A DNA stretch of 34,845 nt from a virus. The DNA lies in the IMG/VR virus record IMGVR_UViG_3300037728_000013, positions 1 to 34,845 of that record; one strand, written 5' to 3'. Positions 1 through 34,845 of the stretch are shown here, one piece after another. Both the position numbers and the translations under genes were made by a program. The notes beneath the pieces are model-generated. The model searched no databases, was not told the origin of the DNA, and was given only the letters and a program-made list of their open reading frames with translations. Every line of letters begins with the position of its first letter. The stretch's first letter is position 1.

Positions 1-94
1 GTTCCTCTTCTTTTGAAAACCGAACCCCCAAACTCCCCCTGTGGTCTAAAATCTCAATCAAATTCAAGCATTTCACGTTAACTGTTCCTTCCAT
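1..94 (-). CDS. Partial hypothetical protein, cut by the window edge
   Basis: An open frame starts at an ATG (complement of 92-94) and runs 31 codons to the window edge without a stop. The peptide begins MEGTVNVKCLNLIEILDHRG. It starts 17 bases after the stop of the gene before it on the same strand, the tight spacing seen across this minus-strand cluster, and the bases before the ATG are A-rich (aagcaaaacaaaa), as at other starts here. The rest of the gene lies outside the window, so no function can be given. Confidence 0.5.
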   Translation of the reverse strand, partial: MEGTVNVKCLNLIEILDHRGSLGVRFSKEEE

Positions 95-111
95 TTTTGT
101 TTTGCTTCTTC

Positions 112-405
112 TCATTTTCTATAGTCTAGATTCATTTTTCTGGCAACGATCTGTCTCCACCGGGATACCGAATCGCCTATGGGTTTGTATTGAGGGTATA
201 GACCGTATGCAGACTTAGAGATCGTCTTGCCGGATTCTTTGATTTGAATACTTAGGCTTCCAAATCTTGTAACCGTGAATTTCCACTTGATTTCGTCTAA
301 GCTATATGTAACTGTGTTTTCTTCTCTTGTAGGACTAAACCCGTCAACAGTTTCTTCACAGAATCTTTTAGCGAACAAGACTTGCTCTTCTTTGGTTAAA
401 ATCAT
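112..405 (-). CDS. Small hypothetical protein (97 aa)
   Basis: The chosen start is the ATG at 405-403, giving a 97-residue protein beginning MILTKEEQVLFAKRF. A longer frame opens at 552, but its extra 49 residues would overlap the well-formed neighbouring gene (413-820) by 140 bases. The 405 start leaves a 7-base gap, the normal spacing in this cluster. The protein is mixed alpha/beta in character, with repeated basic and aromatic residues (KWKFTVTRFGSLSIQIK), and has no signal peptide or membrane segment. It belongs to the minus-strand operon downstream of the SNF2 helicase. I do not recognise the family. Confidence 0.6.
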   Translation of the reverse strand: MILTKEEQVLFAKRFCEETVDGFSPTREENTVTYSLDEIKWKFTVTRFGSLSIQIKESGKTISKSAYGLYPQYKPIGDSVSRWRQIVARKMNLDYRK

Positions 406-412
406 TGGATTG

Positions 413-820
413 CTAACAGTCAAAATTGATTTCAATTCTTCCGCTGAACACGCCTCCTCCCTCCGAAGGCACAAAACCAATTTGAACGCGGTTTTTCCTT
501 CCCACCGACACAAAAGGAACAATTGCCCCTGTAAAGGGGATACCAAGTTCAAAGTGATCGTATCCAGTTGCTGCTCCCAATATTACGCCTACGTGAAGGT
601 AATTTGTTATGCTGTGGCAATAAGAAGTTCCAACAAAGGTTGTCACTTTTTCGTGAGAATTTTTATAAAATCCCATTTGAAGCTTTAATGGACCCGTTCC
701 AACTTCGGTTCCAACTCCGGGGTTGAATTCGTTAAGTTCGCTTTCCCGGTCTAGGTGGTAGCTTGTAAACGTAAAGTTAGTTTTTACCCCGTACGCCTTT
801 AAGTAATCAACAAGATTCAT
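413..820 (-). CDS. Hypothetical protein (135 aa), beta-rich
   Basis: The 135-residue frame begins MNLVDYLKAYGVKTNFT. It is rich in short beta-prone segments alternating with glycines (GVILGAATGYD, GIPFTGAIVPFVSVGRK), suggesting a compact beta fold. There is no signal peptide and no recognised motif. The start lies 39 bases after the stop of the 860-1072 gene and the end lies 7 bases before the 405 start, so it is probably co-transcribed with the helicase from the promoter near 2887. The overlapping plus-strand frame at 275-688 is its shadow. Function unknown. Confidence 0.65.
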   Translation of the reverse strand: MNLVDYLKAYGVKTNFTFTSYHLDRESELNEFNPGVGTEVGTGPLKLQMGFYKNSHEKVTTFVGTSYCHSITNYLHVGVILGAATGYDHFELGIPFTGAIVPFVSVGRKNRVQIGFVPSEGGGVFSGRIEINFDC

Positions 821-859
821 TTGTCTTTAACGGATTTTGTTTTATCTGAGGTTGTGCTC

Positions 860-1072
860 TTAAAGAGAAAGAACTTTTTCTATGTTTTCCTTAACTACGT
901 CGATCTTTTTATATCCCATTACCGTCTTTTTCCAAGGTCCCCCATTTCTATGAATCCACGTTTTTTCTTCAACCGGAACAACTCGCATAAAAGACCAAGA
1001 GGAAACTGCATAGTCCCCGTACTCCCATTCGGTGCTGGAGTTGACCTTGTTATCTAAAACAATTATACCCAT
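860..1072 (-). CDS. Small hypothetical protein (70 aa)
   Basis: A 70-residue frame starts 6 bases after the stop of the SNF2 helicase gene, which argues for translation in the same operon. The protein begins MGIIVLDNKVNSSTEWEYGD, is rich in Trp (WEYGD, SSWSF, KTWIH, GPWKK) and ends in a charged helix. No signal peptide or metal-binding motif is visible. The plus-strand frame at 821-1057 covers the same bases and is judged a shadow. Function unknown. Confidence 0.6.
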   Translation of the reverse strand: MGIIVLDNKVNSSTEWEYGDYAVSSWSFMRVVPVEEKTWIHRNGGPWKKTVMGYKKIDVVKENIEKVLSL

Positions 1073-1078
1073 TTTTTG

Positions 1079-2842
1079 TTAAGACTGTCTGTCTGTAATC
1101 TTCTTAATAACACCTTTCACGACGTTTCCTTCTTCGTCTGTTATATCTTTCCCGGCGTTTATCTGTTCCGTGACAATCCTTTTCTTTTTTAGGACTTCAA
1201 ACATGTCTTTGTCTATCGTTTCTTTTGCTAGAAGGAAGTAAACGTTCACAGAATCTTCTTGTCCTATCCGGTGGCAACGGTCTTCTGCTTGGCTTACTTC
1301 TGCGGGGGTCCAAGGGAGTTCAAGGAATACGACATTTGAAGACTCTGTTAACGTAAGCCCCGTTCCTCCAGCTTGTATGTTCAAGACAATCACCTTTTCA
1401 GAATCGTCGTTTTGAAACTTGTCTACAACGTCTTGCCTGTCTTCGACCGGAACGGAACCGTCAATTTTTAAAGCGTCAAATTCATCTACAATCTCTTGGA
1501 TAACAAACTTGTGGTGGGCGAAAAGAACCAGCTTCTCCCCGGACTTCAAAAAGTCCTTGATCCACCTTTTCGCTTTCTTTAGCTTACCTTTGCTTGCAAG
1601 TTTTCGAAGCTCTGCAAGCTTCATCAATTTTTCGGCGTATCCGCTAATTTCATTCGCTCCATACTCCTTTCGAATTTTTTCCTGTTGTTCAAGGGCATCT
1701 AGACTTTCTATTTTTTCAAGGAAGTCTTCATCTGTAATCTCTTGTTTTCGAAGATGGGCGGCAAGGTCCTCTTCTGCCACGTCGTATTCTTTCCGGTTGT
1801 CAATATCAAATTCAATATACGAACGCTGTTTATCTGGAAGGTCTTCAAGAACCTCTTTTTTGTTTCTTCGAATATAGCAAAGTTTCTTTAAACGTTCGTG
1901 AAGCTCCTTTACATTTGAGGCCCCGTCGTAGTCTAGCCCCCACCGAGTTTGTTCAGCATCGCAGTAGCGTTTAACGAAAGGATAGAATCCACCAAACTCT
2001 TCTTCAAAGCGGTCGATGATCTTGAGTTGGTTGATAAGCTCTTTTGGCCTGTTCACAACAGCCGTTCCGGAAAGAAGGATCTTTGGCCCGTCTATTCTCC
2101 GTGCAATCTGTCTTGCGGCCTTAGAACGTTTTGCAGACCCGTTTTTTACGTAGTGGCTCTCGTCAAGTATAAGACCACCCCAATCGTGTTCTCGAAGTTT
2201 TTTCCTGTACTTCCATAGAATATCGTAGTTGATAATGCATACTCTAGCCCGAAGGTCAAGCCCTTCGCTAGAGTGCTGGACCTTTGCCGTTTTTCGGGGG
2301 AGCCACATGTTCCATTCTCTTTTCCAATTGTCTTTTAAAGAAGCTGGACATACGACAAGAACCGGATATGCATCTTGCTTGTGCATCGCCGCTATACTCT
2401 CCACAGTCTTTCCGAGGCCCGGTTCGTCTCCGATAATGACGTTTTTATTTTCAACCGCGTATTTGATTCCTACCTCTTGAAACGGATACGGGTTCATGCC
2501 TTGTGCGAGGCCGTAAACCTTGAAGTCTTCAACTTCATCTTTTTCCGCAAGGCGCTTGTTTTTCTCTTTCTGTTTTTCTACCTTCTTTGCTTCTTTAATG
2601 ATGCTTTCCATCCGGTTTTGAATGGAACGGGGAACGTCTGACTTATCTAAATCCCAATCTTGCAAAAACTTCAAGAAGTCAGGAAGCGAGTTTCGGTTAA
2701 GCTTAAACTTCCACTCTTTGCTTCGCTTGACATACTTCCTTCCGGGAATGTTTTCCTTGACGTAGTTGACAAGCTCTTTGTCGTAATCGAAGTCAAGATA
2801 AATATAATCGGCAGATGTAATTCTAAAATCTATATCCGGCAT
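1079..2842 (-). CDS. SNF2/SMARCAL1-like superfamily 2 helicase-translocase
   Basis: This 587-residue protein has the full set of SF2 ATPase motifs: Walker A GDEPGLGKT (138-146), Walker B DESH (227-230), motif III SGT (258-260), a RecA2 domain with AGGTGLTLTE (491-500) and motif VI QAEDRCHRIGQ (518-528). The CHRIGQ signature and the DExGLGKT loop place it with SNF2 enzymes of the SMARCAL1/HARP type. The N-terminal 60 residues (YLDFDYDKELVNYVK, SKEWKFKL) resemble a HARP-like substrate-recognition module. Such enzymes use ATP to track on duplex DNA and anneal or remodel forks; in phages they fill a UvsW-like role in replication and recombination. It is the first gene of a minus-strand operon behind a promoter-like box at 2887-2876. 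The family is clear; the exact DNA substrate is inference. Confidence 0.93.
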   Translation of the reverse strand: MPDIDFRITSADYIYLDFDYDKELVNYVKENIPGRKYVKRSKEWKFKLNRNSLPDFLKFLQDWDLDKSDVPRSIQNRMESIIKEAKKVEKQKEKNKRLAEKDEVEDFKVYGLAQGMNPYPFQEVGIKYAVENKNVIIGDEPGLGKTVESIAAMHKQDAYPVLVVCPASLKDNWKREWNMWLPRKTAKVQHSSEGLDLRARVCIINYDILWKYRKKLREHDWGGLILDESHYVKNGSAKRSKAARQIARRIDGPKILLSGTAVVNRPKELINQLKIIDRFEEEFGGFYPFVKRYCDAEQTRWGLDYDGASNVKELHERLKKLCYIRRNKKEVLEDLPDKQRSYIEFDIDNRKEYDVAEEDLAAHLRKQEITDEDFLEKIESLDALEQQEKIRKEYGANEISGYAEKLMKLAELRKLASKGKLKKAKRWIKDFLKSGEKLVLFAHHKFVIQEIVDEFDALKIDGSVPVEDRQDVVDKFQNDDSEKVIVLNIQAGGTGLTLTESSNVVFLELPWTPAEVSQAEDRCHRIGQEDSVNVYFLLAKETIDKDMFEVLKKKRIVTEQINAGKDITDEEGNVVKGVIKKITDRQS

Positions 2843-2875
2843 ACCTTTTGCTTTTTAATGAATGCTTTCCTTTTT

Positions 2876-2887
2876 GTTTATAGATAG
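2876..2887 (-). promoter_or_regulatory. Late-type promoter box for the helicase operon
   Basis: Read on the minus strand this is CTATCTATAAAC, the same 12 bases found at 22637-22648 upstream of the tail chaperone. It lies about 35 bases before the helicase ATG and directly after the terminator of the preceding gene. It resembles the T4 late consensus TATAAATA; the assignment rests on repetition and position only. Confidence 0.5.
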
Positions 2888-2897
2888 AAAATAACAA

Positions 2898-2930
2898 AAG
2901 GGAGGCCAGCCTTTCAACTAAGCCTCCCTT
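2898..2930 (-). terminator. Intrinsic terminator after the zinc-ribbon gene
   Basis: A perfect 9-bp stem (AAGGGAGGC / GCCTCCCTT, arms 2898-2906 and 2922-2930) encloses a 15-base loop. On the minus strand it is followed by a U-rich tail (TTTTGTTATTTT). It lies 30 bases after the stop of the zinc-ribbon gene and just before the helicase promoter, so it separates two transcription units. Confidence 0.8.
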
Positions 2931-2959
2931 CGGATTTAAAGAATATTCAAAACAGTTGT

Positions 2960-3733
2960 TTACTCAAACTCTGTTCCACAGTACGCACAAAACTTCCAAT
3001 TCTTTTTTTGTTTTGCCCCACACTCTGTGCAATACTTCCGGGAACTGTTCTTTTGACTTGCAGGAAGAAGCTTAAACCGAACGGTGTGAAACGAGAAGTT
3101 TTTGAATTTCTCGTTTGTTACGTTGAAGTCTTGTCCGGTTTTCTCTCCCGGCTCAATTCTTCCGGTTTTTAACGTTTCTCCGTCTTTTGAAGAACCGGAA
3201 ATGCTCACGTCTCCGCTAAAGCTGATAGAACTAAAGCTGGAAGTATCCATCCAGATTCTTGGCCTATTTGGGGCAGTCCAAGGATCTCGCTCCCACGGAT
3301 ACGGGTTGATAGGTTTTTTATCTGGATAATCGTCCTTTGGTGGATTCCACGTTATTTGATGTTGCTTATAGAAGTTGACCTCTTTTTCGTAAAACTTAAT
3401 CGCAACTTCACCGTTTTTTTCAATGAAGCGTTCATTTTTTTTCGGCACTTCGTAAGTGCCGAACCGAAACGCTTTATCTTCTCCAATGTACCGTTTTAGA
3501 AACGTGTGTTCTCCGGGTCGTAAAACAAGACCCGAATCAGACGTTTCTCCTTGAATTTTAAGTTTAGCCAAGACCGGATCTTCGGTTGGGTTGTTAAGTT
3601 CTATTTCAAACTGTTGGCCGTCTTCAAGGTACACGTTTTGACCGTTTTCTGTTGGGCGTCGGTCTTTATTTACGGTAATCCATGCTTCCGGCTTTTGACT
3701 TTCGTGTGACGTATATGATTTTGTCTTGTACAT
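2960..3733 (-). CDS. Zinc-ribbon protein of unknown function (257 aa)
   Basis: The C-terminal 25 residues carry a double CxxC zinc ribbon (KYCTECGAKQ then FCAYCGTEFE). The preceding 230 residues look like two beta-sandwich-type segments: residues ~25-115, including GLVLRPGEHTFLKRYIGED, and ~160-225, including SSISFSGDVSISGSS and FSFHTVRFKLLP. They are joined by a proline/tryptophan-rich linker (NPYPWERDPWTAPNRPRIW). The 'LRPGE..FL.RYI' segment reminds me of proteins seen in other large tailed phages, but I cannot name a function. It is a single-gene unit: the start faces the plus-strand neck gene across a 121-base divergent intergenic region, and a terminator follows. Confidence 0.8.
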   Translation of the reverse strand: MYKTKSYTSHESQKPEAWITVNKDRRPTENGQNVYLEDGQQFEIELNNPTEDPVLAKLKIQGETSDSGLVLRPGEHTFLKRYIGEDKAFRFGTYEVPKKNERFIEKNGEVAIKFYEKEVNFYKQHQITWNPPKDDYPDKKPINPYPWERDPWTAPNRPRIWMDTSSFSSISFSGDVSISGSSKDGETLKTGRIEPGEKTGQDFNVTNEKFKNFSFHTVRFKLLPASQKNSSRKYCTECGAKQKKNWKFCAYCGTEFE

Positions 3734-3825
3734 AATTTTGTTGAACGTTTTGCTTCTATCGCTTCATACCCCGAAAAGAGGCATTCTAAAGCCCGAACGA
3801 CTCGCGACTTCCGCATTTTATTCAC

Positions 3826-3836
3826 CTATATATAAC
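3826..3836 (+). promoter_or_regulatory. Late-type promoter box before the first virion gene
   Basis: CTATATATAAC lies 19 bases before the GTG at 3855, in the divergent region between the zinc-ribbon gene and the neck gene. The same CTATATATA core recurs at 6859, 12647 and 16779, each at the head of a transcription unit. The core is nearly palindromic, so it could also serve the minus strand. Confidence 0.5.
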
Positions 3837-3854
3837 TGTAAGAGATAAAAGGTT

Positions 3855-5150
3855 GTGACTTCACAGACGTATTCAAAGAGACTTCATATGGCTGTACCTA
3901 CAAAGTTTGACGGAACGCTTGGAAACCCCGTTGGAAAAACTTCATTTGGCTATTTTGACGGAGATCCGGATTTCATTAAAGACGCCCCCAAAATTGCAGA
4001 TTGGATTGCGCGGCGTCTTGGTTGGCCGACTGTTGATATTGAGATCGATGAAAAAGACCTTTACAACTCCATTGAAGAGGCGATTCTTGAATTTTCAAGG
4101 CTTGTCAACCACCTTAACATCAAAGACAACTTAATCATTCTTCAAGGAAACGAAAAGATTGGTGAATATGAAAACTTAACCGGGAAACACGTCACCGGAT
4201 CTCCAGTCCGGGAAATGGTTCGGCTTGCAAAAGCCTATGGGTCCGAGGTTGGACACGGTGGAAGTGTAACTTGGAGAAAAGATTTCATCAACATCAAACG
4301 CGGAAAACAGCGTTACGACATTAAAAAGCTTTTCAAAGAGAAAAACAGGTCCGGATCTGTTCCAATTGAAGACAGAGAGATCATCATCAAGAAGATTTAC
4401 TACTACCCTCCACATGCCATTGAGAGGCTTTATGATCCATTCTCTGTTGGGGGAGTGGGAACGCTAAACGTTCTTCGAGAACTTGGCTTTAGCGACTATG
4501 GCGTGGCTTCTGAATACCTTATGATGCCAGCGTACCATGATCTTCTTCGCTTGCAAGCGGTTGAGTTTAACGACTTGATTCGACGCTCCGGATATACGTA
4601 CAGACTTACCAACGGAGTGCTTACGATCACGCCGATTCCGGGAACAGAAGACTTTTTTGGTGGAGACGCAATTCCGGAAAACGACGACAACGAAGAACCA
4701 AACCGCTCGTTTCCAAGGAGGATCTGGTTTGACTATGTGTTCAAAGACGAAGCAAACAACGTTCAAGTTGTAGACTCCGATATTGCAAACGTTGTTTCCG
4801 ACTATTCAGATGTTCCATACGACGTTCACCACTACGAAGACATTAACCAACCTTCTAGGCGTTGGATTTACAAATACGCACTTGAAGTTGCAAGACACAA
4901 GCTTGGAACTGTTCGCTCGAAGTACGGAAATTCTATTCCGGGAACCAACGGCGCTGACCTTCAACTTGACGGTGAAAGCCAAAAGCAGGAAGCGCAACAG
5001 AACATGGAACAGCTTGAAAACAACCTAAGAGAACAGCTTGAACAGCTTTCTAGGACAAATCTTCTTGAAGAGCAAAACCAACAGCAGCAAAATCTTCAAG
5101 AAATGATGAACCGGATTCCAAAAAAGATTTACATTGGCTATGGTGGGTAA
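3855..5150 (+). CDS. Virion structural protein, probable neck or head-completion protein
   Basis: This 431-residue protein has an N-terminal segment (APKIADWIARRLGWPTVDIE, followed by an acidic helix with EEAILEFSRLVN and LQGN) that I associate with large-myovirus neck or connector proteins. That is recall, not a search result. The last 60 residues are a Gln-rich coiled coil (QLENNLREQLEQLSR, EEQNQQQQNLQEMM). In order it occupies the place of T4 gene 13, upstream of the gp14-like gene. The start is uncertain: GTG at 3855 follows an A-rich tract, while an in-frame ATG at 3888 would begin MAVPTKFDGTLGN. The 3' end overlaps the next gene by 11 bases. I would expect it at the head-tail junction. 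Confidence 0.6.
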   Translation: MTSQTYSKRLHMAVPTKFDGTLGNPVGKTSFGYFDGDPDFIKDAPKIADWIARRLGWPTVDIEIDEKDLYNSIEEAILEFSRLVNHLNIKDNLIILQGNEKIGEYENLTGKHVTGSPVREMVRLAKAYGSEVGHGGSVTWRKDFINIKRGKQRYDIKKLFKEKNRSGSVPIEDREIIIKKIYYYPPHAIERLYDPFSVGGVGTLNVLRELGFSDYGVASEYLMMPAYHDLLRLQAVEFNDLIRRSGYTYRLTNGVLTITPIPGTEDFFGGDAIPENDDNEEPNRSFPRRIWFDYVFKDEANNVQVVDSDIANVVSDYSDVPYDVHHYEDINQPSRRWIYKYALEVARHKLGTVRSKYGNSIPGTNGADLQLDGESQKQEAQQNMEQLENNLREQLEQLSRTNLLEEQNQQQQNLQEMMNRIPKKIYIGYGG

Positions 5151-5910
5151 AAAAGACCTTATCGAAAGAGTTGAACACAGAGTATCTTACCGCTTAACCG
5201 AAGACGCGGAAACGGATAAGCTAATGCGAAAACAAGCCGTTGACGTGTTTGAAAGCCTCTTAGAGTACATAAAAAGTGGTGGGATGATCCAATACATCGG
5301 GAGATACAACAGCCCGTATGTCCGGATCGATTGGTTTACAGAATACGAAAAGGAAGCTAAAAATCCGCTTCGAATCGTGTTTGGTGAAAAAAGCCAGTCT
5401 CGAACAGATGGAATGTATACAAACGAGCTTAAAGGTGGCCCTGCCATTGTGTTGTATATTCTTGAAGACAACCCGCATAAAAAGGATGAAAAAGAAATAA
5501 GACGTGAAATTTCTCAAAACCTAAGAAATGTGTTTGATCTTGTTATTCACGAATACATCCACTACTTAGACGATAAAAGAACTGACCTTGGGCTTGACCA
5601 AATTGCAACGTATGACTCAAAAGAGATTTCAAGCGAAGAGTGGAGAACATACTTTTCCGACCCTTTGGAAGTGAACGCTTACTTTCAATCGGCAGTTGCA
5701 CAGGTTCAAGAACTTGTCGGTGAACCTAGCCTCCTTAACTCTTTAAACAAAAGAAACTGGAATGGGGACTTCCGGAAGTTCAAAGACTGGGTGTTCGGGG
5801 AGTTTTTGCCCGATCAACTTCTTCGTGCGGTGTCAAAACGGCAGGAAAAGCGGTTGATTAACAGGCTATACGGGTATTGGGAAAGTTACGTTCAACCAAA
5901 GCTTTCTTGA
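5140..5910 (+). CDS. Putative zinc metallopeptidase (HExxH)
   Basis: The protein carries VIHEYIHYLDDKR, a zincin HExxH signature (His137, Glu138, His141) with an Asp three residues on. This fits a zinc-binding metallopeptidase active site. No signal peptide or membrane helix is seen, so it should act in the cytoplasm or inside the virion. The start is taken as the ATG at 5140, which overlaps the previous stop by 11 bases and suggests translational coupling; a TTG at 5134 would add two residues. It lies between two neck-type genes and could be a maturation protease or an ejected enzyme, both inference. The rest of the protein shows no family I can name. Confidence 0.6.
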   Translation: MVGKKDLIERVEHRVSYRLTEDAETDKLMRKQAVDVFESLLEYIKSGGMIQYIGRYNSPYVRIDWFTEYEKEAKNPLRIVFGEKSQSRTDGMYTNELKGGPAIVLYILEDNPHKKDEKEIRREISQNLRNVFDLVIHEYIHYLDDKRTDLGLDQIATYDSKEISSEEWRTYFSDPLEVNAYFQSAVAQVQELVGEPSLLNSLNKRNWNGDFRKFKDWVFGEFLPDQLLRAVSKRQEKRLINRLYGYWESYVQPKLS

Positions 5911-6046
5911 CCTTTTCGCTTTGAGTTTCCCCGTTTTGCGTGCCCCGTGTGTAACGTGTAGCGAGTGTGTAGTGAACTCGTTATTATCGTTCCAAGCTTG
6001 TCATATACACGCAAGACGCTTTAAACACGCTCATTTTAACACCTAC

Positions 6047-6820
6047 TTAGGAAGCGTAAGCTTGTCTGCTCTTTTTGAACTTGATGTTGTGTTTTATCGT
6101 ATCGGTAAGCTGGATTAGCACCCGGTCGTTTTCTATGTCACATCTCATTCGGTGGGCATAATCGGGAAACGTTTTCTTTAGGTCTTTTAGACCCGAAAGT
6201 GAAACGCTTGTGTCATGCCTTCTACTTATAAATGAGATTCGACAGAACCTTTCGGCCAGCTTCTTCATTCGATGAATTTCGCTTTTGCACGAATCAAGAA
6301 CTTCGGCTAGAAAGGATACCGAAAGCGTTAAGGGAGAAAAGCTTTCACCTTCAAGCAAATCGAAGGAGTGGCCTTTATGCGCTCGACTCGTTTTGCGAAC
6401 GTACCATTTCCTTTGGTTTGCTCTTTTGGCAACCACCATCGAGAATAGGTGGGCTTTTGCTTCCTTAACGTTTTCTATATTTTTTACAGCGAGTTGACGA
6501 ACGGTGCTCGACGTGATATTGTACTTGTTCAACAGGTGTTTCCATCCGTTGATTTTCCACGCCGAGCATCTTTCGCTGTAATAAATCCAGTCTAGGTCCT
6601 CTAAGCGGCTTAGATTCCGCTTTAGAGAGCGGTTACACGTCCACCTCATCTTCCCCTTCAAGTATTCTCTTTCGCGGCTTGTAATCGAAATATAACCGTC
6701 ACAAAGAGACTTGAGGTGCATAAACAGCAAAAACTCGCGGGAAAGGTTGTTCCGAAGAACAAACTCCGCGAGCTTGACGTTTACGTTCAAATGTGGGTTG
6801 TTTAGATTAGGAGTAACCAC
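6047..6820 (-). CDS. Inverted gene, possible winged-helix DNA-binding protein (257 aa)
   Basis: This gene is on the minus strand inside the plus-strand virion block. The protein is strongly basic and helical. Residues ~30-75 (FLLFMHLKSLCDGYISITS then KRNLSRLEDLDWIYY) look like a winged helix-turn-helix, as in replication-initiator or MarR-type proteins. The C-terminal half contains further Arg/Lys-rich helices (IHRMKKLAERFCRI). The start is a GTG at 6820, about 40 bases behind the palindromic box at 6859-6868, which could drive both this gene and the gp14-like gene. The 3' end converges with the metallopeptidase gene across 136 bases. A regulator, or a gene acquired independently of its neighbours, is plausible but unproven. 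Confidence 0.55.
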   Translation of the reverse strand: MVTPNLNNPHLNVNVKLAEFVLRNNLSREFLLFMHLKSLCDGYISITSREREYLKGKMRWTCNRSLKRNLSRLEDLDWIYYSERCSAWKINGWKHLLNKYNITSSTVRQLAVKNIENVKEAKAHLFSMVVAKRANQRKWYVRKTSRAHKGHSFDLLEGESFSPLTLSVSFLAEVLDSCKSEIHRMKKLAERFCRISFISRRHDTSVSLSGLKDLKKTFPDYAHRMRCDIENDRVLIQLTDTIKHNIKFKKSRQAYAS

Positions 6821-6858
6821 GTTTAGCTTACAATAAAACCTTTTCGTTTAATTCTGTT

Positions 6859-6868
6859 CTATATATAG
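6859..6868. promoter_or_regulatory. Palindromic promoter box between divergent genes
   Basis: CTATATATAG reads the same on both strands. It lies 28 bases before the gp14-like start at 6897 and 38 bases before the GTG of the inverted gene at 6820. It matches the boxes at 3826 and 16779 and may fire in both directions. Confidence 0.5.
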
Positions 6869-6896
6869 TGTGAACCATTTAAACTTTGTGTGAAGA

Positions 6897-7412
6897 TTGG
6901 CAGAACTTGACAATAACGACGATTACGGAAGAGATCAACCCGACCAGCAGCAGTTTTTTGTGGGGGGGAATGATTGGGCCTTTATTCAAGGCGTTAATGA
7001 GGAATATGTAGACGAGATCATTGACATTCCGATCATCTACTACAAAATCCTTCCACAAGAGACGGTCACAAATCTGTACGGGGAAAGCCCCGAAGGAGAA
7101 GTGTACCGCCCTCCTTTTCAAATCAAAGTGCTTATTACCCCCGAAGATCAGCAAACAGATAGGCAAAACACCGGAGGTCCGACGAAGAAACAATCGATGC
7201 AGTTTGGTATTCAACGTGAAGTTTTGAAAAAGTTTGACATTTACCCGGAAGAAGGAGACGTTATTCAATGGTCAAATCTTTACTTTGAGGTAAAAGAAGT
7301 GGTTGACAACACGCTTGTTGGTGACAAGTTTAACCTTCGACACGCAGTTACGGTGCGAACTGAACAGACAAGAATTTCAAAAATCAACGTCATTGATCCC
7401 GACGAAGGATAA
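6897..7412 (+). CDS. Neck protein, gp14-like
   Basis: The 171-residue protein has a pattern I recognise from neck (gp14-type) proteins of T4-like phages: an ITLYGES-like segment (TNLYGESPEGE), a KQSMQFGIQREVLKKF strand-helix region, then 'YPEEGDVIQWSNLYFEVKEV' and a C-terminal 'RTEQTRISKINVID'. Such proteins join the finished head to the tail and carry fibres or whiskers. The start is a TTG; there is no in-frame ATG before the conserved part, and the promoter box lies 28 bases upstream. It shares one base (taATGa) with the next gene. Context, followed two leader genes later by gp15- and sheath-like genes, supports the call. Confidence 0.6.
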   Translation: MAELDNNDDYGRDQPDQQQFFVGGNDWAFIQGVNEEYVDEIIDIPIIYYKILPQETVTNLYGESPEGEVYRPPFQIKVLITPEDQQTDRQNTGGPTKKQSMQFGIQREVLKKFDIYPEEGDVIQWSNLYFEVKEVVDNTLVGDKFNLRHAVTVRTEQTRISKINVIDPDEG

Positions 7413-7942
7413 TGAAACGCAAGAAAAAATCGCTTAATACTAAATCCAAAGAAGAATCCATCATTCGGGAGTATATTCGTCAAGTAATTCATGAACTTGG
7501 TGAAACCCGGTCTGGCTTCAACTACAGAAACATACTGTCTAGGCTTGACCCGATATACTTTAAATACGAGTTCTCTACACCCGAAAATGCCTACCAAGTC
7601 ACCATTGAAAAGTATGGTGAAGACGAATCTAGTTTAGACGTTAGCTTTTCTGTTGATGGAAGTTTTTCTACGGTAACAAACGAAAACGAAATCTTCAAAG
7701 TCATGGCAACGGTAATGAATATTGTTGAAGAGTTTCATGGCTCTATGAAAAAACGGGGCATTTTTCCTGAAAAATATAACAAATACACATTTGCAGGTTC
7801 ATTTAAGAGTGGTGGCCTTTCTTCTAGTGGTGGGAGCGAGCAAAGAGAACGTCTTTATCTTAAATTCATAAAAAATCGCTTTCCTAACGCAAGTGTAGAG
7901 CGAGATCCTGTAGGTTATACGGTTACTCCTCAACAGAGATAA
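7412..7942 (+). CDS. Candidate packaged protein with a variant leader (176 aa)
   Basis: Residues 17-31 (IIREYIRQVIHELGE) are a divergent form of the leader helix found on many proteins in this window and end in L-G-E, a fit to the prohead-protease site. Unlike the others, it is preceded by 16 very basic residues (MKRKKKSLNTKSK). The payload (residues 32-176) is an alpha/beta domain with SSLDVSFSVDGSF and a glycine/serine-rich loop (SFKSGGLSSSGGS); I do not recognise it. The start overlaps the neck gene stop by one base. Packaging in the head is inference from the leader. Confidence 0.65.
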   Translation: MKRKKKSLNTKSKEESIIREYIRQVIHELGETRSGFNYRNILSRLDPIYFKYEFSTPENAYQVTIEKYGEDESSLDVSFSVDGSFSTVTNENEIFKVMATVMNIVEEFHGSMKKRGIFPEKYNKYTFAGSFKSGGLSSSGGSEQRERLYLKFIKNRFPNASVERDPVGYTVTPQQR

Positions 7943-7954
7943 AAATTTAGTTAG

Positions 7955-8704
7955 ATGATGAATTCCGAACAAAGACTTAGAAGAATAATTCGAGAAGAGG
8001 TAAGCCTTCTCCTTCAGGAGAAAGAAGACCCTTCAAGAATATTTCGTGACGACTTAAACGGTATGGTCCGGGAATATTTTTACCGTTCTATGTCAGGCAA
8101 TTGGGACACTTACGATTGGGAACGGATTGCTGAAATCCTTAAACCAGCATTTCGCCGGAAGTCCGTGGAGCACGGATTTTTAGGTTGGGAAGCATATGCT
8201 GACTATATGGAACGAATCGGAATGGGTCTAAGAAGCATGAATATTGATGTTTACCAGCTCCCGTTTGAAGAGTGGAGAGCCATTCCACAAAGGTTAGAGC
8301 TTGATAACCGGATATGGGGATATCACGTTTCAAGGTCCGATATATATAACCGGGTGGCAGACAAATATGAAATGGACCCCGACGACCCGTACTCCTTCCC
8401 AACAGAAGAAGACGTTTGGATTGAAGCGATGAAAGAACACGTAGATCGTCTTCAACAAATTTTCGGAGACGGTGTTCACAAAGACATATATGAAATTTAC
8501 AAAGACTTAAAGAACATACGAAGGCTTCCACAGAAAGAAAAAATCAATCTTATCAACCGAGCGATTCATGCCGAACACGAAACCGGAGACGTTGTTGAAA
8601 ACATGAGCGACCCGGACGATCTCCGTGAAGACGCTGAAAAAGAATACAAAAAACGTAGGCGTTCGAAAGTTGCTAGAGTCCGAAATAACCCAAACTTCAT
8701 TTAA
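7955..8704 (+). CDS. Candidate packaged protein with leader (249 aa)
   Basis: The N-terminus MMNSEQRLRRIIREEV continues to LLLQE at residues 18-22, so this protein has the conserved leader and a predicted L-Q-E cut after residue 22. The payload is acidic and helical, rich in Tyr/Trp and Asp (MSGNWDTYDWERIAEI, DPDDPYSFPTEEDVW), with a charged C-terminus (DAEKEYKKRRRSKVARV). No catalytic motif was found. It lies 12 bases after the preceding gene and 3 bases before a 32-codon frame, just upstream of the putative ADP-ribosyltransferase. Function unknown; targeting to the head is inferred. Confidence 0.7.
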   Translation: MMNSEQRLRRIIREEVSLLLQEKEDPSRIFRDDLNGMVREYFYRSMSGNWDTYDWERIAEILKPAFRRKSVEHGFLGWEAYADYMERIGMGLRSMNIDVYQLPFEEWRAIPQRLELDNRIWGYHVSRSDIYNRVADKYEMDPDDPYSFPTEEDVWIEAMKEHVDRLQQIFGDGVHKDIYEIYKDLKNIRRLPQKEKINLINRAIHAEHETGDVVENMSDPDDLREDAEKEYKKRRRSKVARVRNNPNFI

Positions 8705-8707
8705 GTT

Positions 8708-8806
8708 ATGACTGAAAACGAAAAACGGATCTCAAAAGCTATCAAAAGAATCCGTAAAAACCAGTCAAATCGTCCACCTAAAATAAAGCAAGTATTTGAA
8801 CTTTGA
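8708..8806 (+). CDS. Possible 32-residue basic peptide
   Basis: A short frame fits exactly between its neighbours: ATG 3 bases after the previous stop, and TGA 3 bases before the next ATG. It encodes MTENEKRISKAIKRIRKNQ followed by 13 more residues, strongly basic and helical at the N-terminus. The perfect fit into the operon supports a real gene, but the frame is short enough to occur by chance. Function unknown. Confidence 0.5.
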   Translation: MTENEKRISKAIKRIRKNQSNRPPKIKQVFEL

Positions 8807-8809
8807 ACT

Positions 8810-9544
8810 ATGATTCGATTTAATGATTTACTTCGTGAGGCAAGGTCCAATGGAATGTCTGACGCTGAACTTGAAGACATTTTTTGGGATCTTGATTACC
8901 GGGAAGCTTTAAGTGTTTTAGATGAAGAAGGCGTAGATTACACCGAAGAAACTTTAAATGGACACAAGTTCGTCGTTCTTCCTGAAGAGGATAAAATCAT
9001 AACCGCCCCGGATTCTTCATACCCCGAAGTGAGTGGGATTGAAGACTGGTTTATGCGCGACATGTACAGTTTGGGTGAAATTTACGAAGAAACCGAAGTA
9101 GACTGGAAGGAAATCTACAACAGACGTTTTTGGGAAAACGTCGGAAGAACCGAGTATGAACTTTTCCATGCTACTCAACCGAAGTATGTAGATAAGATTT
9201 TAGATGAAGGTTTAAACGCTACAAACCAAACAAGAGGTCTAAAAAATAGGTCCATCGGAAATGCGGTGTTTACCGTGACGACCCCGGATCGGCTTCTTAA
9301 CGGTAGTTACGGGGATGCAATCTTAGTAATTGACGTTGAAGCTATGAAAAAAGATGGATACACCCCGATGGTCCAAAAAGAGCCTCAATACATGAGATAC
9401 GACGCCCAAAGCTATATCGCACACAAGTTGAATTTGCATGGATTTAACTATTATGGGTTAGAGCCAAGAGCAAGAGACGTTTGGCCGGAAACGCGGGTTA
9501 TTCACAACGACATTCCAAAAAGGTTTTTAAGTACGTATGAATAG
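8810..9544 (+). CDS. Putative ADP-ribosyltransferase-like protein with a short capsid-targeting type leader
   Basis: Residues 117-135 (YELFHATQPKYVDKILDEG) match the first motif of H-Y-E type ADP-ribosyltransferases (Tpt1/DarT/PARP style), with His120 as the NAD-binding candidate. A second strand follows at 150-162 (GNAVFTVTTPDRL), and Glu227 in PETRVIHNDIPKRF is a candidate catalytic Glu. The N-terminus MIRFNDLLREA is short and ends LRE|A, a good fit to the (L/I)xE|(A/G) site of the T4-type prohead protease. T4 Alt is an ADP-ribosyltransferase carried in the head and injected with the DNA, so a similar role is suggested: modifying host targets at the start of infection. The fold call rests on motif pattern alone and could be wrong. 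Confidence 0.5.
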   Translation: MIRFNDLLREARSNGMSDAELEDIFWDLDYREALSVLDEEGVDYTEETLNGHKFVVLPEEDKIITAPDSSYPEVSGIEDWFMRDMYSLGEIYEETEVDWKEIYNRRFWENVGRTEYELFHATQPKYVDKILDEGLNATNQTRGLKNRSIGNAVFTVTTPDRLLNGSYGDAILVIDVEAMKKDGYTPMVQKEPQYMRYDAQSYIAHKLNLHGFNYYGLEPRARDVWPETRVIHNDIPKRFLSTYE

Positions 9545-9563
9545 AGAAAGCGTTTTTTAATCA

Positions 9564-10490
9564 ATGGCAAAAAATGTACCGGACAACTTAGGTGGGGATC
9601 ACGAAGTTGAAATTAACTATATCAACAAGTCCAAGAAAGACAGACTTCAAGAACAGTTAGACAAGTCCAAAAAGGAAGAAAGAGTTAGCACCGACCCTTC
9701 AAACCGAGCGTTTGAAAAGAGAAGAGATACCGATAACGTAGAAAATCTAACAGTTGGCCTTGAAGACATTGACCGGAACATTATGTTCCAGCTTAAAGAA
9801 AGGTTCAACTTTGAAGTTAAACAGAACGGAGAAATGAAACGGGTCCCGGTTATTTGGGATTCCCCTGAAGATTGGGCATGGGCACAAAAGCAAGCCCAAG
9901 AAGAAAACTTAACAAGTCTTCAAGATCGGGTTATCTACCCCCTTATTATCGTAGACAGAAGTAGCGTTCAAAGATGGTCTAACTTAGATGGTCAAAACAC
10001 TCGTCTTAACATGACCCCGAAACCGGGAGTGTATTCTGGAGTACGTACACGTTCTTCACAAAACAGATTTGACAATTTTGATGCTCTTCAAGACAGAGAC
10101 CCGGTTGAAACGAAGTACGTGATTCAAGTTCCAAAGTATCTTCAAGTTTCTTATAACATACGGCTGTTTACAGAGCAGATCCAACAGATGAACAAACTTA
10201 TCGAGCGAATTTCGTACTACAGCCAAGAGTATTGGGGCGACCCCGAAGACTATATGTTTTACACGTCTGTAGACAGTATTAACCCGGAGACGGAAAACAC
10301 CCAAGACGATAGTAGATACGTTACGGCAAACTTCAGCGCAGAGGTTAACGGATACATCATTCCTGAAGACATGACCTATGAAGCTACAACGAAGAAGCTA
10401 CACAGCGTAGCAAAAGTGACGTTTAACGAGTCTACGTTAACTCCCGATCAAATGAAAGATCGCATAAACTCGAATTCACGAAGAAGCTAG
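9564..10490 (+). CDS. Tail terminator / proximal sheath stabiliser, gp15-like
   Basis: The 308-residue protein has the arrangement I expect from gp15 of T4-like phages: a strand with RVPVIWDSPEDWAWAQKQ, then VIYPLIIVDRSSVQRW, then a 'YVIQVPKYLQVSYNIRLFTE' segment followed by the helix QIQQMNKLIERISYYSQ, and a late 'FSAEVNGYIIPED' strand. gp15 caps the tail tube and sheath and joins the tail to the neck. The first 50 residues are a charged, probably disordered arm. The gene sits immediately before two sheath-type genes (4-base gap), in agreement with the role. Confidence 0.65.
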   Translation: MAKNVPDNLGGDHEVEINYINKSKKDRLQEQLDKSKKEERVSTDPSNRAFEKRRDTDNVENLTVGLEDIDRNIMFQLKERFNFEVKQNGEMKRVPVIWDSPEDWAWAQKQAQEENLTSLQDRVIYPLIIVDRSSVQRWSNLDGQNTRLNMTPKPGVYSGVRTRSSQNRFDNFDALQDRDPVETKYVIQVPKYLQVSYNIRLFTEQIQQMNKLIERISYYSQEYWGDPEDYMFYTSVDSINPETENTQDDSRYVTANFSAEVNGYIIPEDMTYEATTKKLHSVAKVTFNESTLTPDQMKDRINSNSRRS

Positions 10491-10493
10491 AAA

Positions 10494-12620
10494 ATGAAAG
10501 TCAATTTTCCAGACGTATCGGTTGAAGGTGAAATTGTTGAAGAAGAGCAGGTAGTAACTGACGAAACAAGAAGCCTCTTTGTTGGGGGCACCGAAAGAGG
10601 TCCTGCCTTTGTAAAGACCCCGGTTGGAACTGTTGAACAGCTTCACCGGATTTATGGAACTGAAAGTCCAGTTGTAAAAGCGGCAGAAAAACAAATCAAA
10701 GCCGGGGGCGTTCCCCGAATTCAACGGGTCATGGACTCGAAAAGTGAAACCCCCGACACGATTGAACTTACTGACTCGTCTGGAGACGCGCTTTTAGTTT
10801 GGATATATAGGGGTGGCGTTGACAGCCGAACGGTCGAAGCGTCTGGAGACGTTACAAACTTTACACTTACCATTGAGTCAGACCCACCCGGCACAGTTTT
10901 TGAGGAAGTGGATTTGAGCTTAAATGACCAACTTGAAGGATATGTAGAAAGAGAAGATATTGAAGACTTTGAGCTTTACCTTTTCTTTCCGGAAAAGCTT
11001 GAAGACCTTGACGTAGACGAGCCCGTTGACGCAAGTTTTAGAAAAGGGTTGGACCTTTCCTCTCTTTCTCCAAGTAGACCTAAAACTCCGTGGATCACGT
11101 CTGGAGATTTCAATGAAAATTTTCAAAGAGAACGCCTTTTTCGGTTCGTTTTAAACAGTGAAGGAACTGATGAAAACAAGCGGGTGAAGGTGTCTATTAG
11201 CGAAATCAACGAGCAGGAAGGCACCTTCACCGTTGAAGTCCGGGATTTTGAAGATAGCGATTTCAACCCCACCGTCTTAGAGAGATTTGAGCTTTTAAGT
11301 TTAAATGATGGTGAAGATTCAGAGAACTATATAGCCGAGGAAATCGGGGACAAATACAGCTTCTTTAGTGATGGTAGAATAGCAACAACCGGAAGATACG
11401 AAGGGCGCTCTAACTACGTGTCTGTAGAGGTTGCACAAACGGCGTTTCCTTCCGGAGTAGTGCCAAAGGGTTTTGAAGGGTACAAAACCCCATATGCGCC
11501 AAGCCAAAGCCTTCCAGACCCGGTTTACAGAACCACTCAAAGCCTAGGAGACATATCTGATTACGTCGATTTTCCGTTAAGTGAAAGAGACGATCTTTTT
11601 CTTGGGTTTGACGCAAATGTAAAAGACAACATTCAATACTTGAAACCCATTCCCAACGGGGCTTTGTCTTCACCTGACTTTAATTTAGAAGACGCCACAG
11701 ACGTTGTTGAAGAAAAGTTTACCGTGGCGTTTCAAGGAGGCTACGACGGTCAAATCTTAGAAGATGAAAAAAAGACCGGAATTGATGCTACTTCGAATAA
11801 CCTGTATGGAATAACCGAGCTTTCAACGTTTGAAACGGCTTTTGAAATTTTAAATCAAGACTTTACACTTGACGTTGAACTTGTTGTGATTCCGGATTGC
11901 CTACTTGATGTGCATACAAACCTTTGCAATAGCGCAGAGGCGTTTGCACGGGACACAGGAACCGTTCTCTTTGTTGCCGGGTATCTGCCTCCGATTGAAG
12001 ACTTCTCTTCTCTAGAGGACCCAAAAGAAACTCTTGTATCCAGCTACGCAAGCGTTTATCACGGATGGGCTAATGTAGAAGGCAAAACATATCCAATCTC
12101 AAACTTTGTTCCCGCCGGATATTCAAAACACGACAACTCTGTTGGCATTTCAACTGCTCCCGCAGGAGACTCTACAAACCTTACCGTCGAGGACTTAGAG
12201 CGGAACTACTATAGAAACGAAGAAGAACAGTTTCTTCAAAACGGGATTAATTTCGTTTCTGATAATAGACTTGGGATTGTTCTTCAAGGAAACCGAACGC
12301 TTCTCTCTGGAGACGGGCCGAAAACGAAGTTAAAGGTCCGTAGGGGGCTAAACAAAATTAAAAACGAGGTTTCTCAAAGAGGAAGAGAACTTCTTTTTGA
12401 AAACATCAATGAAGACTTAACTTCCGAATACCGAGACTTTATTGAAAACACGCTTTCGGGCTTTCAAAATAACGGCCTTTTAGAGAACTACACGTTCGAC
12501 TTGACTCCACAACCCGACCAGAACCGAATATCGGTAGCAGGTCAGCTTCAATTTACCGGAACCAATGAGTTTATTGACGTAAACTTTGATTTGGTTCGAG
12601 AAGTGGATGTATTTGTATAA
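10494..12620 (+). CDS. Divergent tail sheath paralogue (708 aa)
   Basis: The N-terminus (TRSLFVGGTERGPAFVKTPVGT, then a helix ending IYG) is the typical sheath start, aligning by eye with SGAFVGPTEKGPAFEPVTVES in the sheath at 13023. The middle domain also pairs: TPWITSGDFNENFQRERLFRF against TPWIVSQDLLEEQ...KIQLFRF, and FTVEVRDFEDSDFNPTVLERF against FDVVVRDFGDTDLNQDVLETY. The C-terminal domain is recognisable but eroded: VRRGLNKIKNEVSQRGRELL replaces the better conserved VRRLLIASKKFVRNAAL. It is probably incorporated in, or caps, the contractile sheath, or is a diverged duplicate with another structural role. It follows the gp15-like gene by 3 bases. Confidence 0.75.
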   Translation: MKVNFPDVSVEGEIVEEEQVVTDETRSLFVGGTERGPAFVKTPVGTVEQLHRIYGTESPVVKAAEKQIKAGGVPRIQRVMDSKSETPDTIELTDSSGDALLVWIYRGGVDSRTVEASGDVTNFTLTIESDPPGTVFEEVDLSLNDQLEGYVEREDIEDFELYLFFPEKLEDLDVDEPVDASFRKGLDLSSLSPSRPKTPWITSGDFNENFQRERLFRFVLNSEGTDENKRVKVSISEINEQEGTFTVEVRDFEDSDFNPTVLERFELLSLNDGEDSENYIAEEIGDKYSFFSDGRIATTGRYEGRSNYVSVEVAQTAFPSGVVPKGFEGYKTPYAPSQSLPDPVYRTTQSLGDISDYVDFPLSERDDLFLGFDANVKDNIQYLKPIPNGALSSPDFNLEDATDVVEEKFTVAFQGGYDGQILEDEKKTGIDATSNNLYGITELSTFETAFEILNQDFTLDVELVVIPDCLLDVHTNLCNSAEAFARDTGTVLFVAGYLPPIEDFSSLEDPKETLVSSYASVYHGWANVEGKTYPISNFVPAGYSKHDNSVGISTAPAGDSTNLTVEDLERNYYRNEEEQFLQNGINFVSDNRLGIVLQGNRTLLSGDGPKTKLKVRRGLNKIKNEVSQRGRELLFENINEDLTSEYRDFIENTLSGFQNNGLLENYTFDLTPQPDQNRISVAGQLQFTGTNEFIDVNFDLVREVDVFV

Positions 12621-12645
12621 GATATGAAAACTCGCATTGTTTTAT

Positions 12646-12658
12646 CCTATATATAAAG
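12646..12658 (+). promoter_or_regulatory. Late-type promoter box before the small coiled-coil gene and main sheath
   Basis: CCTATATATAAAG lies 21 bases before the ATG at 12680, in the gap after the first sheath-type gene. It shares the CTATATATA core with boxes at 3826, 6859 and 16779. It would allow the main sheath gene to be expressed more strongly than the genes upstream. Confidence 0.5.
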
Positions 12659-12679
12659 TGAAAACAACACAAAAATACT

Positions 12680-12946
12680 ATGAAGCTAGATAAATCCGAA
12701 TTGAACAGTTTGCAAAACTTAAAATCAAGTCAAGAAGAGCTTATCTACAAGCTTGGATGGATTACGCTTCAAGTTAATTCTCTTCAAGAAGAAATTGTTG
12801 ACCTAAAGGCAAAAAAAGAAGAGATCGTCCAAGACATAGAAGAGGTCGAAGAAAAAGAAAACGACCTTCGAAAAAGCTTGATGAAAAAGTATGGTGACGT
12901 TTCAATAGACATTAAAACTGGAGAAGTTACAGAAAACGAGCAGTAA
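12680..12946 (+). CDS. Small coiled-coil protein between the two sheath genes (88 aa)
   Basis: Nearly the whole protein is one predicted coiled coil (SLQNLKSSQEELIYKLGWIT, then LQEEIVDLKAKKEEIVQDI), ending in KKYGDVSIDIKTGEV. I recall a similar layout, with a long coiled coil and a KYG-G-IDxxTGE tail, in small proteins of many marine tailed phages, without a known role. It is the first gene behind the promoter box at 12646 and lies 76 bases before the main sheath gene. A chaperone for sheath assembly or a minor virion part is possible, but this is only position-based. Confidence 0.7.
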   Translation: MKLDKSELNSLQNLKSSQEELIYKLGWITLQVNSLQEEIVDLKAKKEEIVQDIEEVEEKENDLRKSLMKKYGDVSIDIKTGEVTENEQ

Positions 12947-13022
12947 TTGTTACAGGCAAGCTGGTTATTGAGTTAACCAAGAAATGCTTCTTCAAATACA
13001 CACAAACTAATAAACGAATAAA

Positions 13023-15485
13023 ATGGCTGAAAAACTAGTCTCACCGGGAGTTTTCATAGAAGAAAACGACCGAACATTTCGACAAGCAGGCGTTAGCCAG
13101 ATTTCAGGTGCATTTGTTGGCCCTACAGAAAAAGGGCCAGCGTTTGAACCTGTTACTGTTGAGTCTGCCCAAGAGTATATTGAAATTTTCGGGCAAAGTG
13201 GATCATACACCGACTTTGCGGTTCTAAATTATCTAAGAGACGCCGGATCTGCAACCGTGGTTCGGGTTCTAGGTGGTGGACCTTCTGCAGTTGACGAAGG
13301 TGTTGCCGGATATGTAAGTGATATTTATGAAATCCGCGAGTCTACCGCTTCCGACCTAGGTTCTAGTGACAGCATCACTAACGTAGAGCAGGACGTACTT
13401 GCGCTTCTTGCTCCAACCGGAAATGCTCCTGACGATCTTGACCAAAATATCACGTTAACAGGTGCTGGAACGTTTGATGAATTTGACTTGGAGGTAAACG
13501 GAAACACGTATCGAATTAGCCTAAATCCTTCAAAGTCAAATTACATCAAAGACGTGTTCGGAACAAGTCCGGAAGGCCCAAGAGAAGTTTACGTTCTTGC
13601 AAACTTTCTTGAGCTACATGAAGAGATCCGCGACGAATATACGGGCACTCTTAGCGTGGAGCTTAACGTAAGAGCAGAGACACTTGATTTTGACAATCAA
13701 GGCTTTTCTAATGCTTCTACCCCGTGGATTGTTTCGCAAGACCTTCTTGAGGAGCAGCCGATGATGGAAGACAAGATTCAACTCTTCCGTTTCCACACTC
13801 TTAGCGACGGAAACGACGCAAACCGAGACGTGAAGGTTGCCATTCAAAACGTCCGAACGCCCGATGAAGTTACCGGAAGCGAGTACGGGCTTTTTGATGT
13901 TGTTGTCCGTGACTTTGGGGACACAGACTTAAATCAAGATGTTCTTGAAACGTATACGGACGTAAATCTAAATCCGGAGTCTCCACAATTTATTGCACGT
14001 GTCATTGGTAACAGAAACGTTATCTTTGAAGCAGACGGTGGAACCCGAATCACCGGAGACTACCAAAATAATTCTGAATACGTCCGAGTTGAGGTTAACC
14101 CCGAAGTTGTTCGCGCAAACGAAAACGGAAAGAATGATCAAGCAAATCTTATTCCTTGGGGGTTTGAATCTTACTTGTTTCCATACCAGCTTGATGAACC
14201 TTCCGCTCTTCCACATGGCCTTAAAATCCGTGAAAACCAGTCTAGAGTAGATGCGGATTACGACGCAAGAGATACCGCCGATTGGACACAAGTTGGGCAA
14301 CCCGGAAACAGAACAAGCAATCAAATCCATTATGGGTTTGATTTCACGTACGATTCAAACCTTGTTTACCTTAACCCGACGCAAAACGATCTTGACGTTG
14401 AAGACGTAGATACAGTTTCTACAGACTTTAACTTCTCTAATTCGGTTGGATACAACGCTTCCACCGACGAAAGAAGTTTTGAGCGTCTAGACCAAAGCGA
14501 ACGTAAGTTTATCCTTGGTTTCCAAGGCGGGTTCGATGGAAAAGATATTTCCGTTACCCCTGCCAAGGGAGAAGACATTACGGCTTCAAACACGCAAGGA
14601 TTTGACTGCTCTTCATTTAACGCGCCGGGAAGCCTTTCGTACTTCGACGCATTGAACATTCTTTCAAACAAAGAGCGGTATAACATTAACCTTCTTGTAA
14701 CGCCGGGAATTGTTCAAAGCCTTCACTCTTCAGTTGTTGAAGCTGGCGTGGATCTTGTAGAAGAAAGAAGAGACGTGTTTTACGTTCTAGACGCCGCAGG
14801 CGTTGACGCAAACGTGCAACAGGTCACGCAAGCGGTCGGATCTCTAGACACTTCTTACGCCGGAACCTACTATCCTTGGGTCCGGGCAAGAGACAACTCT
14901 ACAAATCAAATTCTGGAGCTTCCTCCAAGCGTCTTGATTCCAAGAGTGTACGCCTTTAACGACCAAATTGCAGACCCTTGGTTTGCACCAGCAGGTCTTC
15001 AAAGAGGTGGAATTCCGGAAGCACGCGAAACGGTTCGTCGGTTGACAAAAGACGACCGCGACACGCTTTATCAAGCGCGTGTGAACCCGATTATCCAAGA
15101 CTCTGACCAAGGAGTTGTTGTGTTCGGCCAAAAAACGCTTCAAACACAAGCTTCTGCACTTGACCGAATCAACGTCCGTAGACTTCTTATTGCATCGAAG
15201 AAGTTCGTTCGAAACGCGGCTCTTAACTTCACGTTCGAGCAAAACAATCAAGCAACTCGAAACGAGTTTGTGACAACCGTTGAGCCGTTCTTCGATAGAG
15301 TACAGCAGCGAAGCGGACTTGAAAACTTCGAGGTCCAAATGGACGGAGACAATAATCCACCGGAGATCGTTGACCAAAACATTCTTGTTGGAGATATCTT
15401 CATCCAACCAACAAGAACTGCAGAATTTGTTCAAATCGAATTCAACGTTCTTCCAAGTGGGGTTGAATTTGGAGACGAAGGATAA
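13023..15485 (+). CDS. Contractile tail sheath protein, gp18-like (820 aa)
   Basis: The protein has the classic tail sheath organisation. The N-terminus LVSPGVFIEENDRTF and SGAFVGPTEKGPAF leads to YIEIFGQSGSYTDFAVLNYL and TVVRVLGG. A large variable insert (residues ~90-500) follows. The conserved region contains NIPR-like elements (YAGTYYPWVRARD, PRVYAFNDQIADPWFAPAGLQRG), and the C-terminal domain contains VFGQKTLQTQASALDRINVR, FVRNAALNFTFEQNN and FVQIEFNVLP. Sheath subunits stack around the tube and contract to drive it through the envelope. The size is larger than T4 gp18 (659 aa). A start ATG follows an A-rich tract (aaacgaataaa) with no Shine-Dalgarno sequence. This is probably the principal sheath because the conserved C-terminal domain is intact. 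Confidence 0.92.
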   Translation: MAEKLVSPGVFIEENDRTFRQAGVSQISGAFVGPTEKGPAFEPVTVESAQEYIEIFGQSGSYTDFAVLNYLRDAGSATVVRVLGGGPSAVDEGVAGYVSDIYEIRESTASDLGSSDSITNVEQDVLALLAPTGNAPDDLDQNITLTGAGTFDEFDLEVNGNTYRISLNPSKSNYIKDVFGTSPEGPREVYVLANFLELHEEIRDEYTGTLSVELNVRAETLDFDNQGFSNASTPWIVSQDLLEEQPMMEDKIQLFRFHTLSDGNDANRDVKVAIQNVRTPDEVTGSEYGLFDVVVRDFGDTDLNQDVLETYTDVNLNPESPQFIARVIGNRNVIFEADGGTRITGDYQNNSEYVRVEVNPEVVRANENGKNDQANLIPWGFESYLFPYQLDEPSALPHGLKIRENQSRVDADYDARDTADWTQVGQPGNRTSNQIHYGFDFTYDSNLVYLNPTQNDLDVEDVDTVSTDFNFSNSVGYNASTDERSFERLDQSERKFILGFQGGFDGKDISVTPAKGEDITASNTQGFDCSSFNAPGSLSYFDALNILSNKERYNINLLVTPGIVQSLHSSVVEAGVDLVEERRDVFYVLDAAGVDANVQQVTQAVGSLDTSYAGTYYPWVRARDNSTNQILELPPSVLIPRVYAFNDQIADPWFAPAGLQRGGIPEARETVRRLTKDDRDTLYQARVNPIIQDSDQGVVVFGQKTLQTQASALDRINVRRLLIASKKFVRNAALNFTFEQNNQATRNEFVTTVEPFFDRVQQRSGLENFEVQMDGDNNPPEIVDQNILVGDIFIQPTRTAEFVQIEFNVLPSGVEFGDEG

Positions 15486-15554
15486 CCTTTTACAATCAAT
15501 TAACAAATAAAAACAGTTACGTGAAGAAAATCAAATATAAAGTTTGAAAATCAA

Positions 15555-16049
15555 ATGAAACTAGAAGATGCTCTACGAAAAATTGTTCAAGAAGAAACTC
15601 AAAAACTACTCTCTGAGGTAGACCACAGTAGAAACATCGAAGTCCAAGAAAACATTACGGTACGAGACATGAAGACAGGTGATATGCTTCGTATGCCGTT
15701 TAAAGGCGATTATCGCCTCTTCTTTATCGTTTGGCCGGGAGACGGGGAGTATTTTCACGCCCTTGACCTTGAAAAAATGACTGAAAGAGAGATTGCTTCT
15801 TTTTTTGCACACGTATACGACAGGCTTTCACCTATGGCCCGAAGAATGATGGAGAAGACGTTCCCGCGTCGTTTGACACTTGGGCCAATCAAAAAAGACG
15901 AGAATTTTTATCACGATATTATCAAAAGCCTTGATTTCGTGAAAGATAATTACAGAACTCCGAAAATTTCAAACATCGGGGACGACTTAATCCAGCGCGT
16001 TGTGTATAAACCTTCTCTTTCCGGAGAGATTTCCGACTATCTTATGTAG
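15555..16049 (+). CDS. Candidate packaged protein with leader (164 aa)
   Basis: The N-terminus MKLEDALRKIVQEETQ continues to LLSE at residues 18-21, a leader one residue shorter than most, with a predicted L-S-E cut. The payload includes a beta segment (YRLFFIVWPGDGEYFHALDL), a helix (ASFFAHVYDRLSPMARRMME) and a C-terminal helical part. I do not recognise it. The bases around the start repeat: 'gaaaatcaaat' occurs at 15527-15537 and again at 15545-15555, overlapping the ATG. The gene stands alone between the sheath gene and a strong hairpin at 16110. Confidence 0.7.
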   Translation: MKLEDALRKIVQEETQKLLSEVDHSRNIEVQENITVRDMKTGDMLRMPFKGDYRLFFIVWPGDGEYFHALDLEKMTEREIASFFAHVYDRLSPMARRMMEKTFPRRLTLGPIKKDENFYHDIIKSLDFVKDNYRTPKISNIGDDLIQRVVYKPSLSGEISDYLM

Positions 16050-16109
16050 ACATGAAGAAATACCTTACGCCGTAGGACCGTTATAGTTAGTTTCCTAAAG
16101 GCGAAGGAC

Positions 16110-16142
16110 GTGGGGGGCTCAAAATATCCGAGGGTCCCCCAC
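16110..16142 (+). terminator. GC-rich hairpin, possible terminator
   Basis: GTGGGGG (16110-16116) pairs with CCCCCAC (16136-16142), with an inner CTC/GAG pairing around an AAAATATCC loop. It follows the 15555 gene by 60 bases and stands out in this AT-rich genome. The downstream bases (ATTTATG) are only weakly U-rich, so it may terminate inefficiently or act as an RNA-stabilising end of the sheath message. Confidence 0.55.
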
Positions 16143-16171
16143 ATTTATGAAGGTAAGACTAAGTAAATACT

Positions 16172-16501
16172 GTGAAACTTACTGAAGACAAACTTCGACG
16201 TATCATTCGCGAAGAAATCCACCGCCTTAGCGAAGGCTCAAACAGCACCCGAATTGTGCAGGCGCTGTATGAGCTTATGGAGCGTAATGGCCTCAACCCG
16301 CGCATCAAGCAGCAAAATGTGGTTGAGTTTGGTGATGGCTACGATTACGTGCGCGTACACCAACACGACCAACACTTTTTTGACGTTAAAATTAGCGTTC
16401 CCGGAATGACAAAAACGCATCGAATTAATGTTCGAGACTCCGAAACGGCCCGTGACGCCGCAATTGAAATTTATGATAAGCTTGATAGATACGGAGTTTA
16501 A
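16172..16501 (+). CDS. Candidate packaged protein with leader (109 aa)
   Basis: The start is a GTG and the N-terminus is MKLTEDKLRRIIREEIHRLS followed by Glu21, so this is a clear leader with predicted L-S-E cut. The roughly 88-residue payload has a helix (TRIVQALYELMERNGL), a beta pair (VVEFGDGYDYVRVHQHD, FFDVKISVPGM) and a C-terminal helix (ARDAAIEIYDKLDRYGV), which looks like a small alpha/beta domain. Its codon choice (e.g. CGC, GCG) looks slightly more GC-rich than its neighbours. Function unknown. Confidence 0.72.
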   Translation: MKLTEDKLRRIIREEIHRLSEGSNSTRIVQALYELMERNGLNPRIKQQNVVEFGDGYDYVRVHQHDQHFFDVKISVPGMTKTHRINVRDSETARDAAIEIYDKLDRYGV

Positions 16502-16527
16502 TCAAAAACCCTTATAACAAAACTATT

Positions 16528-16764
16528 ATGTCTCAATACAACGATGGAAAACATGCCAGATACAAGCTTCGTGAGATCATGAAGTTTGCGAAAATGCTTC
16601 ATGACCACATCGAGCCGGGAGACGAGCTTCCCGAATGGATTATGGACAAATTCACAATATCTGCAAATGACTTAAACGAGTCTTACCAGTATCTTGAAAA
16701 CAAGTCCATTGAAAAGAAAATCCGTATGTACGTCCGGGAAGAAATCCAAAACCAATCTCGGTAA
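16528..16764 (+). CDS. Small helical protein with leader-like C-terminus (78 aa)
   Basis: Residues 8-55 (KHARYKLREIMKFAKMLHDH, then a DELPEWIMDKFTISANDL segment) form a helical domain I associate with small uncharacterised proteins of T4-like marine phages, where 'LP.W...K...A.DYI..V..YL' is the usual pattern. Unlike its neighbours, there is no N-terminal leader. Instead the C-terminus (residues 63-73, KKIRMYVREEI) resembles the leader core. The gene ends just before the tail tube promoter box. Function unknown. Confidence 0.65.
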   Translation: MSQYNDGKHARYKLREIMKFAKMLHDHIEPGDELPEWIMDKFTISANDLNESYQYLENKSIEKKIRMYVREEIQNQSR

Positions 16765-16777
16765 CTTTTAAATAAGT

Positions 16778-16788
16778 CCTATATATAG
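16778..16788 (+). promoter_or_regulatory. Late-type promoter box before the tail tube gene
   Basis: CCTATATATAG starts the 80-base gap before the tail tube ATG, with the box end 57 bases upstream of it. It has the same core as boxes at 3826, 6859 and 12647. The tube is a high-copy virion protein, so a dedicated promoter makes sense. Confidence 0.5.
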
Positions 16789-16823
16789 ACAGAATACGTA
16801 ACATGTTACAATATTATAACCAA

Positions 16824-16849
16824 AAAATCAAATGGTAAAATCAAATGGC
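16824..16849 (+). repeat. 13-bp tandem duplication covering the tail tube start
   Basis: Two copies of aaaatcaaatgg(t/c) lie head to tail at 16824-16836 and 16837-16849, identical in 12 of 13 positions. Each contains an ATG (16832 and 16845); only the second opens the tail tube frame, the first reaches a stop after seven codons. The duplicated initiation region may affect loading of ribosomes on the tube gene. Confidence 0.7.
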
Positions 16850-17342
16850 ATTTGAACAACTAGAAGACAACGAACTATTTTTCACGGAGTTTGAACCGAA
16901 AATGCAAAATCGGTTCTACTTCAAGCTTGCGGACTTAAACGTTCCGGCGTACCTTATTAAGTCTGCTTCAAGACCAGAAATCAATTTTAACACCGTTGAG
17001 CTTCCGCACATCAATATAACGCGGAAAGTCAAGGGGAAGGTGTCTTACGGAGACGTTTCACTTACTCTTTACGACCCGATTTCCCCTTCTGGTTCACAAG
17101 CCGTTATGGAGTGGGTCCTCCAACACCACGAGCCAACCACCGGACGTGACGGATATGCTGACGGGTATAAAAGAGACGTTGTGTATAACACCCTTGACCC
17201 GTCTGGAACTCGAATTGAAGAGTGGAAGCTTAAAGGAGCGTTTGTAACGTCTGCTTCATTCAACGAGGCAGGATTTGAAAATGATGCTCCGTTCGAGATT
17301 AACCTAACGCTTGCCTACGATTATCCTGTGCAGAATTACTAA
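16845..17342 (+). CDS. Tail tube protein, gp19-like (165 aa)
   Basis: Length (165 aa, T4 gp19 is 163) and pattern fit the tail tube family: an early strand NRFYFKLADLNVPAYLIKSA, then PEINFNTVELPHINITRKVK, VSYGDVSLTLYDPISPSG, a helix AVMEWVLQHHEPTTG, and a late 'WKLKGAFVTSASFNEAGFEN' with a final beta strand EINLTLAYDY. The protein stacks as hexameric rings to form the inner tube around the tape measure. It has its own promoter box and follows the sheath genes, as in T4. Confidence 0.88.
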   Translation: MAFEQLEDNELFFTEFEPKMQNRFYFKLADLNVPAYLIKSASRPEINFNTVELPHINITRKVKGKVSYGDVSLTLYDPISPSGSQAVMEWVLQHHEPTTGRDGYADGYKRDVVYNTLDPSGTRIEEWKLKGAFVTSASFNEAGFENDAPFEINLTLAYDYPVQNY

Positions 17343-17403
17343 TTTTCAATCAATTCCCACAGTTAATCGTTTGGTTCAGTTTTTGTTAAAATTGCCAAAT
17401 ACA

Positions 17404-17685
17404 ATGAAACTGTCTGAACGCAAACTTAGGAAAATAATCAAAAGAGAGTTTAAAGAGATTTTTCCGGGATTTGAACGTACTGGAAACGACGAAATTACTA
17501 GGAAACTTGCTGACTTCAAAGAGCAGCTTCCAAAGTTTAACTCCAGAGATTTAGTTAACTTGGAAATTCGGAACCCTAAACTCCGTAAAGACATGAAACG
17601 CTTACGCAAAAAGCTGAAGGGTGTTGAAGATTTTGTTGAAGAAATGATCGAAAAATCTAATAGAAATAAATACAACAATAATTAA
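17404..17685 (+). CDS. Leader-type small basic protein (93 aa)
   Basis: The start is placed at the ATG at 17404, preceded by 'aaatacaATG' as at other leader genes; an open frame extends upstream to 17311 but runs into the tail tube gene. The N-terminus MKLSERKLRKIIKREFKEIF is the leader, but the usual L-x-E near residue 22 is missing (it reads PGFE). The payload is short, charged and helical (NPKLRKDMKRLRKKLKGVED, then FVEEMIEKSNRNKY). It may be uncleaved, or the tag may be all that matters. It is the first gene of the tandem leader array. Confidence 0.68.
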   Translation: MKLSERKLRKIIKREFKEIFPGFERTGNDEITRKLADFKEQLPKFNSRDLVNLEIRNPKLRKDMKRLRKKLKGVEDFVEEMIEKSNRNKYNNN

Positions 17686-17690
17686 TTACT

Positions 17691-18266
17691 ATGGACGTTT
17701 TTCAAGAAATGAAAAGTTACTTAGAAAAAGCTGGAACTTCAAAATCTGATGGATACTCTTATAAAGGGTACTTCATCACTTTAGACCGAATGGGGGGTAT
17801 GACCACCTTTGTAAATGTCCGAAGGGACGTTTACGATGAAGACGTGGTTGCTTCTGCAACGATTGAAGACGGTCGCGTTGAGCTTAAAAAAGATTCCGGT
17901 GGCATGACCCCAACGATGAATAAAATGAGATACCGAGGACCCGAATCGGTTCTTGACGCTCTTTTATCAATGAACGAATCAAAAAACAAATCAAGAAAAA
18001 ACACTATGAAACTATCTGAACGCAAACTTAAACGCATAATTCGTGAAGAAACAAAAAAAGCTATGAATGAAAGGAGCAAAGATGCTATGGAGATTGGTTC
18101 TTTCGCTGCGTCTGATGGAGACTATTCTGTAGAAGTAGTGACAAACCAATTGGGTAAATCCAACGTTCGTATTTCTTCTTACCGGGGAGAAACTGTACTA
18201 TATCTCTCTCCTAGAACTGCAAAAAGACTTTCGGATCTTCTTCGTGAAGCTTCAATGAGTTCTTAA
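17691..18266 (+). CDS. Fusion: unknown N-terminal domain plus an internal leader protein (191 aa)
   Basis: Residues 1-105 form an alpha/beta domain (SYKGYFITLDRMGGMTTFVN, ASATIEDGRVELKKDSGGM) with no leader. At residue 106 a complete leader begins (MKLSERKLKRIIREETKKAM, then NE), with an in-frame ATG at 18006 preceded by 'aaacact', as at a normal start. The segment after it (86 residues including the leader) has a small beta-rich payload (YSVEVVTNQLGKSNVRISSY). Either the two parts are read as one protein, or 18006 is a separate start and the upstream gene has lost its stop. The internal start would keep the leader at an N-terminus, where it is found elsewhere. Functions unknown. Confidence 0.68.
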   Translation: MDVFQEMKSYLEKAGTSKSDGYSYKGYFITLDRMGGMTTFVNVRRDVYDEDVVASATIEDGRVELKKDSGGMTPTMNKMRYRGPESVLDALLSMNESKNKSRKNTMKLSERKLKRIIREETKKAMNERSKDAMEIGSFAASDGDYSVEVVTNQLGKSNVRISSYRGETVLYLSPRTAKRLSDLLREASMSS

Positions 18267-18323
18267 CAATATGACTATGAATTAAACTCACAAGACTATT
18301 TTAATAAAAATTGAATAAAAATT

Positions 18324-18551
18324 ATGAGACTGTCCGAACGCAAACTTAAACGCATAGTCCGTGAAGAAACAAAAAAAGTTATGAATGAAGTAGACCTTTC
18401 CAGAGAATTTAAAACAATTGGAAAATTCATGGAAGATGTTTCCATGTCTTATGGTTCTGTTCGTCCAATTGGTGAAAAAACAGAACGTGGTGAAAAAGTT
18501 TACGAGTTTGAAATCAATGGTGCTATTTTTCAGATCAAACCTTTGACCTAA
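18324..18551 (+). CDS. Leader-type small protein (75 aa)
   Basis: The leader MRLSERKLKRIVREETKKVM plus NE ends at residue 22 (M-N-E, a weaker protease site). At the nucleotide level it is nearly the same as the leader at 18006. The payload is only 53 residues with a helix (SREFKTIGKFMEDVSMSYG) and a beta hairpin ending YEFEINGAIFQIKP. The bases just upstream hold an 11-bp imperfect tandem repeat (aataaaaattg, aataaaaatta). Function unknown. Confidence 0.72.
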   Translation: MRLSERKLKRIVREETKKVMNEVDLSREFKTIGKFMEDVSMSYGSVRPIGEKTERGEKVYEFEINGAIFQIKPLT

Positions 18552-18580
18552 CTAACAAACTAACCTAAAATTGAAGTAAA

Positions 18581-18919
18581 ATGAAACTATCAAGGCGCAA
18601 ACTTAAACGCATAATTCGTGAAGAAACTCAAAACGTTTTGCAAGAGGCTTCTTACAGCCAAAGAAGCCGTACTGTTCGCATCGGTCGTGAAGAGTACGTA
18701 GTGGGTATTCGAGTTGAAGACGACCGTGTTGCATTAATCGCAGAGCCAAATGATCCACAAGCTACTATGAATCGACGTGGTGATGAGTTTGACTTTATGA
18801 ACGCTGTGTCAAAAGAGCTTGGTATTGATATTTACCATTTTGACGATCCAAGCATTTCTGACAGGGCAATGGCATTTCGCGTTCCCCCACAAGAAATTCT
18901 TGACCTAATTGTTCGATAA
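18581..18919 (+). CDS. Leader-type small protein (112 aa)
   Basis: The leader MKLSRRKLKRIIREETQNVL plus QE gives L-Q-E|A at residues 20-23, the best fit to a T4-type prohead-protease site in the array. The payload starts with a beta pair (TVRIGREEYVVGIRVEDDRV), then FDFMNAVSKELGIDIYHFDD and a C-terminal VPPQEILDLIVR. No catalytic motif was seen. It lies 29 bases after the previous gene and 19 before the next. Function unknown. Confidence 0.75.
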   Translation: MKLSRRKLKRIIREETQNVLQEASYSQRSRTVRIGREEYVVGIRVEDDRVALIAEPNDPQATMNRRGDEFDFMNAVSKELGIDIYHFDDPSISDRAMAFRVPPQEILDLIVR

Positions 18920-18938
18920 AACTAAACTTTAAAATACA

Positions 18939-19337
18939 ATGAAACTATCAAGACGTAAACTTAAACGTATAATCCGTGAAGAGGTCCGTAACGTGATTCA
19001 AGAGTCTCCGATCCGGGGACAAGCATCCGACATGGACCGCGACGAGCTTATTATGCAGGGAAAACAACTTGCACGTAGGTTAAGCAAAACAAGGCTTAGA
19101 CAGCGCGTTCTTGGGCGTCTTGGTTTTGAAACCGCAGCGGACCTTTTGGGATACATGGATAGGATGCAAGGCTTTAACATGGAAGTTCCACAACGCAGGT
19201 TCAACAGAGACGCGGTTCGTGACCAGCTTGTAAACGTTATCGAGACGATGATCGAGCTTATGGGCAAAGAAGACTTCTTTGCCGAGCTTCTAATGGCTGC
19301 TTCAACACAAGACATTCGAAATCTTCTTTCAAGATAA
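18939..19337 (+). CDS. Leader-type helical protein (132 aa)
   Basis: The leader MKLSRRKLKRIIREEVRNVI plus QE gives I-Q-E|S at residues 20-23. The payload is all-helical: DELIMQGKQLARRLSKTRLR, then RLGFETAADLLGYMDRMQG, and VRDQLVNVIETMIELMGKED up to a C-terminal DIRNLLSR. It is basic in the first half. The start context 'aaaatacaATG' is shared with the leaders at 19769 and 20428. Function unknown. Confidence 0.75.
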   Translation: MKLSRRKLKRIIREEVRNVIQESPIRGQASDMDRDELIMQGKQLARRLSKTRLRQRVLGRLGFETAADLLGYMDRMQGFNMEVPQRRFNRDAVRDQLVNVIETMIELMGKEDFFAELLMAASTQDIRNLLSR

Positions 19338-19351
19338 AAAGTTAAACTAAT

Positions 19352-20011
19352 ATGTCTGCAAATAAAAAAGAACTGTCTCAATTGTTTGTAAGTCAAGCAA
19401 AGACAGAGTTGGGGCTGAAAAAGACTCGACCCATTACGGGGTTTGACGCTTCTTTTGAGGGTAGTTATGGAAAATTTGACGTTACGTTGTCCGTAGAAGA
19501 GTACATGGACCGGAACGACCCGTCCACAGTTGTTCAAATGACTTGGAAAGCGGGAAGTCAAGGAATTTCTTTTGAAGATGATTTTCTTGATCACCGGGAA
19601 AGGGCGTTAAGGTTCTCTGCTTACCGCTTGACTTTTGATCCCTCTGGCATGTACCAAGAGGACCGGACAGCGTTGGGATCTAGAGTTGTGTACGACGGAA
19701 ATTTTCAAAATACCGTTAAAAAAATGCATCGGTTAGTTACTAGAGAATTGAACTTAAATGAAAATACAATGAAACTATCAAGGCGCAAACTTAAACGCAT
19801 AATCCGTGAAGAAACGAAGAAAGCTGTAAACGAAATGCAGCAAAGACGTATCCTGAACGGCAGGTCTTTTAGAAAATATCTTAAAGGCAAAAAAATTAAA
19901 GACACGGCTGTTACTCGAAGGGGCCTCAATCAATGGGAAATTCACTTTCCGAATAACGAAAGGCTTCTGATTAAAAACCCAGATGAAGTTTTGTTTAACG
20001 ACCAAAGTTAG
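19352..20011 (+). CDS. Fusion: unknown N-terminal domain plus an internal leader protein (219 aa)
   Basis: Residues 1-139 are an alpha/beta domain without a leader (FDASFEGSYGKFDVTLSVEE, VVQMTWKAGSQGISFEDDF, then SAYRLTFDPSGMYQEDR). At residue 140 a full leader follows (MKLSRRKLKRIIREETKKAV, then NE), with an ATG at 19769 preceded by 'gaaaatacaATG' exactly as at 20428. The 58-residue payload (NGRSFRKYLKGKKIKDTAVT, QWEIHFPNNERLLIKNPDEV) is small and basic. As at 17691, either a fused protein is made or the internal ATG is the true start of a second product. Functions unknown. Confidence 0.68.
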   Translation: MSANKKELSQLFVSQAKTELGLKKTRPITGFDASFEGSYGKFDVTLSVEEYMDRNDPSTVVQMTWKAGSQGISFEDDFLDHRERALRFSAYRLTFDPSGMYQEDRTALGSRVVYDGNFQNTVKKMHRLVTRELNLNENTMKLSRRKLKRIIREETKKAVNEMQQRRILNGRSFRKYLKGKKIKDTAVTRRGLNQWEIHFPNNERLLIKNPDEVLFNDQS

Positions 20012-20067
20012 ATGTGACTAAAAAAGTTTATTGCCTCTTATTCACAACCAAATCAAAAAGCGTAAAA

Positions 20068-20360
20068 ATGTTGTTTAGAAGAATAAGAAGAATTGTTAAA
20101 GAAGAATTGTTAAAGAAGAAGTAACAAAGGTCCTTTCCAGCCGTGGACTTACAATAAGGGGAATGCCAAACAGCTTTTGTGTGGTTTTTGAATCCCTTAC
20201 CGGGTCTGAGGTCATTAGAGACATTGTTTCCGAAGTGGATTACCTAACTCTTTGGAAAATGGGCAAGGGAACCACAGGAAAGGGACCCCGACCCGTTGGT
20301 ATTTACGGCCCAAATAACAAGCAAGAAGCTATAAATCATGCAAATAGGTCACTGTATTAG
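20068..20360 (+). pseudogene. Leader gene broken by a 14-bp tandem duplication
   Basis: From the ATG at 20068 the frame reads MLFRRIRRIVKEELLKKK and stops at 20124. A perfect 14-bp duplication (20088-20101 and 20102-20115) causes this. Removing one copy restores MLFRRIRRIVKEEVTKVLSS followed by RGLTIRGMPNSFCVVFESLT and the rest of the downstream frame to 20360, a leader-type protein of about 92 residues. As the sequence stands, only a 65-residue frame from the ATG at 20163 (MPNSFCVVFESLTGSEVIRD, ending EAINHANRSLY) could be made. The duplication may be a real recent mutation, a reversible switch, or an assembly error. Confidence 0.7.
20088..20115 (+). repeat. Perfect 14-bp tandem duplication inside the leader
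   Basis: The unit aagaattgttaaag occurs twice head to tail. Fourteen bases is not a multiple of three, so the duplication shifts the reading frame by two and introduces the TAA at 20122. Slipped-strand mispairing is the likely origin. Confidence 0.9.
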
Positions 20361-20369
20361 ATCGACTGT

Positions 20370-20397
20370 TTAGAATAAAAAGGTTAGAATAAAAAGG
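20370..20397 (+). repeat. Second perfect 14-bp tandem duplication
   Basis: The unit ttagaataaaaagg occurs twice head to tail (20370-20383, 20384-20397), in the 67-base gap between the broken leader gene and the intact leader gene at 20428. It has the same unit length as the duplication at 20088, but a different sequence. Confidence 0.9.
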
Positions 20398-20427
20398 TTA
20401 CACTATTCATAAATTAACGAAAATACA

Positions 20428-20850
20428 ATGAAGCTATCAAAACGTAAACTGCAACGTATAATTCGTGAAGAAACCCGGAAAGTTCTAAGTGAGGATTCTA
20501 CGGGGGTTGACATGGGAAGAGTTCTCCAGCTTATAAAAGAAGAAGGTGAAAGATTTCTTCGTATAGAAGACTTGCGAGGCCGAGTGACCGTTAGCCAAAG
20601 ACACAATGTTGTTGATGTTGAAGATTCGAACTTAGAATATCCTATTACTATAACTGCGGAAGAGTCCAGAAGAGGTGGAGTCCTTGTAGAAGTTGGCTCT
20701 GAAATTTCTGTTAATTACGGACGTGGAAGTGGACTTGAAAAGATTTCGTATAGAGACCCGGAAGATATTGTCAATAGCCGCAAGCTTCTAGATGCTATTA
20801 CGGATCATCATATTATCATTGATGAATTTGAAGAATCAAGAAGATACTAG
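20428..20850 (+). CDS. Leader-type small protein (140 aa)
   Basis: The leader MKLSKRKLQRIIREETRKVL plus SE gives L-S-E at residues 20-22. The payload begins with a helix (MGRVLQLIKEEGERFLRIED), then beta strands (RGRVTVSQRHNVVDVEDSN, YPITITAEESRRGGVLVEVG) and ends with a helix and acidic tail (SRKLLDAITDHHIIIDEFEE). Helix plus strands suggests a compact alpha/beta fold; I cannot name it. Start context is 'gaaaatacaATG'. Confidence 0.75.
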   Translation: MKLSKRKLQRIIREETRKVLSEDSTGVDMGRVLQLIKEEGERFLRIEDLRGRVTVSQRHNVVDVEDSNLEYPITITAEESRRGGVLVEVGSEISVNYGRGSGLEKISYRDPEDIVNSRKLLDAITDHHIIIDEFEESRRY

Positions 20851-20882
20851 TAACGGCATTAATCTACACACGTTAAATTAGA

Positions 20883-21221
20883 ATGAGACTTTCAAGACGT
20901 AAATTACAACGAATAATTCGTGAAGAGATCCGAAAGACCTTAAATGAAAGGGTTATCCGGGAAAAGTACACAGTTGATGAGCTTGAACGAACCGTAAAAG
21001 ACCAGTTTCCGATGGCCCGTGTCATTCGCACTCCAGACGGAGTACACAGAGGAATCCCATTCAGCGATTATGGTGGGGTTTTAGTTGATATGGGCGGTCG
21101 CCAAGAAATGTACTTTGTTCGTGTAGATGGAGAAGTTAAACGTTATAGCCCGGAATCTGGAAGTCTATTTATGGGCCGTTCTGAGGATGCTAAACTCTTG
21201 AAACAACTTTTTAACCTTTAA
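20883..21221 (+). CDS. Leader-type small protein (112 aa)
   Basis: The leader MRLSRRKLQRIIREEIRKTL plus NE gives L-N-E at residues 20-22, followed by a payload with YTVDELERTVKDQFPMARVI, a beta hairpin (GGVLVDMGGRQEMYFVRVDG) and a short C-terminal helix (SEDAKLLKQLFNL). Its leader ends with the same residues as the next gene (RKTLNERV), pointing to a recent shared origin of the two leaders although the payloads differ. It is followed by the next gene after 4 bases. Confidence 0.75.
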   Translation: MRLSRRKLQRIIREEIRKTLNERVIREKYTVDELERTVKDQFPMARVIRTPDGVHRGIPFSDYGGVLVDMGGRQEMYFVRVDGEVKRYSPESGSLFMGRSEDAKLLKQLFNL

Positions 21222-21225
21222 CACT

Positions 21226-21633
21226 ATGAAATTATCAAGAAGAAAATTGCAAAGAATAATTCGTGAAGAGGTCCGAAAGACCTTAAACGAACGAGTTACC
21301 GAAGATGAACACGAGAGGTTTGTTCGTGGAATCGAAGAAGCGGTAAGCGACGTTCTTGGATTTTACGATCTTCGAATGAACCCAAGAAGCGATAAAGGAC
21401 CCGGTTCTCAAATCGAGTATCAAGACAGAGACGACACCAGAGGGTTCTTTGTTGACCTTGAAGAAACCGGGCGTGGATATGAGATAACCGTCACCGGAAG
21501 AGGAAGGTCAATGGAAGAAGGAACCACGTTTCGCGTAAACAGCTTAGGTGACGAGTTTGTTACCGAGCTTGCTTACGTAATTGAAGAAGAGCCGCTTGAA
21601 GCAAGACCGGAACCGCGTTCATCTTTCCGGTAA
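21226..21633 (+). CDS. Leader-type small protein (135 aa)
   Basis: The leader MKLSRRKLQRIIREEVRKTL plus NE is followed by RV, as in the previous gene. The acidic payload has a helix (EHERFVRGIEEAVSDVLGFY), then FFVDLEETGRGYEITVTGRG and a C-terminal tail rich in Glu, Pro and Arg. Only the leaders of this pair are alike, a clear example of the shared tag with variable cargo. Function unknown. Confidence 0.75.
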   Translation: MKLSRRKLQRIIREEVRKTLNERVTEDEHERFVRGIEEAVSDVLGFYDLRMNPRSDKGPGSQIEYQDRDDTRGFFVDLEETGRGYEITVTGRGRSMEEGTTFRVNSLGDEFVTELAYVIEEEPLEARPEPRSSFR

Positions 21634-21667
21634 CGACAAAGAATCAAAAATCAACCAGTAAAAAATT

Positions 21668-22102
21668 ATGAGACTAAACAGAAGAAATCTTAGAAGACTT
21701 ATCGAATCCGAAGTTGAAGAACAAGTTGGGGAAGAAGACGAAGAACACGAAGATGAAGAAAAGACCGAGCGTGTTCGAGTTAAAAACAACGAGTCTGGAA
21801 ACAGCTACAAGGTTCGACAGGACTTTGCGTTTTCAAATCCACAACGCTACTCTAGCATCCGAAAAATGGTTCGAGAAGAGGTTCGTTCGATGATCGGAGA
21901 ACAGTCCGGAGCCCAAGCTGCAGAAAAAACGATTGAAATCCGTTCGGATATGCAGCAAATGAACCGAAAGTTCCGAGACTTGATGCAGATGGTTAGAGAC
22001 GTTGACCGTGATATGGTTGATTGGACAGAAGAAATTCATGAAGATTTCCGTGATCTAATGGATGATCTTTACGACCTTGGAAACGAACTTTCTATGAAGT
22101 AG
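21668..22102 (+). CDS. Leader-type coiled-coil protein with a second internal leader-like motif (144 aa)
   Basis: The N-terminus MRLNRRNLRRLIESEVEEQV plus GE is a diverged leader (V-G-E at 20-22), followed by a very acidic stretch. Residues 63-78 (SIRKMVREEVRSMIGE) repeat the leader pattern internally and end in I-G-E, giving a second possible cleavage site. The C-terminal 60 residues are a coiled coil (MQQMNRKFRDLMQMVRDVDR, then EEIHEDFRDLMDDLYDLGNE). Cutting at both sites would free the acidic piece and the coiled coil separately. Function unknown. Confidence 0.72.
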   Translation: MRLNRRNLRRLIESEVEEQVGEEDEEHEDEEKTERVRVKNNESGNSYKVRQDFAFSNPQRYSSIRKMVREEVRSMIGEQSGAQAAEKTIEIRSDMQQMNRKFRDLMQMVRDVDRDMVDWTEEIHEDFRDLMDDLYDLGNELSMK

Positions 22103-22141
22103 TTAAATTTAGAAGTAACACTTTTATAATTAGTTATCTAG

Positions 22142-22149
22142 TATAAATA
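22142..22149 (+). promoter_or_regulatory. Exact T4-type late promoter box
   Basis: TATAAATA matches the T4 late promoter consensus exactly and lies 22 bases before the ATG at 22172. It is the only exact match I saw at a gene start in the window; the other boxes are CTAT(A/C)TATA variants. Confidence 0.5.
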
Positions 22150-22171
22150 CACAAACACGAAATTTTGCCAA

Positions 22172-22612
22172 ATGCGACTTTCAAGGCGTAATTTAAGAAG
22201 AATTATCAAAGAAGAGACAAACAAGCTTCTTTCCGAGCAAACTCTTCCAAGAGACTTTACCGTTGATATTCATCTTGGAAAGTACGGAAAAAGGTGTGCC
22301 GAGTATGTTATGGATGATCTTCAAGATAGGCTTCCGCGAAAGGCCGACATGTACGTTGATTACGGGCCGAAGCACCTTCGCGGGTCCGGTGGATTTGGAT
22401 TTGTAGCCTACAGTAGAAGTGATCTTGAATATGAAGTTCAACTGACCGTGATGCTTGCCGCCAAAAACGAGAACATCATTCAAGTTAGAATACAAGGCCC
22501 GGATAGGGGAACAGAAAAAGAAGAGTGGACTTTTGGCATGAACGAAAATCCACAGGACCAGTTAGATAATGCTGCTTCATATATTATTCGTATGCTTGGG
22601 TACCGCACATAA
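22172..22612 (+). CDS. Leader-type protein, last of the array (146 aa)
   Basis: The leader MRLSRRNLRRIIKEETNKLL plus SE gives L-S-E at residues 20-22. The payload is longer than most: FTVDIHLGKYGKRCAEYVMD, a helix running into LQDRLPRKADMYVDYGPKHL, a glycine-rich turn (RGSGGFGFVAYS), a strand pair (EYEVQLTVMLAAKNENIIQV) and a C-terminal helix (QLDNAASYIIRMLGY). It looks like a small ferredoxin-like or similar alpha/beta fold, but I cannot place it. It has its own TATAAATA box. Confidence 0.75.
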   Translation: MRLSRRNLRRIIKEETNKLLSEQTLPRDFTVDIHLGKYGKRCAEYVMDDLQDRLPRKADMYVDYGPKHLRGSGGFGFVAYSRSDLEYEVQLTVMLAAKNENIIQVRIQGPDRGTEKEEWTFGMNENPQDQLDNAASYIIRMLGYRT

Positions 22613-22635
22613 ACTTCCGGGATCGTTGAGCTATC

Positions 22636-22648
22636 CCTATCTATAAAC
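22636..22648 (+). promoter_or_regulatory. Late-type promoter box before the tail chaperone
   Basis: CCTATCTATAAAC shares 12 bases with the minus-strand box before the helicase gene (2887-2876). It lies 47 bases before the ATG at 22696 and would start the chaperone, tape measure and baseplate unit. Confidence 0.5.
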
Positions 22649-22695
22649 AGAGTTTAACGTCGAATAAACAAAAATCATTTACAAACGAAACCGTT

Positions 22696-23466
22696 ATGGC
22701 AAACTTTGAACCAGAAATTCAATCAAAATCCTTTGAGCTTCCAAGCAAAGGGTATTTTTACGATAAAGACAACCCTTTGGCAAATGGCACGCTTGAAATC
22801 CGGGCCATGACTGCAAAAGATGAAGACATTTTAACAGATCAAAACCTTGCAAAGAAAGGCAAGACGCTTGACCGTCTTTTAGACAATGTGATTGTTACTC
22901 CAATTGATATGGACACAATGCTTTTAGGGGACAAGGCGGCAGCAATTGTGGCTACTCGAATTATCGGATACGGGCAACATTACCAGTTCACCTACAAAGA
23001 CCCGTCCAGCGGAGAAAAACGAAAAGCAAGCGTTGACCTTGTTAACGATTTAAAAGATAAAGAGATTCCGTTTGAAGAGTTTGACAGACACCAGAAAGAG
23101 TTTGACTTTCAACTCCCACAAACCGGATATAACGTGAAATTTAAGCTTCTTCGCCATAAAGACAATGTGGACATGCGTTTTGAAAGAAAGAAGCTTCAAA
23201 GAGACGATGGAACCGAAGGAAACATTACGCTTCGTTTGAAGCACCAAATCGTAGAAATTGAAGGAGACAGAGACGGGTCAACGATTGCAGAGTTCATTGA
23301 CGAGTTCATGCTTGCAAGAGATAGTAGGGCGCTTCGTGAAGAGGTAGACCGAGTAACCCCCGATATTGATCTTACCATTGACGTGTCCACAGACGACGGT
23401 GAAGTTGAAGAGGTTCCGATTCAAATCGAACCGGAGTTTTTTTTTCCTTCCCGGACGGATACATAA
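22696..23466 (+). CDS. Tail/baseplate assembly chaperone, gp26/gp51-like, short form
   Basis: The 256-residue protein begins with the pattern I recognise from the T4 baseplate hub assembly family (gp26/gp51): FELPSKGYFYDKDNPLANGT, LEIRAMTAKDEDILTDQNL and KTLDRLLDNVIVTPIDMDTM. The middle contains a beta segment (YNVKFKLLRHKDNVDMRFER) and a helix (STIAEFIDEFMLARDSRALR). These proteins assist hub and tape measure assembly and are not abundant in the virion. It lies directly upstream of the tape measure gene, the usual place for tail assembly chaperones. The in-frame product stops at 23466 shortly after a run of nine T; the -1 frame continues with convincing protein. Confidence 0.7.
   Translation: MANFEPEIQSKSFELPSKGYFYDKDNPLANGTLEIRAMTAKDEDILTDQNLAKKGKTLDRLLDNVIVTPIDMDTMLLGDKAAAIVATRIIGYGQHYQFTYKDPSSGEKRKASVDLVNDLKDKEIPFEEFDRHQKEFDFQLPQTGYNVKFKLLRHKDNVDMRFERKKLQRDDGTEGNITLRLKHQIVEIEGDRDGSTIAEFIDEFMLARDSRALREEVDRVTPDIDLTIDVSTDDGEVEEVPIQIEPEFFFPSRTDT
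23437..23445 (+). promoter_or_regulatory. Probable programmed -1 frameshift site (T9)
   Basis: Nine consecutive T are read in frame 0 as three Phe codons. A slip back by one base after TTT at 23443-23445 moves translation into the frame that begins SFPDGYIKEVHKEIFQLVYN, whereas frame 0 ends after six more residues. TTTTTTT satisfies the canonical X-XXY-YYZ slippery heptamer. Slippage of RNA polymerase on the same run would also give longer products. A sequencing error in the run is the main alternative. Confidence 0.65.
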
Positions 23467-23837
23467 AAGAAGTTCACAAGGAAATATTTCAACTTGTGTA
23501 CAACGGAAACTTCTCTTGGCACGAAGTTTACTACGAAATGCCAAGAAAATACCGGAGAATGTATGTAAAGCTTCTTGTCGATCAAAAAAAGAAAGAGAAA
23601 GAGCAGATCGAAAAATCCGGGAAAGAAAGTCAAGGAACCGGGCCGGGGCCATACAGACCCGAAGGCGTTCCGGAGTCTTCATCCCCACCAAAGCCAAGCC
23701 CTTCTCCGAAACCTTCCCCGTCAGGTTCAAAACCAGATGTTCCACAACCTTCAAACCAACAGGCGTCTTCGCCGCTTTCATCCGAAGACGCCAAGAAGTT
23801 TCGTAGAAAACTCAAACAAATGAAAGAAGAAACATGA
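23445..23837 (+). CDS. Chaperone extension reached by -1 frameshift (130 codons)
   Basis: The region downstream of the T run, in the -1 frame, reads GYIKEVHKEIFQLVYNGNFS and WHEVYYEMPRKYRRMYVKLL, a pattern like the C-terminal part of gp26-type proteins, followed by a proline/serine-rich tail. The only starts inside it are a GTG at 23496 and later codons, which cut through this conserved stretch, so entry by frameshift from the 22696 frame (about 380 residues in all) is favoured. The stop overlaps the next ATG (ATGA at 23834), which indicates coupling. If no frameshift occurs, this would be a separate short gene. Confidence 0.65.
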   Translation, partial: SFPDGYIKEVHKEIFQLVYNGNFSWHEVYYEMPRKYRRMYVKLLVDQKKKEKEQIEKSGKESQGTGPGPYRPEGVPESSSPPKPSPSPKPSPSGSKPDVPQPSNQQASSPLSSEDAKKFRRKLKQMKEET

Positions 23838-24064
23838 AAAAAGGTAAGCTAACAGAGGGCATTATCTCCGATTTTGTAGACAAGTTCATGGACAAATTTT
23901 TCCGTGGGACCGGGGGGAGAGATCGAGACGAAAAGGTAGAAAAGATCATTCAAAACGACCCAAAACTTCGGCGCAAAGCCCGTGAACTTGAACAAAACGC
24001 ACAGGAGATGGAACAGGCCCTTGAAGATAAGTTGAAGAAAGCAAAAGAAGATCCTCTCTTTTAA
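23834..24064 (+). CDS. Small helical protein before the tape measure (76 aa)
   Basis: The 76-residue protein is coupled to the chaperone extension by an ATGA overlap. It is charged and helical: GIISDFVDKFMDKFFRGTGG, then a coiled coil ending KARELEQNAQEMEQALEDKL. No leader and no membrane segment are visible. In many large phages small proteins of this style sit between the chaperone and tape measure genes, without known role. An assembly partner of the tape measure is possible, inferred from position. Confidence 0.65.
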   Translation: MKKGKLTEGIISDFVDKFMDKFFRGTGGRDRDEKVEKIIQNDPKLRRKARELEQNAQEMEQALEDKLKKAKEDPLF

Positions 24065-24105
24065 AAAGCATGTTACAAAAAGGCGATGAAAAAAGACGTA
24101 GCTAA

Positions 24106-27100
24106 ATGGCAACATCATTTGAAAAACTTGAATCCTCCCTTGAAGGATATACCCAAAAGCAGGAGGGCACATCCCAAGCCATAACCGAGCTTCAAACAGT
24201 CATTGACGGGTTTGAAGACGTAGAGCAAGAACGTCTTGAATCCGCTAGTCGCCTCTTAGAAAGCTTAGAGAGAAACAACGAACTTCTCTCCCAATCCATC
24301 GATCAAACCGTTCCTAACGCCTTAGCGCGGCTTGAAGATATAAGTGGAACCCCTGCCGGGACTGCAGCCGCAAGTGTCATTGGGGCGCTTCCGGAAACCG
24401 AAAACTTAGAAGAGCTTTCATCTGTCACCGAAGAAGTGGTCGGGTTTATTGACAAATCCACCGAAATTCAAAAGCAATTCAACGAAGGGGCGCTAACTCG
24501 AATCGAGCTTGAAGAAGAGCTTCAAAGCCTTCAAGAGCAAACAACTGAAAATCTAGAAAGACAGAAAAACGTCCAGTCCTCAACTGTTGAAGGAATAAGC
24601 GAGGACGTATCCCAAGCATCTGAACAGTACGGGGAGCTTTCCGGGCAAGTCCAAACGGCAGAAGAGTTTCAAGATGCTTTGAATACCCGTCTTGGGGATT
24701 TTGCCGAGCCTTTAACTGTGGCCTTAGAGAACTTACGTAGCGTAAAAGCTACACTTCTTGGTATTGTAACTTCTCCTTTGGCCGCACTTGTGGCATTGGT
24801 AGGTGGAGCCGTGACCGGGTTTGTGTCTTTGAGTAACCAAACTCAAGATTTTGTTGAAGAAACCGGGCTTGCCGTTGACCAAGCAAGAAACCTAACGACA
24901 CAAATCAACCAAAGCCGAAGCCAAATCGCAAGGTTTGGCACGGAAGTTGAAGAGGTTCAAGCTGGCCTATCTACTCTTATTACAAACTTCGGCACCTTAA
25001 ACAGCGCGGCAGAGTTCCTTGGAACAACATCCGAAGGCGTTCAAAGTGAAATTACGAAGGTGGCAGGTCGTCTTCGAATTGGTGGGGAAGAGGCCGCACA
25101 GCTTCTTACAAACTTCGAGGAGCTTGCGGGGCTTACAGGAACAACCCGCCAAAACCTACTGGAGTCGGCAGAATCCGCTTCAAGAATCACGGACGTTCCA
25201 CTTCGAACAGTCACGCAAGACCTTTCCGAAAACGCAGAAGAGCTTGCAACCTTTTCAAATTCTTCAAGCGAAGAACTTGCAGCCGCTGCAGCACGGGCTA
25301 GAGAACTTGGCACAAACATCGGTGAAGTTGTTGACGCTCAAAAGAAATTCCTAAATGACCTTCCCGGCCAGCTTCAAGCCGTGGGTGAAGCTTCGGCTTT
25401 AACTGGAATTCAATTTGACCAAGCCGAGCTTGCACAGTCGGCCAACGAAGGAACGGCGGCGTTTCAAGACGCTTTGGTAAGCCAGTTTGAAGACGTTGAT
25501 CTTCAAAACCTTCTCCCCTTCCAGAAGCAACAGATTCAAGAGGCTTTTGGGTTTTCAATTTCCCAAATCCAAAGAATTAAAGAGACGACCGAGGCGACCC
25601 AAGGTTCCGCAGAAGATTTAGCGGATTCGATTCGGGAAGGAAAAGTTGGATTTGACCGGGCATTTTCAGAGACAGAAGCGTTTACCGCCCTTCAAGCTCT
25701 TCAAAACGAGCTTTCTGCAGCCGCGTTTACACTTGTTGAAGAGTTTACCCCACTTTTTAAAAATTCAAGTTCGGTTGTTCAAAACTTAACTGAAGCCGTA
25801 AAAGCGTCTATTCCTATATTCCGGCTTTTAGGTGACGGTCTTCGAATCGTCGGTGAAGTTGTTGCATTTGCACTTGACCGGATTGCAGACTTTATCAATA
25901 TATCCGAGACGTTCATTAATTCCCTTGCAAGTGCAGCCGAAACGATGGAGGCTACCGAAAACAGAACCGCAAGTTTAGCCTCTGTGTTTTTCGGGCTTGT
26001 GGACGCTACTGTTTTTCTTGCCAATAAAACGTCTGAATTTTATAACGAGTTTGTTAGTTTTCTTGGAATTGAAGAGGAATTTGAGTCGTTTGTTTCAACG
26101 GTCGTTGGTGGTTTTGAAACTTTTGCAAGCTACCTTACCGGGGGCGTTCTTCTTGGCGCTCTTACGTTCTTTACCGGACGCGCAATTAAACGGTTCTTTA
26201 CGTTCGGGGACGCGGTAGAAGAAGTGGCAGAAGAAACAGCAGAGTCAGTTGGAAATTCTTCAAAAAGCATCTTCGAGGGGCTTTCTAAGTCCATTACAAG
26301 CTTTGTGGACGGTCTTTCCGACGTTATTAACTCTGTCATTGACCTTGTAACTTCTGGCCTTAAAACGCTTCTCTCTGGCCTTGGACAAGCAATAAGCGCG
26401 TTTGGAAAGGCTCTTACCCCACTCGTTAACCCGGCAGTTGCAGGGGGAATCGCTGTGCTTACAGGTGCATTGATCGGTATCGGTGGAGCAGCTCGTCTTG
26501 CAGCCCCTGCCATTGATACCCTTGGTGAAGTTTTGATTAGCCTGTTTGATAGCTTACAACCTGTTCTTGAAACACTAGCCGGGGGAGTTGCGGATCTGTT
26601 CCGGGACTTCGGAGAGGCGCTTGTAACCTTAGCTGAACAGGCGGTGCCTCTTGCGGATACTTTCATTGACGGTTTCCTTCGTGTTATCGACCAAATTGGA
26701 GATAGCGTAGCGGGAGTTCTTGACACAATCTTCTCAGGAATTGTAAGCGTTGCAAATGCAGGTCCACAAATTGCGGTGGCTGCAGGAGGGATCACTCAAC
26801 TTGCAGCCGCGTTTACGACCCTTACCGCAAGTGGAATCATTCAAGGCTTAACAGATTTTGTTGGGCTTGGATTTGTCGGTCAACTTGAACAGATCGCTTC
26901 GTTTGCAGAACCTTTGAACATCGTTGGAGTCGCAATTGACCGGGTAGCTTCCGGGTTTGAAAAACTTTCCGAAATTGACGTTGCATCGGTTGGAAGCGAA
27001 CTCGCCCAATCGGTTGAAGATATTTCCGGGAATGAAGCCGTTGTTGAAGCCATTGGAGCGGCAGCGCCACAAACCACAACCGAAACCCCGACAACTGCAG

Positions 27101-27297
27101 GAGCAGAAGCTGGCGGTGGTGGTGAAGGAGGAACGGACATGTCCGATACAAATGGGCTTCTTCAACGCCTTGTCCAGCAAAATCAAACGCTTATTCAAGT
27201 TATTGCCGAGCAAACCGATATTAATCTTGATTCGGAGAAAGTTTCAAAGACGCTTCGAAATTCAAACAGCGCGAATACTTTGAAAAGCAATATTTAA
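24106..27297 (+). CDS. Tail tape measure protein (1063 aa)
   Basis: This is the longest gene of the window together with the tube-cap gene, located after the chaperone pair and before baseplate genes. The first ~200 residues are coiled coil (ERLESASRLLESLERNNELL). A hydrophobic segment at ~215-240 (LLGIVTSPLAALVALVGGAV) and another at ~775 (AVAGGIAVLTGALIGIGGAA) fit membrane-active parts of tape measures. Alternating helical and small-residue-rich segments follow, then a Gly/Thr/Pro-rich linker (ETPTTAGAEAGGGGEGGTDM) and a short terminal helix. It sets tail length and is expelled during infection. At the usual ~0.15 nm per residue a tail near 160 nm would be expected. It is about 1.8 times the size of T4 gp29. 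Confidence 0.82.
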   Translation: MATSFEKLESSLEGYTQKQEGTSQAITELQTVIDGFEDVEQERLESASRLLESLERNNELLSQSIDQTVPNALARLEDISGTPAGTAAASVIGALPETENLEELSSVTEEVVGFIDKSTEIQKQFNEGALTRIELEEELQSLQEQTTENLERQKNVQSSTVEGISEDVSQASEQYGELSGQVQTAEEFQDALNTRLGDFAEPLTVALENLRSVKATLLGIVTSPLAALVALVGGAVTGFVSLSNQTQDFVEETGLAVDQARNLTTQINQSRSQIARFGTEVEEVQAGLSTLITNFGTLNSAAEFLGTTSEGVQSEITKVAGRLRIGGEEAAQLLTNFEELAGLTGTTRQNLLESAESASRITDVPLRTVTQDLSENAEELATFSNSSSEELAAAAARARELGTNIGEVVDAQKKFLNDLPGQLQAVGEASALTGIQFDQAELAQSANEGTAAFQDALVSQFEDVDLQNLLPFQKQQIQEAFGFSISQIQRIKETTEATQGSAEDLADSIREGKVGFDRAFSETEAFTALQALQNELSAAAFTLVEEFTPLFKNSSSVVQNLTEAVKASIPIFRLLGDGLRIVGEVVAFALDRIADFINISETFINSLASAAETMEATENRTASLASVFFGLVDATVFLANKTSEFYNEFVSFLGIEEEFESFVSTVVGGFETFASYLTGGVLLGALTFFTGRAIKRFFTFGDAVEEVAEETAESVGNSSKSIFEGLSKSITSFVDGLSDVINSVIDLVTSGLKTLLSGLGQAISAFGKALTPLVNPAVAGGIAVLTGALIGIGGAARLAAPAIDTLGEVLISLFDSLQPVLETLAGGVADLFRDFGEALVTLAEQAVPLADTFIDGFLRVIDQIGDSVAGVLDTIFSGIVSVANAGPQIAVAAGGITQLAAAFTTLTASGIIQGLTDFVGLGFVGQLEQIASFAEPLNIVGVAIDRVASGFEKLSEIDVASVGSELAQSVEDISGNEAVVEAIGAAAPQTTTETPTTAGAEAGGGGEGGTDMSDTNGLLQRLVQQNQTLIQVIAEQTDINLDSEKVSKTLRNSNSANTLKSNI

Positions 27298-27341
27298 AAG
27301 TAAACAAGATTTTCACATAAAAAACCCTCTTTACTAGTAGC

Positions 27342-30300
27342 ATGGCTCTTTTTGATAATTTAGATGAAAATTCAGAGGTTCCGGGAACGCCAGAGAAAAC
27401 ACAGGTTCCGGAAACAGACCCGGATGTGCGTCTATCGAAAGAAACGTCCCCGAAGCGACAGGACCCGCGTGTTAACAGACCAAAGAGTGAAGGACCGAAG
27501 CTAAAAGATCCAAGAGTGAGTAAAGCTTCACAAACCGGGGTAGACCGAAGCGATTTTTCTAACCGAAACGCTCCGGATACCGAAGGGCCAAAAGAAAAAG
27601 ATCCTTCCATTCCAAGACAAAATCAAGAGCAGGTCCAAAGAAAAGAAAGGTATAACATCGGGCAAATCAACCAAACTCCAATTGAGCCAAAAACCTATTC
27701 GTTTGAAAGCTTAAATCAAAGAGGCGTCGAGCCTCAAGAGCAAAATTTAGATGAAGCAAGACAAACAGGTGTTCAAGAAAAAGAAAACCTTGGCGTTGAA
27801 GAAACGCAAAACGAAGGCGTTTTATTTCAAAATGTAGTAGAAGGGGTTGAAGTCCCCGATTTTCAAGGGCCGCAAGAACTTGACCCGAATGTAGAAGATG
27901 TAGATGAAAATAGACAAACTGTTCCAAGCCGAGAAATTGACGTAACAGAGTCTTCAAACTTCGGGGTGGAGAGAAACGTAGATATCGGCGTCAATTCAAA
28001 CGTTGACCAGTCTCCACCTAAAAACGAAAGGCAAGACTCCGGGCTTGTCGAGTCCCAAACAAGAGTTGAAAATGTTCAACCTGACGTTTCCCTGTCTTCG
28101 AATCTTGGGGTAAACGAAAACCAAGACACCGTTTCTTTATCTTCAAATCTTGGAGTGGTCGAGTTTGACGTTGAACTTTTTCGTTTGGATCAAACACCGA
28201 TCCGGCCCCCAAATGTTCGTTTTGAACTTCAAGATCAAACAAAAATTGATCCACGTTTGATTGACTCGATTGATTCTTCTCCGTCGAATACGGGAGTTGA
28301 AGCCCCAAGTGATCTTGGAGTTCCCGTGGCAGAAAATACGGGGGTAGAGATTCCCGAACCAGACGCGGCGTTTCCAAATGAGGTGGATGTTGGGGAAGCA
28401 AACATTGTTCCACTTTCAGATCCTCTTGATCTTCAAATTCCAAGTCAAGAGCTTATTGATCCAACTGTAGAGCGAGATTTCCCCCAAGAAGTTTCAATTG
28501 AGCCTGTAGAAAATACAGAAGTTGACCTTGCAGAAGACGTTGGCGTTGAAGAACAGGCAGTTTCAATTCCTCTTCAAAATCAAAACCAAGTTGAAGACCT
28601 TCGGCCACAAATCGAAGAAGCGGAGGAAACTCAACTTCAAAACGTGGAAATCGAAGGCATTTCTCCGGTAGAAAACTCTGGAAACATCCCACTTGAAGAG
28701 CTTGAAATTGAAGAGGTAAACGTAGAATATGACCAGTCTGGAGAGGTGCCTACTTTTCCGGAAGAAATTTTACTAGACCGATCCGAGCTTCCGGGGCTTC
28801 CAACTCCACAAAGCCTTCAAGAAAGAAACGAGCGGTCAAGAGATCGTGAGTTTGAGCAGTTTAGCCTTTCAAATGGGTTTTTGGATCAACCGTGGATCAC
28901 CACACGGCCAGACGACCCAAGAACAAATCTGTATGAAGGAAGCAGGGTAGTTCCGGGGAGAGAACATGCAGAAGACCAAGTTCGTCTTTCAAAGTTTCTT
29001 GCATCCCCGCGTGGAATTTTGTTTAATGCAAAGCAGTCTACCCTTCAAACACAAAATACAAGAAGGCTTACAAGAATTTACGACCCCGCTGCACTTCGAA
29101 ATTCGGCACTTTCTTATCTTGTTTCCGATACCCGCCACGTATCGGCAGGAGAAGGGCTTTTAGGAAGCCTTGTGAGCCGCTTAGACGGGCTTACAAGTTT
29201 TGTTAGTGGCCTTAGTGACCTTCCAAAAGACAGCACGAGAGAAGAAGAAATAAGGGCCTTAACAGATGGTCAAGGATATCTTCGAAACCAAACCCCAAGG
29301 TTTGAAGGAGAAGGGCTAACGGGGGCTCAATATAGAGAACGAGCACGCCAAGCGTTAGCGGATCAAGTTGAAGACCTTCGCCCGGATTTTTACACGCTTC
29401 AGCCTAGAGGTCCCCGCAGGCTTCAACGCGATAGGCAAGAAATTCTTGAAGGGTCAAGAGACTCCTTCATCGGAATGAAACCTATAACAAGCACCGAAAA
29501 GGTTGGTGAAGGCCCACTTGGAACGCCAATCACAAGAGAAACCGAGACGTTTGATACATATAACCCGCTTCGGACAAGAGAAGATTTTCTTGAAAACTTC
29601 GAAGACGGTGAAAGTCCAATTACCGAAAAAACGGTCGAAGACGAGTCGGATCTTTCCAAAGAACAGTTTAACCCGTATCCAGACGTTGTTCGGGGCGAAG
29701 AGCCGGGACCAGATGAAGGCGTTCCGAAAGATGAAAACTTTGAGCCAGAAGACGGCTACTTCATTCTTTACAGAAGAGAAGGAGACGCTTCGTATGGGTA
29801 CCCGAACTACTCTAGCGAAGAAAAGTTTGAAGACCTTGTAAATTCAAAACCAATTGAAGAGTATCAAACGACAAACGGAGAAATTGACGATTCCGAGGTA
29901 CTTACCGGACCAAACGGTGAAGAGTTTAAAGACGTGGTCCCGTTTCGCATTTACGATCTAATTAATAGAAGGCGTCTTATTTTTCGCTCGTATCTTCAAG
30001 GAATCTCTATATCTAACGAAACGAACTGGAGTTCCAACCAGTATGCCGGAAGACCGGAAAAGTATCACATCTACGGTGGAAATAGCAGGTCCCTTTCGTT
30101 TAGCTTTTCTACGTTTGCACAAAGCGAAAAAGAGTTTGAAAACCTTTGGGACAAAATCAACTACTTAAATGGCCTTGTTTATCCGTCAAACATTCAAACG
30201 CTTCGAGGTGGTGGAGCTTATATGCTTGCCCCGTTTTTGAAAATTACGTTAGGAGACCTTTTAAACAAATGGCCGGGGTTCTTTCAAAGCTTAGATATTA

Positions 30301-30458
30301 GTTTTCCAGACGAAAGCCCTTGGGAGACTAGAAGTGGAAGAAGACTTCCAAAGCAAGCGGACATAAGTTGCACATACACCCTTATCGAAAGAGAGTTTCC
30401 AAACACCGGAGACAGACTTTTTGACGGTTCGTTTATTCAAGATTTTGATAATGCATAA
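27342..30458 (+). CDS. Baseplate tail-tube cap (gp48/gp54-like) with a long acidic repetitive arm (1038 aa)
   Basis: The last ~170 residues carry the fold pattern of tail-tube initiator proteins: IFRSYLQGISISNETNWSSN, then KYHIYGGNSRSLSFSFSTFA, YMLAPFLKITLGDLLNKWPG and LDISFPDESPWETRSGRRLP. This kind of protein caps the baseplate and starts tube polymerisation. The first ~500 residues are acidic, Gln/Asn-rich and without aromatic core, built on recurring [NQ]-x-G-V tetrapeptides (QTGV, NLGV, NFGV, NTGV) and D/NQT-x-I phrases, so they are probably a disordered arm. Residues ~505-860 form an Arg/Pro-rich middle. T4 gp48/gp54 are about 320-360 residues, so roughly 650 residues are extra. Confidence 0.72.
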   Translation: MALFDNLDENSEVPGTPEKTQVPETDPDVRLSKETSPKRQDPRVNRPKSEGPKLKDPRVSKASQTGVDRSDFSNRNAPDTEGPKEKDPSIPRQNQEQVQRKERYNIGQINQTPIEPKTYSFESLNQRGVEPQEQNLDEARQTGVQEKENLGVEETQNEGVLFQNVVEGVEVPDFQGPQELDPNVEDVDENRQTVPSREIDVTESSNFGVERNVDIGVNSNVDQSPPKNERQDSGLVESQTRVENVQPDVSLSSNLGVNENQDTVSLSSNLGVVEFDVELFRLDQTPIRPPNVRFELQDQTKIDPRLIDSIDSSPSNTGVEAPSDLGVPVAENTGVEIPEPDAAFPNEVDVGEANIVPLSDPLDLQIPSQELIDPTVERDFPQEVSIEPVENTEVDLAEDVGVEEQAVSIPLQNQNQVEDLRPQIEEAEETQLQNVEIEGISPVENSGNIPLEELEIEEVNVEYDQSGEVPTFPEEILLDRSELPGLPTPQSLQERNERSRDREFEQFSLSNGFLDQPWITTRPDDPRTNLYEGSRVVPGREHAEDQVRLSKFLASPRGILFNAKQSTLQTQNTRRLTRIYDPAALRNSALSYLVSDTRHVSAGEGLLGSLVSRLDGLTSFVSGLSDLPKDSTREEEIRALTDGQGYLRNQTPRFEGEGLTGAQYRERARQALADQVEDLRPDFYTLQPRGPRRLQRDRQEILEGSRDSFIGMKPITSTEKVGEGPLGTPITRETETFDTYNPLRTREDFLENFEDGESPITEKTVEDESDLSKEQFNPYPDVVRGEEPGPDEGVPKDENFEPEDGYFILYRREGDASYGYPNYSSEEKFEDLVNSKPIEEYQTTNGEIDDSEVLTGPNGEEFKDVVPFRIYDLINRRRLIFRSYLQGISISNETNWSSNQYAGRPEKYHIYGGNSRSLSFSFSTFAQSEKEFENLWDKINYLNGLVYPSNIQTLRGGGAYMLAPFLKITLGDLLNKWPGFFQSLDISFPDESPWETRSGRRLPKQADISCTYTLIEREFPNTGDRLFDGSFIQDFDNA

Positions 30459-30473
30459 GAACATACTACCATT

Positions 30474-30776
30474 ATGGCTAGGTACGAAAATCAAGAAGTC
30501 CGAAGTGACAATAGGCGAGGCAGAGTATACACTACAACAATCACTCCAAAGCCTCAAGACGTGATTGGAACGATCCGAGTAGAAACAGAGCCGGGGGACC
30601 GTCTTGACACGTTAGCGAACAGGTACTACGACGATTCTACTCTTTGGTGGGTAATAGCTAGAGCTAACGGTTTAGGAAAGGGGGATTTTTCAGTTCCAAA
30701 TGGAGAAGTACTGGAAATACCGAATCCGAGAGAGATTAACACCTACCTTCGAAGGCTTGATGAAATTAACGATTAA
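30474..30776 (+). CDS. LysM-type baseplate protein (gp53/tail protein X-like, 100 aa)
   Basis: Residues ~38-86 match the LysM-like fold used in tail proteins: VETEPGDRLDTLANRYYDDS, then TLWWVIARANGL and a final VPNGEVLEIP. T4 gp53 and the P2 X protein use a related module to bind neighbouring baseplate parts. The N-terminal 35 residues are charged and probably extended. It lies 15 bases after the tube-cap gene and 16 before the hub gene, in line with a wedge or hub attachment role. Confidence 0.78.
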   Translation: MARYENQEVRSDNRRGRVYTTTITPKPQDVIGTIRVETEPGDRLDTLANRYYDDSTLWWVIARANGLGKGDFSVPNGEVLEIPNPREINTYLRRLDEIND

Positions 30777-30792
30777 CTGACAAAAAAGCGTT

Positions 30793-32829
30793 ATGGACGT
30801 ACTTTACCCGATACCCGATCACATTCGAGAAGAGTTTAACGCCCGGAAGAACGACCCACAGGCTCTTCAACGCCCGAAAACTCCGTGGTTTCGTTTTATT
30901 TCTAACGCCCAACCTACGTCGGATGGAGAGCAAAAAGAAGCGGTAAAGATTCTTTCCGGTGGAACGTTCGATAAAGGGGAAGAGTCCCTTCGAGGTGGGC
31001 TTGGAGGACAGTACAGCTTCGAGCGTGGAGACGCGGCACGCCCGGAACCGGGTGCCGAGTCTGTTTCAATTGAGGTGAAAGGGTCAAGAATTCAAATCAC
31101 GGTAAACTGGAAGTGTTGGACGCCGAAACAGCTTGAAGAGCTTGCACCATACTTTTTGGTTCCGGGAATGAGTTGTATCATTGATTTTGGTTGGTCAACA
31201 GCGCCGGGTAGAAGCGTTCTTGACGTTGCCGACAGAAGCAAGCGGCAAGAGCTTTTCCAATCGGGACCTTCCGAGGGCCAACCTTACCGGATCAATCCGG
31301 GATCTGTGGAAAATGAAAACCTTCTTCACCCTTTTGTTCGCTACGAGAGAAGGGGGGACTCTAGATATGGTATATACGTGGGCACAATTAACAATTTCGA
31401 CGTGTCCTATAACGAACAAGGCGGGTTTGACGTTTCAACGAAGCTTCTTCACCACAATGAAGGAATGCTTCAACTTCGAATGAGAGACCAGTATAGAAGA
31501 AGAGAAGGGGTAAAGAAGGGGGACAAGAAGAAGCCTACCTTCTATGAACACGTTGTAAAAGACGGGACGTTGGACAAGCAAATTAACGAAGACTTAGATC
31601 AAGGATCTACCGGAGGCCACCTTGTCCAGTTTGGTGAAGAGACGTTTATGAGTTGGCACTACTTTGAGAAAAAAGTTTTGAACCCGTACGTAGAAAGCGT
31701 AAACAGAGAAAATCCCAAAATCAAGTTTTACCATTTTGATAGCCGAGACTCGTTTGCAAGTTGGTATCCAAATATGCTTTCCACAAACGAGAAAAAATGC
31801 ATAACAAGTGGGGACAACGGAAGTGGAAACGGACTTAAAGTTCGGGGATTCAAACAAAAGCCTTCAAAAGACCCCACATCTACAGCTACAGACGAAACGG
31901 TTCCTTCAATTCCCGGAGGCAATAAGCGGCTTGGCTACGTGTATAACATGTATATAAATGTTGGGTTCTTAAAAGACACAGCCGAGCAAAAAGAGAACAT
32001 CATGGATACCGTCGAGACCATTCTCCGGGGATGCAGCGATGCGTGTTTTAACATATGGGACTTTTCAATCGAAATTGAAGGAAACAACTTGGTTGTTGTG
32101 GACATGAACGCAAGCCCTGACGACGTAGATACCGCCATTTCGAAGGCATATGAATTTTTTCCATTCACGACCGATACGGTTGTCCAGTCGTTTTCATTTG
32201 ACTTTGATCTTCCAAAAGGGCTTATGAGCCAGATGTATATTGGAAGCCAAACCCGTGAAACCGGAAGCGAAAAAGATGGGATCTATAACAACGCCAAGGG
32301 AACCCTTCAAAAACTTTTTGGTGTAGACTTTGTTACCGACACAGTTCGTGACTTAAAAAGAGCCGCGCCAAGAGAAGAAGAACCCGAGTCCGGGGGGAAA
32401 GACTCAACCCAAGATCGAAAATCTGTTACCCCTCTTGAAAAAAACTTAAACGAGCAGTTTTCAAACGAACAAAGTTTGACGCAACAGCCAGAAGACGGGG
32501 TCCTTCGAGGATCTCTTAGAACCGGGCTTGACGGATACGTGTTTAGCGACGTTGGGGCAGAGCTTTTCAAAGAGCAGCTTCTTAAAGACCAAGATAAAAA
32601 TAGCCCAAGAAACGGAACGACCCCACTTCCGGTGAACATAAGTTTAGAGTTTGAAGGCATATCCGGCCTTCGAAGGTTCCAAACAATTACGGTTGCAAAC
32701 CTTCCCCGACCATTTGTTGACGGGGTGTATATGATTAAAAACGTAAGTCACGAAATATCTTCTGACGAGTGGAGAACAAATGTAGAGGCAAACTTTGTTG
32801 CCCCAAATCCATTTTCAAACGACAATTAA
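30793..32829 (+). CDS. Baseplate hub protein, gp27-like (678 aa)
   Basis: The N-terminal half contains a segment I know from baseplate proteins of large phages (VKGSRIQITVNWKCWTPKQL, EELAPYFLVPGMSCIIDFGW). The C-terminal domain has the pattern of hub proteins such as gp27/gpD/VgrG: PVNISLEFEGISGLRRFQTI, NLPRPFVDGVYMIKNVSHEI and DEWRTNVEANF. The stretch between (residues ~520-580) is Glu/Gln/Lys-rich and probably a flexible linker. No lysozyme motif is visible, unlike T4 gp5. It would form the centre of the baseplate where the tape measure starts. The gene has an ATG 16 bases after the LysM gene. Confidence 0.6.
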   Translation: MDVLYPIPDHIREEFNARKNDPQALQRPKTPWFRFISNAQPTSDGEQKEAVKILSGGTFDKGEESLRGGLGGQYSFERGDAARPEPGAESVSIEVKGSRIQITVNWKCWTPKQLEELAPYFLVPGMSCIIDFGWSTAPGRSVLDVADRSKRQELFQSGPSEGQPYRINPGSVENENLLHPFVRYERRGDSRYGIYVGTINNFDVSYNEQGGFDVSTKLLHHNEGMLQLRMRDQYRRREGVKKGDKKKPTFYEHVVKDGTLDKQINEDLDQGSTGGHLVQFGEETFMSWHYFEKKVLNPYVESVNRENPKIKFYHFDSRDSFASWYPNMLSTNEKKCITSGDNGSGNGLKVRGFKQKPSKDPTSTATDETVPSIPGGNKRLGYVYNMYINVGFLKDTAEQKENIMDTVETILRGCSDACFNIWDFSIEIEGNNLVVVDMNASPDDVDTAISKAYEFFPFTTDTVVQSFSFDFDLPKGLMSQMYIGSQTRETGSEKDGIYNNAKGTLQKLFGVDFVTDTVRDLKRAAPREEEPESGGKDSTQDRKSVTPLEKNLNEQFSNEQSLTQQPEDGVLRGSLRTGLDGYVFSDVGAELFKEQLLKDQDKNSPRNGTTPLPVNISLEFEGISGLRRFQTITVANLPRPFVDGVYMIKNVSHEISSDEWRTNVEANFVAPNPFSNDN

Positions 32830-32832
32830 GAA

Positions 32833-33264
32833 ATGAGCTTAAAAGAAAGATACGAAAATTCCAAGCCAAAAATATTCACCACACAGATCCGGGATTCTAC
32901 CGAGCCTGTTCCCAAAAAGGTTCAACCGTCTGAGTCTGATTACGAACGGGGGTTTATGGTCCGGTATTTTCTAAAACGGAAAAACGTAAAAGAAAGGTTG
33001 CCGTTTGAAGTTGATCGACCACAATACAAGCAGTTCCAAAAGAGGGGTTCCGGAATTTCAAGACAAATATATGAGGGGGCAAAAATCAAGTGGAGGCTTA
33101 CCGGGCCAAAAGACAAGATTGAAAACAGTCTTGGATATCCGATTGATCGAGGCGTTGAAGAAACAAACAAGCGGCTTGTCCGTTTATACAACGAACAACT
33201 CGAAGGAATAGATCAAGTATTAACAAATCCGTTACAATTTTACCGTGGCAACGAAAATCGTTGA
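32833..33264 (+). CDS. Conserved-looking hypothetical protein in the baseplate operon (143 aa)
   Basis: The sequence SDYERGFMVRYFLKRKNVKE followed by a YKQF helix and GAKIKWRLTGPKDKIENSLG and, at the end, LTNPLQFYRGNENR resembles a protein that I recall accompanying baseplate genes in other large tailed phages, with the same 'YxRGfmxRYF' and 'NPLQFYRG' ends. Its role is not known to me. The gene follows the hub by 3 bases, and its last 20 bases overlap the polymerase gene, so it is translationally linked to both. Confidence 0.65.
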   Translation: MSLKERYENSKPKIFTTQIRDSTEPVPKKVQPSESDYERGFMVRYFLKRKNVKERLPFEVDRPQYKQFQKRGSGISRQIYEGAKIKWRLTGPKDKIENSLGYPIDRGVEETNKRLVRLYNEQLEGIDQVLTNPLQFYRGNENR

Positions 33265-34570
33265 AACAGAAGAAGAGTTTAACCAAGACTTTTTTCCCTC
33301 TTGGGAAAAGGCAGACGAGCGGATTGTTTGTCCAGTCCCAAGAACGACAGAAAAGCATCCCGCACAAACAGAATATTCGTTTGTGTATGTTCGTCTTTAC
33401 CCGACCGGAAATAAGTACGTTCTATCTAAAACTCACCGAGATTGTGGGCGCGTCCCCGAGAAGTACGTCTCAAGGCTCTACGAAAGCCCTGTGTACGCTT
33501 TTGACTATAAAAGGTGTAGACACCTTTCGGGCTTCAAAAACGTAAGAGACGTAAATCTAAAGCGTTTCATAGACGGTGAAGACCTTGTTAAAGTCAAGCT
33601 AAAGCACAAACGAAAGTTCAACAAGCTTGACTTTCCTCTAGACTTTGTTCCAATTTACAAGTTAACGGATCAGCTTGCAAAGTACACGTCAAAAGCTTCA
33701 AAGGACGTGGGAAGTGAAACCTTTTCTTCTCTAGTATACCGAAACTATTTAAACACGGTTGTAGAGAACTTCCGGAAAATCGAGTCAAATGGCTTGTATG
33801 TAAATGAAAAGATGTGGAACAAAGAGCACGGAAAGCCACATCTTGTAGACGAAAATGGGCTAGCATACAGCAATTACGATATATACACGTCCACCGGAAG
33901 ACCGTCCAACGCTTTTGGAAACGTAAACTACGCGGCAATTAACAAAGAAGACGGGTCAAGAAAAAAGTACGAAAGTAGGTTCGAGGATGGAACGCTTGTA
34001 AATTTAGACTACGACGCTTTTCACCTTCGGCTTGTTGCCGAGCTTATCGGGTACGAGTTTGAAGAAAAAAGTGCTCATACGTATCTTGGAAAGAAATATT
34101 TTGACACTGAAAACCTAACAGACGAGCAGTATGAAGAAAGCAAGAAGCTAAGTTTCCGGTATCTTTACGGATCAACAGTTGAAGAGTCTTTAAAGTACGA
34201 ATTTTTTCATCGATCTGAAAAACTCAAAAAGAAGCTTTGGAAGCTGTATAAGAAACACGGCTTTATTGAGACTCCGGTATACAGAAGAAGAATACGGAAC
34301 ATTAAAAATCCATCAAAAAGTAAGGTGTTCAACTACCTTCTTCAGTCTCACGAAACGGAGGTGGCTTCGAAGTCTCTTCAAAACATGCTTTCTGTTTCCA
34401 AGAATAGAAGCGACGTATACATTAGCCTATATACATACGACAGCGTTCTTGTTGACATGAAAGAGTTTGACCGGGATCTAGTTGACAGACTTCGTTCGAA
34501 AATGGAAGTCCACAACCACCGGGCGAAAGTGTATGCTGGAAGTAATTACAACGAAATGAAGAAAATATGA
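33245..34570 (+). CDS. Family A DNA polymerase catalytic module (441 aa)
   Basis: The C-terminal half has the family A motifs in order: TSTGRPSN (215-222, the TGR motif), motif A LDYDAFHLR (254-262, Asp255), motif B KKLSFRYLYG (300-309, with Lys300, Phe304 and Tyr308 in the K-x3-F-x3-Y spacing), the SHETEVASKSLQNML helix (368-382) and motif C YTYDSVLVD (396-404, Asp399). It would make DNA from a primer using two metal ions held by Asp255 and Asp399. Unusual features: His260 replaces the usual steric-gate Glu, Ser400 replaces the Glu of HDE, and Tyr takes the place of the conserved Arg of motif B. No 5' or 3' exonuclease motifs were found in residues 1-180. The GTG start overlaps the previous gene by 20 bases. 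Confidence 0.82.
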   Translation: MATKIVETEEEFNQDFFPSWEKADERIVCPVPRTTEKHPAQTEYSFVYVRLYPTGNKYVLSKTHRDCGRVPEKYVSRLYESPVYAFDYKRCRHLSGFKNVRDVNLKRFIDGEDLVKVKLKHKRKFNKLDFPLDFVPIYKLTDQLAKYTSKASKDVGSETFSSLVYRNYLNTVVENFRKIESNGLYVNEKMWNKEHGKPHLVDENGLAYSNYDIYTSTGRPSNAFGNVNYAAINKEDGSRKKYESRFEDGTLVNLDYDAFHLRLVAELIGYEFEEKSAHTYLGKKYFDTENLTDEQYEESKKLSFRYLYGSTVEESLKYEFFHRSEKLKKKLWKLYKKHGFIETPVYRRRIRNIKNPSKSKVFNYLLQSHETEVASKSLQNMLSVSKNRSDVYISLYTYDSVLVDMKEFDRDLVDRLRSKMEVHNHRAKVYAGSNYNEMKKI

Positions 34571-34782
34571 TTGTTGTTCTCAACGTTCAGGACCCTTCTG
34601 AAATGAAAGCCCGAAAAGAGTTTTACAGAGAAATGGAAGGTGGTCTAGATCCTACGTTTTATGACGAGCCGTTTTACTATCATTCTGATACAAGCTACAA
34701 CTTAGCTTGGGTTTCAAAAACGTATCTTTATCGCAATCAACAACTCGTGGAAAACGACCCGAAGTTTAAAGACTACATTTAA
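34567..34782 (+). CDS. Small hypothetical protein after the polymerase (71 aa)
   Basis: The ATG overlaps the polymerase stop (ATGA), so it is probably co-translated. The 71 residues include a mixed, Tyr-rich sequence (FYREMEGGLDPTFYDEPFYY, NLAWVSKTYLYRNQQLVE) with no transmembrane segment or known motif. It may be an accessory of the polymerase by position only. Confidence 0.6.
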   Translation: MIVVLNVQDPSEMKARKEFYREMEGGLDPTFYDEPFYYHSDTSYNLAWVSKTYLYRNQQLVENDPKFKDYI

Positions 34783-34819
34783 CTGTGCATATTAAAAAGT
34801 TCTTTAGGCTTTGGCTACA

Positions 34820-34836
34820 TATAAACGTATAAATTA
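34820..34836 (+). promoter_or_regulatory. Promoter-like boxes at the window end
   Basis: TATAAAC (34820-34826) and TATAAATTA (34828-34836) lie 37 bases after the last stop. Both resemble the late-type boxes, so a new transcription unit probably begins just outside the window. Confidence 0.35.
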
Positions 34837-34845
34837 CATACAAAC

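Follow-up and report, generated by a model that had tools for sequence, protein, structure and literature searches.

In phage lambda, the tail assembly chaperone (TAC) is made in a short form, gpG, and a long form, gpGT, by a -1 frameshift near the end of a gene that lies upstream of the tape measure gene. In the model of G/GT function, the tape measure protein is bound by the shared N-terminal part, and tube subunits are recruited by the additional domain (PMC5009743). The same 2016 review of recoding described G/GT frameshifting as conserved "except T4". In T4, the short and long forms, gp26 (208 aa) and gp51 (249 aa), come from two genes, and both proteins are members of PF12322/phrog_150. 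As cited in PMC10885494 and PMC12846349, Vladimirov, Gautam and Davidson (Virology 2022;566:9-15) reported that T4-like phages carry a short and a long TAC gene, and that the TAC-N genes of some of these phages have poly-T -1 sites. Poly-T -1 sites in TAC genes are described for T4-like, Vandenendeviridae and Andersonviridae phages in PMC12846349.

In this study, a stretch of 34,845 nucleotides (IMG/VR virus record IMGVR_UViG_3300037728_000013, positions 1 to 34,845; the window) was analyzed. It carries one gene of the T4 family in which a conserved second domain follows a run of nine Ts in the -1 frame. The arrangement is that of lambda gpG/gpGT, a likeness of layout rather than of demonstrated sequence similarity, and the site is poly-U, unlike the lambda type. 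A T-rich -1 site at the end of TAC-N is shared with the phages of PMC12846349, but the window has nine Ts instead of GTTTTT and sits in a clade of +1 genes. The gene can be read as a T4-type TAC made in two forms, the long one through a frame change on the nine-U run that is most likely a -1 ribosomal shift; the probability of this reading was put at about two in three. An earlier note on this DNA had proposed a programmed -1 shift here and had taken it to link the T4 baseplate chaperones to the frameshifting TACs. The link held. Its novelty did not, because the short and long TAC pair of T4-like phages had, as cited in the two papers above, been reported in 2022.

Short Form and Position of the TAC Gene

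The short form is encoded in frame 0 at 22696-23466 on the plus strand (256 aa), and its C-terminal end is ...PEFFFPSRTDT followed by the stop. The frame-0 protein scored 30.3 bits against the PF12322 (T4_baseplate) profile and matched phrog_150 with an E-value of 1.9e-13. The curated PF12322 cut-off of 24.5 was exceeded, so the protein belongs to the PF12322/phrog_150 family and is a homologue of T4 gp26/gp51, as had been recognized from the sequence alone. Its identity to phage homologues was 45-46%. The record, which is 34.8 kb long and may be only part of a genome, had one PF12322 copy.

The AlphaFold model of the short form had a mean pLDDT of 89.6. When this model was searched against BFVD by Foldseek, the matches were SP-15 and other baseplate-hub proteins. 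In VIA-align comparisons with the PDB, residues 1-97 of the core matched YqbN (3klu) with a Z of 5.8 and the HK97 tail assembly chaperone (2ob9) with a Z of 5.1, in a range (Z < 8) that can reflect a common arrangement. All other PDB neighbours had Z < 3 (next best 2.6), and the Foldseek E-value for the TAC-fold comparison was above 0.5. The 3klu and 2ob9 matches suggest a TAC-like fold for the modelled core.

The gene lies between the tail tube gene (16845-17342, plus strand; phrog_4542, E 3.5e-28) and the tape measure gene (24106-27297, plus strand; tail and tape measure families phrog_1204, phrog_991 and phrog_305, E 3.5e-13 to 3.4e-12), which is the location of G/GT-type genes. The tail sheath gene is at 13023-15485 on the plus strand (phrog_23, E 1e-66; PF04984). 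Several small ORFs precede the TAC gene at 22696, and one ORF of 76 aa follows it at 23834-24064 on the plus strand. The gene product is a T4-type tail assembly chaperone. The earlier claim of a chaperone just upstream of the tape measure gene was supported as to the role, with the 76-aa ORF intervening between the two genes. By eye, the ORF after the TAC gene of relative L003 (4046-4288) resembles the 76-aa ORF, and L004 has a small CDS (4036-4251) at the same place.

Frame Change at the Nine-T Run

The junction reads GAG TTT TTT TTT CCT TCC CGG ACG GAT ACA TAA in frame 0. The run contains exactly nine Ts (23437-23445, plus strand) and includes, in frame, the heptamer U_UUU_UUU, which has the X_XXY_YYZ form of -1 ribosomal frameshifting sites. 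Six sense codons follow the run, and the short form ends at the TAA at 23464-23466, in agreement with the earlier note that frame 0 stops soon after the Ts. From 23409 onward, the -1 frame meets no stop until the TGA at 23835-23837. Because frame 0 stops at 23466, the frame change must fall within 23409-23466. In the fused translation, slipping by -1 on the run gives a long form of 380 aa that contains both parts, with 130 aa past the shift (23445-23837, plus strand).

A second-domain HMM was built from 160 relatives, with the window left out. Among 1029 six-frame segments of the window, it matched the -1 frame alone, with an E-value of 4.7e-19. Judged by this match, the -1 frame encodes a real domain, as its well-formed translation had indicated. 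The position of the nine-T run coincides exactly with the frame-change point of the relatives, where TTT TTT TGG is nearly invariant. The locus combines a shared N-terminal part with a conserved out-of-frame extension that overlaps the gene end, as in G/GT-type genes, and it is a genuine recoding site in a T4-type TAC. A search for non-pseudoknotted stimulatory RNA structure downstream of the run gave none that beat shuffled sequences (z -0.24 and -0.74). Such structures are common in programmed -1 frameshifting and are not obligatory.

Relatives and the +1 Clade

The relatives found by tblastn were Flavobacterium phage immuto, Microcystis phage Mel-JY01, Streptococcus phage GXN1, Listeria phage LIS04, Bacillus phage SP-15, and two uncultured jumbo phages. 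Where annotated, their gene order was sheath, tube, TAC, and tape measure. All seven have another short ORF that runs across the gene end out of frame; it is +1 in six and -1 in LR756511. The exact core peptides of the window retrieved nothing from the viral contigs, and the first alignment (A1) was too diverse for searching; relatives were found with alignments and with the second domain. The tblastn and IMG/VR searches yielded 175 distinct informative genes, including the window.

The second domain was out of frame in all 175 genes, +1 in 170 and -1 in five (the window, L008, L057, L095, and L101). The earlier note had held that relatives with a single unbroken gene would speak against its reading; no fused gene was found among the 175. 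It had also expected relatives to keep the T run and both frames. The T run and both domains were kept, but the direction of the shift was not. L057 (about 3726-3860) is close kin of +1 phages, and its second domain is -1 after a longer linker with an ATG; it may represent re-initiation or another direction switch.

The junction was TTT TTT TGG CCT in 126 genes, TTT TTT TAC CCT in 22, TTT CTT TGG CCT in 5, and TTC TTT TGG CCT in 4. The third codon was TGG in 136/175, and in the rest of the protein Trp accounted for only 19 of 41,984 residues. The feature common to the +1 sites was YUU U, with UGG or UAY as the codon after YUU. A stop no more than 12 nt before the Phe codons closed the second frame in 70 of the 175 genes and so confines the shift to the Phe-codon site. 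With the exception of one gene, the frame-0 stop came at most six codons from the FFxP motif.

The natural reading of the +1 relatives is that the P-site tRNA would slip +1 before a slow codon. The RF2 (prfB) +1 site is CUU UGA, in which the slow codon is a stop. The +1 phage relatives resemble it in having YUU before a presumably slow codon (UGG, UAC), which in their case codes for an amino acid. The window does not share their +1 direction. The junction of L005, UUU CGU, is that of the influenza PA-X +1 site, UCC UUU CGU (PMC3498833). No description of a +1 clade on UUU UGG was found in the open-access papers searched. The clade provides a large natural collection of bacterial-phage +1 sites that are almost identical (UUU UGG), in a protein that has hardly any other Trp.

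In public records, the second-domain fragments were separate hypothetical proteins or were left unannotated (L002 3818-3928, L007 3797-3916, L095 3388-3510, L098 3154-3330, L099 3190-3369, and L101 2956-3075). Database entries called "hypothetical proteins" that follow baseplate-hub genes are in many cases parts of a TAC long form.

The Window as a -1 Exception

In the maximum-likelihood tree, the core protein of the window was nested in the +1 clade with a support of 100/99, adjoining L003. This placement suggests that the -1 state of the window is probably derived. The +1 clade (immuto, SP-15, and IMG/VR contigs) is characterized by YUU U(GG/AY), whereas the window is -1 and has TTT as the third codon. 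Most relatives have TGG at this place; the TTT of the window brings the run to nine Ts and generates U_UUU_UUU. A third-codon TTT was associated with the -1 direction (2/6 genes, against 3/169 of the others; Fisher p 0.009); the sample is small and contains the doubtful L057, and kinship is ignored. The extra base that makes the window -1 falls in the T run in one alignment and just downstream of it in another, made by eye, that is equally good. No relative closer than about 46% identity was found to confirm the nine-T/-1 state.

Two features are unusual: a -1/nine-T state within a clade of +1 genes, and the presence of -1, +1, and duplication in one family. None of the open-access papers searched appeared to describe a -1/nine-T site nested in a +1 clade. 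The window is a probable case of changed shift direction.

Relationship to T4 gp26 and gp51

gp26 ends where the short form ends, and gp51 has an added C-terminal extension. A profile was made of the -1 second domains of cyanophage S-CAM8, Rhizobium phage RL2RES, Delftia phage PhiW-14, Vibrio phage phi-Grn1, and Salmonella phage Mooltan. In profile-profile comparison, this profile matched the gp51 C-terminus with P 1.8e-8 (0/150 column shuffles) and the +1 second domains with P 4.1e-9. The direct match between the gp51 extension and the +1 second domains was weaker (P 2.4e-4, 0/150 shuffles). Comparison by profile and profile was required, as the second-domain sequence-profile HMM matched gp51 only weakly (E 0.2-1). 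phrog_150 matched the S-CAM8 -1 ORF at profile positions 227-276 with an E-value of 0.0015. From these profile comparisons, the second domain is judged to be homologous to the gp51 C-terminal extension, which is absent from gp26.

T4 has the same family of proteins as the window, with PF12322 over the cut-off, but takes its two forms from two genes, whereas the window has one gene and a frame change. All six genomes with two PF12322/phrog_150 copies (T4 and five T4-like phages) had a short and a fused long gene; one copy ended near profile position 236 and the other reached 281-282. All 18 single-copy genomes had an out-of-frame second ORF. Vibrio phage phi-Grn1, which belongs to the Straboviridae as T4 does, retained a single frameshifting gene. 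In the tree, gp26 and gp51 clustered together (support 99/91), in keeping with duplication. T4's two genes now stand beside relatives with one frameshifting gene, one of them in T4's own family, and this proximity makes a change from frameshift to duplication testable. Four of the five distant -1 sites were NNT TTT TTC or NNT TTT TTG, that is, U UUU UUC/UUG; the Mooltan site, GAA ATT TTC, was less clear.

A wider reading, offered tentatively and at a little less than even odds, is that there is one TAC family in which the long form is conserved and the means of making it flips. The -1 shift would be made on U UUU UUC and the +1 shift on U UUU UGG, and T4-like phages would rely on gene duplication. 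In the window, where a nine-U run has taken the place of UGG, the +1 shift would have reverted to -1 or given way to RNA-polymerase slippage.

Proposed Mechanism and Alternative Explanations

In the proposed mechanism, most ribosomes would stay in frame 0 and stop at 23464, and their product would be the gp26/gpG-like short form of 256 aa. A minority would shift on the nine Us, where the likeliest event is that two Phe-tRNAs slip by -1 in tandem on U_UUU_UUU; these ribosomes would also translate the second domain and produce the gp51/gpGT-like long form of 380 aa. If the roles are those of lambda G/GT, the N-terminal part common to both forms would bind the tape measure protein, and tube subunits would be recruited by the extra domain. 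We infer that it is the ribosome and not RNA polymerase that slips, as well as the direction of the slip, the ratio of the forms, and the chaperone action. Counting against this mechanism are the +1 direction of the clade to which the window belongs, the failure of downstream RNA folds to beat shuffled sequences, and the +1 arrangement of L023 and L035, two relatives that also have nine Ts. Of the programmed -1 shift that had been claimed, the frame change between conserved domains was supported; a -1 ribosomal shift is its likeliest mechanism, and nine Ts also favour slippage of RNA polymerase.

Transcriptional slippage is the main rival, although an unlikely one. RNA polymerase would add a U on the nine-T run, and the ten-U mRNAs would encode the long form with no slip of the ribosome. 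Runs of nine As or Ts cause efficient slippage of bacterial RNA polymerase in vivo (Atkins et al. 2016, PMC5009743). The run is the only one of nine in the window and its longest A/T homopolymer (the runner-up is 8 Ts at 3435), and seven Ts are usual in the +1 relatives (150/170). However, most relatives shift at runs of two to seven Ts, which are too short for this process, and the ribosomal mechanism is therefore probably ancestral. Two relatives with nine Ts, L023 and L035, are both +1.

An error in the contig, with one base too many or too few, was considered improbable. The true gene would then be +1 or fused. Homopolymers are error-prone, 170 of the 175 genes are +1, and the record is a metagenomic virus without a close relative. 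It had been stated earlier that 8 or 10 Ts would place both parts in one frame, which proved incorrect for 8: only 10 Ts would fuse them. With 8 Ts, frame 0 would stay open to 23806, about 120 codons, against an extension of at most 19 codons in the relatives. The fused gene given by 10 Ts was seen in no single-copy relative. The architecture of the family is obtained with nine Ts only, and the readings with 8 or 10 Ts were rejected as less consistent with the relatives.

It is very improbable that the second domain is a separate gene, expressed by re-initiation or coupling, and not a C-terminal extension, although databases list the pieces as separate hypothetical proteins. In the -1 frame of the window, no ATG, GTG, or TTG precedes the conserved domain; the earliest possible start, GTG 23496, lies within it, which bears out the earlier remark that this frame lacks a good start of its own. 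Among the 175 genes, 77 had no such start before the domain and only 26 had an ATG. Re-initiation was rejected on these missing starts, and the same domain is fused in gp51 of T4-like phages. A non-functional gene broken by a frameshift mutation, which the departure from the relatives' direction might suggest, is just as improbable, as both domains are conserved and open and the frame-0 stop is at its conserved place.

Other Features of the Window

Two tandem sheath-like proteins of 708 and 820 aa are encoded at 10494-12620 and 13023-15485, the first of which is only weakly similar to phrog_23 (E 1.8e-14, against 1e-66 for the second). An ORF of 1038 aa (27342-30458) directly follows the tape measure gene and had no PHROG or Pfam match. 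On the minus strand, 1079-2842 encodes an SNF2-type helicase (PF00176, E 2.3e-31), possibly a UvsW counterpart.
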